Notes under the pieces: generated by a model
Seen by the model: only the letters and a program-made list of their open reading frames with translations
The model's database searches: none
What the model was told of the DNA's origin: nothing
Translations under genes and position numbers: made by a program
Source: Chitinophagaceae bacterium
Lineage (GTDB): Bacteria; Bacteroidota; Bacteroidia; Chitinophagales; Chitinophagaceae
DNA length: 64,000 nucleotides
NCBI GenBank assembly: GCA_947374225.1
Contig: CANCAY010000003.1
Span: forward strand, 107,348-171,347
Direction: 5' to 3'
Shown here: positions 1-64,000 of the stretch, one piece after another
Layout: each line of letters opens with the position of its first letter
Numbering within the stretch: position 1 is the stretch's first letter

Positions 1-1869
1 ATTAAAGCGAGACGCTTCAATAATACTTACTCTTGTATTTTTAGGCATATCTGTTGGTGTAATATTTATCCAATGCTTGCCACCGTCTTTTGTGATATGA
101 ATTAATCCATCGTCAGAGCCAGCCCATATAATATTTACATCTTGATAAGACGGCGCTAACGCAAACACTGTTCCATAAATTTCAGGACCATTCATGTCAC
201 GCGTAATTACACCACCACTCACACCTAATGTTGTTGAATCATTATAAGTCAAGTCCGGACTGATTTGCTCCCAGCTTTGACCTTCGTTTGTTGTTTTCCA
301 TACATGTTGAGAACAAGTAAATAATACATTAGGGTCTACTGGCGAGAACACTATCGGATATGTCCACTGCCATCTTTCTGGCAATGTCTTTGCCTCTTCT
401 CCAGAAAAGAATCTTGGATATACTTGCACATCACGCACCTGTCCTGTCATTCTATTAATACGTGTTAATAATGCACCCTGGCTACCCGCATAAAAAATAT
501 CCGGATTTTTTGGATCCTGTGCAATATATCCGCTTTCACCACCACCCACTTCATAAGCAAAGCCCATTCCTGGTTTGGTTGAATTGCTGCGCACGGCTCT
601 ATGTCTGTAATCCTCACTAGGCAAAGCCACTGTAGTATTGTCTTGTTGTGCACCCGCTACTTGATATGGGAAATCATTAGTAACAGTAATATGATATAAT
701 TGTGCTGTTGGAAAATCTTCGTCCGTCCAACTTAATCCGCTATTAGTTGAAACGGTACCACCCCCGTCATTTGCAGTAGCTAGTCTTGTTGGGTCTGTTG
801 GGTCAATCCATAAATCATGATTATCACCATGTGGTACTTTTATTTCTGTTTTAAAACTCACACCACCGTCGGTTGATTTATAAAAATTTACATTCAAGCC
901 ATATACCGTGTTCTTGTCTTTAGGATCTGCAACGATTCGAGAATAGTAAAAAGCACGTTGACGCAACTTGCGTTCGTTGTTTACAATTTTCCAATTAGCG
1001 CCTCCGTCATCAGAACGATACAAACCGCCGTCGTTAGATTCTACAATAGCCCAAACTCTATTGCCATCCGCTGGAGATACCGCTACGCCTATCTTTCCGA
1101 CTACCTTAGGCATACCAGGATTTTTAGAAATTACATTCCAGGTAGCACCACCGTCGGTAGATTTATATAATGCAGAAGTTCCTACGTCGGCCCACATTTT
1201 ATAAGGTGTACGATATACTTCCCAAATGCTAGCATAAATATTTTCAGGATTTTGCTGATCAATTACTAAATCCTCTGCACCTGCTTTATCATTAACGAAT
1301 AATACTTTTTTCCAAGTAACGCCACCGTCGGTTGTTTTGAAAACACCGCGATCTTCGTTTTTTCCAAACGCATGACCCAGTGCAGACACATACGCGATAT
1401 CTGGATTGGTTGGATGAATTCTTACTCTCGAAATTGATTGCGTATTTTTTAAACCCATATTTTTCCAAGTCTTACCTCCGTCAATTGACTTGTAAACGCC
1501 ATCACCTTGCATAATATTTCCACGAAACTCTGTTTCGCCCGTACCTATATATATAATGTCTGGATTCGTCTCTGATACTGCCACGGCACCAACGGAAGAA
1601 CTAGTCAATTGGCCATCTGTTACTGGCTTCCAATTCAAGCCCCCGTCACTTGTCTTCCAAAGTCCGCCACCCACCGCACCAAAGAAATACTCTTGTTTGC
1701 GCTTGCTACTCCCCGCAATGCCTAAAGAACGGCCACCTCTATTTGGACCAATATTTCTCCAAGTCATTCCCTTTAAGGTAGAGTCCTTTACTTGCGCCTT
1801 TAATTCAACGCTATTTAATAATGCGATAGTTGCAAAAGAAGCAACAACAATACGAGACAAAACTTTCAT
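1..1869 (-). CDS. Secreted BNR/sortilin-like (VPS10-type) repeat protein, C-terminus cut by window edge
   Basis: The frame is open from an ATG at 1869 to the window edge, giving 623 residues with the C-terminus missing. The start MKVLSRIVVASFATIALLNS is a signal peptide ending near VELKAQ. The body repeats Asp-box (BNR) motifs of the form S/T-x-D-G-G-x-x-W, for example TSDGGLNW and SIDGGKTW, and contains TWRNIGPNRGGR, which is typical of the WD40/YVTN/BNR-like glycosyl-hydrolase-annotated family of Bacteroidota. The last visible residues, ITPTDMPKNTRVSIIEASRFN, match the usual ITP-DLP-x-SIIEAS segment. It is expected to form a periplasmic or surface beta-propeller; the substrate is unknown and enzymatic activity is unproven. 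It is divergent from the serine hydrolase at 2035. I am sure of the fold family, not of the function. Confidence 0.88.
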   Translation of the reverse strand, partial: MKVLSRIVVASFATIALLNSVELKAQVKDSTLKGMTWRNIGPNRGGRSLGIAGSSKRKQEYFFGAVGGGLWKTSDGGLNWKPVTDGQLTSSSVGAVAVSETNPDIIYIGTGETEFRGNIMQGDGVYKSIDGGKTWKNMGLKNTQSISRVRIHPTNPDIAYVSALGHAFGKNEDRGVFKTTDGGVTWKKVLFVNDKAGAEDLVIDQQNPENIYASIWEVYRTPYKMWADVGTSALYKSTDGGATWNVISKNPGMPKVVGKIGVAVSPADGNRVWAIVESNDGGLYRSDDGGANWKIVNNERKLRQRAFYYSRIVADPKDKNTVYGLNVNFYKSTDGGVSFKTEIKVPHGDNHDLWIDPTDPTRLATANDGGGTVSTNSGLSWTDEDFPTAQLYHITVTNDFPYQVAGAQQDNTTVALPSEDYRHRAVRSNSTKPGMGFAYEVGGGESGYIAQDPKNPDIFYAGSQGALLTRINRMTGQVRDVQVYPRFFSGEEAKTLPERWQWTYPIVFSPVDPNVLFTCSQHVWKTTNEGQSWEQISPDLTYNDSTTLGVSGGVITRDMNGPEIYGTVFALAPSYQDVNIIWAGSDDGLIHITKDGGKHWINITPTDMPKNTRVSIIEASRFN

Positions 1870-2034
1870 ATAAAATAATTAAGTGTATGATGTAATTTAA
1901 TTATTTTATTGATTGCTTTTTCAATTATTATTTTAAATGACGCTTTTGCTTTTCTAATGAATTTGTATAAATCAGTAAGCCTGAATTAATACTTCTGTGG
2001 GGATATTCATTAACTTCATTACAAAATATATTCC

Positions 2035-3597
2035 TTGAAAAAAACAATATACACATTAAGCATTTGTCTATTTGTATTAACCACAAGTGCTCAAGTACAA
2101 CCTATTAGTGCAAAACAAATTGACTCCCTAACGGAATTGGTTTTAAAAACATTTAATGTTCCCGGTATTGCGGTGGGTGTTGTGAAAGACGGCAAGCTGA
2201 TACATGCAAAGGGTTACGGTATTGCCAATTTAAAAACAGGAAAAAAAGTAGACGAGCATACTTTGTTTGGAGTAGCATCAAATAGCAAAGCTATGACAGT
2301 AGCGGCGCTAGGCATATTGGTGGATGAAGGAAAAATCAAATGGGATGATAAGGTAACCGATTATATTCCTGAATTTAAAATGTACGACCCCTATGTAACA
2401 GAAGCTTTTACTATTCGTGATTTATTAACGCATCGTAGTGGATTAGGATTGGGTGCAGGGGATTTAATGATGTTCCCCGATGGGTCTGATTTTAGTAGAA
2501 AGGACATTATTCATAATTTAAGATTCTTAAAACCGGTTTCTGCCTTTAGGACTAAATATGATTACGATAATAATTTATACATAGTTGCCGGAGAAATTGT
2601 AGTAAAAGCAAGTGGACAAAGCTGGGAGGATTTTGTAGAGCAAAAAATCATGCAACCTTTGGGCATGAAGGAAACAGCGGCTTCCATATACAGATTAAAA
2701 GACAAAAGCAATAGCATTCGTCCACATGCCCCAGTAGACGGCAAGTTACAAGTATTGGATATTGACTGGAGCGAGAGCGCGAATGCAGCTGGTGGCATTT
2801 GGAGCAATATTACCGATTGGAGTAAATGGGTGATTGCCCAAATGAATCATGGTCAGTATGGAGATAACTTACAAAACAAAATATTTAGCGACGCAGTGCA
2901 CGAGGAAACATGGAGTCCACAAACTATTATTAAAGCGGGAACTGCTGCTCCTTATAATACTCATTTTTCGGCATATGGTTTAGGCTGGTTCTTGAGCGAC
3001 GTTAAAGGATACAAACAAGTAACACATACGGGAGGGCTTGCAGGTATTGTAACACAGGTGGTGATGTTCCCTGAATTGAAATTGGGTATTTTAGTATTTA
3101 CGAATCAGCAAGTGGGGGCAGCTTTCAATGCCATTAGCAATACGATTAAGGATAGTTATATAGGAGTTACTGGTTATGATTGGGTAAAAATTATGCATGA
3201 CCGTGTTGAAAAAGGGGAAGCAGAAGCGAAAAAAATTAACGACGAAGTCGTCAAAAATATTTTAGAACAAGAGAAGAAAAATGCAGGAAAATTTAATGTC
3301 GCACCTTATGTTGGTACTTATAAAGACCAGTGGTTTGGTGATATTGAAATAAGTGATAATAATGGAAAAGCCTGGATAGCAAGTAAGCGTTCTCCAAAAT
3401 TAAAGGGAGAATTATTTCCATATAAAGGTAATACCTTAATTGTACGTTGGTCAGACCGCAGTATGGACGCTGACGCTTTTGTAATATTTAGTACGGACAT
3501 GGACGGCAAGCCCGCAGGAATGAAAATGAATGCCATTTCACCCTTAACAGATTTTAGTTTTGATTTTCAGGATTTAGATTTGAAGAAGGTTAAATAA
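2035..3597 (+). CDS. Secreted serine hydrolase, class C beta-lactamase-like, with C-terminal DUF3471
   Basis: The 520-aa product has a signal peptide (MKKTIYTLSICLFVLTTSAQ) and a penicillin-binding-protein/class C beta-lactamase-type domain. The nucleophile motif S-x-x-K is seen as S82-N-S-K85, the Y-x-N element as YDN in KYDYDNN, and the third box as HTGG in THTGGLAGIV. After about residue 410 a DUF3471-type beta domain follows (YVGTYKDQWFGDIEI). Such proteins are usually esterases, D-aminopeptidases or peptidases rather than true beta-lactamases, so resistance should not be assumed. The start is TTG, because no ATG lies in front of the signal peptide. It stands alone, with DUF6526 29 bp downstream. 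Confidence 0.9.
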   Translation: MKKTIYTLSICLFVLTTSAQVQPISAKQIDSLTELVLKTFNVPGIAVGVVKDGKLIHAKGYGIANLKTGKKVDEHTLFGVASNSKAMTVAALGILVDEGKIKWDDKVTDYIPEFKMYDPYVTEAFTIRDLLTHRSGLGLGAGDLMMFPDGSDFSRKDIIHNLRFLKPVSAFRTKYDYDNNLYIVAGEIVVKASGQSWEDFVEQKIMQPLGMKETAASIYRLKDKSNSIRPHAPVDGKLQVLDIDWSESANAAGGIWSNITDWSKWVIAQMNHGQYGDNLQNKIFSDAVHEETWSPQTIIKAGTAAPYNTHFSAYGLGWFLSDVKGYKQVTHTGGLAGIVTQVVMFPELKLGILVFTNQQVGAAFNAISNTIKDSYIGVTGYDWVKIMHDRVEKGEAEAKKINDEVVKNILEQEKKNAGKFNVAPYVGTYKDQWFGDIEISDNNGKAWIASKRSPKLKGELFPYKGNTLIVRWSDRSMDADAFVIFSTDMDGKPAGMKMNAISPLTDFSFDFQDLDLKKVK

Positions 3598-3626
3598 ACT
3601 ATCTTAGCAATCTAAAAATATAAAAC

Positions 3627-4055
3627 ATGCAAGAACAAAATTATAAAAACCACGCACAGATGGTTCCTGGTTTTCACTATGTAGGATTGTTATCTATCCT
3701 AGCTTTATTAGGTGGATCTATTAATTATGCGTTTCGTGCTACTCCAGAAAATAAATATCTAGCTACCTTATTAGTATTAGCTAGTTTCCTATTTGCAGTA
3801 TTGTGGATTTACATTCGTGTGTTCCCATTAAAAGCACAAGACAGAGCTATTAAAGCGGAGGAGAATTTACGTTACTACACTTTAACAGGAAAGTTATTGC
3901 CAGCAGATGTAACCGTATTGCAAGTAGTGGCTTTACGTTTTGCACCAGATGCAGAATTTGTTGCATTAGTAGACCGTGCAGTAAAAGAAAAATTAACAAG
4001 TAAAGAAATCAAATTGGCAATCCAAAACTGGAAAGCAGATTTTTATAGAGTTTAA
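3627..4055 (+). CDS. DUF6526 family membrane protein
   Basis: The 142-aa protein begins MQEQNYKNHAQMVPGFHYVG, the characteristic opening of DUF6526. Two hydrophobic helices follow (about residues 18-38 and 46-67), and then a soluble tail ends in LAIQNWKADFYRV. The function is unknown; it is a small conserved inner-membrane protein of Bacteroidota. It is 29 bp downstream of the serine hydrolase and may be co-transcribed with it. It ends at a strong bidirectional terminator. Confidence 0.85.
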   Translation: MQEQNYKNHAQMVPGFHYVGLLSILALLGGSINYAFRATPENKYLATLLVLASFLFAVLWIYIRVFPLKAQDRAIKAEENLRYYTLTGKLLPADVTVLQVVALRFAPDAEFVALVDRAVKEKLTSKEIKLAIQNWKADFYRV

Positions 4056-4094
4056 ATAAAACAGTTTCGAGTAAACAACTTGAAAATATATTTT

Positions 4095-4120
4095 AAGCCC
4101 TTCAGGAAACTGAGGGGCTT
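4095..4120. terminator. Bidirectional rho-independent terminator
   Basis: An 11-bp stem (AAGCCCTTCAG pairing with CTGAGGGGCTT, one G-T wobble) closes a GAAA tetraloop. T-rich tracts lie on both sides, so it can end both the DUF6526 gene and the convergent DUF1501 gene, whose stop codon begins at the next base. Confidence 0.85.
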
Positions 4121-5692
4121 TTAAATTTTAACAATCGCTTTCACATACATTTTGTCTGCGTTTTGCAAGCGTAAATAATATACTCCTGTAGGTAAATTGG
4201 TTCCATATAAATTATAGCTATTCATGCCAGCAAAGCTATACGTGGCTTCTACCAAAACTCTTATGACAGTACCCGAGCCGTCAAGTAATTGTAATAATGT
4301 GTGACCCCCATTTGTTTTAAATTCCACTTTAGTTTGGGAATAAAAAGGATTTGGGTAATTATATATTAACGCGTCTTTTGCAAAGATGGAATTGTCATTG
4401 TGAATGCCGCATACACTTGCATTTATTAAGGGTATGGTTGGATATTCTTTTAACATAATTTCCAATTGATCTGTAGATTTAACACAGAACCAATTTTGTA
4501 AAATGGTATTATAAATCGTTCTGAAATCATGTTGATATGGAATATTATCATTCACTGTTGCCACTGTTGGCAGGTCTGGGTTATTTCCAAATACACCACC
4601 ACGCACATTTTTACCAAATAAAAATAAAGGAGCCGCTGCACCATGATCGGTCCCTCCGCTTGCATTAGATTTAATTCTTCTTCCAAATTCAGAATAGGTC
4701 ATACCAATCACCCTGTCTTCAATTTCCAGACCGCTTATATCAGTTTGAAATGCCGTTATTGAATCAGATACTGTTTTTAATAAATTGGCATGTGTCCCTA
4801 GGGTGGTGTCTGTAGCAGTTGTTTGACCTGAATGCGTATCAAAGCCACCATAATTAACCATATACACTTTAGTCTGTAAACCACCTTTAATTAAACGTGC
4901 CACTATTTTTAATTGAGTTGCTAAGCTGTTATTAGGGTAGGTGGTTTGCTGTGTAACACTATCAGATGCTAATTTAATCCGGGCTGCATACTGATTGGTT
5001 TGTTTGGCAATTCTTCGTAAAAAAGAAAGTTCGTATCCAGCATTGGTATTAGGAACAGTAGCGTCGGTACCGTCAATTAAATTATAAAAAGAACTAGGGT
5101 CAGAAATACTTAAAGCCATATTCACTGCAGGACCTTGACAAGTCAGGGTAGACAATGAGCCAATTTGTATAGCAAGTGGATCGGGCTTGTTGGAATTGGG
5201 ATAGTTGTCTGGATAACCTGGGTTGTCATAGTTTAAGTATCTACCTGCCCAGCCGGTGTTTAAATATTGATCGCTGTCCGAACCAGACATCCAAATATCA
5301 GTTGCTCTAAAATGAGAGAAGCTGGGTTGCGGATAACCCACTGCCTGAACCACATTTAATTTACCCTCTGCAAATAAACCTTGTAAGGAATTCATAGCTG
5401 GATGCAAACCGGTAGCGTCATTACCCATTAATTTCAACACTTTATTTTCTGGTATTGCAATATTAGTTCTTGCATTATAATACTTACTATACTCACCAAT
5501 TGGAATCACCGTATTTAATCCATCGTTACCTCCACTTAATTGTATTATTACTAATACCCTATCATTATCTGCGGTAGCAAGTAAAGAAGCATCTAATAAC
5601 GGATGGTCTTGTAAAATATGAATCGGGTTCCCACTAATCATGGTGGGGGTTAGCAAGGCTAAGCTATTTCTTATAAAACTTCTTCTTTCCAT
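4121..5692 (-). CDS. DUF1501 family protein with T9SS type A sorting domain
   Basis: The 523-aa protein has the DUF1501 layout: the N-terminus MERRSFIRNSLALLTPTMISG resembles a Tat/Sec-type leader, followed by VLVIIQLSGGNDGLNTVIP, FSHFRATDIWMSGS, MVNYGGFDTHSGQ, and YSEFGRRIKSNASGGTDHGA near residue 340. DUF1501 belongs to the alkaline phosphatase/sulfatase superfamily. The last 80 residues (from YNYPNPFYSQTKVEF to KMYVKAIVKI) are a type A C-terminal sorting domain, the signal for the Bacteroidota type IX secretion system. The protein is therefore probably delivered to the cell surface. It is separated by 1 bp from the DUF1800 gene, forming the classical DUF1800-DUF1501 operon. The substrate is unknown. 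Confidence 0.92.
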   Translation of the reverse strand: MERRSFIRNSLALLTPTMISGNPIHILQDHPLLDASLLATADNDRVLVIIQLSGGNDGLNTVIPIGEYSKYYNARTNIAIPENKVLKLMGNDATGLHPAMNSLQGLFAEGKLNVVQAVGYPQPSFSHFRATDIWMSGSDSDQYLNTGWAGRYLNYDNPGYPDNYPNSNKPDPLAIQIGSLSTLTCQGPAVNMALSISDPSSFYNLIDGTDATVPNTNAGYELSFLRRIAKQTNQYAARIKLASDSVTQQTTYPNNSLATQLKIVARLIKGGLQTKVYMVNYGGFDTHSGQTTATDTTLGTHANLLKTVSDSITAFQTDISGLEIEDRVIGMTYSEFGRRIKSNASGGTDHGAAAPLFLFGKNVRGGVFGNNPDLPTVATVNDNIPYQHDFRTIYNTILQNWFCVKSTDQLEIMLKEYPTIPLINASVCGIHNDNSIFAKDALIYNYPNPFYSQTKVEFKTNGGHTLLQLLDGSGTVIRVLVEATYSFAGMNSYNLYGTNLPTGVYYLRLQNADKMYVKAIVKI

Positions 5693-5693
5693 T

Positions 5694-7298
5694 TTATTGT
5701 AGTTGATAGTCTGGCAGGTTCATAATATATTTCAACAAAGCCTTTAATCGCGTATTCACAATATTGAAGTTGATCGTAGTTGGATTCGCAATATATAAGT
5801 TCCAAGCATCAGACCAATAATAATCACTAGCTTGTCCACTTAATAAAATTTGTGTTTTAAGATTTGATTTTGTGATGCTTGCAATTTCGGTAGACACCAA
5901 AAATGCAAATAAACTGTCCACTAAAATATTTGGATCTGCGGGATTATTACAAACTGATTTAGCAAATGCAATTGTATTAATAATAATTTTTTTACCATTC
6001 TTACTATATCCAGTTTCCAACATTAGATCGGTAAATTTATTTCTTTTAGGAAGGGTGTCGGCGTTAATCCAAAGCTCATTAAATTCAGGTGCCTGATAAT
6101 AAGCAGGCCAGCCAGCAACATTAGGTGGGTCTACTAGGCTTTGGCCCATTAAATTTAATTGGGCCACCATTATATTGTATAAAAAATAAGCGTCCCCATA
6201 ATCTAATATTGCATTAGGGAAGTTGATTTCGTATTGTCTTAAAAATCCAATAACATGGTCTGCTGGGCTTTTTATTTGACATCCAATATAAATAGTATCA
6301 TAAAAATGTTCACTCTCTAATAAAAGTTTTAAAACTGGCTTAATCTCAAAATTATTATTAACAAAGGCAGTAGCTAGTGGGGTAATAATATTAGCTTCCA
6401 CATTTGCGTCTACATAATAAAAAACAAAATAGCGATAAAGTTTTCGACAAATAAATTTAGCCAATTCTGTTTTTTGAAAAATCATATCCAATAATTCGTC
6501 TGTCTCAAGTGCGCCGCTTGCACCCGCTTTTCCTGTGATCACTTTATTATTATAAAAAGCAGAAAATGTTTTGTTAGTCGTATCATGACGTGTTGCGTCA
6601 AAATAACTATTATTATTGGCGTCAATTCTCCAACCCGTTAAAACCCTAGCTGCTGTTTTAACGTCTTCTTCGCTATACTTAGCTCCCCCTTCTTTGCCGA
6701 TAGTAAAAAGCTCTTGTAATTCACGACCATAATTTTCGTCGGGCGCTGTTTTAGCATTTAAATATCCATTCAAATATCTAAGCATGCCGGGGTCGGTGGT
6801 GACCGCGCGAACCATTTGCTTAAAATTACCAATACAGTTTGTTCTTAAAATTTGATGATGATTATAAATCATTGTCGCATAAGAGATCGTATCTGCTTCC
6901 GTACCAAAATGATTACTCCAAAACAGGGTGATTTTTTCTTGTATATTTTTTTCTTGGCCTGTCATTATACTTAGCAACCATTTTTTATAGGTATTTCTTC
7001 TATTACTATTAATAGTACCGTCGGTGCTTATATTATTAATCCAAGTGGCGCCTGGGGCCACAACCGGGTCAATAATGGTAGTTGTATTATAATCGTTAAG
7101 TGGTGGGGGCGGTAAATTTGTTGAAACTGTAAGTATTGCTTCTACCGCAGTTGACAAGCCCATGTTATTAAAATGTGTGATATCTGATGCACTAGCACCA
7201 AACAGCGTTCGATTTAATAAATGCTTTGTTAAAGCCCTTGTCCAAGTTCCTTGAAATTTATTTAAACCTAAATTGCTACTTTGGGGGGTTGTAGACAT
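5694..7298 (-). CDS. DUF1800 domain-containing protein
   Basis: The product is 534 aa from the ATG at 7298; an upstream TTG at 7319 would add seven residues but looks less likely. DUF1800 hallmarks are visible: HLLNRTLFGAS near the start, FWSNHFGT, NGYLNAKTAPDENYGRELQELFTIG, VLTGWRID, and DPPNVAGWPAY. The family is almost always encoded next to DUF1501, as here with a 1-bp gap. No convincing signal peptide is seen at either start, which is odd for a partner of a secreted protein. The molecular function is not established. Confidence 0.9.
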   Translation of the reverse strand: MSTTPQSSNLGLNKFQGTWTRALTKHLLNRTLFGASASDITHFNNMGLSTAVEAILTVSTNLPPPPLNDYNTTTIIDPVVAPGATWINNISTDGTINSNRRNTYKKWLLSIMTGQEKNIQEKITLFWSNHFGTEADTISYATMIYNHHQILRTNCIGNFKQMVRAVTTDPGMLRYLNGYLNAKTAPDENYGRELQELFTIGKEGGAKYSEEDVKTAARVLTGWRIDANNNSYFDATRHDTTNKTFSAFYNNKVITGKAGASGALETDELLDMIFQKTELAKFICRKLYRYFVFYYVDANVEANIITPLATAFVNNNFEIKPVLKLLLESEHFYDTIYIGCQIKSPADHVIGFLRQYEINFPNAILDYGDAYFLYNIMVAQLNLMGQSLVDPPNVAGWPAYYQAPEFNELWINADTLPKRNKFTDLMLETGYSKNGKKIIINTIAFAKSVCNNPADPNILVDSLFAFLVSTEIASITKSNLKTQILLSGQASDYYWSDAWNLYIANPTTINFNIVNTRLKALLKYIMNLPDYQLQ

Positions 7299-7400
7299 AA
7301 TATAAGAATGTACTCTCAAATTAGTAATATAATCCTAGAATTTATTGAATATTAGATCAATAAATTAATAACTTACCTTTACATTGTAAAATTTAAAACT

Positions 7401-7634
7401 ATGAGTAACAATATTATTATTTCAATTTGGATTTTGTCTTCTATCTACTGCGTATACAAATTGTATAAAAGATCTAAGTCTACTTCTTTTGATGGCGTTA
7501 TTGGATATACTCCGGGTTTAGAAGTTATTATGGTAATTGCATTGGGACCCTTATTAACCGTAATTGACATTTCACTTACTTGGATCAGAATATATAAAGA
7601 AGCTGAAGAAGCAAGAAGAAGAGCGAAAAACTAA
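7401..7634 (+). CDS. Small two-helix membrane protein, unrecognised
   Basis: The 77-aa product has an N-terminal hydrophobic segment (about residues 4-22), a basic loop (KLYKRSKS), a second hydrophobic segment (about 43-63) and a charged end rich in E, A, R and K (YKEAEEARRRAKN). An ATG start and a 6-bp separation from the convergent metallophosphoesterase fit a real compact gene. I recognise no family. The opposite strand in this interval has no competing reading frame I trust. Confidence 0.6.
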   Translation: MSNNIIISIWILSSIYCVYKLYKRSKSTSFDGVIGYTPGLEVIMVIALGPLLTVIDISLTWIRIYKEAEEARRRAKN

Positions 7635-7640
7635 TTTTAG

Positions 7641-8450
7641 CTATACTTCAAATACTGCATCTCGTTTAAACTGGTTATGTTCATGGTATTGAACATAACC
7701 AAGCTGATTGGTAATCATTTGAGTATTACCAATGGAGAATGTTGGTGTATTATGGTGATGATGGCCATAAATCCAACAGTCCGCATTCGCCGACTCTATC
7801 AAATCATATAGTTCTGTTGCGAACCCCTCTTGAATTGGGTCGTTCTTATATTTATTAGGATAGTTTAATAAAGTAGGGAGGTGGTGTGTCACAATCACCT
7901 TTTTAATGCTATTGTTATTAACACTATCCTTACTAGTTTCCTTTTTAATATTTCCCGGCACAAAATCATCCAATAAAATTTGCTTCAAAAATGCAACCGA
8001 TTCTTCGTGTAATAAATTATAATCAGGCGGAGTAATTGGCGCTCCATCAAAATTAATTTGATAAAAGTCATTCATGCGTCTTTGAATAATATATTGATTC
8101 ACTGGACCAATATGAGACCAAAGCGTAGAAAATACGAACTGCCTATTGTCAATAATTACCGACTCATTATTAATTAAAGAAATGTTTGATCTAATATTTT
8201 CACAAAAGCTGCCATGTTTGGTAGCAGCATCAAAGCCATAGTATTCGTGGTTTCCAGGCAACCAATAGGTTTGCCTAAAGTGGTCCGAAATATAATTCCA
8301 AAAATCATTGTATTCGTCCATTATATTAAATGGCATAACGTCCCCTGCTAAAATTAATATTTCAGCAGCTGCAATAAGCGGCTTTCGATTTAATAATTTT
8401 TTGTTCTTCGGAAATTCAAGATGTAAGTCAGACGCGTATTGAAAAAGCAT
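7641..8450 (-). CDS. Calcineurin-like metallophosphoesterase
   Basis: The product is 269 aa from the ATG at 8450, where the sequence MLFQYASDLHLEF begins as family members do; a 16-residue upstream extension with a TTG or other start is unlikely. The metal-binding motifs appear in order: SDLHLE (D-x-H), AGDV, GNHEYY, THHLPT and YGHHHHN. It is a soluble cytoplasmic phosphoesterase of unknown substrate. The promoter side overlaps the broken ORF6N gene, so the boundary at 8450-8500 may be a rearrangement point. Confidence 0.88.
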   Translation of the reverse strand: MLFQYASDLHLEFPKNKKLLNRKPLIAAAEILILAGDVMPFNIMDEYNDFWNYISDHFRQTYWLPGNHEYYGFDAATKHGSFCENIRSNISLINNESVIIDNRQFVFSTLWSHIGPVNQYIIQRRMNDFYQINFDGAPITPPDYNLLHEESVAFLKQILLDDFVPGNIKKETSKDSVNNNSIKKVIVTHHLPTLLNYPNKYKNDPIQEGFATELYDLIESANADCWIYGHHHHNTPTFSIGNTQMITNQLGYVQYHEHNQFKRDAVFEV

Positions 8451-8492
8451 GATTAAAATTACACCAACTACTAGAATGCATTGCAATAAATT

Positions 8493-8951
8493 TTGCACAG
8501 TAGAAAATCTCCGAACGAATATCTTTATTTAGATTTTATGTTTCAGTTAACTAATATAGAACTTGAATTTATTAAGATTCAAGTAAAAGACTTAGATCCT
8601 GGCAGTCTTTCTTCAAGATCACAATTTGTGACCTTGAACACAACAAGGGGTAGTAACATCAAATATTCACCTTTGGCATTCACGGAACAGGGTGTAGCTA
8701 TGCTAAGTGGTATCTTAAACTCAAAAAGGGCGATTCAAATGAATATTGCCATTATGCGTGCATTTGTGGAATTGAGAAAAGTGCTTCTTATAAAGTCAGA
8801 CTTTAAGCTTCAATTAGACGAAATAAAAGAGAGACTAGGAGGCCACGATGTGCAACTAACTCAAATTTATGAGGCTATAGAAAATATCCTAGACGAAAAC
8901 GCAGCTCAGAATAAATGGGATAATAGATCAAAGATTGGTTTTAATAAATAA
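8493..8951 (+). pseudogene. ORF6N-domain protein, N-terminal half missing
   Basis: The readable frame matches the second half of the ORF6N DNA-binding domain: DFMFQLTNIELEF, LSSRSQFVTLN, KYSPLAFTEQGVAML, LNSKRAIQMNIAIMRAFVELR. A coiled C-terminal tail follows (DEIKERLGGHDVQLTQIYEAIENI). The usual N-terminal part (transcription-regulator start, DLAxLYxVET, RNxxRFPxDFMF) is absent. In its place are a few meaningless codons from TTG 8493, and the region further upstream is occupied by the opposite-strand phosphoesterase. ORF6N proteins of this type are common in Bacteroidota accessory DNA. I read this as a decayed remnant. Confidence 0.78.
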
Positions 8952-8984
8952 AAGTTGGAACTTAGACATGCTAATACTAACGCA

Positions 8985-9512
8985 ATGAACTTACAACCCA
9001 ATCATTTAAAGAACGAAGCAATAACGCTTGTGCCATTAGATGCAGCTGACTTCGAAGTCTTATATGCAGTGGCGTGTGATCCTTTAATATGGGAACAGCA
9101 CCCCAATCCAGATAGATATAAAAGGGAAGTATTCGAGAATTTCTTTAAAGGGGCAATTGAATCCAATGGCGCTTTTTTGATTAGAGATGCAAAAACAGAT
9201 GCCATACTTGGTTGTTCAAGGTTCTATGATTATGACGACGCTAAAAGTGAAATTAAAATTGGCTATACTTTTTTTTCGTGCACTTGCTGGGGAAGGGGAA
9301 TAAACAAAGAAGTTAAAAAGCTCATGATAGACTATGCTTTAGGCTTTGTAGACAAAATTATATTTCACGTGGGCGCTAGTAATATTAGATCTCAAAAGGC
9401 GATGGAGAAATTAGGAGCTGAAAAAATTGGTGAAGAATTGGTTGCTTATTTTGGAGAAGCTAATAGGAATAATTTTGTATATGAGATAAAAAAAGCCCCC
9501 AACTTTCGTTGA
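8985..9512 (+). CDS. GNAT family N-acetyltransferase
   Basis: The product is 175 aa from the ATG at 8985 (MNLQPNHLKNEAITLVPLD); a TTG at 8955 in the same frame is less attractive. The GNAT fold is visible as the beta1 strand ITLVPL, the IRDAKTDAILGCSRFY strand pair, EIKIGYTFFSCTCWGRGINKEVKKLM (the acetyl-CoA binding loop region, with W-G-R-G), and NIRSQKAMEKLGAEKIGE near the end. It resembles the RimJ/RimL-like acetyltransferases. The acceptor is unknown. The stop codon lies inside the terminator hairpin of the opposite-strand tRNA gene, so the last residues KAPNFR are encoded by that hairpin. Confidence 0.85.
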   Translation: MNLQPNHLKNEAITLVPLDAADFEVLYAVACDPLIWEQHPNPDRYKREVFENFFKGAIESNGAFLIRDAKTDAILGCSRFYDYDDAKSEIKIGYTFFSCTCWGRGINKEVKKLMIDYALGFVDKIIFHVGASNIRSQKAMEKLGAEKIGEELVAYFGEANRNNFVYEIKKAPNFR

Positions 9513-9517
9513 GGGCT
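9494..9517 (-). terminator. Terminator of tRNA-Phe, embedded in the GNAT 3' end
   Basis: A stem of ten base pairs with one mismatch (9494-9503 with 9508-9517, loop TTTC) is followed on the minus strand by a run of T residues (A-run at 9488-9494 on the plus strand). It lies immediately 3' of the tRNA. Confidence 0.8.
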
Positions 9518-9519
9518 AG

Positions 9520-9592
9520 TGGCACCACCCGGGCTCGAACCGGGGACACAAGGATTTTCAGTCCTTTGCTCTACCAACTGAGCTACAGCGCC
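9520..9592 (-). tRNA. tRNA-Phe (anticodon GAA)
   Basis: The minus strand reads GGCGCTGTAGCTCAGTTGG for acceptor and D arm, then a GGACTGAAAATCC anticodon arm with GAA, and a CCGGTTCGAGCCCGG T arm. The acceptor stem closes with TGGTGCC and discriminator A. All four stems form, with G-T wobbles in the acceptor. The 3' CCA is not encoded. Confidence 0.96.
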
Positions 9593-9694
9593 ATCGGATT
9601 TTCATCCATCCAATTATATAGCTATAACCGGGTTGCAAATATATGGCTCTACTGCTTTATAAACAAGAACTTGGTCCATTTTATTGTTAAAACC

Positions 9695-9970
9695 CTATTT
9701 CAGTTCAATTTTATTAGTATCGTCACTCAAGATGAGCGCCTTTAGTTTAATATAAGCGGAGTAGTCCAGTTTTAAATAGGTACCTTCAATTATAAATACA
9801 TAGCCGTTTCCCGATTCTTCCATCGTGCCTACTACTTTGTCTTTGGTCTCAAATACCCAATCACTTTCTCCTGAAATTATAATTTTCTTTTTTCCTTGCG
9901 ATTGTAGAATATCGTACTCGTGTTTCTTATTATCTCCATCGGAATTTACCCATACTTGAATTTTTTTCAT
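9695..9970 (-). CDS. Conserved-looking small protein, unrecognised
   Basis: The 91-aa product is MKKIQVWVNSDGDNKKHEYD followed by alternating beta-like stretches (KKKIIISGESDWVFETKD, GNGYVFIIEGTYLKLDYSAYIKLKALIL). There is no signal peptide, membrane segment or known motif. The ATG is good and the gene is divergent from an XRE regulator at 10108, with a perfect 12-bp palindrome between them. That arrangement suggests, but does not prove, that it is controlled by the regulator. Confidence 0.6.
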   Translation of the reverse strand: MKKIQVWVNSDGDNKKHEYDILQSQGKKKIIISGESDWVFETKDKVVGTMEESGNGYVFIIEGTYLKLDYSAYIKLKALILSDDTNKIELK

Positions 9971-10059
9971 TTTGATTCGTTTTAAAGAGAATTAAAAAAC
10001 GTCGAATTTCCATATCCCCCAAATCAATAAAACATCAAAAACCAAAAGCACACACAAAA

Positions 10060-10071
10060 GGACAATTGTCC
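10060..10071. promoter_or_regulatory. 12-bp palindrome, candidate operator
   Basis: GGACAATTGTCC is a perfect inverted repeat in the 137-bp divergent space between the 91-aa gene and the XRE regulator, 37 bp before the regulator start. Its position and symmetry fit an HTH dimer binding site. The assignment is inference. Confidence 0.4.
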
Positions 10072-10107
10072 CTATGTTAAATATACAATATTTAGTCTTT
10101 TTACTCT

Positions 10108-10347
10108 GTGAAAAAAGTAAAACTCTACTACAGAAACGACGAATTTTTAATCATCATAGGAAGAAATGTAAGAAAGCTGAGAACCACGGCAGGATTAACT
10201 CAGACCGAACTTGCCTTTTTATGTAATGACTCAGACTACTCTCAAATCAATAGAATTGAGCTGGGTAAGATTAATTTTTCTGTTTCTTATCTTACACTAC
10301 TTTCAACCGCGTTGAAAGTAGAGATTGATGAAATTATTACCAACTAA
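10108..10347 (+). CDS. XRE-family helix-turn-helix regulator
   Basis: The product is 79 aa with a GTG start. It is a single HTH_3/Cro-C1 domain: IGRNVRKLRTTAGLTQTELAFLC, then YSQINRIELGKINFSVSYLTLLSTALKVEIDEI, which matches the five-helix xenobiotic-response-element fold. There is no effector or peptidase domain. It overlaps the convergent EamA gene by 4 bp. The likely targets are its own promoter and the divergent 91-aa gene. Confidence 0.85.
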   Translation: MKKVKLYYRNDEFLIIIGRNVRKLRTTAGLTQTELAFLCNDSDYSQINRIELGKINFSVSYLTLLSTALKVEIDEIITN

Positions 10348-11228
10348 ACCGCCGTTGCAACCACGAAAAAGGAAGCTATAATTAATGCAAGGCCAATCCA
10401 TTGTTTTGGACTTAGGCGTTCTTTAAAAAACACGAATCCAATTAATACCGACAGTATCTGACTGCTAATAATTAAAATATTTATTACTACTACTGGCAAG
10501 TATTGGTAGGAGATATTAATAGCCAAGCCACCAGCAACAAGCAATACCCCTAAAATTAAATATTCTACAAGGTGCTTGGCTTGTAAATAGTTAAATAAGT
10601 CTTTTAGCATGCCATCTTTTACTACCATGGCTAAACCAAATAACATTGCAGTAGTTTCAATAACTAAACTAAAACCAAGTGGACCCCACCATGAAATAGG
10701 GTAAGTGTATAAAGCATATGAACTGCCCCAGAAAAAACTAGAAGCCAGTCCATAAATAATTCCTGTTTTTAAATGATGTCCCTTGGCTAATTCCTTGCCT
10801 TGTAAATACAATAATAATAATCCCGCTGTTGACAAAATAAACGCATACAAATAAGGTGTTTTCCAAACTTCACCAACAACAAATACTGCCGTTAAAATAG
10901 TAAATAGTTTTAGCGAAGACACGGGAACCACAACACTTACAGGCGCTTTTTGAATACCATGCAAAAAGAAAACCAATCCAAAAATATTAAAAACAGAAAG
11001 TGCTACTGATAAAATAAATTGTTTATCAAATGTCAGGTCTCTAACTATCCAATATTTAAAAAATGGCTCGTGCCTAAAACCAAAATATAAAATGGCGAAA
11101 ATAAACGTTGCAAAAACTCCTCTATAAAACATTCCAATTTGAAAAGGAATATGTACTGTTACTTTTTTCCAATAAGCATTACTGATAGCGAAACAAAAAG
11201 CACCAATTAATACAAAAATTATTCCCAT
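10344..11228 (-). CDS. EamA/DMT-superfamily transporter
   Basis: The product is 294 aa with about ten hydrophobic helices arranged as two EamA repeats, beginning MGIIFVLIGAFCFAISNAYWKK and ending LSPKQWIGLALIIASFFVVATAV. The second repeat starts near residue 150 (GIIYGLASSFFWGSSYALYT). It is an inner-membrane drug/metabolite exporter type with unknown substrate. It lies 8 bp downstream of asnS on the same strand and is probably co-transcribed with it. Confidence 0.85.
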   Translation of the reverse strand: MGIIFVLIGAFCFAISNAYWKKVTVHIPFQIGMFYRGVFATFIFAILYFGFRHEPFFKYWIVRDLTFDKQFILSVALSVFNIFGLVFFLHGIQKAPVSVVVPVSSLKLFTILTAVFVVGEVWKTPYLYAFILSTAGLLLLYLQGKELAKGHHLKTGIIYGLASSFFWGSSYALYTYPISWWGPLGFSLVIETTAMLFGLAMVVKDGMLKDLFNYLQAKHLVEYLILGVLLVAGGLAINISYQYLPVVVINILIISSQILSVLIGFVFFKERLSPKQWIGLALIIASFFVVATAV

Positions 11229-11236
11229 AAAAAATT

Positions 11237-12697
11237 TTAATATTCGCAGTTCTTCGGTGTTCTTGCAAAGGCAATAACATCTCTAATATTTGTCATGCCT
11301 GTCACAAACTGTACCATACGCTCAAAGCCTAAGCCAAAACCTGCATGGGGAACACTTCCAAAGCGTCTTGTGTCTAAATAATAACTCATTTCTTCTAATG
11401 GAATATGCATTTCATTCATTCTGGCTTCTAATTTGTCCAAACGCTCTTCTCTTTGTGATCCTCCTACAATTTCTCCAATACCTGGTGCTAATATATCCAT
11501 AGCTGCAACGGTTTCTTTTCCTGCTTCACAACCATCATTCATTCGCATATAAAAAGCTTTTATTGCAGCAGGGTATCCTGTTACAATTACTGGCTTTTTA
11601 AAATGTTGTTCTACTAAATATCTTTCATGCTCACTTTGTAAATCTATTCCCCACTTAACGTCGTAAGTGAATTTCTTTTTCTTATAATGATTGCTATTTA
11701 ATAATATGTCAATGGCTTCGGTATAGGTAATTCTTTCAAATCCATTTTCTAAAACGAATTTTAATTTTTCCACCAAACCTAATCCACTTCTTTTTTCTGT
11801 TGGCAATTGTTTTTCTTCTTCCGCTAAACGACTATCTAAAAAAGCTAAGTCGTCTTGATTATGTTTCATTACATAATCAATTAAGTGCTTAATAAAATCT
11901 TCCGCCAAATTCATATTGTCTTCTAAATCGTTAAAAGCAACTTCGGGCTCTATCATCCAAAACTCTGCTAAGTGTCTTGTGGTGTTGGAGTTCTCGGCAC
12001 GGAAGGTTGGACCAAATGTATAGATGTCTGAGAACGCCATTGCGCCTAACTCTCCTTCTAATTGACCACTCACTGTAAGGTTGGTACTCTTACCAAAAAA
12101 ATCTTGCGTAAAATCAATTTCTCCAGCTTCATTTTTTGCTGCGCCTTCTAAAGGAAGTGTAGTTACACGGAACATTTCACCAGCACCTTCTGCATCACTA
12201 CTTGTAATGATAGGGGTGTGTAAATATAAAAATCCACGGTCATTAAAAAACTGATGCACCGCAAATGCCAATGAATGACGAATGCGAAACACAGATCCAA
12301 ACGTATTGGTTCTAAAACGTAAATGTGCTTTTTCTCTTAAAAATTCAAGAGAATGTTTTTTAGGTTGTAGTGGATATTTTTCTGCATCACTATCTCCTAG
12401 TATTTCTATTTTAGTTGCTTTAACTTCTACTGTTTGTCCTTTTCCTAAACTCTCTACCACAACACCCGTTGCTTTTATAGAAGCACCAGTAGTAATACGT
12501 TTTAATATAGCCTCATTAAACTCGCCTAAGCTTGCTACAATTTGTACATTGTTATTGGTACTTCCATCGTTTAATGCGATAAACTGATTATTTCTAAAAG
12601 TACGCACCCATCCCATTACTACGACTTCAGATCCTACAGCACTCTTTGCGTCAGTACCGCTTAGCAATTGCTTTATTTTGACTCTTTGATTGAACAT
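11237..12697 (-). CDS. asnS: Asparaginyl-tRNA synthetase
   Basis: This 486-aa class IIb enzyme charges tRNA-Asn. The N-terminal OB-fold anticodon-binding domain covers about residues 15-115 ([21 protein letters not shown]). The catalytic core follows, with motif 2 as [21 protein letters not shown] shows across the residues near 240, the segment [18 protein letters not shown], and motif 3 [15 protein letters not shown] near the end. Length and order match bacterial AsnS. A TATCTTTG box 20 bp upstream supports the ATG chosen. Confidence 0.97.
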
Positions 12698-12716
12698 ATT
12701 TAGTTATTTCGAGTAG

Positions 12717-12724
12717 CAAAGATA
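12717..12724 (-). promoter_or_regulatory. Bacteroidota -7 box for asnS
   Basis: The minus strand reads TATCTTTG, matching TAnnTTTG, 20 nt before the asnS ATG. No clear -33 TTTG is visible at the standard distance. Confidence 0.5.
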
Positions 12725-12916
12725 ATCCGTTTTAGCGCCTAATTGCCCGGAATCAAGCACAAAAACGGGTAAAAGTTGTTTTTTTATAGAAAAAGGTTTT
12801 AAATTGCAGTAGTCCTTACAAAATACAGGTCAATATCCCGACCACAATTTTTCAAAAAAGATTCTCAACAAAGCTCAGAACTTGATTCGAATTTTAATAA
12901 AACTATAGATTTTAAC

Positions 12917-14470
12917 GTGCAAGAAAAAGACGACAAACCAAAAAAGGGTCGTAAACCCTTAGAGAAAGCGGCGCCTGCTGCAAAAGCAACTAAAACTCAA
13001 AAGACAAGTCCTGTGTCTGAAGAAGAAGCACCTGCTGCAAAAAGAAAACCAATTGCTAAAAAACCCGAAGCTGCTCCTGTTAAAGAAAGTAGTGAAGACG
13101 ATAAAGCTTCCAAGATTGCCGCTGCATTATTTGGAGACGAAAGCGAAGCCAGCAAACCTGTTGCACCCGCTGCAGCACCAACTGGCGAACCCGCTGCACC
13201 TGCACCACAGGCAGACCAGTCTGGACAAAGCGACCAAACTAATAACAATCCAAACCCACAAGGCGGTGAGCAGCGTGGCCCTAGAGGCCCTGGACAAGGA
13301 CAACATCCTGGTCATAGATACCCACCAAAAAAAGAGCCCGTATTTAATGTAGAATTTGACGGCGCCATTGCATCGGAAGGTGTTTTAGAAATGATGCCTG
13401 ATGGATATGGTTTTTTACGCTCTTCTGATTATAATTATTTGTCTTCTCCAGATGACGTTTATGTTTCACCATCTCAGATCAAATTGTTTGGTTTGAAAAC
13501 GGGTGATACCGTGCAAGGCACAGTGCGTCCACCAAAAGAAGGTGAAAAATATTTTGCTTTAACTAAAGTGGATTATGTAAACGGAAAACGTCCAGATGAA
13601 ATTCGTGATCGTATTCCTTTTGATTATTTAACCCCTTTATTTCCTTTCGAGAAATTAAATTTATATACAACCGCTAATAACTACAGCACACGTATCATGG
13701 ATTTGTTTACCCCAATAGGAAAAGGCCAACGTGGACTTTTAGTCGCGCAGCCTAAAGTGGGTAAGACCATGTTATTGAAAGAAATTGCAAACGCTATTGC
13801 AGCCAACCACCCCGAATGTTATTTGATGGTGGTGTTGGTGGACGAGCGACCGGAAGAAGTTACCGACGTTGAGCGTTCTGTGAAAGCAGAAGTGATTGCG
13901 TCTACTTTTGACGAGCCTGCAGAAAAGCACGTGAAGGTTTCTACTATGGCTTTACAAAAAGCAAAACGTTTAGTAGAATGCGGACATGATGTAGTGATTT
14001 TATTAGATTCAATTACACGTTTAGCTCGTGCTCATAATACAGTTGCTCCAAGCTCTGGTAAGGTTTTATCAGGTGGTGTGGAAGCAAACGCAATGCAAAA
14101 ACCAAAACAATTTTTTGGTGCTGCGCGTAAAATTGAAAATGGCGGATCCCTTACCATCATTGCAACAGCATTGGTGGATACGGGTTCTAAAATGGACGAA
14201 GTTATCTTTGAGGAATTCAAGGGTACGGGTAATATGGAATTAGTATTAGATCGTCGTTTAGCTAACAAACGTATTTTCCCTGCAATTGATTTAACGGGAT
14301 CAAGTACACGTCGTGATGATTTATTATTAGACAAAGACGTCTTACAAAGAATGAATATTTTACGTTTATTCTTGAATGACATGAACACCGACGAAGCAAT
14401 GAATGAATTATTAAAAAGAATGCGCGGAACCAAAGACAATGAAGAATTTTTGGCGAGCATGAACAGATAA
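12917..14470 (+). CDS. rho: Transcription termination factor Rho, N-terminal domain replaced by a disordered segment
   Basis: The 517-aa product carries a cold-shock-like RNA-binding domain at about 145-225 ([20 protein letters not shown]) and a RecA-like ATPase with Walker A QPKVGKT at 278-284, [13 protein letters not shown] and Walker [17 protein letters not shown]. Residues 1-140 are a K/A/P/Q/G-rich disordered stretch. The usual N-terminal helical Rho_N domain is not seen here or in the 219 bp upstream. GTG 12917 is the only standard start; the frame stays open back to a TAA at 12800 and reads protein-like from an ATA at 12833. It ends at a strong shared terminator. Confidence 0.95.
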
Positions 14471-14473
14471 ATA

Positions 14474-14505
14474 AAAAAAGCCACTTTATTAAAAGTGGCT
14501 TTTTT
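14474..14505. terminator. Bidirectional terminator between rho and nadD
   Basis: A perfect stem GCCACTTT/AAAGTGGC around the loop ATTA is extended by A-T pairs on both sides, giving U-runs in both directions. It overlaps the nadD stop codon by one base. Confidence 0.88.
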
Positions 14506-15077
14506 TATTCCTTAAAGTAATTATTATCTTCAATTTCTTGACGCACTTTTTCTGGCACTAAATAACGAATCGTTATTCCGGCTTTGCGATTGTTGCGAAT
14601 TAATGTAGCAGAGAGTTCTAGCATGGGTGCTTCTAAATAAACAAGGTCCGCACCGTATGTATCTGTGATTTCAAAACCAGGACGTTGATATACAATGAAG
14701 CGATAATTATTTTTAAGCGTTTCAAAATTTTTCCATTTAGGCAAATTCTGAAAACTATCTCCGCCCATAATTACATAAAACTCATGCTGTGGATATTGCT
14801 CTTGTAAATAGGTAAGTGTATCAATCGTATAAGAGGGTTTCGGTAATTTGAATTCAATATCTGAAACCTTTAATTGTGGGTCATCTTCAATCGCTAATTG
14901 TGCTAAATGAAGTCTATCATATTCATTTAATAAACTGCTCTGTGGTTTGTGGGGATTGTGCGGTGACACGACCAGCCATACTTGTTTTAAATCGGAATGA
15001 TTGGCGATATAACTCGCTACCATTAAATGGCCGTGATGTATAGGATTAAAAGAACCGAAAAATAAACCAATTTTCAT
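14505..15077 (-). CDS. nadD: Nicotinate-nucleotide adenylyltransferase
   Basis: The 190-aa product adenylylates nicotinate mononucleotide in NAD synthesis. It starts MKIGLFFGSFNPIHHGHLMVA, containing the nucleotidyltransferase signature GSFNPIHHGH. The substrate-binding WLVVSPHNPHK segment, the YVIMGGDSFQNLPKWKN segment and the C-terminal ELSATLIRN motif (equivalent to the usual ISSTxIR) all fit. Length is normal. A pnuC and nicotinamide riboside kinase pair also lies in this window at 35.8-37.0 kb. Confidence 0.95.
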   Translation of the reverse strand: MKIGLFFGSFNPIHHGHLMVASYIANHSDLKQVWLVVSPHNPHKPQSSLLNEYDRLHLAQLAIEDDPQLKVSDIEFKLPKPSYTIDTLTYLQEQYPQHEFYVIMGGDSFQNLPKWKNFETLKNNYRFIVYQRPGFEITDTYGADLVYLEAPMLELSATLIRNNRKAGITIRYLVPEKVRQEIEDNNYFKE

Positions 15078-15102
15078 GCTTAACTTATTGATTGTCAGTG
15101 AT

Positions 15103-15333
15103 TTATTGTAAATTAGGGCCTACAATAATGCTTTCTGCTTCATCGTTTCTTAGACTAAGTTGGTACCCCGCAACCGATATAGAAATAGGATCACCCAGAG
15201 GTGCTATTTGCTCTACTGTAATTAATTCTCCAGGTATGCAGCCCATCTCCATTAATTTCAAAAAGATATCATCGTTTTCAAAAGAATGTATCACACCAGA
15301 CTCCCCAATTTTTAATTCAGATAGTTTCTTCAT
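15103..15333 (-). CDS. FeoA-domain protein, without feoB
   Basis: The product is 76 aa from the ATG at 15333 (MKKLSELKIGESGVI); a longer frame to 15372 exists but starts poorly. It is a single SH3-like FeoA domain: LKLMEMGCIPGELITVEQIAPLGDPISISVAGYQLSLRNDEAESIIV. FeoA normally assists the ferrous-iron permease FeoB, but no feoB lies beside it here. It may serve a distant FeoB or another partner. It sits 25 bp downstream of the nadD start region and is probably transcribed ahead of nadD. Confidence 0.88.
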   Translation of the reverse strand: MKKLSELKIGESGVIHSFENDDIFLKLMEMGCIPGELITVEQIAPLGDPISISVAGYQLSLRNDEAESIIVGPNLQ

Positions 15334-15440
15334 AATTATACCACAAAGATAGTTTCCTTTATTCTCATACACTTACGAAATTTGGAGCAATAATGAGGGT
15401 GCATAATTCGTATATATTTAGAAGACAATCTTTTATAATC

Positions 15441-15875
15441 ATGAGCATATCTTTTAACAAAGCAGACAAGTCTGCAACGCTAGGCAATCGAACAGCTTTA
15501 AAATCTTTTCTAGAAAAGCAGATTAAGAAGGAGGGCCTGATAATTGAAAACCTACAATACGTTTTCTGCTCTGACAAGTACTTGCTAGATATTAATAAAC
15601 AGTTTTTAGCACATGATTATTATACTGACATTATCAGCTTTGACTTGTCTGAACAAAAAGGACAGTTAATCGGGGACATATATATAAGTGTAGATAGGGT
15701 AAAAGAGAATGCCAAAACCATGGGCACTACACAGGTAAATGAGCTACTCCGCGTAATATTCCACGGTGCATTACATTTTTGTGGTTATAAGGATAAGAAA
15801 CCGGCCGATGTAAAGTTAATGAGGTCCATGGAAGATAAATGGCTGAAAGCTTTTTTTAAACTGACAGGACACTAA
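15441..15875 (+). CDS. ybeY: Endoribonuclease YbeY (rRNA maturation factor)
   Basis: The product is 144 aa from the ATG at 15441 (MSISFNKADKSATLG); the frame continues upstream to 15393, but the short form matches the family. YDIISFD-type core: DYYTDIISFDLSEQ, then GDIYISVDRVKENA, and the metal site LLRVIFHGALHFCGYKDKK. The first two metal histidines (H-x3-H) are present. The third, normally in GYDH, is replaced by GYKDK, as I recall is common in Bacteroidota. The role is 16S rRNA 3' processing and ribosome quality control. Confidence 0.92.
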   Translation: MSISFNKADKSATLGNRTALKSFLEKQIKKEGLIIENLQYVFCSDKYLLDINKQFLAHDYYTDIISFDLSEQKGQLIGDIYISVDRVKENAKTMGTTQVNELLRVIFHGALHFCGYKDKKPADVKLMRSMEDKWLKAFFKLTGH

Positions 15876-15882
15876 TTTTCTA

Positions 15883-15911
15883 CTTTCATCACTTGCTTCG
15901 CAAGTTCTTGT
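15883..15911. repeat. Short hairpin repeat, copy 1 (intergenic, beside parS)
   Basis: The 29-nt stretch reads CTTTCATC, then a hairpin ACTTGC-TTC-GCAAGT (15891-15905), then TCTTGT. It matches the stretch at 43853-43882 inside the nitrilase gene with two substitutions and one loop indel. The two substitutions form a compensatory A-T to G-C pair change in the stem. The 10-mer TTTCATCACT at 15884-15893 also has a perfect inverted copy at 15981-15990. Confidence 0.65.
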
Positions 15912-15956
15912 TCCACGAGAAGGTGCATAGCAACTGATGCCAGAAAATTTCTTAGA

Positions 15957-15974
15957 GTGTTCCACGTGGAACAC
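15957..15974. promoter_or_regulatory. parS: parS site 1 (ParB/Spo0J centromere)
   Basis: The core TGTTCCACGTGGAACA (15958-15973) is a perfect 16-bp palindrome, extended to 18 bp. It matches the ParB-binding parS consensus TGTTNCACGTGNAACA. parS sites cluster near the chromosome origin and are often beside gidA/mnmG, as here. A degenerate half-site, TGTTCCACGAGAA, lies at 15909-15921. Confidence 0.88.
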
Positions 15975-16000
15975 ACTAAGAGTGATGAAATGAGGAATTA

Positions 16001-16034
16001 ATTTAAAAGTGTTCCACGTGGAACACTTTTAAAT
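16001..16034. promoter_or_regulatory. parS: parS site 2, within a 34-bp perfect palindrome
   Basis: The same 16-bp parS core lies centrally in a perfect inverted repeat of 34 bp, with arms of 17 nt beginning ATTTAAAAGTG. It ends 13 bp before the mnmG -7 box, so ParB binding or cruciform formation could affect mnmG transcription. The duplex could also fold as a hairpin in RNA. Confidence 0.88.
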
Positions 16035-16046
16035 ACAAATCAAACT

Positions 16047-16054
16047 TATCTTTG
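16047..16054 (+). promoter_or_regulatory. Bacteroidota -7 box for mnmG
   Basis: TATCTTTG matches TAnnTTTG and lies only 7 nt before the ATG at 16062, so the transcript would be leaderless or nearly so. The -33 region would fall in the right arm of the second parS palindrome. Confidence 0.5.
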
Positions 16055-16061
16055 CAATCTT

Positions 16062-17930
16062 ATGTTTCCAAAATACAATGTCATAGTAGTGGGTGCCGGT
16101 CATGCCGGATGTGAGGCAGCAGCGGCGGCGGCCAATATGGGTAGTAAAGTATTACTCGTAACCATGAATATGCAAACCATCGCCCAAATGAGTTGTAACC
16201 CTGCCATGGGTGGAATCGCTAAAGGTCAAATTGTTCGTGAGATAGACGCACTAGGTGGTTATAGTGGAATTGTATCTGATCTAAGTACGATCCAATTTAG
16301 AATGTTGAATAAGAGTAAGGGCCCTGCAATGTGGAGTCCAAGAACTCAAAATGATAGACACTTGTTTGCTAGCAAGTGGAGAGAGATGCTAGAGCAAACC
16401 CCCAATGTTGATTTCTATCAAGATTCCGTACAGGAATTAATTATAAGAAACGGGAAAGCCTGTGGGGTTAAAACCAGCTTAGGTCATTTAATTGAATCCG
16501 ATGCGGTAATTATAACTAGCGGAACCTTCCTTAATGGAATTATGCATATTGGCGAGAAGCAAATTGGCGGTGGTCGTGTTGCTGAAAAAGCGGCAACGGG
16601 TATTACTGAACAATTGGTTTCGTTTGGTCTGGAGTCTGATAGATTAAAAACAGGAACACCGCCGAGGGTTGACGGCCGTAGTTTGGACTACACAAAAATG
16701 GAAGAGCAGAAGGGTGATGAAGAAGTAGTAGGTTTTTCTTATTTAAATGTGCCAAAAGTTAAACCGGAAAACCAGCGTTCTTGTTGGATTACTTATACTG
16801 ACACCGTTGTACATGATATATTAAAGACAGGTTTTGATCGTAGTCCAATGTACGCTGGTCGTATTGAAGGCGTTGGACCAAGATATTGTCCTAGTATTGA
16901 AGATAAAATAAATAGATTCGCAGACAGAGAAAGGCATCAATTATTTGTTGAGCCAGAAGGATGGAATACGGTAGAAGTTTATGTAAACGGATTCAGCACT
17001 AGCTTGCCAGAAGAAGTTCAATACGAAGCACTTCGTAGAGTTCCCGGTTTTGAGAATGCAAGAATGTTCCGTCCTGGATATGCTATTGAGTACGACTTCT
17101 TTCAGCCAACACAATTAAGATATACATTAGAGACTAAGGCAATCGAAAACTTATATTTTGCTGGACAAATAAACGGAACTACTGGATATGAGGAAGCCGC
17201 TTGCCAAGGTATCATGGCAGGAATGAACGCACATTTAAAAGTGAATCATCAAGCACCATTTGTATTACAAAGAAGTGATGCGTATATAGGAGTTTTAATA
17301 GATGACTTAATAGGAAAGGGTACAAACGAACCTTACCGTATGTTTACATCACGCGCCGAATTCAGAACCTTACTAAGACAAGACAATGCTGATTTAAGAT
17401 TAACCGAATTGTCCTATAAATTAGGACTAGCATCTGAAGAACGCATGAAAAGAGTGACGGAGAAGACAGAACATGTTTCAGAAATAATAAACATACTAAA
17501 TACACACTCAATTACTCCTACTGAAATTAATGAATTCCTTGGTACCATTGACTCTGCGGCTACTACAGAAAAACAAAAAGCATCCAAATTAGTATTGAGA
17601 CCCAATATTAGTCTTCAACAAATTCTAGAGAATAGCACTACCTTAACTGAGAAATTAAAAGGAAAAGAAATCGAATATTTAGAGCAAGCCGAGATACAGG
17701 TTAAATACGAACGTTATATTGAAAAGGAAAAAGAAATAGTTGAACGCATGGCTGCGCTAGAAAATAAAATAATTCCAGAAACCTTTGATTACGACAAGGT
17801 TGCCGCTTTGTCTATTGAGGCAATGCAAAAGTTTAAAAAAATAAGACCCGTTACCCTGGGTCAGGCAAGTAGAATTAGTGGAGTGAATCCAAGTGATATT
17901 CAAATACTCATGGTGTATATGGTTAGGTAG
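16062..17930 (+). CDS. mnmG: tRNA uridine-5-carboxymethylaminomethyl modification enzyme MnmG (GidA)
   Basis: The 622-aa FAD enzyme works with MnmE to modify U34 of several tRNAs. The Rossmann FAD motif GAGHAGCEAA is at residues 11-20. The signatures MSCNPAMGGIAKGQIVREIDALGG, GGRVAEKAATGITEQL, LKTGTPPRVDG, YAGRIEGVGPRYCPSIEDK and ETKAIENLYFAGQINGTTGYEEAACQG (in parts) are all intact, and the C-terminal helical MnmE-binding domain ends GVNPSDIQILMVYMVR. Two parS sites precede it. mnmE is not in the window. Confidence 0.97.
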   Translation: MFPKYNVIVVGAGHAGCEAAAAAANMGSKVLLVTMNMQTIAQMSCNPAMGGIAKGQIVREIDALGGYSGIVSDLSTIQFRMLNKSKGPAMWSPRTQNDRHLFASKWREMLEQTPNVDFYQDSVQELIIRNGKACGVKTSLGHLIESDAVIITSGTFLNGIMHIGEKQIGGGRVAEKAATGITEQLVSFGLESDRLKTGTPPRVDGRSLDYTKMEEQKGDEEVVGFSYLNVPKVKPENQRSCWITYTDTVVHDILKTGFDRSPMYAGRIEGVGPRYCPSIEDKINRFADRERHQLFVEPEGWNTVEVYVNGFSTSLPEEVQYEALRRVPGFENARMFRPGYAIEYDFFQPTQLRYTLETKAIENLYFAGQINGTTGYEEAACQGIMAGMNAHLKVNHQAPFVLQRSDAYIGVLIDDLIGKGTNEPYRMFTSRAEFRTLLRQDNADLRLTELSYKLGLASEERMKRVTEKTEHVSEIINILNTHSITPTEINEFLGTIDSAATTEKQKASKLVLRPNISLQQILENSTTLTEKLKGKEIEYLEQAEIQVKYERYIEKEKEIVERMAALENKIIPETFDYDKVAALSIEAMQKFKKIRPVTLGQASRISGVNPSDIQILMVYMVR

Positions 17931-18069
17931 AAAATAGCTTAGGATTAAATTATATATTCCATCCTCCCACTTATCAAAAAAAATATAAACGTCTTTTTTT
18001 AAAACGCTTAATTCAGTAGCTTTAGTACTATTCTTATAAAGTATAACTAAACAACAAAATTAACAGCGT

Positions 18070-21000
18070 ATGAGGAGGATTATTTTATCTCTCGTCTTAT
18101 TAGTAGTAGGGGTTGCTGCAAATGCGCAGGAGTCTTTTCCTATTAATGGAATCAGAGATGTTAGAGCAGGAATGTATGCGTTTACAAATGCAACTATCAT
18201 TCAGAACGAAAATGTGAAAATTGAAAAAGGCACATTAGTAATTAAACAAGGTAAAATTATAGCCATCGGTGCAAACGTGGTGGTACCTAAAGAAGCAATC
18301 GTGGTTGATTGTGCTGGTAAATATATATACCCCTCTTTTATAGATCCATTTACAGATTACGGTGCAGGTACTCCTAAAAGAAATGCAGGTGGTTTTAACT
18401 ATGGTGCTCCAGCACAATTTAGTTCAAACAAAGTGGGTGCATATAATTGGAACCAGGCTATTAAACCAGAGGTAAACGCTTCAGAAAGTTTTAATGTTGA
18501 CGAAACAAACGCAGTGGCCTATAGAGCAAATGGTTTCGGAACTGTTTTCACACATGTAAAAGACGGAATCGCACGTGGAACAGGCGCCGTAGTAACATTG
18601 GCTAGTGGTAGTGCAAATGCTGCAATATTAAAAACAAAAGCTGCCGCTGTATATTCTTTTGATAAAGGAACATCTACACAATCATACCCAGCAAGTTTAA
18701 TGGGAAGTATTGCATTATTGAGACAAACTTATATGGATGCAAAATGGTATCAAACCAAACCCGTTAATGAAGGGGTGAACCTTTCATTGGAAGCAATAAA
18801 TAATAATACTGCATTACCACAAATATTTAGCGCTGACGATAAGTGGTCTACACTAAGAGCAGATAGAATTGGTGACGAAGCAGGAATTCAATATATCATT
18901 AAGGGTGGTGAGAATGGATATCAAAGAATTGACGAATTGGTAAAAACAAAGGCTTCCTTTATTATTGGTATAGACTTTCCTATAGCATTAGATGTGGAAG
19001 ACGCGAACGATGCTCGTTTTGTTTCTTTGGCAGATATGAAACATTGGGAATTAGCGCCAACTAATCCAGCTGCTTTTGAAAAGGCAAATATTAACTTTAG
19101 TATTAGTTCAGCAGACATGAAGGATAGTAAAGGATTCTTGCCAAATATTAGAAAAGCAATTCAATATGGCTTGTCTGAAACAAAAGCTTTAGAAGCATTA
19201 ACTAAAACACCTGCAACACAATTAGGCGTGTATGATCAAGTAGGTTCATTAGAGAATGGTAAATTAGCAAACTTCATAATAACTACAGATCCAATATTTT
19301 CTAGTAATGCAAAAATCATAGAAAACTGGATTCAAGGAAGCAAATATGAAGTAAATGCTGCAGAGTGGGTAAACTTATCTGGTAAATATAAATTGACAAT
19401 AAACAATACAGGAACAAAAACAGATTATACTTTAGAGTTGAAAAAAGATTTATCTGCTTCCATAATTAGTACAGATACCTTAACAGCAAAAATAAGTTTA
19501 AACGAATCACTTATAAAAATAAGTTTCCCAGAGAAAAAAGGAAAGGGAGTAGAAAATATTAGATTAAGTGGTGCTATTGTTGGCGCTGACATGACAGGAT
19601 TCGGAACGGATGCAAAAGGAGCGAAAATTACTTGGACTTCAAGTTTAGTAGCACCTTTAGTTGCAGTAGCTGAAACAAAAAAACCAACAGATTCTGTAAA
19701 ATTAATTTCTAAAGTAACTTTCCCTTTTGTGGGACTTGGTAATGAAGTAATACCTCAACAAGAAACTATCTTAATTAAAAACGCAACTGTTTGGACAAAC
19801 GAGAAAGAAGGGATATTACAAAATACTGATGTATTATTAAAAGCAGGTAAAATTGCTAAAATAGGAAAGGGAATATCGGATGTTGCTACTCGTACAATTG
19901 ATGGTACTGGTAAATACTTAAGTGCTGGTATTATTGACGAGCACTCTCATATAGGTGCGTTATCAATTAACGAAGGTGCGCAATCTGTTACTTCAGAAGT
20001 TAGAATAGGCGACAATATGAATCCAGAAGACATTAATATATATCGTCAATTAAGTGGCGGTGTAACTACCTCACATATTTTACACGGAAGTGCAAATACG
20101 ATAGGTGGTCAAACTCAATTAATTAAATTACGTTGGGGCGCTTCTGATGAGGGTATTAAGTTTGGCGGAAACGATCCCTTCATAAAATTTGCATTAGGCG
20201 AGAACGTTAAGCGAACTACGTCTTCTAATAATAACAGATATCCAGATACAAGAATGGGTGTTGAAGAAGTTTTAACGGACGCGTTTGATAGAGCGGTAGA
20301 TTATCAAAAAGCAATAAAGGCAAATCCTAATACAAGAAGAGATTTAGAATTAGATGCTATTTCTGAAATTATGAATAAGAAGCGTTTCATTACATGTCAC
20401 TCTTATGTACAAACAGAAATTACTTACGCAATGCGTGCAGTAGAGAAGTTTAAAGCTCAGGGATATGATTTTAATATAAATACATTTACACATATTTTAG
20501 ACGGTTATAAAGTAGCTGACAAAATGAAACTGCATGGTGCGAATGTGGCAACCTTCTCTGATTGGTTTAATTATAAAACAGAGGTACAAGATGCTACATC
20601 TTATAATGCAGCAATTATGCAAAAAGTGGGTTTAAACACTTCTATTAATTCTGATGATGCAGAAATGGCGCGTCGTTTAAATCAAGAAGCGGGTAAAATT
20701 GTAAAATATGGTGGTGTTTCTGAAGAAGAGGCATTTAAAATGGTAACCTTAAACCCAGCTAAAGCTTTACACATAGAGAACAAAGTGGGAAGTATTAAGG
20801 TTGGAAAAGATGCTGACGTTGTCTTGTGGTCGGAAAATCCATTAAGCATTTATGCAAAATCTTTATATACCATAGTTGATGGTACTATATATTTTGATAG
20901 AGAAAAGGATGCAGCACAAAGAATTAAAATAGCAAATGAAAGAACTAAGTTGATACAAAAAATGTTGGGTGATAAAAAAGCAGGTGCACCAACAAAACCA

Positions 21001-21090
21001 GCTACACCAAGCTATCAAACAGTTTTACAATGTGGTGATCACGAACACGAAGATCATTTAGCTACTATTTACGAATCTCAAAATAACTAA
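18070..21090 (+). CDS. Secreted tandem amidohydrolase-family protein
   Basis: The 1006-aa product has a signal peptide (MRRIILSLVLLVVGVAANAQ) and two amidohydrolase-superfamily halves. The N-terminal half (about 35-430) has the composite beta domain and GIIAIGANVVVP-type start, but the metal motif is lost: YIYPSFIDPFTDYG replaces the usual P-G-x-I-D-x-H-x-H. The C-terminal half (about 565-970) keeps ligands: GIIDEHSHIG, ITCHSYVQ, FTHILDGY and NSDDAEM, then GSIKVGKDADVVLWSENPLS. It probably hydrolyses a cyclic amide or dipeptide in the periplasm; the substrate is unknown. A His/Glu-rich tail (HEHEDH) ends it. It is 3 bp upstream of a second, related gene. Confidence 0.88.
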   Translation: MRRIILSLVLLVVGVAANAQESFPINGIRDVRAGMYAFTNATIIQNENVKIEKGTLVIKQGKIIAIGANVVVPKEAIVVDCAGKYIYPSFIDPFTDYGAGTPKRNAGGFNYGAPAQFSSNKVGAYNWNQAIKPEVNASESFNVDETNAVAYRANGFGTVFTHVKDGIARGTGAVVTLASGSANAAILKTKAAAVYSFDKGTSTQSYPASLMGSIALLRQTYMDAKWYQTKPVNEGVNLSLEAINNNTALPQIFSADDKWSTLRADRIGDEAGIQYIIKGGENGYQRIDELVKTKASFIIGIDFPIALDVEDANDARFVSLADMKHWELAPTNPAAFEKANINFSISSADMKDSKGFLPNIRKAIQYGLSETKALEALTKTPATQLGVYDQVGSLENGKLANFIITTDPIFSSNAKIIENWIQGSKYEVNAAEWVNLSGKYKLTINNTGTKTDYTLELKKDLSASIISTDTLTAKISLNESLIKISFPEKKGKGVENIRLSGAIVGADMTGFGTDAKGAKITWTSSLVAPLVAVAETKKPTDSVKLISKVTFPFVGLGNEVIPQQETILIKNATVWTNEKEGILQNTDVLLKAGKIAKIGKGISDVATRTIDGTGKYLSAGIIDEHSHIGALSINEGAQSVTSEVRIGDNMNPEDINIYRQLSGGVTTSHILHGSANTIGGQTQLIKLRWGASDEGIKFGGNDPFIKFALGENVKRTTSSNNNRYPDTRMGVEEVLTDAFDRAVDYQKAIKANPNTRRDLELDAISEIMNKKRFITCHSYVQTEITYAMRAVEKFKAQGYDFNINTFTHILDGYKVADKMKLHGANVATFSDWFNYKTEVQDATSYNAAIMQKVGLNTSINSDDAEMARRLNQEAGKIVKYGGVSEEEAFKMVTLNPAKALHIENKVGSIKVGKDADVVLWSENPLSIYAKSLYTIVDGTIYFDREKDAAQRIKIANERTKLIQKMLGDKKAGAPTKPATPSYQTVLQCGDHEHEDHLATIYESQNN

Positions 21091-21093
21091 ACC

Positions 21094-22404
21094 ATGCAAA
21101 AGAAATATTCAAAACTGTTTATCGCCTCTCTTGCATTGTTATCCGTAACAGCAAGGGCACAAGAAACAATCTATCCAACGGCTGCTCAAAAGGGCACAAC
21201 TGTGATAACACACGCCACAATACATATAGGAAATGGAACTGTATTAAATGATGCATCTATCTCCTTTGAAAATGGTAAGATTACTGGTGTAGGAAATAAT
21301 GTAACTATTCCAACAGGTGCAACTGTAGTAGATGCTACTGGAAAACAAGTATATCCTGGATTTATATTACCAAGTTCAGACTTAGGATTAAGAGAAATTA
21401 GCTCAGGCGTAAGAGGTAGCAATGACTACCAAGAAATTGGTGAAAACAATGCCAATATTAGAGCTATCGTTGCCTATAATACAGATTCTAAGAATATCGC
21501 GGTATTACGTGAAAACGGAATCTTATTAGCGGGTGTAGCACCACAAGGTGACTTAATTGAAGGCGCTGCCTCGGTGGTACAACTAGACGCTTGGAACTAT
21601 GAAGACGCTGCTTATAAGACAGATAATGGTATCTATATTAATATGCCAAGTTTTATGCCTAGACGTGGCCGCGCAGCATTTATGGCACGTCCAACCGGGG
21701 TAGATCCAGTAAAAGCTGGATTAGATAAAATAGAAACTATTAAGAAGTTCTTTACAGACGCTAAAGCATATTACCAAGAAAAAACTCATATTGGAAATAA
21801 TCTAAGATTCGAAGCAGTGCGTGGATTATATGATGGTAGACAAAAATTATATGTTCGTGCAAACGAAGTAAAGCAAATATTATTAGCTATCGACCTGGGT
21901 AAATCATTAGGCTTTAAAGTTGTAATTGTTGGCGGATCTGAAGCATATCAAATTGCTTCAATTTTAGCTGATAATAATATTGCCGTAATACTAGACAACG
22001 AGCATGCATTACCAACAATGGAGGATGACGATATTGATCAACCTTATAAAACACCTGCCATGTTATACAAGGCTGGGGTTTTATTTGCATTGAATGATAC
22101 GCATGACCAGAGTCGTTTCCGTAACCTAGCATTTAATGCTGGAACAGCTGCTACCTATGGATTAGATAAAGAACAAGCATTAACAGCTATAACATTAAAT
22201 GCTGCTAAAATATTAGGTATTGATAATATTACAGGAAGTATTGAAGTGGGTAAAGATGCTAATATATTGGTTTCCAATGGAGATGCTTTAGACATGCGCG
22301 GAAACGTATTTACTAAAACCTTTATTCAAGGACGCGATGTTTCTTTAGACAATAAACAAAAGCAACTATATGAGCGTTATAAGTTTAAATATGGTATTAA
22401 ATAA
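21094..22404 (+). CDS. Secreted amidohydrolase-like protein lacking the HxH metal motif
   Basis: The 436-aa product has a signal peptide (MQKKYSKLFIASLALLSVTARAQ). The amidohydrolase frame is clear (THATIHIGNGTVLNDASI, DATGKQVYPGFI, and the end GSIEVGKDANILVSNGD), but the metal-binding segment after PGFI reads LPSSDLGL instead of D-x-H-x-H. It resembles the N-terminal half of the preceding protein. It is likely a non-catalytic or altered partner of that enzyme, translated from the same mRNA with a 3-bp gap. A terminator follows. Confidence 0.85.
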   Translation: MQKKYSKLFIASLALLSVTARAQETIYPTAAQKGTTVITHATIHIGNGTVLNDASISFENGKITGVGNNVTIPTGATVVDATGKQVYPGFILPSSDLGLREISSGVRGSNDYQEIGENNANIRAIVAYNTDSKNIAVLRENGILLAGVAPQGDLIEGAASVVQLDAWNYEDAAYKTDNGIYINMPSFMPRRGRAAFMARPTGVDPVKAGLDKIETIKKFFTDAKAYYQEKTHIGNNLRFEAVRGLYDGRQKLYVRANEVKQILLAIDLGKSLGFKVVIVGGSEAYQIASILADNNIAVILDNEHALPTMEDDDIDQPYKTPAMLYKAGVLFALNDTHDQSRFRNLAFNAGTAATYGLDKEQALTAITLNAAKILGIDNITGSIEVGKDANILVSNGDALDMRGNVFTKTFIQGRDVSLDNKQKQLYERYKFKYGIK

Positions 22405-22442
22405 ACTATAGACCTTTGGTGTTTTAATAAATGTTTACAACT

Positions 22443-22472
22443 AGCTCCCTGTCGCAAATGTGATGGGGAGCT
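22443..22472 (+). terminator. Terminator after the amidohydrolase operon
   Basis: AGCTCCC pairs with GGGAGCT and the stem continues inward with wobble pairs around AAAT. Eight T residues follow. polA begins 22 bp later with its own TAACTTAG box at 22482-22489. Confidence 0.88.
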
Positions 22473-22493
22473 TTTTTTTGCTAACTTAGCAGC

Positions 22494-25418
22494 ATGCCTA
22501 AAAAACTATATTTACTAGATGCGCTTGCGCTTATTTATAGAGCTTACTATGCTTTAATACGTACTCCTAGAATCACTTCAACAGGAATTAATACCAATGC
22601 TCAATTCGGATTTACTAATACATTATTAGAGATCATAAAAAAGGAGAATCCAACCCATATTGCTGTATGTTTCGATACGCATGCTCCTACAGAGCGTCAT
22701 ATAGATTTTACAGATTATAAAGCAAACAGAGAGGCAGCACCAGAGGATTTATTAAGCTCTTTGCCGCATATTAAAGCAATTATTGAAGGGTTTAACATCC
22801 CCGTTGTAGAGTGTGATGGTTATGAGGCAGATGACGTAATAGGCACTTTAGCGTGGCAAGCGGCAGATTTGGGTTATGAAGTATATATGGTTACACCAGA
22901 CAAAGACTATGGTCAATTATTGGTGAAAGACAATGTTTATATGTGGAAGCCACCCGCATTTGGAAACGAGCGCGAAATATTAGATGCTGAAAAAATTAAA
23001 AATAAATGGGATATTGCTAGGGTAGACCAGGTGGTAGATATGTTAGGATTAATGGGAGACGCTGCAGATAATATTCCAGGAATACCTGGTGTAGGTGAAA
23101 AGACCGCAGCTAAACTTCTTAAAGAATATGATACACTAGAAGGTGTTTTAGCCAATGCAGATAAGATAAAGGGTGCAATGGGAGAAAAAGTTAGAGCAGG
23201 AAAAGACTCTGCTATAATGAGTAAAAAATTGGCAACCATCATAACAAATGTTCCTGTTAAATTTCATGAAGAAGATTATAAATTATCTGAAAAAAATGTA
23301 GACGCATTAACAGAAATATTTAATCTTTTAGAATTCAAAACACTAGGCAAGCGTATTTTAGGAAGTAGTTTCGAGGAGAAGTCGCAAACAACATCAATTG
23401 ATAAAAAGGAAATTGATAGTGAAGAAGTTCAAACAGACTTATTTGGAAACGAAGTAAGAACTAAAAAAACGATAATAAAAACTAAAACAATTGTTTTAGA
23501 TTCAGATAAAGGAACACAAACGGTATTAGATGCCAACGATGAAGATAATAACGAAAACGAAGGCGACGAAGCACCACAACTAATTGTAAATAAAAATATA
23601 AATAATACAGAACATATATATAAAGCAATTGTTGGAGAGGAGGCTATTAACTTATTGATAGAAACATTATTGCAATCAAAAGAAATTTGTATAGATACAG
23701 AAACAACTGGTATTGATGCAAATAATGTGCAACTAGTTGGTTTAAGTTTTGCTATCAAAGAACATGAAGGATATTATGTTCCAGTTGCAAACGATGGTGA
23801 TGGAGCAGATGGTGCTAAACATATTCTTAATAAATTTAAAAAACTATTTGAAAAAACCGAGATCGTATGGATTGGACAAAATTTAAAATATGATTATTTA
23901 GTTTTGAAATGGTATGGTGTAACATTAAAGGGTAAAACCTTTGATACTATGTTAGCGCACTATGTAATTGAACCAGAAGGCAGGCGTAGTATGGATTTGC
24001 TGAGTGCACAATTCTTGGGATACGAACCAGTAAGTATTGAAGCACTGATTGGCAAGAAGGGTAAGAATCAGGGAACAATGCGCGATGTTCCTGTAGATCA
24101 GGTTACAGAATATGCTGCAGAAGATGCTGATATTACCTTACAATTAAAACACTGTTTTGAACCATTAATAATTAAGAAAGAAGTAGGACGCGTATTTGAA
24201 GAAGTAGAAAATCCATTAATGCAGGTATTGGTTGATATGGAATTTGAGGGCGTTAAGATTGACGAGAAATTCTTGAATGATTATAGTAAAGTATTAGAAC
24301 AAGATATTAAAATTAGTGAAGAGCGTGTTTTTGAACAGGCTGGTGTTAGATTTAACTTAGCGTCACCAAAGCAATTGGGAGAAGTATTATTTGATATATT
24401 AAAGATTGATCCTAAAGCGAAGAAAACCAAAACAGGACAATATGCAACGGGAGAAGAGGTTTTAGCAAAATTAGCAGCAAAACATAAAATTGTAGACGAC
24501 ATCTTAAACTTTAGAGAGTTGAGTAAATTGAAGTCAACATATGTAGACGCTTTGCCAGAAATGATCAATCCTAAAACAGGAAGAGTACATACTAGTTATG
24601 CACAAGCAGTAGCGGTTACCGGAAGATTAAGTAGTACGAATCCTAATCTGCAAAATATTCCAATAAGATCTGATAGAGGAAAAGAAGTTAGAAAAGCATT
24701 TATCCCAAGAGACGAATCAAGGTTTTTAGTAAGTGCCGATTATTCACAAATTGAATTAAGAATAGTTGCTGCCATTAGTGGCGACCCAAATATGTGTGAA
24801 GCATTTAAACAAGGAAAGGATATTCACACTGCAACAGCAGCAAAAGTATATGGTATTGAAGAAGCGGATGTAACAAAGGAAATGCGTTATAAAGCGAAGA
24901 GTGTGAACTTTGGAATTATATATGGTCAAGGCGCATTTGGTTTGGCAGAAAATTTAAGTATCTCAAGAACTGAAGCAAAAGAGATCATTGATAATTATAA
25001 AAAAGAGTTTCCAAATATTCAGTTGTATATGGATCAACAAATAAACAAAGCTAAAGAAAATGGTTTTGTAGAAACCCTTATGGGACGTAAGCGTTGGTTA
25101 CGCGATATAAATAGTAGCAATTTTACAGTAAGAGGATTCGCAGAAAGAAACGCCATTAACTCTCCTATACAAGGTTCTGCAGCAGATATGATTAAATTGG
25201 CAATGATTAGGGTGCACAAAGAAATGAAAAAGAAACATTGGGAATCTAAAATGATATTACAGGTACACGATGAATTAGTTTTTGATGCAGTTGAATCAGA
25301 ATTATCTGCATTAAAAGAATTAATCTTAGACTGTATGACCTATGCTATGGAACTACCAAACGGAGTACCTGTTGAGGCAGAAATTGGAGTAGGAAAAAAT
25401 TGGCTAGAAGCACACTAG
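22494..25418 (+). CDS. polA: DNA polymerase I
   Basis: The 974-aa polymerase has a 5'-nuclease domain (about 1-300: LYLLDALALIYRAYYAL, DGYEADDVIGTLAW, MGDAADNIPGIPGVGEKTA), an acidic linker rich in E, D and N (about 300-385), and an intact 3'-5' exonuclease (IDTETTGID, YDYLVLKWYG, YAAEDADITLQL). The polymerase domain has motif A SADYSQIELRI, motif B KAKSVNFGIIYGQG and motif C QVHDELVFD. All three activities therefore look retained. It serves DNA repair and Okazaki fragment processing. The ATG lies 4 nt after a TAACTTAG box, so the mRNA may be leaderless. Confidence 0.97.
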   Translation: MPKKLYLLDALALIYRAYYALIRTPRITSTGINTNAQFGFTNTLLEIIKKENPTHIAVCFDTHAPTERHIDFTDYKANREAAPEDLLSSLPHIKAIIEGFNIPVVECDGYEADDVIGTLAWQAADLGYEVYMVTPDKDYGQLLVKDNVYMWKPPAFGNEREILDAEKIKNKWDIARVDQVVDMLGLMGDAADNIPGIPGVGEKTAAKLLKEYDTLEGVLANADKIKGAMGEKVRAGKDSAIMSKKLATIITNVPVKFHEEDYKLSEKNVDALTEIFNLLEFKTLGKRILGSSFEEKSQTTSIDKKEIDSEEVQTDLFGNEVRTKKTIIKTKTIVLDSDKGTQTVLDANDEDNNENEGDEAPQLIVNKNINNTEHIYKAIVGEEAINLLIETLLQSKEICIDTETTGIDANNVQLVGLSFAIKEHEGYYVPVANDGDGADGAKHILNKFKKLFEKTEIVWIGQNLKYDYLVLKWYGVTLKGKTFDTMLAHYVIEPEGRRSMDLLSAQFLGYEPVSIEALIGKKGKNQGTMRDVPVDQVTEYAAEDADITLQLKHCFEPLIIKKEVGRVFEEVENPLMQVLVDMEFEGVKIDEKFLNDYSKVLEQDIKISEERVFEQAGVRFNLASPKQLGEVLFDILKIDPKAKKTKTGQYATGEEVLAKLAAKHKIVDDILNFRELSKLKSTYVDALPEMINPKTGRVHTSYAQAVAVTGRLSSTNPNLQNIPIRSDRGKEVRKAFIPRDESRFLVSADYSQIELRIVAAISGDPNMCEAFKQGKDIHTATAAKVYGIEEADVTKEMRYKAKSVNFGIIYGQGAFGLAENLSISRTEAKEIIDNYKKEFPNIQLYMDQQINKAKENGFVETLMGRKRWLRDINSSNFTVRGFAERNAINSPIQGSAADMIKLAMIRVHKEMKKKHWESKMILQVHDELVFDAVESELSALKELILDCMTYAMELPNGVPVEAEIGVGKNWLEAH

Positions 25419-25465
25419 ATTATAAAACCAAACGAATAATAAAAGTGAGACGCTAATGATATTAA

Positions 25466-25975
25466 TTAAGGCTTTCTTTTATAAACCGGAACAGTACTAC
25501 AGGGCTCACCATACATAATACTTTTTACAACAGGTCTTAATTTTTGTGTAATTGCAATATACGCAGACTCTCCAATAGGTGTTTCACCACAACCTTTAAC
25601 AACAATTCGTTGTTCTGCATAATCTGCTGGATTTATAATTGCAATCTGTTCTAATAATAATTGTTCACGTACTTTGTTTTCGTTACCAAAATAAATAGAA
25701 CTTGCATAAGGTTCTAAAGCAGCAGCAATAAGCATATTAGCCCACATAGGAATAATAGCGTCGGTTGAACAAAAAATACCGACAATTTTATCTTGATATT
25801 GTGCTAAATCTAAAGTAGCTAAAGCTGCCCTAAAATCCTTTTCTTTAAGTATCAACTCCATGAATAAGTATGCTTTGATATCAAATAATACTATTTCCTT
25901 TTGCGGTAATAAACTAGCCAAGTCTAATGTGACTAAACCACTATCTGCAACCTTATTTATAAACGGTTCTGACAT
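25466..25975 (-). CDS. DUF2480 family protein
   Basis: The 169-aa soluble protein starts MSEPFINKVADSGLVTLDLA and contains VLFDIKAYLFMELILKEKDFR, VGIFCSTDAIIPMWANML and VVKGCGETPIGESAYIAIT, the conserved blocks of DUF2480. The family is typical of Bacteroidota and has no established function. It is convergent with polA, with 47 bp between them and no strong hairpin, and stands apart from ppiD. Confidence 0.85.
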   Translation of the reverse strand: MSEPFINKVADSGLVTLDLASLLPQKEIVLFDIKAYLFMELILKEKDFRAALATLDLAQYQDKIVGIFCSTDAIIPMWANMLIAAALEPYASSIYFGNENKVREQLLLEQIAIINPADYAEQRIVVKGCGETPIGESAYIAITQKLRPVVKSIMYGEPCSTVPVYKRKP

Positions 25976-26053
25976 ACTACAAAATTAAGCACAATAAAGT
26001 AAACAATAACAATCCAGGTTTTCGAAATAAGAATAAATAATCACCATAAATAA

Positions 26054-26078
26054 AAAGACCCCCTAAAAGGAGGTCTTT
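26054..26078 (-). terminator. Terminator of ppiD-like gene
   Basis: AAAGACC pairs with GGTCTTT, with an inner CCT/AGG and one mismatch. A T-rich tract follows on the minus strand, 21 bp after the ppiD stop. Confidence 0.8.
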
Positions 26079-26098
26079 CTTATAAAATCAATAAAGTA

Positions 26099-28183
26099 TT
26101 AATAAATCTTCGCGCGATTGTCTTCAATCTTAGCAGCTTTCTTTAAACCCAAATTAGATCTAAAGAATACAGATCTTGTTCTTTGTAATAACTCATCTTT
26201 AAACAAAATAGGATCTAAACCAGATTGTTTTGCACCAACACTATTTACACTAATTGCAAATACACCAGTATTGCCTGCAATTGGATCACTTACTTTGTTA
26301 ACCAAATTCTTGTTAAACGCAGCACCCACAATTTTTGGCTCATTACCTAAACCAGGTACCATAGAATAATTAAAATTCAAACTATCAGAAACCATCACTG
26401 TAGACTTTGCAGCAGCAGCATAAGTTTCTAAACTAGTACCCTTAAATGTAGTCTTAATTAAATCCGCTTTTTTCTTGTCTTTAACAATACCTTCTACTTG
26501 AGAACGTGCTGCTTCAACACTCATTAAACCTGCTTTTTCTTCTGCAGTAATTACGGCTACTAAATAATTATCTCCTAATTCAATTGGTTCTGAAACATCG
26601 TTCACCCCTTTTTCATAAACCCAACGAACCAATACTCTTGCGTCTCCGATACCAGGAACTTCTGTATCATTTGCTTTAATATTAGTAGCTGGGTAAACTT
26701 CTTTCTTAAACTTAACTGCACTAGCGGTAAATGACTTTTGGTCTTTTGCGCTTGCAGCAAACTGAGCAGCAGCAGTAGCAGCTATATTAACTGTTTCATT
26801 ACTTGGTAAAACACTCTTAGACAAATACGCAATTTTATATGCTGGCGTTCTAGGGGTTTGTTTTAAAATTTCAATATAATGATAACCGAAATCAGTCTTT
26901 ACAACACCCTTGGTACCAACTATGTTATCAAAAGAAAAATCATTAAAACTTGGAACCATTTTAGCTTGTGGGAACATTTCATAAACACCACCAATTGCTT
27001 TACTTCCGCCGTCGTCTGAATATTTTTGAACCATATCATTAAAATTAGCACCACCTGCAATTGCAGATTTAATACTGTCAATTAATTTCTTAGCAGAACT
27101 ATCATCTCTAATTTGTTGCCCAGACTGAGGATTAGAAGTTGCTATTAATATATGTCTAACACTTGCACTGTCAGGCCAAGACTTAGTAGCAATAATTTTA
27201 GCAATTGTAAAATTACGTCCATCAATATAAGGTCCATAAGTATTACCAACACCAACAGCTAAAACAGAATCTTTATTAGGAATCTGTAAAGTCTTCTTGC
27301 TAACATAACTATTATAGAACGGGATATCAGTACCTACTTTATTTAAATATGCACCAGCATCAGTTGTTGATTTAAATTCTTCTTTCAAAGCAACTAATTG
27401 ATTTAATATAGCTAGAGAATCTTGACTACTTGGAGATGCGTTAAAACCAACATAGCTTATAGATCTAGAAGCTTCTTCATTTTGATAAGCTGCTGCATTA
27501 TCTTTTAAATAAGTTGCAATTTCATCATTACTTACTTTTACAGCACTATCAGAAATAGTGGTATAAGGAACAGCAACATAAGAAATAGAAGCAACTGAAT
27601 TTGTTTCAGCTAAAGATTTATCAGATAACCATTTAGGAACCTGTACACCTTTAACTACTAAAGATTGATATTTACTTCTGATTCTATTATCAATAGCAGG
27701 CTCAATATAAAATTTTTCAATTTGTTTTATTTGCTCTACGTTTTTGCTTTTCTTAATTTGTGCTATTGAATTCTTAGCATCATTTACTTTAAATTCACCA
27801 GTAGTTTTATCAGTAAACTCTTGTTTAAATGGCGACTCGTTACCAAATAAAACATCTGATAATTCTTTGTTACCTACAGATAAACCTAATTTTTCAACTT
27901 CTGCTTTAATTAAAAGTGCATCTACTTCTTGATTAAATTGATAACCAACAATTTGTTCTCTCTTAACACCTTGTGATGCATAGTTTTGAACTTGTAAGTC
28001 TACTTTTTCATCGAAGTCTGCTTTATTAATAGCAACACCATTTACCTTACCAATTGAAGTAAGATCTGATCCTCTATTTTTACGACCAATTCCATCTTGA
28101 AGAATAAATGCTATTAAAGCTAAAGCGATAATACCAAAAATGATCCAAGTTCCTTTTTCTCTAATGTTCTGAATAATTGACAT
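26099..28183 (-). CDS. ppiD: SurA_N/PpiD-like periplasmic peptidyl-prolyl isomerase
   Basis: The product is 694 aa from the ATG at 28183 (MSIIQNIREKGTWIIFGIIALALIAF). A TATTTTTG promoter box at 28205-28212 lies inside any longer reading, which supports this start. One N-terminal membrane anchor is followed by a SurA_N-like chaperone domain (about 45-200) and a parvulin rotamase domain near 345-450 (ASVRHILIAT, FNDMVQKYSDDGGSKAIGG, VVKTDFGYHYIEIL). The long C-terminal part is a second chaperone region. It helps fold outer-membrane proteins in the periplasm. The PpiD name is by domain architecture. Confidence 0.9.
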   Translation of the reverse strand: MSIIQNIREKGTWIIFGIIALALIAFILQDGIGRKNRGSDLTSIGKVNGVAINKADFDEKVDLQVQNYASQGVKREQIVGYQFNQEVDALLIKAEVEKLGLSVGNKELSDVLFGNESPFKQEFTDKTTGEFKVNDAKNSIAQIKKSKNVEQIKQIEKFYIEPAIDNRIRSKYQSLVVKGVQVPKWLSDKSLAETNSVASISYVAVPYTTISDSAVKVSNDEIATYLKDNAAAYQNEEASRSISYVGFNASPSSQDSLAILNQLVALKEEFKSTTDAGAYLNKVGTDIPFYNSYVSKKTLQIPNKDSVLAVGVGNTYGPYIDGRNFTIAKIIATKSWPDSASVRHILIATSNPQSGQQIRDDSSAKKLIDSIKSAIAGGANFNDMVQKYSDDGGSKAIGGVYEMFPQAKMVPSFNDFSFDNIVGTKGVVKTDFGYHYIEILKQTPRTPAYKIAYLSKSVLPSNETVNIAATAAAQFAASAKDQKSFTASAVKFKKEVYPATNIKANDTEVPGIGDARVLVRWVYEKGVNDVSEPIELGDNYLVAVITAEEKAGLMSVEAARSQVEGIVKDKKKADLIKTTFKGTSLETYAAAAKSTVMVSDSLNFNYSMVPGLGNEPKIVGAAFNKNLVNKVSDPIAGNTGVFAISVNSVGAKQSGLDPILFKDELLQRTRSVFFRSNLGLKKAAKIEDNRAKIY

Positions 28184-28204
28184 ATATACTATAATTATAG
28201 GCAG

Positions 28205-28212
28205 CAAAAATA
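28205..28212 (-). promoter_or_regulatory. Bacteroidota -7 box for ppiD
   Basis: The minus strand reads TATTTTTG, 21 nt before the ATG at 28183, with a TTTG 15 nt further upstream. Confidence 0.5.
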
Positions 28213-29011
28213 ATGTTTTATACCTACCAAAGTCAGTACTTGTCTTTTTTTTAAATACACAATGGACTGGTTAATAAATAAAAAAACGGTGGATAACCCT
28301 GGATTTTGCCTGAATAAGTGGGAATAAGAATAGAATAACAAAGTTTGGTTGCTATATAAAAGCTTAAAAAATACAAATTAACCCATTTTTATACCCGTTA
28401 ATTAACAGTTAATAACCTGTTCATTAAAATTATAGTTAAAATAAAACGAATACATAAACAAGCTAAGTAATTTCATGAAAATCAATACCAATCAACTTAT
28501 AGTTATTATTCTATAATACTTAATGGTTAAGAAATGGATTAAATAGAACCTGTTAATAACTAAGATATTAAGATATTAACAGTCGTAATAGTATTAGCTC
28601 TTTTATATAAATGTATTATAAGATAATACTACAAGAGAAATACACATTCCATATTTTGAACCAAATTTTTTGATCTAACATTTTAAACTACTTTTATTCC
28701 AAGCAGATAAATCACCATCAATATCGCTGAATTAATACTTGAAAAACATATTTAGAATAAGAATACCTTTAAAATCAAACAAAATAAGCACAAAAACTGT
28801 TATACAATAGTTGATTCTAGTGATTTTTTTAAAATTACTAAACAAATACTAAAAGCATAAACAATTGAAAACCAATAATATATTTATAAAATTTAGCAAA
28901 TAATAAAAATAACTAACCATATTAGTAAATAAATACTAAATATTTTAGTTTATTAACATTTTATCCCTATCTTCACAAAAATATTTAAAGAAAAACATAA
29001 AACGACTAACC
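28213..29011. other. AT-rich gene-free region between ppiD and recA; candidate origin or regulatory region
   Basis: About 0.8 kb holds no credible gene on either strand, the longest such stretch in the window. Composition is extreme: 28381-28440 has 14 G/C of 60. It has a near-perfect DnaA box (minus-strand TTATCCACC at 28288-28296), a weaker TTATCCCTA near 28970, a GTTAATTAAC palindrome at 28397-28406, and GTTAATAAC twice (28408-28416 and 28552-28560). It also contains the divergent promoters of ppiD and recA. An origin role is speculative. Confidence 0.45.
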
Positions 29012-30034
29012 ATGAGTAACGTAGACAACGCCGACAAACTTAAAGCCCTAAAATTAACAATCGATAAAATCGACAAAGATTACGGTAAAGGAAGTGTGAT
29101 GATGATGAATGAAAGAAATCAAGAACCCCAAGAAGTAATTTCAACAGGATCTATTGGTTTAGACACAGCTTTAGGAATTGGTGGTTTACCAAAAGGTAGA
29201 ATCGTAGAAATATATGGTCCAGAATCTTCTGGAAAGACAACTGTTGCAATTCATGTTATAGCAGAAGCACAGAAAAAAGGTGGAATTTGTGCAATTATTG
29301 ATGCGGAACATGCTTTTGATAGTGCTTATGCAAAGCGTTTAGGCGTTGATGTGGATAGTTTATTAGTATCCCAACCAGATTATGGTGAGCAAGCTTTAGA
29401 AATAGCGGATCGTTTGATTTTATCTGGTGCAGTAGATGTAGTAGTAATTGACTCAGTTGCAGCTTTAGTACCAAAAAGTGAATTAGAAGGTGAAATGGGT
29501 GATTCTAAAATGGGTTTACACGCTCGTTTAATGTCCCAAGCACTAAGAAAATTAACTGCAACAATTAATAAAACTGGGACTATTTGTATTTTCATCAATC
29601 AGCTTCGTGAAAAAATTGGTGTGATGTTTGGTAATCCAGAAACAACAACCGGCGGTAATGCATTAAAGTTTTATGCTTCTGTACGTTTAGATATCAGAAG
29701 AATGGCACAAATTAAAGACGGTGATGAAGCAATAGGTAATAGAGTTAAAGTAAAAGTGGTTAAAAATAAAGTAGCACCTCCGTTTAGAGCTGCTGAGTTT
29801 GAAATTATATTTGGAGAAGGAATTAGTAAAATTGGAGAAATTATTGATATGGGTGTTGAATTAGAAGTAATTAATAAAAGCGGTAGCTGGTTTAGTTATG
29901 AAGGAAATAAATTAGGTCAAGGTCGTGATACAGTAAAATCAATATTACACGACAACCCAGAAATGGCAAATGAAATAGAGGCAAAAATTAGAGCAAAAAT
30001 TGCTTTAAAAGTTGAAGAAGCAGCTTCTAAATAA
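29012..30034 (+). CDS. recA: Recombinase RecA
   Basis: The 340-aa protein carries out strand exchange and activates SOS autoproteolysis. Walker A GPESSGKT is at 69-76, with ATP-site residues in [21 protein letters not shown] (split), [22 protein letters not shown] and the L2 region [26 protein letters not shown]. The C-terminus is K/E/A-rich as usual. It is preceded by the 0.8-kb AT-rich region and a TATCTTCA box about 28 nt before the ATG, and followed by a strong terminator. recX is 14 kb away and not co-transcribed. Confidence 0.98.
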
Positions 30035-30068
30035 AAGATAAATGTGTTTATTGTGGTTAGTAAATACG

Positions 30069-30096
30069 AAACCGCATCATTTATATGGTGCGGTTT
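30069..30096 (+). terminator. Terminator of recA
   Basis: An eleven-pair stem (AAACCGCATCA with TGGTGCGGTTT, one wobble) has a 6-nt loop and is followed by T residues. An ATG at 30085 lies inside it, so that ATG is unlikely to start the next gene. Confidence 0.88.
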
Positions 30097-30120
30097 TTTT
30101 ATATTTATAAAAAAATAGAG

Positions 30121-30993
30121 TTGATTTTACTTTTAAAATATTTAATAAGAGCAGCCTTATATTTATTTTGTACCAAAGTACATTTAAAAAACAAACACCT
30201 TTTACAAGCAAAAGGCCCATTATTAATTATTGCAAATCACCCCAACTCTTTTTTAGATGCTATTATTTTGGGTGCTTATTATAACAGACGTGTTTATTTT
30301 TTAGCAAGAGGAGATGTTTTTAAAAAACCTTTTTATAGAATATTATTAGGATCCTTAAATATGATTCCTGTTTATCGTTTAAGAGAAGGAAAAGAAAATT
30401 TACACCTTAACGAATATGCATTTAAAAAATCAATTGAACTAATAAAAAAAGGGGAAGCGGTATTAATCTTTATAGAAGGTACTTGTATAAACAATCATGA
30501 ATTACAACCTTTTAAAAAAGGATGTACTAGAATATTAGAGGGGCTACATAAAATAAATATTATTCCGTCTATTCATATTGCAGGTATTGCGTATAATAGC
30601 TTAAGGGGTATTGGAAAAAAAATCAATATTGTTATTACGGAATTTACCTTTGCTAAAAAAATAGAAACCGCTTCAGACAAGGTATTATTTAATAAAATTG
30701 TATTTAGACAATTACAACATAATATTATTATTCCAAGTCAAGTTACTTTTTTAAAGAAGGGGCTGGGTTATTATATTCATAGGCCCTATTATATTGTTAT
30801 TAGAAATTTTGTTGCAAAAAAAACAAAAGGAACAGTTTTTTTCGATTCAGTTTTATTTAGCCTCTTATTAATTACTTATCCAATTTTACTCTTGCTGATT
30901 TTTATCACCCTATATGTATTAGGCGTATCCCTACCAATAATTTTTGTTACCTTGTTACTAGTTCCCATAATTAGCAAAAATAGTTTTTCATAA
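30121..30993 (+). CDS. PlsC-type 1-acyl-glycerol-3-phosphate acyltransferase-like protein
   Basis: The acyltransferase motifs are IIANHPNSFLDAIILG (N-H-x4-D) near residue 40, FKKPFYRILLGSLNMIPVYR, and LIFIEGTCIN (EGT without the usual R). Two hydrophobic helices close the protein (about 250-290). I chose TTG 30121, about 290 aa, because the earlier ATG at 30085 lies in the recA terminator loop and would add a stretch (VRFFYIYKK) encoded by its T-run. The likely role is phospholipid or lipid A-related acylation; the substrate is unknown. It is probably co-transcribed with mgsA, 15 bp downstream. Confidence 0.8.
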   Translation: MILLLKYLIRAALYLFCTKVHLKNKHLLQAKGPLLIIANHPNSFLDAIILGAYYNRRVYFLARGDVFKKPFYRILLGSLNMIPVYRLREGKENLHLNEYAFKKSIELIKKGEAVLIFIEGTCINNHELQPFKKGCTRILEGLHKINIIPSIHIAGIAYNSLRGIGKKINIVITEFTFAKKIETASDKVLFNKIVFRQLQHNIIIPSQVTFLKKGLGYYIHRPYYIVIRNFVAKKTKGTVFFDSVLFSLLLITYPILLLLIFITLYVLGVSLPIIFVTLLLVPIISKNSFS

Positions 30994-31008
30994 AAAATAA
31001 ATTTTAAA

Positions 31009-31473
31009 ATGATTGTAGACAAGAAGCATATTAGAAGATTAGAAAAAAGAAAGAAAATTGCTTTAATAGCACATGACAATAAAAAAAAGGACTTAATAGA
31101 ATGGGCTATACATAATAAACTAGCACTCTCAAAACACTCTTTAGTGGCAACAGGTACCACGGGCAGATTAGTCGAAGAAGCACTTGACCAGCCGGTGGTT
31201 AAATTATTAAGTGGTCCATTAGGCGGAGACCAACAAATTGGTGCTATGATTGCAACAGGGGACATTGATGTAGTCTTTTTCTTTTTTGATCCAATGGAAG
31301 CGCAACCACATGATAGTGACGTAAAGGCATTATTAAGACTGGCAGTTGCCTGGAACCTTCCAATGGCTTGTGATAGAACAACAGCCGACTTCTTAATGAC
31401 CTCTCGATTTATGAGTGATGTATACGAATATGAACTCCCAAATTACACACACTATTTAAACAGAAATATTTAA
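31009..31473 (+). CDS. mgsA: Methylglyoxal synthase
   Basis: The 154-aa enzyme converts dihydroxyacetone phosphate to methylglyoxal. Signatures are KIALIAHDNKKKDLIEWA, LVATGTTGRLVEEA, SGPLGGDQQIGAMIATGDID (phosphate site and catalytic Asp), FDPMEAQPHDSDVKALLRLA and MACDRTTADFL. A basic extension of about 15 residues precedes the core. It relieves phosphate stress in glycolysis. Confidence 0.96.
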   Translation: MIVDKKHIRRLEKRKKIALIAHDNKKKDLIEWAIHNKLALSKHSLVATGTTGRLVEEALDQPVVKLLSGPLGGDQQIGAMIATGDIDVVFFFFDPMEAQPHDSDVKALLRLAVAWNLPMACDRTTADFLMTSRFMSDVYEYELPNYTHYLNRNI

Positions 31474-31494
31474 TAAAATTATAAAACAGCAAAC

Positions 31495-33693
31495 ATGAGA
31501 AAATCAATAGTACTATCCATACTGGGATCTAGCCTGATATTGAATGTTCAGGCACAAAGCCTTTTAGGTTTTAAATCCAACGACAAACAATTAAAAATTG
31601 AAAAAGCGTTTGATGCACAATTAAGTGCCAAGCGTGTTGGAGAAAACATTAAATTATTATCTTCTGTTCCTCATCATATGAGTTCAACAGGTGGAAAATT
31701 TGTTGCAGAACAAATTGCAAAAACATTTAAGGACGCTGGATGGGATACTAAAATAGAAACCTATCAGATCTTATTTCCGACACCCATTATTAGAGAATTA
31801 GAAATCAAAGGTGCTACTAATTATAAAGCTAAATTAAAAGAGTACGCTGTTAAAGAAGACGCGACTTCAGGACAGGCTGATCAATTACCAACCTATAATG
31901 CATGGAGTGCTGACGGAGATGTAACCGCAGAACTAGTATTTGTGAATTATGGTTTACCAGAGGATTATGAAACATTGGCCAAATTTGGTATTGATGTAAA
32001 GGGTAAAATTGTAATTGCAAAATATGGTCGTAGTTGGAGAGGAATTAAACCAAAAGTGGCACAGGAACACGGGGCTATTGGATGTTTAATATATTCAGAC
32101 CCAATTGACGACGGTTATACAGCGGGTGACGCCTACCCGATAGGAGCTTTTAAAAACGACCAAACGGTTCAGCGCGGTTCAATTATGGATATGGTTGTTT
32201 ATCCAGGAGATCCAACCACCCCGAATGTAGGTTCTATAGAGGGTGTTAAAAGAGTAGATCATACCGAAGCGGCCAATCTTTTAAAAATTCCTGTTTTACC
32301 TATAAGCTATGGTGACGCAACTCCATTATTAAAAGACATGGCGGGACCCGTTGCACCAAAAGGCTGGGCAGGCTCTTTGCCATTTACGTATCATATTGGG
32401 CCAAGTAGATCAATGGTACATTTAAAAGCAACCTTCGACTGGAAAATTCGTCCAGCATTAGACGTAATTGCTACTATTAAAGGAAGCGAATTCCCGGACC
32501 AGTGGGTTATTAGAGGAAATCACCACGACGGCTGGGTAAATGGCGCTGCTGACCCTATTAGTGGCATGGCGGCTGAACTAGAAGAAGCTATTGCAATTGG
32601 TGGTTTGGTGAAACAAGGCTGGAAGCCAAAAAGAACATTAGTGTATTGTGCTTGGGACGGAGAAGAGCCAGGTTTATTAGGCTCTACAGAGTGGGTTGAA
32701 AACCACGCTGCAGAATTACAAAAGAAAGCAGTAGCTTATATTAATTCGGACGGAAATGGTCGTGGATTTTTAGGGGTAGAAGGGTCTCATGCCTTTAATC
32801 CATTAATTACAGAAATTAGTAAAACAGTGGTGGATCCACAAACTGGCGTTTCTGTTTTTGAAAGATCAAAAGCCGCAAGAGCTGCTGGAGCAACAAGTAC
32901 AAAAGCTAAAAAAGAAGCTTTTGATGCTACCACTTATCCACTAGGTGCAATGGGCTCTGGTTCCGACTATTCTTCATTTATTCAACATTTGGGCATTCCT
33001 TCTTTAAACATCGGATACGGTGGAGAAGACGAGGGAGGAGAATACCATTCTATTTACGACTCTTATGATATGTATAAGCGTTTCAAAGATCCAGAATTTC
33101 AATATGGTGTTGCTTTGGCTCAAACATCGGGTCGTGTTGCTTTGCGTTTAGCAGAAGCAGATGCGTTACCATTTGATTACCGCGTTTTACATGCAACCGT
33201 TAAAGGATACATAAATGAATTAATTGCCAACGTAGATCAAATGCGTGAAAAAGTAAAAGTAGAAAACGAATTAGTTACAAAGAAAGTATATGAATATGCA
33301 GCTGATCCAGCAGAAAAATTAAAAACACCTACCCTACAAACAGAAGTGCCGTTTGTAGATTTTTCACCAATTTTAAATGCGTTATCAAAATTAGAAAAAG
33401 CGGCGGCTCATGTAGAAGAGGCAAAAGCAAATGGGGATGCACAAAAATTAGCAGCCATTAACGCTAAAATATATTCAGCAGAACAAAGCCTATTAACCAG
33501 TGCCGGTCTACCTCGCAGACCATGGTTTAAGCACAGCTTATACGCTCCTGGTTTCTATACAGGGTATGGAGTTAAAACCATTCCAGGTGTAAGAGAAGCA
33601 ATAGAACAAAAAAACTGGGCAGAAACAACAGAACAAATTGGGGAAGTTGCAAAAGCAATAGACCGACTTTCTGTTTATTTAGAAAGCCTATAA
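31495..33693 (+). CDS. Secreted M28-family metallopeptidase (glutamate carboxypeptidase II-like)
   Basis: The 732-aa product has a signal peptide (MRKSIVLSILGSSLILNVQAQ). A protease-associated domain lies at about 115-280 (GKIVIAKYGRSWRGIKPKVA). The M28 core follows, with metal ligands in GNHHDGWVNGAADPISG, CAWDGEEPGLLGSTEW, YINSDGNGRG and EYHSIYDSYD. A C-terminal transferrin-receptor-like dimerisation domain covers about 590-730. Length and order match the NAALADase/GCPII group. It likely removes C-terminal Glu/Asp or digests peptides in the periplasm. It is 21 bp after mgsA. Confidence 0.92.
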   Translation: MRKSIVLSILGSSLILNVQAQSLLGFKSNDKQLKIEKAFDAQLSAKRVGENIKLLSSVPHHMSSTGGKFVAEQIAKTFKDAGWDTKIETYQILFPTPIIRELEIKGATNYKAKLKEYAVKEDATSGQADQLPTYNAWSADGDVTAELVFVNYGLPEDYETLAKFGIDVKGKIVIAKYGRSWRGIKPKVAQEHGAIGCLIYSDPIDDGYTAGDAYPIGAFKNDQTVQRGSIMDMVVYPGDPTTPNVGSIEGVKRVDHTEAANLLKIPVLPISYGDATPLLKDMAGPVAPKGWAGSLPFTYHIGPSRSMVHLKATFDWKIRPALDVIATIKGSEFPDQWVIRGNHHDGWVNGAADPISGMAAELEEAIAIGGLVKQGWKPKRTLVYCAWDGEEPGLLGSTEWVENHAAELQKKAVAYINSDGNGRGFLGVEGSHAFNPLITEISKTVVDPQTGVSVFERSKAARAAGATSTKAKKEAFDATTYPLGAMGSGSDYSSFIQHLGIPSLNIGYGGEDEGGEYHSIYDSYDMYKRFKDPEFQYGVALAQTSGRVALRLAEADALPFDYRVLHATVKGYINELIANVDQMREKVKVENELVTKKVYEYAADPAEKLKTPTLQTEVPFVDFSPILNALSKLEKAAAHVEEAKANGDAQKLAAINAKIYSAEQSLLTSAGLPRRPWFKHSLYAPGFYTGYGVKTIPGVREAIEQKNWAETTEQIGEVAKAIDRLSVYLESL

Positions 33694-33718
33694 AACAAAG
33701 TTCTTTTTAGATAAAGCA

Positions 33719-33726
33719 TATCTTTG
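33719..33726 (+). promoter_or_regulatory. Bacteroidota -7 box for uvrB
   Basis: TATCTTTG ends 3 nt before the ATG at 33730 and includes the TTG that would otherwise be taken as the start. The transcript should be leaderless. Confidence 0.5.
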
Positions 33727-33729
33727 AAT

Positions 33730-35769
33730 ATGCCTTTTAAAATCCATTCCAACTATACTCCGTCGGGCGACCAACCTAGCGCCATTGCGCAGCTCACCGA
33801 CGGAGTAGAGAATGGAGATCGTTATCAAACCTTATTGGGCGTTACGGGATCTGGTAAAACATTTACCATTGCAAATCTCATCCAAAACGTACAACGCCCC
33901 ACACTAGTCCTTACGCATAACAAAACACTGGTAGCCCAATTGTATGGAGAGTTTAAAAGCTTTTTTCCAGACAACGCTGTTGGATATTTTGTTTCCTATT
34001 ACGACTACTATCAACCAGAAGCTTATCTGCCAACATCGGGCGTTTATATTGAAAAAGATTTAAGCATCAACGAAGAGTTAGACAAATTAAGACTTCAAGC
34101 TACAGCACAATTATTAAGTGGACGACGTGATATTATTATCGTTGCCAGTGTAAGTTGTATTTATGGTATGGGAAATCCGACGGAATATGAAAATGGAATT
34201 ATTCGTATTCATCAGGGAATGATTATTGCGCGACAAGCATTTTTACATGCATTAGTAAATAGCACCTATCATAGAACAGTTACTGAATTTGATAGAGGGT
34301 CCTTTAGGGTAAATGGAGATACGGTGGATATTAGATTACCATACGTTGATTATGGATATCGTATTACTTTTTTTGGAGACGAAATTGAGAGTATCGAAAG
34401 TATTGAAATTGAAACAGGGAAAAGAATTGAGGCCATGGAAAACGCAGCAATTTTTCCAGCTAATTTATATTTAGCACCTAAGGATATGGTGCAAGAAATT
34501 ATTCACGAAGTGCAGGATGAAATGTTAGCACAGGTTGAATATTTTAAATCAACAGGAAAACATATTGAAGCGGCAAGAATAAAAGAGCGCGTAGAATATG
34601 ATATTGAAATGATACGAGAGCTGGGATATTGTACCGGTATTGAAAACTATTCAAGATTTTTTGATAGAAGAAAACCAGGCACAAGACCCTTTTGTTTATT
34701 AGATTATTTTCCGAAAGATTTTTTATGTGTGATAGACGAGAGCCATGTAACTATTCCTCAAATTAGTGGAATGTATGGAGGCGATAGAAGTAGAAAAATG
34801 AATTTAGTAGAATATGGATTTAGATTACCTAGCGCTATAGACAACCGACCATTAAACTTTAATGAATTTGAAACCATTATTGGGCAGTCTATTTTTGTAA
34901 GCGCCACTCCTGGTGATTATGAATTAGAAAAAACAGATGGACTCATTGTAGAGCAGGTAGTTAGGCCTACTGGATTATTAGATCCACCGATTGAAGTACG
35001 TCCCACAAAAAATCAAATAGATGATTTATTAGACGAGATAGCAATACAGGTTGAAAAAGGGGATCGCGTTTTAGTAACAACGCTTACTAAAAAAATGGCG
35101 GAGGAGATGGATCGCTATTTAAATAATCTACAGATAAAATCTAAATATGTACATAGTGATATTGATGCACTAGAAAGGGTAGAAATATTAAGAGAATTAA
35201 GATTGGGCATCATTGACGTTTTGGTGGGAGTAAACTTATTAAGAGAGGGACTGGATTTACCAGAAGTTTCATTAGTGGCAGTATTAGATGCGGACAAAGA
35301 AGGGTTTTTAAGAAATGAAAAGTCTTTGACCCAAACCGCGGGTCGTGCGGCAAGAAATGTAAATGGACGTGTAATTTTTTATGGTGATACCATTACCAAA
35401 AGCATGCAACGCACCATTGACGAAACCAACCGACGACGCGCGAAACAAAAAAAATATAATGAAGAACATAATATTACACCAACCACTATTGTAAAAAGTA
35501 TTGAACAAGTTATGGCACAGGGTTCTGTACTCGACATTAAAGGATTTGATTTAAACAATATAAATATTCGCACCACCGACGGCATTGACATGGTAGCAGA
35601 ATCAGATAGTGATTATAAAACAATTCCGCAAACTGAGAAAGCGATACTACAAACCAAGAAGCAAATGGATAAATTTGCAAAAGCATTAGACTTTATAGAA
35701 GCGGCAAGATTAAGAGACGAGATGTTCAGATTGGAAGCACAATTGCAAAAAATGAAAGCCTCAAAATAA
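33730..35769 (+). CDS. uvrB: Excinuclease ABC subunit B
   Basis: The product is 679 aa from ATG 33730 (MPFKIHSNYTPSGDQPSAI); a TTG at 33724 lies inside the promoter box. Helicase motif I is GVTGSGKTFTIAN, the beta-hairpin is YYDYYQPEAYLPTSG, and DESHVTIPQISGMYGGDRSRK (split), LVGVNLLREGLDLPEVSL and QTAGRAARN follow. A C-terminal UVR domain (KALDFIEAARLRDEMFRLE) for UvrC binding is present. It verifies DNA damage with UvrA. pnuC begins 4 bp downstream. Confidence 0.97.
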   Translation: MPFKIHSNYTPSGDQPSAIAQLTDGVENGDRYQTLLGVTGSGKTFTIANLIQNVQRPTLVLTHNKTLVAQLYGEFKSFFPDNAVGYFVSYYDYYQPEAYLPTSGVYIEKDLSINEELDKLRLQATAQLLSGRRDIIIVASVSCIYGMGNPTEYENGIIRIHQGMIIARQAFLHALVNSTYHRTVTEFDRGSFRVNGDTVDIRLPYVDYGYRITFFGDEIESIESIEIETGKRIEAMENAAIFPANLYLAPKDMVQEIIHEVQDEMLAQVEYFKSTGKHIEAARIKERVEYDIEMIRELGYCTGIENYSRFFDRRKPGTRPFCLLDYFPKDFLCVIDESHVTIPQISGMYGGDRSRKMNLVEYGFRLPSAIDNRPLNFNEFETIIGQSIFVSATPGDYELEKTDGLIVEQVVRPTGLLDPPIEVRPTKNQIDDLLDEIAIQVEKGDRVLVTTLTKKMAEEMDRYLNNLQIKSKYVHSDIDALERVEILRELRLGIIDVLVGVNLLREGLDLPEVSLVAVLDADKEGFLRNEKSLTQTAGRAARNVNGRVIFYGDTITKSMQRTIDETNRRRAKQKKYNEEHNITPTTIVKSIEQVMAQGSVLDIKGFDLNNINIRTTDGIDMVAESDSDYKTIPQTEKAILQTKKQMDKFAKALDFIEAARLRDEMFRLEAQLQKMKASK

Positions 35770-35773
35770 TAAA

Positions 35774-36391
35774 ATGAACGAAATAGTTACTTCGATATAT
35801 AATGGTTTAATTCAAACTACCTGGATTGAGGCTATTGCTGTGTTTGCGGGCATTGCTTCTGTTTGGTATAGCAGAAAGGAAAATATTTTAGTATACCCTG
35901 TTGGAATTATAAACACCACATTTTATATTTATTTAAGCTTCAAGGGACATTTATTGGGAGAGGCAAGTGTTAATTTATATTATACCATAATGAGTATATA
36001 TGGATGGTATTTATGGACGCGAAAAAAAGAAGACCACCATACGCCTGTTTTACAAATTACCAATAGTAATAAAAAAGAATGGATACAACAGTTGGGTTTT
36101 TTTACTGCGTTCTATTTGGTCATTTATATTGCATTGTCTTATGCTAAAACCGCATTTGCTCCCGAAGCCATTCCCTGGGCAGACGCACTAGCAAGCGCCT
36201 CTGCTTATACTGGTATGTGGTTAATGGCCAAGAAAAAAGTAGAAAGTTGGATTTGGTGGATCATTACTAATTTAGCTTCCATCCCATTGTACTTTATAAA
36301 AGGGTATGCATTTACAAGTGTACAATTTATAATTTTATTAATTTTAGCGATAGCAGGTTGGAAAACTTGGCATGAAAAAGCAAAAAAATAA
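35774..36391 (+). CDS. pnuC: PnuC-type nicotinamide riboside transporter
   Basis: The 205-aa inner-membrane protein has about seven helices. Family blocks are EAIAVFAGIASVWYSRKENILVYPVGIINTTFYIYL (in parts), YYTIMSIYGWYLWTRKK, and WIWWIITNLASIPLYFIKG. PnuC proteins take up nicotinamide riboside by facilitated diffusion coupled to its phosphorylation. The kinase gene is 11 bp downstream, which supports riboside as substrate. Confidence 0.93.
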   Translation: MNEIVTSIYNGLIQTTWIEAIAVFAGIASVWYSRKENILVYPVGIINTTFYIYLSFKGHLLGEASVNLYYTIMSIYGWYLWTRKKEDHHTPVLQITNSNKKEWIQQLGFFTAFYLVIYIALSYAKTAFAPEAIPWADALASASAYTGMWLMAKKKVESWIWWIITNLASIPLYFIKGYAFTSVQFIILLILAIAGWKTWHEKAKK

Positions 36392-36402
36392 ATGCTTGAA
36401 AA

Positions 36403-36957
36403 ATGAAGCTTAAAAAAATAGTGGTACTAGGACCAGAGTCCACTGGCAAGTCAACACTTTGTGCGGAACTAGCAAAGCACTACGATACCATTTGGTGTCC
36501 AGAATTTGCGCGCCAATATTTACACGAAAACGGCACCGACTATAGTTATGAGAACCTATTAGACATTGCTAAGGGCCAGTTAGCAGGCGAAGACGAAGCA
36601 TTGCAGTCTGTAGAATTAGCAAAACAATCAGGCAAGGCTATTGATAAAATAATTATAGACACCGACATGTATGTAATGAAAGTGTGGTGTGAATATGTAT
36701 TTAATAACTGTCACACTTATATTTTAGAACAAATAAACGCAAGAAGCTATGATGCTTATTTATTATGTGATATAGATCTGCCATGGGCTGCAGACGAAAT
36801 GCGTGAATATCCAGACGAGGCTCCACGCAAAGAATTGTTTACTATCTATAAGGAAATATTAATAAACCAAAATACGCCATGGGGAATAGTTAGTGGCCTT
36901 GGCGAACAAAGAACAAAAAATGCAGTTCAGTTAATTGAGCAATTAATTATCCAATAA
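36403..36957 (+). CDS. NadR-like nicotinamide ribonucleoside kinase (AAA ATPase)
   Basis: The 184-aa product is the kinase domain of NadR as a free-standing protein: P-loop VVLGPESTGKSTLCAELA near residue 8, CPEFARQYLHENGTDYSYENL, IIIDTDMYVMKVWCEYVF, and DIDLPWAADEMREYPDE. There is neither an N-terminal HTH nor an adenylyltransferase domain. It phosphorylates nicotinamide riboside to NMN, trapping it after PnuC import. Confidence 0.92.
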   Translation: MKLKKIVVLGPESTGKSTLCAELAKHYDTIWCPEFARQYLHENGTDYSYENLLDIAKGQLAGEDEALQSVELAKQSGKAIDKIIIDTDMYVMKVWCEYVFNNCHTYILEQINARSYDAYLLCDIDLPWAADEMREYPDEAPRKELFTIYKEILINQNTPWGIVSGLGEQRTKNAVQLIEQLIIQ

Positions 36958-36960
36958 TAA

Positions 36961-37665
36961 CTATTTGCTTTTTAATAAAGCACTAATATCATCATCCCCT
37001 TCCAAATTATTCATCTCGTGTAATATTTGAGGATAACGCCAAGAAACTCTTCTAGACATTGGAACTGCAGTAAATTTTTTAGGATTAGGGAAACCAGCTA
37101 CAATCATAGCCGCTTCGGCCCTGCTTAAATTTTTAGCAGATTTATTAAAGTAGTGTTGAGCAGCTGCTTCTACGCCAAAACAACCCGGACCCGTTTCAAT
37201 TACATTTAAATACACTTCTAAAATTCTTTTTTTACCCCAAACTTGTTCAATTAAAAAAGTAAAATAGAATTCAGGAATTTTTCTAAGGTATCTGTCAAAC
37301 CCACTACCCTGCCATAAAAAAACATTTTTAGCAACCTGTTGCGTAATAGTGCTGGCGCCACCACCTAATGGAATTTTAGATTTCTTTTTTTTCTTTTTAG
37401 GTCTCAAACTTTTTTCTATTGCATCCCAATCAAAACCACTATGGTCGGTGAAAGCCTGGTCCTCACTCGCTATTACTGCAAGCTTGATATTATAGGACAT
37501 CTCCTCCCAGCTAACATAGTCTCTTTTTAATCCCAATCCAAAAGCATTGGTAATTTGCGTAATAGTTATAGGAGGCTCAATAAATTTAGTAATAAGCACA
37601 TAGGCCAAAGAGCTTAAAAATAAATACAATAAAATTCGACGAAATTTTTTAAGCACAGGATTCAA
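36961..37665 (-). CDS. mtgA: Monofunctional biosynthetic peptidoglycan transglycosylase
   Basis: The 234-aa product has one N-terminal membrane anchor (RILLYLFLSSLAYVLITKF) and a GT51 domain with the catalytic AVIASEDQAFTDHSGFDWDAIEKS, GGGASTITQQVAKNVFLW and RILEVYLNVIETGPGCFGVEAAAQHYFNKSA (split). It polymerises lipid II glycan chains without a transpeptidase domain. The TTG start at 37665 immediately follows the TAA of the upstream gene; a GTG three codons later is an alternative. A short K-rich loop (RPKKKKKKSK) lies beside the active site. Confidence 0.93.
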   Translation of the reverse strand: MNPVLKKFRRILLYLFLSSLAYVLITKFIEPPITITQITNAFGLGLKRDYVSWEEMSYNIKLAVIASEDQAFTDHSGFDWDAIEKSLRPKKKKKKSKIPLGGGASTITQQVAKNVFLWQGSGFDRYLRKIPEFYFTFLIEQVWGKKRILEVYLNVIETGPGCFGVEAAAQHYFNKSAKNLSRAEAAMIVAGFPNPKKFTAVPMSRRVSWRYPQILHEMNNLEGDDDISALLKSK

Positions 37666-38220
37666 TTATAAAATTTCTACACTAAAGCGTTTTCCAATAG
37701 GACGATAATCTGGATTTGATTTCTGTTGGATTTTTCCCAAAACCCAAGCAGCTACGCCCCCCAATAGTTTAGGAATATTTCCACTTTCAAAAACATGATC
37801 TTTGTGAATCAGCGAATTGGCAACATTTAAAACAATATAGCCACCACCTGCGGTTTTTAATAATGCCCCGTTGGTAAATACACTATTAAAATGTCCTTTG
37901 TCTTTTGCAAAAGCGCGTATCTCATTAATATGTAAACTCAATGTACCAAGCTTTAATGTGTCTTCTGCGGTAGTTCCATAACCCGTCATGATTTGTTGTA
38001 ATGCAAATTGTTTAACGTCAATAGTGTCGTGTTCTATACGCGAAATATATCCAGTTATCCATTGTTGATTGCTAAATTCAAAACGAATATAATTTCCAAC
38101 GGTAAAATTTTTAACACCCACGCCCTTGTCTTTTAAAACAAGCACTTTTCCGCCCTGGGCAAAATTGTTAAACGCTACCATAAGTAGGATCCAACACAAT
38201 AAGATTGATTTTTTATTCAC
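37666..38220 (-). CDS. Exported protein of unknown function
   Basis: The 184-aa product has a clear signal peptide (MNKKSILLCWILLMVAFNNFAQ). The mature part begins with a beta-rich domain (NYIRFEFSNQQWITGYISRIEHDTI, in parts) and has a hydrophobic helix near 120-135 (LLKTAGGGYIVLNVANS) and another near 150-162. I recognise no family. It is encoded directly between a LysE exporter (12 bp upstream) and mtgA (0 bp), so it may be part of a cell-envelope operon. Confidence 0.7.
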   Translation of the reverse strand: MNKKSILLCWILLMVAFNNFAQGGKVLVLKDKGVGVKNFTVGNYIRFEFSNQQWITGYISRIEHDTIDVKQFALQQIMTGYGTTAEDTLKLGTLSLHINEIRAFAKDKGHFNSVFTNGALLKTAGGGYIVLNVANSLIHKDHVFESGNIPKLLGGVAAWVLGKIQQKSNPDYRPIGKRFSVEIL

Positions 38221-38232
38221 GATACAAATTAC

Positions 38233-38877
38233 TTAATAATAACGAATAGCACTGTAAAATAAGGCGGCACTAAAGATCAAAATTATTATAGCCGAAACTC
38301 TATTTATCCAAATCATGGTTTTTTCGGTTAATTTGGGTCTTAAGGCGCCAGCAAGCATCACTTTAGCCAGATCGGAAACCAATACAAATCCCAAACAGGT
38401 CCCAAAAACAATTAATTTATAAGAAACGGGGTTATTGGTATCACTAGCTGTCGCGTCAATGGCGGCAGTCCAGGCGAACCAAAACAAAAAAACGCTAGGG
38501 TTTAGGGTGTTCATTAAAAAACCAGACATATAACTTTTAATATAATCTCGCTTTCTCATAACCATCTCCTTTTCATCAAAGCCGGTTTCTAAGGTAATTT
38601 TCTTAAAGAGTAGCGTGTACAGGCCCATTAACAATAAAAACCCTGCACCACACATTGCGATTATTGCCTTATGGCTTAATACTAATGCAAAAAAACTAGT
38701 AAACACATTACAAATAAACAAAAGGGTAATGTCGCTAGAAGAAACCCCTGCAACAAAAGCATATCCCGCATTTTTGCCATTCGTTAAACTTTGTTTTAAA
38801 ATTGCAAATATTACAGGACCAATAGAGATACTTAAAATCAAGCCCAGCAATAAACCTTTTAAAATGGGCGCTATCAT
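38233..38877 (-). CDS. LysE-family amino acid exporter
   Basis: The 214-aa product has six hydrophobic helices. The N-terminus LLLGLILSISIGPVIFAILKQSLTNGKNAGYAFVAGVSSSD carries the family signature G-P-x(n)-G (in parts), and FLMNTLNPSVFLFWFAW is the conserved N-P-K/S-x-x-x-F-W element. The cargo cannot be told from sequence. It is 1 bp from the GH3 gene on the same strand. Confidence 0.9.
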   Translation of the reverse strand: MIAPILKGLLLGLILSISIGPVIFAILKQSLTNGKNAGYAFVAGVSSSDITLLFICNVFTSFFALVLSHKAIIAMCGAGFLLLMGLYTLLFKKITLETGFDEKEMVMRKRDYIKSYMSGFLMNTLNPSVFLFWFAWTAAIDATASDTNNPVSYKLIVFGTCLGFVLVSDLAKVMLAGALRPKLTEKTMIWINRVSAIIILIFSAALFYSAIRYY

Positions 38878-38878
38878 A

Positions 38879-40399
38879 TTAGTTATTTAAAATAAAGACT
38901 TTCCAGTCTGTTAACATATCCCCTTTTATAACTCTAGGAAACTTATGCTGACCTCCAATCTTTCCTTTACTATGCATAAAAGCCATGAAAATATTTTCTT
39001 TTAATACAGTAACCTTAACGTCTTTTAGCGCACTTTTTCTTTCCACGGCATAGTCGTCGTTTAGTACTATTAATTTTTCATCAATATTTTTAGCCAATAA
39101 ATTTGCGTCAATATTTTGATCACAAGCAATATACCAATGGTGTCCAAAAAAATTATTAATAGGCTCTCCAGTAACACAATATTCAGGAATAGAAATATTC
39201 ATTTCCTCGCTTACGAGTTGTATTGCTTTGTTCATATTGTCTACACTCAAATGCTCTCCCACTAAACTCAAAAAATGTTTAGTGCGCCCAGTAATAATTA
39301 TTTCAGCATTTGCTTTATCAATAAAACGAACCGTGTCTCCAATTAAATATCTCCACGCACCAGCGGGTGTACTAATTAGAATAGCATAATCCTTGCCCTC
39401 TTCAACTTCATGTATCATAAGGGTTTCGGGCGATTCTATTAATTCCCCATTGGCATCAAAATTAATATCATCAAAAGGCACAAATTCAAAAAAGATATGC
39501 TGATTATAGGACAATCGCATTCCAGTTGCACCCTGCTTATCCTGCCAAGCTAAAAAGCCTTCACTTGCTAAATAGGTTTCAACATAAGTAATTGGCTTGC
39601 CTAATAATTTTTCAAAACCATGTTTATAAGGTTCAAAGCTTACCCCGCCATGTACAAAAAAAGTTAGGTTCGGCCAGATCTCGTGAATATTATTTAACTT
39701 ATATCGCTCAATCACCATTTCTAAACACATTTGTATCCACGCGGGAACACCAATTATAAAACTGATATCCCAGTCGGGTGCTTTTTCAACAATCTCGTTT
39801 AATTTTTTATTCCAATCTTTTTCTTTTGCTATTTTTTTTCCTGGTTTATAAAAAGGCTGAAACCAGAAGGGTGCTTTTTTTGCAGTAATGCCGCTTAAGT
39901 CCCCAGAATAATAACCGGGCCCTTTTTGCAAGTCGGTGCTACCACCCAAGGTTAACCAACCTCGTCCAAGTGCCGATAAAGGAATGTTTTCATAATTAAA
40001 TAAACTAATCAACTGTTTAATCATGATAGCCTTATTACCCCTTAATAAGTCGTTGGTAACAGGAATATATTTACTAGCAGCTTCACTGGTTCCGCTGCTT
40101 AATGCGAAAAATTTAATTTTTCCAGGCCAACAAATATCAGGCTGACCCTCTAGTGTTTTATGCCACCATTCTGTATATATCTTATTATAATTATATACGG
40201 GGACGTTTTCTTGAAAAGACTTTCCAGCGTGTTTGCTGCGTAATATATTTTCAAAACCAAAACGTTGCCCAAATTCTGTGTAACGGGCGCGACGTAGTAG
40301 CTTTTTAAGAACACGCAATTGTGATCTTCTGGGGCTTCTTGGTGGAATTCCCAAAGCTTTCGTAACGCTTTTTGGTAAGTTAAACTCGAATATGGCCAT
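38879..40399 (-). CDS. GH3 auxin-responsive-promoter family protein, copy 1
   Basis: This 506-aa ANL-superfamily adenylating enzyme homologue has ATP-binding FFALSSGTSEAASKYIPVT, FFVHGGVSFEPYKHGFEKLLG, YLASEGFLAWQD, YAILISTPAGAWRYLIGDTVRF and IITGRTKHFLSLVGEHLS. Plant GH3 enzymes conjugate amino acids to acyl acids; the bacterial role is unknown. The ending SKGKIGGQHKFPRVIKGDM is shared with the second copy at 63135. It may be in an operon with lysE. Confidence 0.92.
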   Translation of the reverse strand: MAIFEFNLPKSVTKALGIPPRSPRRSQLRVLKKLLRRARYTEFGQRFGFENILRSKHAGKSFQENVPVYNYNKIYTEWWHKTLEGQPDICWPGKIKFFALSSGTSEAASKYIPVTNDLLRGNKAIMIKQLISLFNYENIPLSALGRGWLTLGGSTDLQKGPGYYSGDLSGITAKKAPFWFQPFYKPGKKIAKEKDWNKKLNEIVEKAPDWDISFIIGVPAWIQMCLEMVIERYKLNNIHEIWPNLTFFVHGGVSFEPYKHGFEKLLGKPITYVETYLASEGFLAWQDKQGATGMRLSYNQHIFFEFVPFDDINFDANGELIESPETLMIHEVEEGKDYAILISTPAGAWRYLIGDTVRFIDKANAEIIITGRTKHFLSLVGEHLSVDNMNKAIQLVSEEMNISIPEYCVTGEPINNFFGHHWYIACDQNIDANLLAKNIDEKLIVLNDDYAVERKSALKDVKVTVLKENIFMAFMHSKGKIGGQHKFPRVIKGDMLTDWKVFILNN

Positions 40400-40438
40400 G
40401 TACTACAAAAATAGGAATGTTATTTCACCAAACGAACC

Positions 40439-40446
40439 TACTTTTG
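40439..40446 (+). promoter_or_regulatory. Bacteroidota -7 box for the inositol monophosphatase gene
   Basis: TACTTTTG fits TAnnTTTG and ends 4 nt before ATG 40451, so a leaderless transcript is likely. Confidence 0.45.
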
Positions 40447-40450
40447 TCAT

Positions 40451-41227
40451 ATGATTAAAAATACCTTAATAACAGCCGTAGAAGCTGGTGCGGTTGAATT
40501 AAAACGCTTTTTTAATGGGACATTTACCGTTACAAGTAAGGGTAGTTTAAACGACCTGGTTACAGAGGCAGATCATGCATCAGAAAAAGCCATAATAGAC
40601 ATTATTCAAAAGAACCATCCAGATCATTTTATACTAAGCGAGGAAACGGGGGAGATCAAGCAAAATTCTCCTTATAAATGGATCATTGATCCCATTGACG
40701 GTACTATTAATTTCGCCAATGGCATTCCTATTTGTTGTGTAAGTATTGGTGTGGAGTTGAATGGAGAAATCATTTTAGGAGCGGTGTATAATCCTTTTAT
40801 GAATGAAATGTTTTTTGCAGAAAAAGGAAAGGGAGCAACGCTCAATGATATAAAAATTGGAGTGAGTGCAGAGGATAATTTATTAAAAAGCTGTTTGGTA
40901 ACGGGCTTCCCTTATCAATATTTAGATACTGCAAACGGGCCGTTACAAATTTTTGAAAAATTAGTGCGTAAGGCAATTCCGGTAAGAAGACTTGGTAGTG
41001 CAGCGTTGGATTTATGTTGGACAGCGGCAGGAAGATTTGATGGATTTTATGAACATAAATTACAAGCATGGGATAGTGCAGCAGGATTTTTAATAGTAGA
41101 AGAAGCAGGAGGAACGGTAACCGATTTAAAAGGAGACGTCTATAACCCATACCAGCCAGGCATTATAGCGACTAATGGAAAAATCCATGCGCAATTGCAG
41201 GCCCTAGTAAACGGTGGAGATATTTAA
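40451..41227 (+). CDS. suhB: Inositol monophosphatase family protein
   Basis: The 258-aa product has the Mg-site motifs SEETGE, WIIDPIDGTINFANGIP and LQAWDSAAGFLIVEEAGG, with a full-length FIG/IMPase fold. It may dephosphorylate inositol phosphate or a related sugar phosphate. The symbol is by family only, since 3'-phosphoadenosine and fructose phosphatases share these motifs. thiL follows after 51 bp. Confidence 0.9.
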   Translation: MIKNTLITAVEAGAVELKRFFNGTFTVTSKGSLNDLVTEADHASEKAIIDIIQKNHPDHFILSEETGEIKQNSPYKWIIDPIDGTINFANGIPICCVSIGVELNGEIILGAVYNPFMNEMFFAEKGKGATLNDIKIGVSAEDNLLKSCLVTGFPYQYLDTANGPLQIFEKLVRKAIPVRRLGSAALDLCWTAAGRFDGFYEHKLQAWDSAAGFLIVEEAGGTVTDLKGDVYNPYQPGIIATNGKIHAQLQALVNGGDI

Positions 41228-41278
41228 TTCGTTTGTTAAGAACCACACCTTTAATAAAAAAATAATAAGTAAGAATAT

Positions 41279-42313
41279 ATGTCATCAGAAAGAACTGAAA
41301 TTGAAAAACTAGGAGAGTTTGGATTAATAGAGCACTTAACGCAAAATTTTGAAATACAAAATGCGTCAACCATTTTAGCCATTGGGGACGACGCTGCGGT
41401 GATAGACCATTTTGGAAAACAAACAGTGATCAGCACCGACATGTTAATTGAAGGAGTGCACTTTGATTTAATGTACACGCCTTTAAAACATTTAGGATAT
41501 AAGTCGGTGGTAGTAAACCTAAGCGATATTTATGCAATGAATGCACAACCAACGCATATCACAATCAGTATTGGTTTTAGCAACAGATTTAGCTTAGAAG
41601 CATTAGATGAGTTTTATGAAGGTGTAAATATTGCCTGTGAAAAATATGGAGTAGATTTAATTGGAGGAGATACTTCTAGTTCACAAAAAGGATTAATTAT
41701 TTCGGTTACAGCTTTAGGAGAAGTAACCCCAGACACTTATGTAAAAAGAAGTACCGCAGAAAGCGGAGATTTAATTTGTGTGTCGGGTGATTTAGGTGCA
41801 GCGTTTTTAGGATTGACATTAATGGAGCGTGAAAAAAATATTTTCATCGAAAACCCTCAAGTACAACCTAACTTAGAAAACGAAGATTATATAGTAGGTC
41901 GCTTATTAAAACCAGAAGCAAGAAAAGATATAATTGATTTATTAGAAGAAATGAAAGTGGTCCCAACAGCCATGATGGACATTAGTGACGGCTTGAGTAG
42001 TGAGCTATTGCACTTATGTAAACAAAGTGATTTGGGTTGTAGAATTTATGAAGATAAAATTCCACTAAACGAAGCTACAAAGGCCGCCGCCTTTAAGTTT
42101 GGCCTAGACCCTACGGTTTGTGCATTGAACGGCGGAGAGGATTATGAATTAATTTTTACCATGAAGCAGACGGACTATGATAAGATCACCATGCAGGAAG
42201 AAATTAGTGTAATTGGATACATGTGTGATAGAGGAGAAGGTGCCAAGCTAATCACAAAAGGAAATAATCTATTTGATATTACTGCACAGGGTTGGAACGC
42301 TTTTGCAAAATAA
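41279..42313 (+). CDS. thiL: Thiamine-monophosphate kinase
   Basis: The 344-aa enzyme makes thiamine diphosphate from the monophosphate. It has the PurM-like fold: ILAIGDDAAVIDH, VNLSDIYAMNAQPTHITISIG (in parts), VDLIGGDTSSSQKGLIISVTALGEV (in parts), ICVSGDLGAAFLGL, AMMDISDGLSSELLHLC and ALNGGEDYELIFT. No other thi gene is visible nearby. It is convergent with nagA across a weak AT hairpin. Confidence 0.95.
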   Translation: MSSERTEIEKLGEFGLIEHLTQNFEIQNASTILAIGDDAAVIDHFGKQTVISTDMLIEGVHFDLMYTPLKHLGYKSVVVNLSDIYAMNAQPTHITISIGFSNRFSLEALDEFYEGVNIACEKYGVDLIGGDTSSSQKGLIISVTALGEVTPDTYVKRSTAESGDLICVSGDLGAAFLGLTLMEREKNIFIENPQVQPNLENEDYIVGRLLKPEARKDIIDLLEEMKVVPTAMMDISDGLSSELLHLCKQSDLGCRIYEDKIPLNEATKAAAFKFGLDPTVCALNGGEDYELIFTMKQTDYDKITMQEEISVIGYMCDRGEGAKLITKGNNLFDITAQGWNAFAK

Positions 42314-42357
42314 ATTTTATTATATAATTCAAGTTTTAAGAAAAAAAATTTCTAAAA

Positions 42358-43440
42358 CTAACTGACTACAATATTAATCAACTGCCGATCTGCTGTTAAA
42401 CACAATAGGTCGGCATTTTCATTTACTTCAATTTTTCCTGTGATACCATGTTTATTCATAACATTGGCAGGATATAAAGAACACATGCGTACCGCCTCTC
42501 CTAAGTCTAATCCCACTTCTGTTACTAAATTGTTGATAGACTTTAATTGTGTTAAAGCAGATCCACTAAGGGTTCCAGCGGTTTCGTATTTATTTCCAAT
42601 AAGTGCGTGTTGATACAATCCGGTTGACGTGTTAGTAACCGCGTCGGTGATACAAAACAACCTATCACCCATAATTTTTTTAGCTATTTGTATAGCAGCA
42701 AAGTCTACATGAAAACCATCTGCCACTAAACTACACATAGCACGTTTGTGATTAAACAAAGCGCCAACAACACCAGGTGCTCTATGTTGTAAGCCCGTCA
42801 TCGCATTAAACAAATGAGTAGCCACTTTAATTCCGTCGTTAAAATATTTTGTAGCCACTTCATAACTTGCATTGGTGTGACCAGCAGAAACTATAATTCC
42901 ATTTACTTGAATTAATTGGATAATTTCAGGATCACAAACTTCTGGGGCTAGGGTAATCATGCTAATATATTCTTTACCATAGGTTAGTAATTCCTGTATT
43001 TCAACCAAGCTGGGTGCATGAATAACCAATTCGTCGTGTGCGCCTTTTTTAGCTTTATTAATCCAAGGTCCTTCAATATGTAATCCAATACAACCCTTAC
43101 CACCGCTAGTTTTATAAGCTTTAACCGCATCTATTGACTTGTATATAATCTCCTTTGTTTGTGTTGCAATAGTGGGTTGAAAGAAGGCGGCTCCACCTGC
43201 TAAACAATATTTATAAATTTTTTCAATAGTAGCTGCTTCAGGGAATTCAGAAAGTAATTTATCGTAGGCACCATAAATCTGTAAATCAATTAAAGCAGGA
43301 ACCATTAAAGGAATAGAACTTGAATGATCATAGCCCTCTTTTTGTATTGCTGTAATTTTTCCGTTTTCTATTTCCACCACCACTTCAGAAATCCAGTTAT
43401 TACCATTAAATAATTCTTGTACAGAGATGCGCGTTTGCAT
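42358..43440 (-). CDS. nagA: N-acetylglucosamine-6-phosphate deacetylase
   Basis: The product is 360 aa from ATG 43440 (MQTRISVQELFNGNNWISE); an upstream TTG at 43458 adds six residues. Amidohydrolase-type motifs are IGLHIEGPWINKAKKGAHDE (zinc site), VSAGHTNASYEVA, VATHLFNAMTGLQHRAPGVVG (in parts), LVADGFHVDF and FCITDAVTNTS. It removes the acetyl group from GlcNAc-6-P in amino sugar recycling. Only 21 bp separate it from the upstream nitrilase gene. Confidence 0.94.
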   Translation of the reverse strand: MQTRISVQELFNGNNWISEVVVEIENGKITAIQKEGYDHSSSIPLMVPALIDLQIYGAYDKLLSEFPEAATIEKIYKYCLAGGAAFFQPTIATQTKEIIYKSIDAVKAYKTSGGKGCIGLHIEGPWINKAKKGAHDELVIHAPSLVEIQELLTYGKEYISMITLAPEVCDPEIIQLIQVNGIIVSAGHTNASYEVATKYFNDGIKVATHLFNAMTGLQHRAPGVVGALFNHKRAMCSLVADGFHVDFAAIQIAKKIMGDRLFCITDAVTNTSTGLYQHALIGNKYETAGTLSGSALTQLKSINNLVTEVGLDLGEAVRMCSLYPANVMNKHGITGKIEVNENADLLCLTADRQLINIVVS

Positions 43441-43461
43441 ATAATTAATTTGGTTCAATAC

Positions 43462-44340
43462 TTATTGAATATGAAAAAAGTCGGCGTCCTTCCAAAATGG
43501 AAATTTAGAACGCGTATTGTCAATTTCTTCTTTTTGTAAAACGATATGAAAAATGTCTTCTTCATAAGCGCAATGATATAACACTTCCCCTAGGGGTCCT
43601 ACTATCATTGAGTTTCCGCTATGTGCAATATTATTACCATCTAATCCTACTCTATTAACGCCAATAGTGAAACATTGATTTTCTATAGCCCTTGCCGTTA
43701 ACAATGTTTTCCATGCGTGACTTCTTTTCTCTGGCCAATTAGCTACATATAATAACACATCATATTCTGGTGTCAAAGTATTTGAAAAAGAGTTTTCATT
43801 GTCATCGCTTGCATCAACCTTTACCCCTTCATCGCTTGCGTCAACCTTTTCCCTTTCATCGCTTGCTTTCGCAAGCTCTTGTCTTGCCCAAACGGGGAAT
43901 CTAAGATCATAACAAATTTGTAAATTAATTTTCCAACCCTTCACACTTGCAATTAATCTTTTATTTCCGGGAGTATAATGTTGGTCTTCTCCTGCAAAAG
44001 CAAACAAATGCCTTTTGTCATAATACCCCAATTGACCATTCGGCAACATCCAAATGAGTCGATTGTAATATTTTCCGTTGTCGCTTATAATTAAAGAACC
44101 GGTAATTATTGATTTTGTTGCTGTAGACATTCTGCGCATCCAATCCACGGAGGGCCCGTCCATGGTTTCTGCAAATTTTTCAGGCTGCATGCTAAAACCG
44201 GTATTGAACATTTCTGGAAGCACTATAATTTCTGTAGGTTCGGTGATGCCCAATATTTTCTGGCCCAATAAATCCAAATTGGCCCCTTTGTCCTCCCAAA
44301 ACAGGGAAGTTTGTATAATTGAAAATCGAAGTGTTGACAA
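43462..44340 (-). CDS. Nitrilase/omega-amidase family hydrolase with a repeat-containing insertion
   Basis: This 292-aa member of the carbon-nitrogen hydrolase family resembles E. coli YafV (omega-amidase). The catalytic triad is E43 (VLPEMFNTGFS), K109 (YYDKRHLF) and C143 (LQICYDLRFPVW). Between FPVWARQ and YDVLLYVANWP, where relatives join almost directly, residues about 154-192 are inserted. They contain a 27-bp tandem repeat (ASDEREKVD, ASDEGVKVD, ASDDNEN). The insertion falls in a surface loop after the nucleophile. Start TTG 44340. It lies upstream of nagA. Confidence 0.9.
   Translation of the reverse strand: MSTLRFSIIQTSLFWEDKGANLDLLGQKILGITEPTEIIVLPEMFNTGFSMQPEKFAETMDGPSVDWMRRMSTATKSIITGSLIISDNGKYYNRLIWMLPNGQLGYYDKRHLFAFAGEDQHYTPGNKRLIASVKGWKINLQICYDLRFPVWARQELAKASDEREKVDASDEGVKVDASDDNENSFSNTLTPEYDVLLYVANWPEKRSHAWKTLLTARAIENQCFTIGVNRVGLDGNNIAHSGNSMIVGPLGEVLYHCAYEEDIFHIVLQKEEIDNTRSKFPFWKDADFFHIQ
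43807..43882 (-). repeat. In-frame hairpin repeat with 27-bp tandem units, copy 2
   Basis: The minus strand has two 27-bp units beginning GCAAGCGATGA (43866-43840 and 43839-43813) and a third partial unit from 43812. The 5' end (43853-43882 on the plus strand) forms the hairpin GCTTGC-TTTC-GCAAGC. It matches the intergenic copy at 15883-15911 over 29-30 nt, with a compensatory stem change. Confidence 0.65.
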
Positions 44341-44404
44341 TGGTTAGGGTTTTGCTTTGCTAATATCGATCACCTGCTTAATAAAGATACAATAAACTAT
44401 CATT

Positions 44405-44878
44405 TTATCCTTTGTATAAGCTCTGAACAATTGGCTGATATAAGGCGGGTTCAAAGCCTCTTTGTTGTAAAAAAGCATAGGTTTTGGCCATTCTGCTAAG
44501 ACCTCGTTCTCCTTTTAGGCTATTCCATTTTTTGGTAGCCAGTGAAATAAGGGTCTTTTCGTAGTCTTTTGGGTCAATAGCTTTAAGGGCCATTTTGATA
44601 TTAAAGGAACTCACCCTTTTTTGCTGCAAAGCATGGTTTATTTTCACCTTACCCCAGCCCTTGATTCTAAAATGGCCACCAGCAAACTGAAGGGCAAAAC
44701 GTTCTTCATTTAAAAAATTTTCAGAAATCAAATCGGACAAAATTTCTTCCACTTCGCTTTTTGTCATACCTAATTCATATAGCTTATCGCGTACTTCCTG
44801 CTGTGCCCTTTCTTGATAGGCACAAAAGTGACGTATTCTTTGTATAGCTTGCTCTTTGCCGATTCTAATTTTTTTCAT
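44405..44878 (-). CDS. recX: RecX-type regulator of RecA
   Basis: The 157-aa all-helical protein has three RecX repeats: AIQRIRHFCAYQERAQQEVRDKLYELG (in parts), LISENFLNEERFALQFAGGHFRIKGWGKVKI (in parts) and WNSLKGERGLSRMAKTYAFLQQRGFE (in parts). It modulates RecA filaments. It is not adjacent to recA here, which is about 14 kb away. It is divergent from dnaN. Confidence 0.88.
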   Translation of the reverse strand: MKKIRIGKEQAIQRIRHFCAYQERAQQEVRDKLYELGMTKSEVEEILSDLISENFLNEERFALQFAGGHFRIKGWGKVKINHALQQKRVSSFNIKMALKAIDPKDYEKTLISLATKKWNSLKGERGLSRMAKTYAFLQQRGFEPALYQPIVQSLYKG

Positions 44879-44996
44879 CTATGTCAATAAGTAGTGCTAA
44901 AATAGCTTTTTAATCTTAACATTTTACATTAGGTTTGCCCTGATTTATTTGCAGTAATAATTGCAAAATAAATACCAAAAATAAAAATCGCTATTC

Positions 44997-46112
44997 ATGA
45001 AGTTTATTGTCTCTTCTTCTTCTCTTTTAAAACACCTTCAACAAATTTCTGGTGTTATTAATACTAATACAGTATTGCCTATTTTGGAAGATTTTTTATT
45101 CGAAATAGAAGATAAAAAATTAAATATTGTTGCAACCGACTTAGAAACGGTAATGCGTGTTCAAATGGAAGTAGAAAGTAAAGCAAATGGTCGCGTTTGT
45201 ATTCCTGCTAAAATTTTGATTGACTCTTTAAAAAATATTGCAGACCAACCCTTGACTTTTAATATTGAAAAAAATTATGCAGTAGAAATTACGAGCGATA
45301 ATGGAAAGTATAAAGTGATGGGAGAGAATCCAGACAATTTCCCTAAAGAGCCTACAGCGGACGATACCACAGGGTTTAACATGACAAGCGGTGGCTTATT
45401 AACTGCGATAAATAAAACATTATTTGCGGTAAGTGGTGACGATTTACGTCCTGCAATGACGGGTGTATTTTTTGAATTATCAAAAGACAGCGTTCAGTTT
45501 GTAGCTACCGACGCACACCGTTTAGTAAAATATAAAAGAACAGACGTTAAAGCAACTCAAAACGCAAGTTTCATTGTTCCTAAAAAACCATTGAACTTAT
45601 TAAAGAATGCTTTACCAGATAATGACGATCCTATAACAATTAGCTTCAACAACAATCATTTATTTGTGGACCATGGTTCAACACAATTAATTTGTCGTTT
45701 GATTGATGCAAGATTCCCAGATTATAAAGTAGTTATCCCAACCGATAATCCATACCGCTTAACGGTGAACAAGCATGATTTCCAAAATGCTTTACGTCGT
45801 GTAAACGTATTTAGTAATAAGAGCACGAATCAAGTTGCTTTAAATATTACTGGAAATGAATTACAAATGGCAGCGCAGGACATTGACTTCAGTTTTGAAG
45901 GTAATGAGCGTATGAGTTGTGAATATCAGGGCGAAGACATTCAGATTGCATTTAATGCAAAATTCTTAATTGAGATGTTGAGCGCAGCAGATACCGATGA
46001 CGTTTTTATTGAATTGTCTACACCTAGTAAAGCGGGCTTGATCAAGCCTTCAGAACAGGCACCAGGCGAAGATCTATTAATGTTGGTGATGCCTTTGATG
46101 TTGAACAGTTAA
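44997..46112 (+). CDS. dnaN: DNA polymerase III beta sliding clamp
   Basis: The 371-aa product has the three-domain clamp fold starting MKFIVSSSSLLKHLQQISGV. Key blocks are ATDLETVMRV, DDLRPAMTGVFFELSKDSVQFVATDAHRLV (in parts), LICRLIDARFPDYKVVIPTDN (in parts), and the C-terminus LMLVMPLMLNS. It is monocistronic, with its own terminator. In this genome it is not beside dnaA, but it lies within about 30 kb of the parS sites. Confidence 0.97.
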   Translation: MKFIVSSSSLLKHLQQISGVINTNTVLPILEDFLFEIEDKKLNIVATDLETVMRVQMEVESKANGRVCIPAKILIDSLKNIADQPLTFNIEKNYAVEITSDNGKYKVMGENPDNFPKEPTADDTTGFNMTSGGLLTAINKTLFAVSGDDLRPAMTGVFFELSKDSVQFVATDAHRLVKYKRTDVKATQNASFIVPKKPLNLLKNALPDNDDPITISFNNNHLFVDHGSTQLICRLIDARFPDYKVVIPTDNPYRLTVNKHDFQNALRRVNVFSNKSTNQVALNITGNELQMAAQDIDFSFEGNERMSCEYQGEDIQIAFNAKFLIEMLSAADTDDVFIELSTPSKAGLIKPSEQAPGEDLLMLVMPLMLNS

Positions 46113-46160
46113 TTATAGACCCAAATTTTTAGAGTAATCCGTACCATAAAACAACCTAAG

Positions 46161-46189
46161 CCCGATGATATCTGCATAAGAACATCGGG
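46161..46189 (+). terminator. Terminator of dnaN
   Basis: CCCGATG pairs with CATCGGG around a 15-nt loop, with an A-rich 5' flank and a T-run. Confidence 0.82.
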
Positions 46190-46225
46190 TTTTTTATTTA
46201 CATTTATACTATAATATCTATACGC

Positions 46226-47047
46226 ATGCTTGAAACCATAAAGTCTTATTTTGAAACTATTCCTAGTTTACACAGGGCATTAATATTAGCTGGAGGCATT
46301 AGCTTTTTTTGGTTGGTAGAAACAGCTATTCCTTTGTTTAAATTTCAATATCAAAAAGGTAGACATGCGGCTTTAAATATATTTTTCACTTTTACTACCA
46401 TTGTTATCAATTTTGCTTTTGCCTTATTGATGGTTAAAACAAGTGATACCATGGTGCAACATGGATTGGGATTATTGCAATGGGCTAAATTACCATTAGT
46501 GTATGAGCTTATAATTGGATTATTGTTAATGGATTTTATAGGAGCCTATTTGGTACACATGATAGAGCATAAGGTAAAATTTTTATGGAAATTTCATATG
46601 GTACACCATGCAGACGTTTATGTAGATACTACTACAGCGAATCGACATCATCCAGGAGAGTCGGTAATAAGAGCCGTATTTGCAATACTAGCGGTGATTG
46701 TGCTAGGTGCACCAATGTGGTTGGTTTTATTATATCAAAGTGCAAGTGTGGTTTTATCTCAGTTTAACCACGCGAATATTTTTATTCCAAAATGGTTTGA
46801 TAAAACTGTTGGCTTAATTATAGTTTCACCCAATATGCACAGAGTACACCATCATGTTACCAGACCACAGACGGATAGTAACTATGGAAATATATTTTCA
46901 TTTTGGGATCGTTTCTTGGGAACGTATAACGACACCCCAATGGATCAAATTAAATATGGTTTAGACGTTTTGGATAATTCAAAACATGGTTCTGTGGGCT
47001 ATCAATTAAAAGTGCCCTTCAATAAAAATATAAAATCAGATTATTAA
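46226..47047 (+). CDS. Sterol desaturase/fatty acid hydroxylase superfamily protein
   Basis: The 273-aa integral membrane di-iron enzyme has about four helices. Histidine clusters are HMIEHKVKFLWKFHMVHH, ANRHHPGE, FNHANIF and MHRVHHHVTRPQTDSNYGNI (in parts). They follow the H-x(3-4)-H, H-x(2-3)-HH and H-x(2-3)-HH pattern. The substrate may be a fatty acyl chain or hopanoid/carotenoid; none is implied by the context. Confidence 0.9.
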   Translation: MLETIKSYFETIPSLHRALILAGGISFFWLVETAIPLFKFQYQKGRHAALNIFFTFTTIVINFAFALLMVKTSDTMVQHGLGLLQWAKLPLVYELIIGLLLMDFIGAYLVHMIEHKVKFLWKFHMVHHADVYVDTTTANRHHPGESVIRAVFAILAVIVLGAPMWLVLLYQSASVVLSQFNHANIFIPKWFDKTVGLIIVSPNMHRVHHHVTRPQTDSNYGNIFSFWDRFLGTYNDTPMDQIKYGLDVLDNSKHGSVGYQLKVPFNKNIKSDY

Positions 47048-47084
47048 CATTCACTTTTAAAAGTGGTTTAAGCAAAACAGATAG

Positions 47085-47804
47085 ATGACAAAAATTGGAG
47101 CTTTTATTCCCGCGAGGTATGCGGCAACGCGTTTCCCTGCAAAGTTGATGCAACAGCTAGGAGACAAGACCGTAATTAGACATACCTACGACAACACAAT
47201 GGCTACTGGACTATTTGATGAAGTGTATGTGGTAACAGACAGTGAAATTATTTTTAATGAAATAATAAGTCATGGTGGTAAAGCTATCATGAGTAAGCGT
47301 CCGCACGAAAGTGGAAGCGATCGTATAGCAGAAGCAGTGCTAGATTTAGATATTGATATAGTTGTGAACGTGCAAGGCGACGAGCCCTTTGTAAAAAAAG
47401 AACCTTTAGAAAAAGTGATTGATTGTTTTAAAGACAGTGCGGTTCAAGTAGCGTCTTTAATGCAAGTGCTCACGCATCAGCCAAGTATTGAGGACCCTAA
47501 TTATGTTAAAGTAGCAGTAGACAAGAATTGGAATGCGCTATTTTTTTCAAGGAGTGTAATACCTTATCCAAGAAGCTCAGAGACACCAATTACTTATTAT
47601 GAACATGTAGGTGTTTATGCTTTTAAGAAACAAGCGCTAATTGTTTTTACCAATTGGCCAATGTCTCCATTAGAAGCTGCAGAGAAAATAGAATGCTTAA
47701 GATATTTAGAAAACGGCATTAGTATAAGAATGGTGGTGACTAACTATATGGGAGTGGAAATTGATACGCCCGAAGATTTAATCAAGGCAGCTAAACTTTT
47801 ATAA
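47085..47804 (+). CDS. kdsB: KdsB-type CMP-Kdo (or 8-amino-Kdo) cytidylyltransferase
   Basis: The 239-aa product activates Kdo for lipopolysaccharide. Motifs are [41 protein letters not shown], and [11 protein letters not shown]. The clustered kdnB suggests the true substrate may be 8-amino-3,8-dideoxy-Kdo, as in Shewanella. It is followed by an MFS gene 11 bp later. Confidence 0.93.
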
Positions 47805-47815
47805 AAAAATAAAAA

Positions 47816-49162
47816 ATGAACAAAGGAAAATTATTTCAATCCACGGTGGTAGCCGCATTGGCTGGTTTTATTTTTGGATTTGATATGGTCGTGATATCTG
47901 GTGCGGACAAGCCTATTCAAGAGCTTTGGCATACGACTCCATTATTTCATGGATTCTTTATTATGTCTATGGCTTTATGGGGTACCGTAATTGGATCTGT
48001 ATTTGCAGGTGCACCAACCGAAAAGTATGGTCGAAAAAAAGTATTAATATGGTTGGGTGTCATGTTTATTGCATCTGCAATTGGTTCGGCTTTAGCACAG
48101 GACCCTTATACTTTTTCATTTTTTAGATTAATTGGAGGTATTGCGATTGGAGTTTCTTCGGTTGCGGCGCCTACTTATATTTCTGAAATCTCTAATAAAA
48201 ACAATCGTGGCAAGTTGGTAGGCATGTATCAGTTCAATATTGTGTTTGGAATTTTGATTGCTTATTTGTCTAATTATTTCTTAGCTGGTTTTGGTGGAGC
48301 GAACGACTGGCGCTGGATGTTAGCCGTGTTATTGATTCCGTCTACTATCTATACTTTAATGACATTGGGTTTGCCAGAAAGTCCAAGATGGTTGTTGTCA
48401 ACTAAAAATGACGAAGCGGGTGCACGTAAAACATTGGCAGTGGTGGGTGTTGAAAATATTGACGAAACCATCCAAGAGATTAAGGTTTCTAACGAGCAGG
48501 AGAAGTCATTTGGCGTTGCCAAGTTATTTACCAAACATCACACTAAAATTATTTCCTTAGCATTTTTTGTAGCATTCTTCAATCAAGCATCTGGTATTAA
48601 TTTCCTTTTATATTATGCGCCAAGAATTTTAGAGGAAGCGGGATTTGCAAAAGATAATTCTTTATTAAGTTCTATTTCTTTAGGTCTAATGAATTTGATA
48701 TTCACATTTGTGGGACTATGGTTAATTGATCGTATTGGTAGAAAGACATTATTGATAATTGGTTGTTTTGGATATTTAATTAGTTTGTCCATGGTGGCCT
48801 ATGGCTTTATTAACCATAGTGCGCCGGAGTTTATGTTGACTTTCTTATTATTATTTATTGCAGCACATGCAATTGGACAAGGTGCGGTTATTTGGGTTTT
48901 AATTTCTGAAGTATTTCCAAATAATATTCGTGCAAAAGGTCAATCCTTTGGGGCAAGTATACACTGGGTTTTTGCAGCGCTTATTACTTTAGTTACTCCC
49001 GTATTTTTAGATAGCGAGCACGGAATTTTCAAAGATAACCCTTGGCCTATATTTGCTTTCTTTTGTGTAATGATGGCATTACAATTAGTATGGATTTTGT
49101 TAAAAGTGCCAGAAACAAAAGGCGTATCTTTGGAGGAATTACAAAAAAAATTAGTTCAATAA
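47816..49162 (+). CDS. MFS sugar porter (sugar:H+ symporter type)
   Basis: The 448-aa product has 12 hydrophobic helices. Sugar-porter signatures are FGFDMVVISGA, EKYGRKKVLIW, PESPRWLLS, QASGINFLLYYAPRILEEAG (catalytic-site helix 7), IDRIGRKTLLII and VPETKGVSLEEL. The substrate is probably a monosaccharide, but it cannot be named. The gene is sandwiched between kdsB and kdnB with gaps of 11 and 10 bp, so it is likely in the same operon. Confidence 0.9.
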   Translation: MNKGKLFQSTVVAALAGFIFGFDMVVISGADKPIQELWHTTPLFHGFFIMSMALWGTVIGSVFAGAPTEKYGRKKVLIWLGVMFIASAIGSALAQDPYTFSFFRLIGGIAIGVSSVAAPTYISEISNKNNRGKLVGMYQFNIVFGILIAYLSNYFLAGFGGANDWRWMLAVLLIPSTIYTLMTLGLPESPRWLLSTKNDEAGARKTLAVVGVENIDETIQEIKVSNEQEKSFGVAKLFTKHHTKIISLAFFVAFFNQASGINFLLYYAPRILEEAGFAKDNSLLSSISLGLMNLIFTFVGLWLIDRIGRKTLLIIGCFGYLISLSMVAYGFINHSAPEFMLTFLLLFIAAHAIGQGAVIWVLISEVFPNNIRAKGQSFGASIHWVFAALITLVTPVFLDSEHGIFKDNPWPIFAFFCVMMALQLVWILLKVPETKGVSLEELQKKLVQ

Positions 49163-49172
49163 AATTTTTATC

Positions 49173-50246
49173 ATGCAATTTAAGAATTTAAAACTTGTCG
49201 ACTATGTGGTATATGGTCGTGGTGCATTTAATCAGTTAGATGAAATATTGGCTCCTAGAAGAAAGGATAGTTTTCCAATGATATTCTTTCTAGATCATTT
49301 TTTTATTGGAAAGCCCTTGGCCTCTAGAATTCCATTAAGAGGAAAAGATAAAATTATATACGTAGACGTTACCTTCGAGCCCAAAACCAAGCAGGTAGAT
49401 GCATTAGCTGCAGAGTTAAAGGCGGAGTTCGGCGAAGTGAGTGGTATTATAGGTATTGGAGGAGGTTCCACTATGGATTTAGCAAAAGCAGTCTCTTTAA
49501 TGATGACCAATCCAGGTTCTTCTGCGGATTATCAGGGTTGGGATTTGGTAAAACTGCCTGGCGTTTTTAAAGTAGGTATTCCAACACTTAGTGGAACGGG
49601 TGCAGAAGTTAGCCGCACAACGGTATTAACGGGTCCAGTTCGTAAATTAGGTATGAACTCGGACTTTACTCCATTTAATCAAATTGTATTAGATCCAGAA
49701 TTAACCAAGAACGCTCCAACGAATCAACGTTTCTATACGGGTATGGATTGTTATATCCATTGTGTTGAAAGTTTAGACGGCACATTTATAAACGAGTTTA
49801 GCAGAAGCTATGGCGAGAAGGCAATGGACTTATGTCGTAAGGTATTTGTAGAAAAAGATAAATGGGATGAAGAAAGCGATGAACAATTAATGATGGCATC
49901 TTATGCAGGCGGAATGAGTATTGCCTATAGTCAAGTAGGTGTTGCGCACGCAGTGAGTTATGGATTAAGTTTTTTATTGGGTACAAAACATTGTATTGGA
50001 AACTGTATTGTTATGAATCACTTAGAAGAATTTTATCCAGCCGGTGTGAAAGAATTTAAATTCATGGTAGAGAAAAACAATATTGAAATTCCTACGGGGA
50101 TTTGTGCAAATTTAACAGAAGACCAATTTGACACCATGATGGACGTAACATTGGGCATGAAACCTTTATGGGAGAACGCGTTGGGCAAGGACTGGGAAAC
50201 TATCATGACCCGCGAGAAACTACGAGCACTCTATGGAAAGTTGTAA
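49173..50246 (+). CDS. kdnB: KdnB-like 3-deoxy-manno-octulosonate 8-oxidase (Fe-type alcohol dehydrogenase family)
   Basis: The 357-aa product is an iron-type alcohol dehydrogenase-family protein. From memory it closely resembles Shewanella KdnB: GIGGGSTMDLAKAVSLMMTN, YQGWDLVKLPGVFKVGIPT, LSGTGAEVSRTTVLTGPVRK, FYTGMDCYIHCVESLDGTF and SIAYSQVGVAHAVSYGLS. In Shewanella, KdnB oxidises Kdo C8 and KdnA transaminates it to form 8-amino-Kdo. The aminotransferase partner is not in this window. The kdsB cluster supports the role. Confidence 0.85.
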   Translation: MQFKNLKLVDYVVYGRGAFNQLDEILAPRRKDSFPMIFFLDHFFIGKPLASRIPLRGKDKIIYVDVTFEPKTKQVDALAAELKAEFGEVSGIIGIGGGSTMDLAKAVSLMMTNPGSSADYQGWDLVKLPGVFKVGIPTLSGTGAEVSRTTVLTGPVRKLGMNSDFTPFNQIVLDPELTKNAPTNQRFYTGMDCYIHCVESLDGTFINEFSRSYGEKAMDLCRKVFVEKDKWDEESDEQLMMASYAGGMSIAYSQVGVAHAVSYGLSFLLGTKHCIGNCIVMNHLEEFYPAGVKEFKFMVEKNNIEIPTGICANLTEDQFDTMMDVTLGMKPLWENALGKDWETIMTREKLRALYGKL

Positions 50247-50287
50247 GCTTTTCGAACTTCTTTCTTTTCGAAATAGATATTCAAAAT

Positions 50288-50320
50288 AAAAAAGCCTCGT
50301 AAAATTTACGAGGCTTTTTT
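50288..50320. terminator. Bidirectional terminator between kdnB and the NifU-like gene
   Basis: The perfect inverted repeat has arms AAAAAAGCCTCGTAAA and its complement around one base, giving U-runs in both directions. Confidence 0.9.
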
Positions 50321-50343
50321 TGTATTTCTAACCCATCCTTAAA

Positions 50344-50943
50344 CTATTCTGCTTCCGCCACTACTTCTTTTACTTCTGGAATCATACGCTTCATCATTCC
50401 TTCGATACCTGCTTTCAATGTAACCATTGAAGAAGGACATCCGCTACAAGAACCTTGTAACATCAAATTTACGATTCCGTCATTATAACTTTTAAATTGT
50501 ATTGCACCACCGTCCATTTCAACTGCGGGCTTTACATAATTTTCTAATAATTCTTTTACACGCTTTACTACATCATCATCGTCTGCATGTACCGTGTTAG
50601 TGGCTTCTTGTTTGATCTTGGCAACTTCTTCTTCGTTTACTACCATGCCACCGTTTTCTAAAAACTCTTTTAAGAAAGTTTTGATAGTAGGAATTACATC
50701 CTGCCAGTCTTCAGTTTCAGTACTCTTAGTCAAAGTGATAAAATTGCTCGCAATAAAAACACTCTTAATAAAAGGGAAACTGAATAATTCTTTAGCCAAA
50801 GGAGAAGGCGTTGCCAAGCTTTCGTCGGCAATGTCAATGCTTTTTCCTGGGTACAATAATTTGTTGGCAACAAATTTCATTGTTTCTGGATTCGGGGTCA
50901 TCTCGGTATAGATGCTCACAATTGTATTTCCTGTAGTAATCAT
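50344..50943 (-). CDS. NifU-like iron-sulfur cluster scaffold (Nfu)
   Basis: The 199-aa product has an Nfu N-terminal domain (TEMTPNPETMKFVANKLLYP) and a C-terminal NifU domain with the cluster CxxC as GSCSGCPSSMVTLKAGIE, preceded by VEMDGGAIQFKSYNDGIV. It delivers Fe-S clusters to target proteins. A TAATTTTG box at 50972-50979 lies about 29 nt upstream. Confidence 0.92.
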   Translation of the reverse strand: MITTGNTIVSIYTEMTPNPETMKFVANKLLYPGKSIDIADESLATPSPLAKELFSFPFIKSVFIASNFITLTKSTETEDWQDVIPTIKTFLKEFLENGGMVVNEEEVAKIKQEATNTVHADDDDVVKRVKELLENYVKPAVEMDGGAIQFKSYNDGIVNLMLQGSCSGCPSSMVTLKAGIEGMMKRMIPEVKEVVAEAE

Positions 50944-50971
50944 AAAATGTCTTTTAGTAGCTTATTGAGTA

Positions 50972-50979
50972 CAAAATTA
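50972..50979 (-). promoter_or_regulatory. -7 box for the NifU-like gene
   Basis: The minus strand reads TAATTTTG, matching TAnnTTTG, 29 nt before the ATG. Confidence 0.4.
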
Positions 50980-51071
50980 AACAAAATAGAAAGGCGCTAA
51001 GCTCCTTTTGGGGTTAGCGCCTGTTATTTTTCCGATATCGAAATATAGGAGGAAGGCTTTAAGGCCATTTA

Positions 51072-53426
51072 TTAAGGGACAATGCTCAGTTTAGCATAAT
51101 TAAGCATGATTTTCTTTTCTCCATTTAGGTCAAAAAGGATCTGTGCAATGGGGTTATGAGCCGAGCCTTCAATTTCTTTAATAATGCCAAAACCAAACTT
51201 TTGGTGTTCTACTTTCATGCCCGCCTCTAAGGCAGAAGGGTCTGCTGCTGTAAAGTTGGCCGACGGAATATGGTTTTTATTGACTGAAGTAGGCGGATTT
51301 ACTGGTAAATAGCTTGGTTTACTTGGAGTGGTGGACTTGGCTGCAGCCTGGGCAATTCCAGATTTAGGCTTTTGTTCTGCCCAACCCTTATTGTTTCCGC
51401 CATGCATCCTGTCATAGGTATTGCCCCAGCCCGAACTTTGGTTGCGGGCGCCACCACCAGCACTAGATTTATCAATCTTATCTTCTGGCATTTCTTCCAG
51501 AAAACGGCTAGGGTCATTTTGAACCAATTGGCCAAAGCGATATCTTGAATTGGCGTGACTTAACCATAAATGCTTTTTTGCTCTAGTTACCGCCACGTAA
51601 AATAATCTTCTCTCTTCTTCTAATTCCTCTCTTGTGTTTACACTCATTCCACTTGGGAAAAGAGACTCTTCTAAACCCACTACAAATACACAGGCAAACT
51701 CTAAACCTTTTGCAGCGTGCACCGTCATTAATTTTACAGAATCAAATTCATTCTTATCATTATCAGCGTCCGTGATTAAAGTAATTTGTTGCAAATAAGA
51801 GCCTAAACTTTTATCACCTACTTCTCCGTCGTCATTACTTGGACTCTCTGTCCACTCTTTAATGGAGTTTAATAATTCTTGAACGTTCTCATAACGCGCC
51901 AAACCTTCTGTAGACTTATCATTAAATAATTCTTTAACAATATTGGTATGTTTTCCAACTTGTGTAGCCACTTCGTAAGCATTATGCTTAGTCAATTGAT
52001 TTTGAAAATACTTAATCATGGTTACAAACTCTTCAATTGCAGTTAACGTACCGGCCTTAAATCCAAATCCTTTTGCTTTTTCAAGTACTTCAAAAAAAGT
52101 AATATTTTGTTCACTTGCAATTACTAAACATTTTTCAACAGTGGTTTTACCAATACCTCTTACGGGGTAATTAATAATTCTTTTAAGTCCTTCCTCGTCT
52201 TTTGTATTTGCAATAATTCTTAAATAAGCGATATAATCTTTTACTTCCTTTCTTTGATAGAAGCTAAGCCCACCATATATCTTATAAGGGATACCTGTTC
52301 GTCTCAAGCTTTCCTCGAAGGATCTACTTTGTGCATTGGTTCTGTATAAAATTGCAAAATCATTATTATAAAAATGGTTTCTTAATTTATATTCTTGAAT
52401 CGCGTCAGCAACAAATTTACCCTCGTCATTGTCCGTCATTGTGCGAACCTGCTTGATTTTTTCTCCCGCTTCATTGTCGGTCCATAAATCTTTTGCGATT
52501 TGTCCTTTATTATTTTTAATCACATGATTAGCCACTTCAATAATGGAAGAACTGCTTCGATAGTTTTGTTCCAGCTTCACCATTTTCACGTCATCATAGT
52601 CTTTTTCAAACTGTAAAATATTTTCAATGGTTGCTCCACGGAAACTATAAATACTTTGCGCGTCGTCACCTACCACGCAAATGTTTTCGTGAACGGCTGC
52701 TAATAATTTTGCTATTTGATACTGAACCGGATTTGTATCCTGATACTCGTCAATTAATAAATATTTAAACTTGTGTTGATACTTATGTAATACTTCTGGA
52801 AAGTCACGTAATAGCTCATGCATTTTGAATAATAAGTCATCAAAATCCATGGCACCGTTTTTAAAACAACGTGCAGCATAGCTAGCATAAATATTTCCAA
52901 TGGCAGGTCGATTCGCTCTTGCGTCTTCTTGCTGAATTGTAGAATTAATTGAATATTCCGCAGGACCCACTAGCGCGTTTTTAGCAGAAGAGATTCTGTT
53001 GTGCACTACATTCGGCTTATAATGCTTGTCGTCCAAGCCCATTTCGTTAATAACGGCCTTTAAAACAGATCTAGAATCGTCCGTGTCATAAATAGTAAAG
53101 CTTTGTGGGTAGCCAAGCTTGTCGGCCTCGCTTCTTAAAATACGTGCAAATACACTGTGGAAGGTACCAATGTATAAGTTACGGGCTTCGGTATTGCCAA
53201 GCGTTCTTTCGATACGCTCTTTCATTTCCTTAGCTGCTTTATTGGTAAAAGTAAGCGCCAATATATTAAAGGAATCTACACCGCTATGAATCAAGTGTGC
53301 AATTCGACTGGTAAGTACTTTGGTTTTTCCGCTGCCTGCTCCGGCAATAATCATCAAAGGGCCCTTAATGTGTAATACGGCTTCTTTCTGCCTTTCATTT
53401 AATCCGTCCAAATAGGTTTGCTGCAT
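51072..53426 (-). CDS. uvrD: UvrD/PcrA-type DNA helicase
   Basis: The product is 784 aa from ATG 53426 (MQQTYLDGLNERQKEAVLHI); the frame runs on to 53477, but a promoter box and a terminator occupy that stretch. Helicase motifs are GPLMIIAGAGSGKTKVL, LALTFTNKAAKEMKERI, YLLIDEYQDTNPVQY, VVGDDAQSIYSFRGA, MTVHAAKGLEFACVFVVG and FYVAVTRAKKHLWL. The C-terminal tail (KVEHQKFGFGIIKEIEG) resembles the PcrA RNAP-interacting domain. It works in nucleotide excision and mismatch repair. Confidence 0.95.
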   Translation of the reverse strand: MQQTYLDGLNERQKEAVLHIKGPLMIIAGAGSGKTKVLTSRIAHLIHSGVDSFNILALTFTNKAAKEMKERIERTLGNTEARNLYIGTFHSVFARILRSEADKLGYPQSFTIYDTDDSRSVLKAVINEMGLDDKHYKPNVVHNRISSAKNALVGPAEYSINSTIQQEDARANRPAIGNIYASYAARCFKNGAMDFDDLLFKMHELLRDFPEVLHKYQHKFKYLLIDEYQDTNPVQYQIAKLLAAVHENICVVGDDAQSIYSFRGATIENILQFEKDYDDVKMVKLEQNYRSSSSIIEVANHVIKNNKGQIAKDLWTDNEAGEKIKQVRTMTDNDEGKFVADAIQEYKLRNHFYNNDFAILYRTNAQSRSFEESLRRTGIPYKIYGGLSFYQRKEVKDYIAYLRIIANTKDEEGLKRIINYPVRGIGKTTVEKCLVIASEQNITFFEVLEKAKGFGFKAGTLTAIEEFVTMIKYFQNQLTKHNAYEVATQVGKHTNIVKELFNDKSTEGLARYENVQELLNSIKEWTESPSNDDGEVGDKSLGSYLQQITLITDADNDKNEFDSVKLMTVHAAKGLEFACVFVVGLEESLFPSGMSVNTREELEEERRLFYVAVTRAKKHLWLSHANSRYRFGQLVQNDPSRFLEEMPEDKIDKSSAGGGARNQSSGWGNTYDRMHGGNNKGWAEQKPKSGIAQAAAKSTTPSKPSYLPVNPPTSVNKNHIPSANFTAADPSALEAGMKVEHQKFGFGIIKEIEGSAHNPIAQILFDLNGEKKIMLNYAKLSIVP

Positions 53427-53430
53427 TATG

Positions 53431-53438
53431 CAAAGATA
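53431..53438 (-). promoter_or_regulatory. Bacteroidota -7 box for uvrD
   Basis: The minus strand reads TATCTTTG, ending 4 nt before the ATG at 53426, so the transcript would be leaderless. Confidence 0.5.
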
Positions 53439-53477
53439 CGACCTGTTCAAGTATTTTAGTGGGATGGTGGAAAACAA

Positions 53478-53504
53478 AAAGCCCGATCAATTTGATCGGG
53501 CTTT
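53478..53504 (-). terminator. Terminator of the OmpA-family gene
   Basis: AAAGCCCGATCAA pairs perfectly with TTGATCGGGCTTT. A T-rich run follows on the minus strand, 20 bp after the ompA-like stop. Confidence 0.88.
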
Positions 53505-53523
53505 AAAAAAAATTAGTGAGAAA

Positions 53524-54414
53524 CTATTTCTTCTCTAATAATTTAAAGAATTGATCTAATTGAGGTAAGATCACGATTCTTGTTCTGCGATTCTTAGCTC
53601 TGTTAGTTGCATTGTTATTGTCAGCAACAGGAGAATATTCTCCTCTTCCTGCAGCAGTCATACGCTTAGGATCTAAACCATATTTTTCTTGTAAAATTCT
53701 AACAATAGTAGTTGCACGTTTAACGCTCAAGTCCCAGTTGTCTTCTAATACAGTATCGTTTCCAATTAATTGCTTAGAGTCTGTATGACCTTCTACCATG
53801 AATTCAATATTTGGTTGAGCAGCTAAAACTTTAGCAACTTTACCTAATACCACATTTGCTTTGTCTGTGATATTAAAGCTTCCACTTTTAAATAATAATT
53901 TATCAGAGATATCAACAAATACAACTCCTTTCTCAACTTTGATATTGATATCCTCGTCGTTTAAGTCTCCGATAGCACCTTTCAAATTCATTACCAACGC
54001 CATGTTGATAGAATCTTTACGTGCCATAGAACCTTGTAAGTCTTGAATATATAAATCTTTAGCACCAATATTATCTAAAGATTTTTTAATGCTTTCTGCT
54101 TGAGCTCCAGTTACTACGGACAAGTCTTTTAATTGACTTAATACCGTTGTATTGTTAGTTCTTAAAAAATCGATTTGTTTGTTTAAATCATCAATAGTTG
54201 ATTGTAATGATTTGTTTTTGTCGCTGTTCTTTTCAGCTTCTGATTTGTTTTTTGCTAATGCATCTTGCGCGTCACGTAATTTACTTTGAAGGTCAGCGTA
54301 TGCACCATTTAATTGGCTATACTTTGCTTCTGCTTCTTGTAATTTCTTAGGACTTACACAAGAATAGGCACCTATACTTACTATTGCAAGCACTAAAAAA
54401 ATTTTACTTTTCAT
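53524..54414 (-). CDS. OmpA-family peptidoglycan-binding lipoprotein
   Basis: The 296-aa product has a lipoprotein-like signal (MKSKIFLVLAIVSIGAYSC, lipobox AYSC, with the Cys at residue 19). A coiled-coil region covers about 25-110 (ADLQSKLRDAQDALAKNKSEAEKN, in parts). The OmpA C-terminal domain at about 165-290 has FMVEGHTDSKQ, NWDLSVKRATTIVRIL, MTAAGRGEYSPVADN and RAKNRRTRIVI, and binds peptidoglycan. It likely tethers the outer membrane to the wall. It has a strong promoter. Confidence 0.9.
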   Translation of the reverse strand: MKSKIFLVLAIVSIGAYSCVSPKKLQEAEAKYSQLNGAYADLQSKLRDAQDALAKNKSEAEKNSDKNKSLQSTIDDLNKQIDFLRTNNTTVLSQLKDLSVVTGAQAESIKKSLDNIGAKDLYIQDLQGSMARKDSINMALVMNLKGAIGDLNDEDINIKVEKGVVFVDISDKLLFKSGSFNITDKANVVLGKVAKVLAAQPNIEFMVEGHTDSKQLIGNDTVLEDNWDLSVKRATTIVRILQEKYGLDPKRMTAAGRGEYSPVADNNNATNRAKNRRTRIVILPQLDQFFKLLEKK

Positions 54415-54461
54415 ACTAATCTGTTTTTATTTAAATGAATAAATGTAGCCCAAGGCTTAAA

Positions 54462-54491
54462 CAAAAATAAGCATATAGTTTGGACCTCAAA
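54462..54491 (-). promoter_or_regulatory. Promoter of the OmpA-family gene
   Basis: TTTG, an 18-nt spacer and TATTTTTG on the minus strand match the -33/-7 Bacteroidota consensus. The -7 box lies 47 nt before the ATG. This is the clearest promoter in the window. Confidence 0.65.
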
Positions 54492-54534
54492 AAATTTTTC
54501 TATGGGCTTGGGCAGCTTTAACGTTCTGTTTGAA

Positions 54535-55098
54535 TTAGCGAGTTATGTCCTTTGAAATTCCAAATTCAGGAATATGGCCTTTATAAGCACTAAAAAACTC
54601 AATAATTTTAAACATATCTGCAGTTTGATCATTAGATGGCTCAAAAGGTGCTGTAAAAACCACTTTTCTATTTGCAAAGTCAAGTGCAATCATGACAATT
54701 GGTACTTGGGCGTTTTTAGCGATATGGTAAAAGCCGGTTTTAAGCTTCGTGACTTTTTTTCTGGTTCCCTCGGGAGAAAGGGCAATATGAAAGGACTCCC
54801 TTTCATTAAATAAAGCTACCACCTGGTCCACTAAGTTGTTATTTTTAGAACGGTCCACGGGACGTCCGCCAAGTGATTTAAGGATCCAGCCAAATGGAGG
54901 AATAAATAATTCCTTCTTTCCTAGAAACTGTATAAACTCCAAATGCAGCTTTTTTCTAAAAGCCAGTCCTAAAAAGAAATCAATATTATGGGTATGAGGT
55001 GCTACTATTACAACCGATTTTTTCAAATGATAAGGAAAAGCGCCTTCCACTTTCCAGCCACGAACAGTAAAAAACCACCAAACAAGTAGTTGTTTCAT
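54535..55098 (-). CDS. 1-acyl-glycerol-3-phosphate acyltransferase family protein
   Basis: The 187-aa product has the acyltransferase motifs VIVAPHTHNIDFFLG (H-x4-D), RPVDRSKNNN and ALSPEGTRKKV (E-G-T-R), and a hydrophobic N-terminus (LLVWWFFTVRGW). It likely uses acyl-ACP or acyl-CoA for phospholipid acylation. It is 10 bp downstream of mnmH and on the same strand. Confidence 0.9.
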   Translation of the reverse strand: MKQLLVWWFFTVRGWKVEGAFPYHLKKSVVIVAPHTHNIDFFLGLAFRKKLHLEFIQFLGKKELFIPPFGWILKSLGGRPVDRSKNNNLVDQVVALFNERESFHIALSPEGTRKKVTKLKTGFYHIAKNAQVPIVMIALDFANRKVVFTAPFEPSNDQTADMFKIIEFFSAYKGHIPEFGISKDITR

Positions 55099-55108
55099 AT
55101 TGTAATTT

Positions 55109-56137
55109 TTATTGGTTCAAAAGCAAAGCGGCATTCAAAATTGGATCTACTTTTTCTGCATCTATAGGAACAATGGTTCGGTCCTTTTCGTACCATTTAT
55201 CATAGTACTTTAATAAAATACTAAAGGCGGCACTAATTTCCTTTTCTAAAATATGATTAATGGCATTTTTTGTTTCTAAGCCACCAAGTCTTTTTTGAAT
55301 TCGATAAGTGGCTGCCATTAAATTTTCTGCACTAAATTTTCCATAACCAGCAACAATAAATGCTAATCTTGATTCAAACGGAATTTTAATAAAATAACAT
55401 TTACTAGCACGTAATAATTTAAAGAAGGGTGTTGGTAACATAACCAATCCAATTCTTTGACTTTCGTCTTCTATCCAAATGGTGGAATGTAATAAAGAGA
55501 CTGCATATAATTCGGTTGCTAAAACATTTTCAAACATTTCTTGTGAAGGTTGTTCAGCTTGACCAAGTGCTCCAAATGCAGAACCTTTATGATGCGCCAA
55601 ACCTTCCAAGTCTATTACCGGTTGCTTTTGTTTTTTAAGCTCGAGCAATATTTCTGTTTTGCCAGATCCAGTGTATCCACCCAACACTTTTAATTCATAG
55701 GGTTTTTCAAACTGTGCTAAAACCCAGTTCCTATAAGCTTTATAGCCGCCCGCTAATTGGCAAACTTGAAATCCATATAAATCTAATAACCAACAAACAG
55801 CAGCACTACGCATACCGCCTCTCCAACAGTGTACATAAATAATTGGTTTGTTTTTTTCATTATGTTTTTGAAAATCTTTTACCCAAGCTTCCACTGTTTC
55901 AATCATGTTTAGCATCTTATTTCCAAAAATTGGAAACCCTGCTTTAATGGCATCTTCTCTACTTTTTTGTTTGTAAGTAGTACCTATTAAAACGCGCTCT
56001 TCATTATTAAACAAAGGAAGTGAAAATGCATTTTTGATATGTGCATGTTCAAATTCGGCAGGACTTCTTACGTCAATTACAATACCTAAAGGTGCTGCAT
56101 TAATAAAGTCATTGATCTCGATTTTTTGAATAGCCAT
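55109..56137 (-). CDS. mnmH: tRNA 2-selenouridine synthase
   Basis: The 342-aa product has an N-terminal rhodanese domain with active-site Cys in VHCWRGGMRSAAVCWL (near 105) and a P-loop domain with VLGGYTGSGKTEILLEL near 155. It converts 2-thiouridine-34 to 2-selenouridine using selenophosphate. selD is not in the window. It overlaps the upstream glycosyltransferase gene by 1 nt. Confidence 0.94.
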   Translation of the reverse strand: MAIQKIEINDFINAAPLGIVIDVRSPAEFEHAHIKNAFSLPLFNNEERVLIGTTYKQKSREDAIKAGFPIFGNKMLNMIETVEAWVKDFQKHNEKNKPIIYVHCWRGGMRSAAVCWLLDLYGFQVCQLAGGYKAYRNWVLAQFEKPYELKVLGGYTGSGKTEILLELKKQKQPVIDLEGLAHHKGSAFGALGQAEQPSQEMFENVLATELYAVSLLHSTIWIEDESQRIGLVMLPTPFFKLLRASKCYFIKIPFESRLAFIVAGYGKFSAENLMAATYRIQKRLGGLETKNAINHILEKEISAAFSILLKYYDKWYEKDRTIVPIDAEKVDPILNAALLLNQ

Positions 56138-57237
56138 TACGACAAAGTTAACTGCTTTAATTGGCTTGCAAGCAATTCACAACTAATTTCAGAAAAAGGA
56201 GGATTGCTGTAATTAAATTGCCTTGCCATTTGTAATGCAGTAGATAAATTAAATTCATGTTGAGCAATACAAATAGCCCAGCCTTTTTCCTGCCAATATT
56301 TTCCTAGATACTCTTGTTCGGTTTGACCTGGTGTTGGAATAATTATTAATTTTTTCTCAAACGGAATTAGTTCCATCAAACTGGTATAACCACCTCGGCA
56401 AATAATGTATTCAGCATTGGCAATTTGCTTTGCTAAAGCTGCACCCGATAAATGATGATATAGCGTTCCGGTCTCGGTTGCTTTATGATACTGCTCATTT
56501 TTAGGCAAGCCAGCTACTACCACAAAGGGCTGCGCTTGTGTATTGCCCGCTTCCCATAAAAGCTGCTCTAAAATGGTTCTTTGAGGTTCTGGGCCCGATA
56601 CGATTCCTAAAAAAAGAAGGGGTACGGCGTTAATGTCAATGGTTTGGTTGCGAACAGCACTGTGTAATCTAGACAAGCATCCCATATACCAAAGGGGAAT
56701 GGTTGGTTGCGAAACCGGATTGCCTAGTTTTCCGGATAGGTTATTGGGCCCTTCCATATCAGGTACCCAACAAGCGTCAAAGCGTTTCATCCATGCATAT
56801 TGTAATTTTTGAAACCAATTACTTGCCCAACCAAAAGGCATAATCATATACAATTGATGTGTTATAAAAACACTAGGCACTTTTTTATGATAAAAACCAA
56901 CACGGTTGTCTGCAATGATTAAATCAAAATGATAACGGTCCTGCATTTTTTTAAGCCACCAATATTCATTTATAATGCTCCATAAAACCTTGGGAGCTTG
57001 TAAAAAAATATTTGCAAAAAATAGGCTTCTATTTTTAGTATATCGAACATGGTATCCACGCAGCGCTAAAAAATGAGCGTCGGGAAAAGCTTCTTTTAAT
57101 ATGACTTCATGATGTCCTTCTGTGGCAATATAAACGGTATGTCCCAACTCCTTTAATGCATGAATAATGGGAATGCATCTTGTGGCATGTCCCAATCCCC
57201 AATCCAGAGGCGATATACATATTGAAAGCGGCTTCAT
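56137..57237 (-). CDS. Glycosyltransferase-like protein (GT28/MurG-type fold)
   Basis: The 366-aa product starts MKPLSICISPLDWGLGHATRC, a GT-B N-terminal loop with G-L-G-H. The C-terminal nucleotide-binding half has AEYIICRGGYTSLMELIPFEKKLIIIPTPGQTEQEYLG (in parts). Catalytic specificity is unknown. It stands just upstream of mnmH with overlapping stop and start codons, so translation is likely coupled. Confidence 0.82.
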   Translation of the reverse strand: MKPLSICISPLDWGLGHATRCIPIIHALKELGHTVYIATEGHHEVILKEAFPDAHFLALRGYHVRYTKNRSLFFANIFLQAPKVLWSIINEYWWLKKMQDRYHFDLIIADNRVGFYHKKVPSVFITHQLYMIMPFGWASNWFQKLQYAWMKRFDACWVPDMEGPNNLSGKLGNPVSQPTIPLWYMGCLSRLHSAVRNQTIDINAVPLLFLGIVSGPEPQRTILEQLLWEAGNTQAQPFVVVAGLPKNEQYHKATETGTLYHHLSGAALAKQIANAEYIICRGGYTSLMELIPFEKKLIIIPTPGQTEQEYLGKYWQEKGWAICIAQHEFNLSTALQMARQFNYSNPPFSEISCELLASQLKQLTLS

Positions 57238-57276
57238 GAAACCTAAATTTAGTCAATTATTGCCTGTATAAAACAC

Positions 57277-57284
57277 TAAATTTG
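57277..57284 (+). promoter_or_regulatory. -7 box for the DUF5690 gene
   Basis: TAAATTTG lies 16 nt before the ATG; a TTG 14 nt upstream could be the -33 element. Confidence 0.45.
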
Positions 57285-57300
57285 TTTCAAACGAATAAAC

Positions 57301-58563
57301 ATGCCATTCTTGTCAAAAGATAAAACGATAGCACTATACGCAGCACTGGTTTCCTTTGGAACTTATGTATTTATTTTTGGTTTTAGAAAATCGTTTACGG
57401 TATGCACTTTTGATGGTTTAACATTTGGCCCCATTGCTTATAAAACAGCATTAGTGATAAGTCAAATGTTAGGTTATTTATTAGCCAAATTTTATGGTAT
57501 TCGTTTTATTTCAGGAATGCAAAAAACCAATAGATATAAAACTATATTTTTATTAACGGGGATTGCATGGGCGGCTTGGTTATTATTTGCATTGATTCCC
57601 GCACCTTATAATGTGGTCTTTTTATTTTTAAATGGTTTTCCATTGGGTATGTTATGGGGGGTTGTGTTCTCTTATGTAGAAGGTAGGCGTAGCACGGATT
57701 TCATAGGAGCAGCATTGGCAGTAAGTTTTATTTTTTCTGCGGGTTGGGTGAAGTCTGTTGGAGGATGGTTATTACTTAATTTTCATATTACAGAATTTTG
57801 GGTTCCATTTTGCACTGGCTTGGTTTTTGCAATTCCACTTATGATATGTGTATATGGATTAGAAAAAGTGCCACCCCCTTCGGCGGAGGATGAACTGCTC
57901 AGAACCACGCGTGTTCCAATGACTTCTTCTGATAGAAAAAGTTTATTAAAACAATATTTACCTGGCGTAATTGCATTTGTTGCTATTTATTTATTTGCAA
58001 CTATTTTTAGGGATATTCGAGATAATTTTTCTGCAGACATGTGGAAGGAAATGGGCTATGCGTCTAGGCCTTCAGTTTTTACAGAAACAGAAACGCCCAT
58101 CACTATTTTTATTTTAATATTAATGGGGGCCGTGGTAGCTATTAAAAATAGTTTTAAAGCACTCATGGTGGCGCATGTGTTTATTTTGTTTGGATTTATT
58201 ATTGCAGGACTGTCAACTTATTTTTTCACACATGGCAAACTAGACCCTTTTTGGTGGATGCTATTTGTGGGACTGGGTTTATACTTGGTATACATCCCCT
58301 TTAATTCTATCTTTTTTGATAGACTGATTGCCGCGTTTTCTATGAAAGGGAATGTTGGATTCTTTATTTATGTAGCAGACTCGGTGGGATATGTAGGAAG
58401 CGTAAGCGTAATGCTGGTAAAAGAAGGAATGACGTTGAAAATACAATGGACACAATTTTTCTCACAAAGCGTAATGATACTTTCTTTTGTGGGCATTTTT
58501 ATAACACTCTATTCCATTTATTATTTCTTATCAAAATCAAGAACCACTCCGTTGATGCAATAA
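57301..58563 (+). CDS. DUF5690 family MFS-like membrane protein
   Basis: The 420-aa product has about 12 hydrophobic helices. [39 protein letters not shown] (in parts), [18 protein letters not shown] and [14 protein letters not shown] are DUF5690 blocks. The family looks like a major-facilitator relative and has no known cargo. Its last 43 bp overlap the convergent msrB gene. Confidence 0.88.
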
Positions 58564-59033
58564 CGCAATCCTGTTGGAGGAGGACCGTCTTCAAAAATAT
58601 GTCCTAAATGTGCCTTGCATTTTCCGCATTGCACTTCTGTTCTGTTCATTCCATGCGTATTGTCTGGTGTATAAATTACGGCAGCCTTAGATATAGGCTC
58701 ATAAAAACTAGGCCATCCGCAACCACTATCAAACTTGGTATCACTTTTAAAAAGCGCGTTGCCACAGGCAGCACAATGGTAGGTTCCAATTTCCTTGGAC
58801 GTTTCATAGATACTGGTAAATGGACGTTCTGTACCCTTCTCTCTAGCAATGGCATATACTTCGGGCGACAAGATCTGTTTCCAAACACTATCGGGAACTA
58901 CCACTTTGTCTTGTTGGCTTTTAGAATAGTAAGGGTTGTTCTTGTTTGGCATAGTATGATTTTTGTCAGGCTTGGGGCCTTGTGCGCAAGCGAATTGGCT
59001 AATGCTAATAAGGAGAAACAGTAGTTTGTACAT
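58521..59033 (-). CDS. msrB: Peptide-methionine (R)-S-oxide reductase, exported
   Basis: The 170-aa product begins with a signal, [16 protein letters not shown], whose end could be a lipobox, so it may be a lipoprotein. Zinc-binding CxxC pairs are YHCAACG and [11 protein letters not shown]. The catalytic [11 protein letters not shown] carries the nucleophilic Cys near the end. It repairs oxidised methionine in the periplasm or outer membrane. Confidence 0.93.
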
Positions 59034-59125
59034 AATGTGAGGTCTCTTGTAAAAATACTAACAAGTATTCTAATATTTTGTTTAGATTTTTAAAAATCTC
59101 ATGTCTATAATTTAGGGTAGATGCT

Positions 59126-59133
59126 TATCTTTG
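59126..59133 (+). promoter_or_regulatory. Bacteroidota -7 box for adk
   Basis: TATCTTTG lies 21 nt before ATG 59155 and overlaps an in-frame upstream TTG (59131-59133), which supports the shorter start. Confidence 0.45.
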
Positions 59134-59154
59134 AATGCACTCCAAATCTATACT

Positions 59155-59730
59155 ATGTTCAATTTAATCTTATTTGGTCCTCCAGGTAGCGGAAAAGGTA
59201 CTCAAAGTGAAAACATTATTGCTGCTTATGGCTTGCAACACTTGTCTACCGGGAATCTTTTAAGAGAAGAAATTGGAAATTCGACACCATTAGGAATAGA
59301 AGCAAAGCGTTTAATGGATCAAGGACAATTAGTGCCAGACGAAGTAGTGATTGGTATGGTGCGTAATTTTATGGAAGCTCGCCCGGCAGCGAAAGGATTT
59401 TTATTTGACGGCTTTCCTAGAACCACAGCACAATGTGTAGCCTTGGATGCATTATTAATAGAGAACGGAAACGAAATCAATATAGTTTTGGCATTAGAAG
59501 TAAGCGAAACGGAATTGGTTAAAAGATTATTGGGTCGCGGCCTAACTTCAGGCAGAAGCGATGATACCAATGAGACCATTATTCGTGCTAGAATTAAAGA
59601 GTATCACGATAAAACTACCGCTGTTGCAACTTATTACGATCAGTTTAATAAAGTAGTACATGTTAAAGGCGAAGGAACGGTAGAAACCATCTATGCCGAT
59701 TTAAAGCAAGAGATAGACCACAGAATTTAA
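59155..59730 (+). CDS. adk: Adenylate kinase
   Basis: The product is 191 aa from ATG 59155 (MFNLILFGPPGSGKGTQSENI). Motifs are the P-loop GPPGSGKGTQ, STGNLLREEI, FLFDGFPRTTAQC and the short LID RLLGRGLTSGRSDDTNE with no zinc cysteines. The short LID form is normal in this phylum. It balances adenine nucleotides. Confidence 0.97.
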   Translation: MFNLILFGPPGSGKGTQSENIIAAYGLQHLSTGNLLREEIGNSTPLGIEAKRLMDQGQLVPDEVVIGMVRNFMEARPAAKGFLFDGFPRTTAQCVALDALLIENGNEINIVLALEVSETELVKRLLGRGLTSGRSDDTNETIIRARIKEYHDKTTAVATYYDQFNKVVHVKGEGTVETIYADLKQEIDHRI

Positions 59731-59960
59731 AAGTCCATTAGCAAAGATTCATTCAAATTGGTTCTAGTATAATGTATAGTCAACGAAAAACATATTTATA
59801 ATATTTTACATAGATAATAACCTATATATAAATAAAATAATATATATTTGTTCTGATAAACAGTAATTTATTGAGCCAGTTTGAGTAAACTATTCCCTCT
59901 AATTTTTGTCAAATAAGTATTCGGCTTTTACTGTAATAATTTTTTCAGTTTTGCTTGTAT
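59731..59960. other. AT-rich intergenic region before the PgsA-PgpA fusion
   Basis: The 230 bp between adk and the fusion gene hold no gene that I see. A TATATTTG box at 59843-59850 could be a -7 element for the downstream pair, leaving a leader of about 110 nt. No clear hairpin is visible. Confidence 0.35.
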
Positions 59961-60944
59961 ATGAATAGACTCATAATAAATAGTATTACGTTTTCCAGGC
60001 TCTTGTTATTGCCACTCCTCTATTTGTACCCTACGCCATTTTTTCTTTTTATAGCTGCAAGCTGGTGTGGCCTATCTGATTTTTTAGATGGCTATTTAGC
60101 AAAACGTTTAAAAAGCAATAGCACTTTTGGTATTAAGCTGGATCAAATAGCAGACAAGATTGTCGCGCTTTATTTTTTTATCGAATTATTTACAAGAGGT
60201 CAAATAGCAATTTGGTTTATAATATTATTTTTTCTACGCGAGGGGCTTATTTTAATTGGAAGAAGTATTGGTTTAAATATATCCGCTTCAAATATCTGGG
60301 GAAAAGTAAAAACGGTATTGGTTTATGTTTTAATTGCAGCATTATACGGAAATAATTACTTTCATTTTTTTACAATGATAGAAGCAAAATGGATAAGTAT
60401 ACTATTTCAAATTGGAATACTAGCAATCAGTTTTTATTCGTATTATATTTCTATACTAGCAATAATTAGAACAAAAATATATCAAGCGTTTTCAAAAGTA
60501 TTGGGCTCTAGTTTTTACACTGCTTATATTTTTAAATGGATGCCAGGAACTTCTAGTTCCCTGTTTGTATTTCCCTTGTTTTTTTATTTTCAGCATATTG
60601 AATATGGAATTAAAATAGCCATTACTGGATTTTTAATACTTATCCATTATTTAATCTATCCGGTTTTTAGCCAACAGGTACAGAAAGAAGATCCAGGTGA
60701 ATATACATTGGACGAGACAATTGCAATTGCATTTTGTTGGTTTATGCCATACCATAGTGTACAAATTTGGCTTCTATGTTTTATACTATTTCGTTTTTTT
60801 GATATTGTGAAGCCCTTTGGTATTAAGGCTTTCGAGAAAACCCCTAATTTTGGAAAAGCCACACGAGTATTAGGAGACGACCTTATTGCTATTTTTTATA
60901 CCATAATAATGATCTATGCCATTGAACTTTTTGTCGCAATCTAA
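59961..60944 (+). CDS. PgsA-PgpA fusion: phosphatidylglycerophosphate synthase and phosphatase in one protein
   Basis: The product is 327 aa from ATG 59961. Residues 1-170 are a CDP-alcohol phosphatidyltransferase with the metal motif D40-x2-D43-G44-x2-A-K48-x8-G57-x3-D61-x3-D65; the usual Arg of A-R is Lys, followed by Arg. Residues 181-327 match phosphatidylglycerophosphatase A: FKWMPGTSSSLFVFPLFF (like PGTxGSL in PgpA), DPGEYTLDETIAI, FILFRFFDIVKPFGIKAF and VLGDDLIAIFYT. Both sets of catalytic acids are kept. It would turn CDP-diacylglycerol and glycerol-3-phosphate into phosphatidylglycerol. The stop overlaps the next gene by 29 nt. Confidence 0.88.
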   Translation: MNRLIINSITFSRLLLLPLLYLYPTPFFLFIAASWCGLSDFLDGYLAKRLKSNSTFGIKLDQIADKIVALYFFIELFTRGQIAIWFIILFFLREGLILIGRSIGLNISASNIWGKVKTVLVYVLIAALYGNNYFHFFTMIEAKWISILFQIGILAISFYSYYISILAIIRTKIYQAFSKVLGSSFYTAYIFKWMPGTSSSLFVFPLFFYFQHIEYGIKIAITGFLILIHYLIYPVFSQQVQKEDPGEYTLDETIAIAFCWFMPYHSVQIWLLCFILFRFFDIVKPFGIKAFEKTPNFGKATRVLGDDLIAIFYTIIMIYAIELFVAI

Positions 60945-62313
60945 GCAATATATAAAAGGATTAATTCCTATTTTAATAATCAATGCGTTTGGATTGGTGG
61001 GTTTATATTTATTTATGCCAAGGCCATTATTTTATTTAGAATATTTATTGGTTTTATTGGCGCTGATCGTATTTAAAAAATATTGGCCATCCTTTGTTTT
61101 ATTTATACTGATATTCGTTTTTGATTTATTCAGTATATTTTCTAGTTTGTTTTTATTTCAACTAGACGAGTTTTTCTCTAGTTTGTCTTTTATTAAATTT
61201 TATCATTTTTCATTTCAGCAAATTCTTATCGGGGTGGTGTTTTTTTCCTATTTGTTTTTGATAGGATATGTATTAAAGTGGAGTCATAAAATAGTTCAAC
61301 AGAATAAAAAGACATTTATTAAAGTATTAGTGATATTCTATTTTATAATGGGAAGCTTGGATATGTTAAGCGGCTCTAATAAGTTAACGGAAGGCTTTAT
61401 AAAACAGGACTTTTCAAAAAAGAATATTGCAGCGTCTTTAATGAATGATTATTTTAAAACCTTTTCGGATCTAGGCAACAGCAAAGTGGAGACATTGAAA
61501 GACAGTTCTATGGGTTTTAAAGCTTTCTTAAAAGACACAACTGGAAATCAATTGTTAATTGTGGTGGAGTCTTGGGGAGAATTAAAAGACGCGAAATTGC
61601 AACAAGGTTTGGCGTCCTGGATTGCTAAGAAATTTGAAGTCAAGGGATATCGTGTGAGTACAGGTGATTCCAAATATTATGGTTCTACCACCGCCTCCGG
61701 CTTGAGAGAAATGACCAATACCAAGGGAGAGTATAGTTACTATTTAAATCATAAGTCGGCAGTTACACCGTTTAAATCCATTTTTGATGTAAAACACAAC
61801 CAGGGCTATGAAACCTTTGGCTTTCATCCATTTACAGGGCGCATGTTTTCAAGATCTGTATGGTGGAAAAATCTAGGCATTCAAAATTTATATTTTAGGG
61901 ACCAATATTTATTTGAAAACATTTCAAAAGTAAATGAAGTTGCAGGGGAAGCGCATTTCCCGTCTGTTAAAGACGAAAAGTTTTTTGATTATCTATTAGA
62001 CAAAACCAAGACTACGCCCAAGAAGTTTGTTTACTTTTTAACAGTTAATTCGCATTTACCTTATAATACAATTGGCAAAGACAATAGCCCAACAGCGCAA
62101 TTTGATATTTCAAAAATGGCTATTTCAGACCATGCAAAGTACCAACTAATTCATATTAAAAATCTGTTGGAATACTTCTCACAAAAAATTGAATCCAAGG
62201 ATTGGAATAAAATATTAATAGTAGGAGACCATATACCTCCATTTCCAACCCTGCAGGATCGAGGCTTTTATGTAGACGGAAAAGTTCCTTATCTATTGAT
62301 CACCAAGAATTAG
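60916..62313 (+). CDS. LtaS-like sulfatase-superfamily membrane enzyme, possibly a phosphoglycerol transferase
   Basis: The 465-aa product has about five N-terminal membrane helices (residues 12-150) and an extracytoplasmic alkaline phosphatase/sulfatase-like domain. Metal and nucleophile positions resembling LtaS/OpgB are E218 in LLIVVESWGEL, T258 or T259 in YYGSTTASGLRE, FLTVNSHLPYN near 375-384 and VGDHIPPF. The likely reaction is transfer of a phosphoglycerol or similar head group, or its hydrolysis. It overlaps the PgsA-PgpA gene by 29 nt, so translation is coupled and phosphatidylglycerol is a natural candidate donor. Confidence 0.78.
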   Translation: MPLNFLSQSKQYIKGLIPILIINAFGLVGLYLFMPRPLFYLEYLLVLLALIVFKKYWPSFVLFILIFVFDLFSIFSSLFLFQLDEFFSSLSFIKFYHFSFQQILIGVVFFSYLFLIGYVLKWSHKIVQQNKKTFIKVLVIFYFIMGSLDMLSGSNKLTEGFIKQDFSKKNIAASLMNDYFKTFSDLGNSKVETLKDSSMGFKAFLKDTTGNQLLIVVESWGELKDAKLQQGLASWIAKKFEVKGYRVSTGDSKYYGSTTASGLREMTNTKGEYSYYLNHKSAVTPFKSIFDVKHNQGYETFGFHPFTGRMFSRSVWWKNLGIQNLYFRDQYLFENISKVNEVAGEAHFPSVKDEKFFDYLLDKTKTTPKKFVYFLTVNSHLPYNTIGKDNSPTAQFDISKMAISDHAKYQLIHIKNLLEYFSQKIESKDWNKILIVGDHIPPFPTLQDRGFYVDGKVPYLLITKN

Positions 62314-63065
62314 ATATTTAATCCACCACAAGCGCTAATTACTTGACCAGTAATATAACTACTCAAGTCGCTTGCTAAGAACAAAGTGGTGTTTGCAATT
62401 TCTTCTGCCTTGCCAAAACGCCCTAAAGGAATTTTGTCTAAGAATGCTTTGCCGGCCTCCCCTTCGTTTAAATAGTGAGTCATATCGGTTTCTACGAATC
62501 CTGGTGCAATGGCGTTACATCTAATATTACGGCTACCAATTTCCAAAGCAATTGATTTTGTAAAACCAATAATACCCGCTTTGCTTGCAGCATAACTACT
62601 TTGACCCGCATTGCCACGAATGCCAATAATAGAACTCATATTAATGATACTGCCAGCTCTTGCTTTCATCATAGGGCGAATCACTTGCTTAGTCATGTTA
62701 AAAACACTCTTAAGATTCGTGTCCATTACCACATCCCATTGTTCAGGGGTCATGCGCAATAATAAATTGTCTTTAGAAATACCAGCATTGTTAACGCAAA
62801 TATCAATAGCACCAAATTCTTCCATCACATTATTTACGAAAAGTTCACAAGCGGTATAGTCCGCTGCATTTGCTTTATAAGCCTTTGCTCTAACACCTAA
62901 TTTTTCAATTTCAGCCACCAAGCTATCTGCTTTTTCAGCACTGCTATCACTTACATAAGTGAAGGCAATATGACTTCCTTGTTCTGCTAATTTTAATGCA
63001 ATAGCTGCGCCAATTCCTCTTGCCGCGCCAGTTACTATAGATACTTTACCTGCTAATAATTTCAT
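62310..63065 (-). CDS. fabG: 3-oxoacyl-ACP reductase
   Basis: The 251-aa short-chain dehydrogenase has the NADP-binding VTGAARGIGAAIAL, NNAGISKDNLLLRM, the catalytic Ser (INMSSIIG), Tyr and Lys (SSYAASKAGIIGFTKS), and IAPGFVETDM. The length and RMTPEQWDVVMDTNLKSVFN block fit FabG of fatty acid synthesis. It overlaps the LtaS-like stop by 4 bp on the opposite strand. Confidence 0.9.
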   Translation of the reverse strand: MKLLAGKVSIVTGAARGIGAAIALKLAEQGSHIAFTYVSDSSAEKADSLVAEIEKLGVRAKAYKANAADYTACELFVNNVMEEFGAIDICVNNAGISKDNLLLRMTPEQWDVVMDTNLKSVFNMTKQVIRPMMKARAGSIINMSSIIGIRGNAGQSSYAASKAGIIGFTKSIALEIGSRNIRCNAIAPGFVETDMTHYLNEGEAGKAFLDKIPLGRFGKAEEIANTTLFLASDLSSYITGQVISACGGLNI

Positions 63066-63120
63066 TACTTTCTATTTTTAATAAACCAATAAGTATGCAT
63101 TAACACAATGCTAATATTTA

Positions 63121-63150
63121 CAAATATAACAGGATTATTTCTGTTGTAAA
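63121..63150 (-). promoter_or_regulatory. Promoter of fabG
   Basis: TTTAC, an 18-nt spacer and TATATTTG on the minus strand resemble the -33/-7 pair, about 56 nt before the fabG start. It lies within the 3' end of the GH3 gene. Confidence 0.45.
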
Positions 63151-64000
63151 TGAATTGCTTTTAGTTCTTCTATATAAATTCTTTCATTGGAAAGTCTAGG
63201 CACTTTGTGTTGCCCTCCCAATTTACCTTTTTGCTTAAGCCATTCATGAAAACAGCCTTTTTTAACGGCTGTCACTTTGGGCAAACTTAGTGCAATATTT
63301 TTATGACGCTTTGCTTCATAATCACTATTTAAAGCTTGTAGGTTTTTATCTAATTCAACCGTGAAAGCATCCATATTAATTGGGTTTTCTTCAAACTCAA
63401 TTAACCATTCATGGGCCCCTGAATTATTATCAGACATATAGATAGGTGCAGCGGTATATTCTTTTAGTATTAAGCCAAATGTAGCACAGGCTTGGCTTAT
63501 GGCGTTGTCGCTATTGTCTGCAATTACTTCTTCTCCAAAAGCGTTCATGAATTGTTTAAGGCGTCCACTTACTTTTATTTTAAAAGGGAACTTGTTTACA
63601 AATTGAATAGTATCCCCAACCAGGTATCTCCATAAGCCACCATTGGTACTAATAACAATTGCATAGTTTTTACCAATATCTACTTTATCTAATCCAATAG
63701 TTATTGGTGATTCTTTTCCATATTCTTCCACCGGCATGAATTCATAAAAAATGCCATGTTGTAATAATAATAACATCCCTTCTTCCTCTAAATTATTTTG
63801 TGCTGCAAAAAAACCTTCACTAGCATTATATATTTCTAGGTATTTACAACCAGGGCCAATAATTTTTTCGAATTGTGCTTTATAAGGTGTGAAAGAAACG
63901 CCGCCATGAATATATAATTCAAAATCGGGCCATACTTCTTTAATGGTTTGCTTTCCTGTAATTTCTAGAATACGATTTAATAAAACTAGGGTCCAGGTAG
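63135..64000 (-). CDS. GH3 auxin-responsive-promoter family protein, copy 2, N-terminus cut by window edge
   Basis: The frame is open through the window end, giving 287 C-terminal residues. It reads WPDFELYIHGGVSFTP, EGFFAAQNNLEEEGMLLLL, YAIVISTNGGLWRYLVGDTIQF, VSGRLKQFMNAFGEEVI and KGKLGGQHKVPRLSN, matching copy 1 at 38879 block for block. The ATG at 63776 is an internal Met, not the start. Function is unknown, as for the other copy. Confidence 0.9.
   Translation of the reverse strand, partial: TWTLVLLNRILEITGKQTIKEVWPDFELYIHGGVSFTPYKAQFEKIIGPGCKYLEIYNASEGFFAAQNNLEEEGMLLLLQHGIFYEFMPVEEYGKESPITIGLDKVDIGKNYAIVISTNGGLWRYLVGDTIQFVNKFPFKIKVSGRLKQFMNAFGEEVIADNSDNAISQACATFGLILKEYTAAPIYMSDNNSGAHEWLIEFEENPINMDAFTVELDKNLQALNSDYEAKRHKNIALSLPKVTAVKKGCFHEWLKQKGKLGGQHKVPRLSNERIYIEELKAIHLQQK

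Follow-up and report, generated by a model that had tools for sequence, protein, structure and literature searches.

A predicted PgsA-PgpA fusion overlapping a phosphoglycerol-transferase-like gene in a Chitinophagaceae bacterium

The locus and its two genes

PgsA and PgpA are usually separate proteins. In the stretch of Chitinophagaceae DNA analysed here (64,000 nucleotides; hereafter the window), a PgsA-type and a PgpA-type domain lie in one open frame, the end of which overlaps the start of a gene for a putative phosphoglycerol transferase (Table 1; positions are those of the window, and residue numbers are those of the 327-residue fusion unless the partner is named). This single-polypeptide arrangement had been proposed in a first-pass annotation and is borne out by a Pfam search over all 327 residues, in which both domains exceed their gathering cut-offs. 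CDP-OH_P_transf (PF01066) matches residues 7-142 with 75.5 bits against a cut-off of 22, and PgpA (PF04608) matches residues 182-321 with 86.9 bits against 28, lying beyond residue 180 as the annotation had predicted. The N half has the fold of solved PgsA, and the last of its predicted helices is one continuous helix, 139-182, that reaches into the PgpA-type half.

Table 1. Positions of the fusion gene, its partner and their conserved elements in the window
Feature	Position	Strand	Remarks
pgsA-pgpA fusion gene, 327 aa	59961..60944	+	single open frame, ATG start
PgsA-type half, residues 4-168	59970..60464	+	six predicted helices
CDP-alcohol metal motif, residues 40-65, Lys48 at the usual Arg place	60078..60155	+	translation and alignment
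PgpA-type half, residues 182-325	60504..60935	+	
PgpA block PGT (195-197)	60543..60551	+	translation and alignment
PgpA block D251-E252	60711..60716	+	translation and alignment
PgpA block FRFFDIVKP (277-285)	60789..60815	+	translation and alignment
PgpA block D306-D307	60876..60881	+	translation and alignment
Overlap of fusion and partner gene, 29 bp	60916..60944	+	different frames; partner start is the first ATG of its frame
Partner gene, 465 aa, membrane-anchored, alkaline-phosphatase superfamily, predicted phosphoglycerol transferase of LtaS/LtaP/GacH type	60916..62313	+	
Partner invariant E218	61567..61569	+	alignment of partner homologues
Partner invariant T258	61687..61689	+	alignment of partner homologues
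Partner invariant D438-H439	62227..62232	+	alignment of partner homologues

A search of 5.8 billion proteins revealed both Pfam domains in at least 33 proteins, the query included, among the best 120 of 146 matches listed, and 24 of these 33 fusions were aligned residue by residue. In the N-half motif of the window fusion (D40..D43-G44..A47-K48...G57...D61...D65), D40, D43, G44, G57, D61 and D65 are invariant in all 24, upholding the metal motif that had been assigned to this half, and the basic residues of the N half are likewise kept throughout. The PGT, DE, FRFFDIVKP and DD blocks ascribed to the C half are all present at 195-307; G196, T197, D251, E252, R278, D281, K284, P285, D306 and D307 are invariant in the same 24 proteins, and the Pro of the PGT block is Ser in one of them, P0032. 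The Arg and Lys residues of the S. aureus PgsA structure reportedly bind the glycerol-3-phosphate part. With that enzyme (7drj/7drk) the N half has in common its fold, the metal aspartates and the Arg/Arg/Lys/Lys set, whereas the fusion differs in carrying PgpA, in replacing the Arg of the A-R motif by Lys and in scoring under the NCBIfam equivalog cut-off; the C half shares with PgpA (PF04608) a domain over the Pfam cut-off and the conserved blocks.

The A-R position of the CDP-alcohol motif is usually Arg, and Lys48 had raised doubt about the activity of the first half. The substitution is confirmed, but the concern is smaller than it appeared, because among the matches listed Lys occupies this position in 15 of the 33 fused proteins (Arg in the other 18), and P0011, within the group closest to the window fusion, has Arg. 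Should one half nonetheless be inactive, the gene would act as a single enzyme, and the genome does encode PAP2 phosphatases (three proteins over cut-off), which might stand in for the C half, while two relatives possess the PgsA half alone. Such a loss is very unlikely, given that none of the 24 aligned fusions departs from the metal, basic and PgpA-block residues in either half and that the Lys is so common.

Seven NCBIfam models match the fusion, the best being pgsA TIGR00560 at 64.1 bits, under its equivalog cut-off of 109.1; PRK11068, for PgpA, scores 47.7 bits, under a cut-off of 226. The ClsA (cardiolipin synthase) model also matches all 24 aligned fusions, yet its 41.7 bits on the window fusion fall below the pgsA score and far under the ClsA cut-off of 240, and a fused PGP phosphatase would make little sense for that step. 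There is thus very little prospect that the N half is a CDP-alcohol-type cardiolipin synthase and not PgsA.

A TTG two codons upstream of the ATG is a possible alternative start; a length of exactly 327 residues is also found in 13 other listed homologues. An internal start yielding free PgpA is unlikely, since seven of the 24 aligned fusions have Ala or Phe in place of M194, the residue directly preceding the PGT block. Promoter and terminator scans returned 18 and 3 candidates, respectively, as compared to 14.6 and 2.2 in shuffled sequence, too slight an excess to be of use.

The partner has the LtaS/GacH catalytic fold, with the invariant Glu, Thr, His and Asp-His all present. By analogy with LtaS, we take E218 and D438-H439 to be metal ligands and T258 to be the nucleophile. 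The fold and the invariant E, T, H and D-H residues are common to LtaS, LtaP and GacH, at 13-18% identity in structural alignment, and the partner differs from these enzymes in overlapping a lipid-synthesis gene. One partner homologue of 601 residues, P0145, combines glycosyltransferase family 2 domains with a sulfatase-fold domain.

Fusions in other lineages and the origin of the window gene

Among the matches listed in the protein search, at least 13 other proteins are exactly 327 residues long, at 70-76% identity to the fusion. Automated annotation already sees the pair, as both functions appear in the names that one source gives to P0003 and P0008. Of 396 genomes sampled from the order, 100 matched at least one half at 1e-12; among the matches listed, only G000 had a single frame covering both halves, and the apparent long matches in G068 and G081 each turned out to be a pair of genes. 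A phylum sample of 395 genomes, searched at 1e-20, added nine genomes that encode the two domains in a single frame (L200, L202, L203, L205-L208, L210 and L212), and fusions are also found in one Omnitrophota and one Spirochaetes record (L060 and L083, respectively). No partner gene lies near the nine other-lineage fusions within the 4-15 kb examined (4 kb for one, 8 kb for another). One of these genomes, G449, has both a fusion (L203:7301-8464) and a separate PgsA-type frame some 2.4 kb away (L203:10857-11372). The first-pass annotation knew of no characterised fusion of this kind, and a literature search by titles and abstract openings found no published description. The fusion is not unique, as it recurs in other lineages and both functions are named automatically. 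What appears new is a recurrent fusion for which no description was found, together with a gene pairing that suggests its purpose, both domains being already known.

The N-half tree comprised 82 of 123 rows, 33 fused and 49 single, the fused rows differing from the 33 two-domain proteins of the protein search. Excluded from it were P0033, which is truncated, 12 sequences nearly identical to window-type fusions, eight singles that were remote or had long branches, and the remote singles that follow P0040. A clade (100/98) unites the 20 window-type fusions with two PgsA-only genes, and its sister is the separate pgsA of G315, a genome of the same family (97/91; long branch). A quick tree of the C half (92 of 144 rows) likewise groups the 20 window-type halves (98) beside the pgpA of G315 (91, long branch). 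A single origin for all 33 fused rows is rejected by the AU test (p 8.35e-7). The PgsA-only genes of G017 and G259 are placed inside the fused clade, but a tree constrained to keep the 20 fused rows as one group is not rejected (p 0.213), so these two genes may have lost the C half or never gained it. In G315, pgsA and pgpA are adjacent, separate genes (L172), and the window fusion probably began as an adjacent pair like the one kept there.

Adjacent same-strand pgsA-pgpA pairs may explain the repeated fusions, as 13 of the 21 examined share a reading frame, interrupted by only one stop codon between the genes (L059, L061-L064, L084, L169, L170, L199, L201, L204, L209 and L211). The 21 pairs are 12 and 9 from two locus sets; eight far-apart loci, one reverse-order locus and L194-L196 were left out. 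A Saprospiraceae record, L073:1810-2883, has the reverse order, pgpA then pgsA. The existence of such one-frame pairs is also what would lend some colour to a sequencing or assembly error having joined two genes in the window, the eventuality that the first-pass annotation had itself raised. However, the 13 homologues of identical length come from several sources and the fusion of G028 stands at 37% identity; these, together with fusions more distant still, rule out a frameshift at this locus, and the chance of an erroneous join is negligible.

Distribution and neighbours within the genus

The organism's own assembly comprises 83 contigs totalling 2.46 Mb, with a completeness of 92%. PF01066 matches two of its proteins, the fusion and one of 256 residues that is closest to pssA (94 bits, against a cut-off of 107), and the only PF04608 match is the fusion. 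A search for separate pgsA and pgpA genes, which had been suggested as a check, thus leaves the fusion as the only PgsA-type protein and the only PgpA candidate found. The whole fusion is present in two of 60 genomes, own included (G000 and G028). Across 48 genus genomes, many of them incomplete (37, plus 11 more from the 1e-12 search), a PgsA-type domain was detected in four: fused in G000 and G028, and without the PgpA half in G017 and G259. A second PF01066 match in G019, which is only remotely related (n-profile E 3.7e-6, 16.3 bits), was left out of this count. To look for plasmid carriage, 72,556 plasmid records were searched by tblastn, and nothing matched at 1e-10.

The overlapping partner is present in each of the four carriers, in three different neighbourhoods. 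G293, estimated to be 100% complete, has two full-length partner-type genes and no PgsA-type match at 1e-12; its single PF01066 protein is a 258-residue frame, PssA-like by length only. A second subtype of transferase-like gene lies beside the fusion in G028 (L055:2180-3538) and also occurs in G293 (L225:1309-2685), where no PgsA-type gene was detected; this subtype may use another donor.

Lgt uses phosphatidylglycerol in textbook bacteria. It is present in the organism's own genome, in 57 of the 60 genomes overall and in 35 of 37 within the genus, as against a PgsA-type domain in only three of the same 37, and phosphatidylglycerol may therefore have other sources or uses here. Alternatively, the fusion may supply phosphatidylglycerol to the membrane at large, to Lgt or to cardiolipin, the overlap being mere operon packing; this would be in keeping with the breadth of Lgt, with the nine other-lineage fusions that have no partner in the distances examined, and with the partner-type genes of G293. 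This account is unlikely, though it deserves some weight: most of the genus genomes examined, many of them incomplete, have no detected PgsA-type gene, which therefore does not belong to the core membrane genes of this group, and the overlapping partner accompanies all four carriers in differing surroundings.

A smaller chance attaches to an inositol-lipid enzyme, whose N half would make phosphatidylinositol phosphate and whose C half would remove the phosphate, as in Bacteroides. There, BT_1525, a relative of PgpA, is reported to be most probably a PIP phosphatase and shares a cluster with a PIP synthase gene (PMC9246714). In five genus relatives, a PgpA of this kind and a second PF01066 gene lie some 3.5 kb apart, and one of the five loci, L057, lies beside an inositol-phosphate synthase gene. 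In the BT_1523/BT_1525 cluster a CDP-alcohol transferase and a relative of PgpA act one after the other on the same lipid (PMC9246714), as the two halves of the fusion would, but the Bacteroides genes are separate and serve an inositol lipid, whereas the fusion has a PgsA-like N half and no inositol-phosphate synthase among the seven neighbouring proteins scanned (56137-63776), all of other families. The kinship of the N half and the separate inositol locus of G017 also argue against PIP phosphatase activity, the principal alternative for the C half. In that locus (L057:6011-11486), a PgpA that stands alone is found together with an inositol-phosphate synthase and another CDP-alcohol transferase gene, an arrangement resembling the Bacteroides inositol-lipid cluster.

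A predicted route to phosphatidylglycerol and its use

Read directly from the sequence are the fusion, its kept catalytic residues, its place as the sole PgsA-type and PgpA candidate found in the assembly, and the overlapping neighbour. These support the earlier reading of a fused PgsA/PgpA-type protein, and the overlapping phosphoglycerol-transferase-like gene, absent from that annotation, offers the likeliest purpose for it. It is reasonably probable that this 327-residue PgsA-PgpA fusion converts CDP-diacylglycerol and glycerol-3-phosphate to phosphatidylglycerol in two steps, likely feeding the LtaS/GacH-like transferase. The N half would join the two substrates on the membrane's inner face to form phosphatidylglycerol phosphate, from which the C half, held by the continuous helix, would strip the phosphate. 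Phosphatidylglycerol would then cross to the outer face, where the partner would split off phosphoglycerol and move it to a surface acceptor, predicted to be a glycan. Two reports describe comparable reactions, namely transfer of glycerol phosphate from phosphatidylglycerol to glycan by GacH (PMC12282279) and the same kind of transfer to glycan by SccH in S. mutans (PMC11754754). The gene pairing leads us to infer that the partner uses phosphatidylglycerol as its donor, and it could use another. The best reading of the locus is of a compact cassette predicted to make phosphatidylglycerol and likely to spend it as phosphoglycerol donor.

In Archaeoglobus IPCT-DIPPS the other domain makes the activated substrate, whereas the other domain of the fusion would remove phosphate from the product. 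Common to both is a CDP-alcohol phosphatidyltransferase fold within a bifunctional membrane protein (4mnd for IPCT-DIPPS).

A bolder and more doubtful proposal is that, in bacteria most of whose relatives have no detected PgsA-type gene, the cassette has its own lipid supply, the fused enzyme making phosphatidylglycerol solely as donor for the overlapping transferase, such that a universal lipid would become a private, movable precursor. Such strict coupling is weakened by the G293 partner-type genes without a detected PgsA-type gene and by the other-lineage fusions without a partner nearby.

If active, the fusion would be a single-chain two-step phosphatidylglycerol synthase, whose intermediate therefore need not leave the protein, and would offer a one-gene way to give phosphatidylglycerol to a cell or remove it. 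Its patchy presence in a genus in which most of the genomes examined have no detected pgsA would make it a testable case for the role of phosphatidylglycerol in these bacteria and for whether their surface carries glycerol phosphate.
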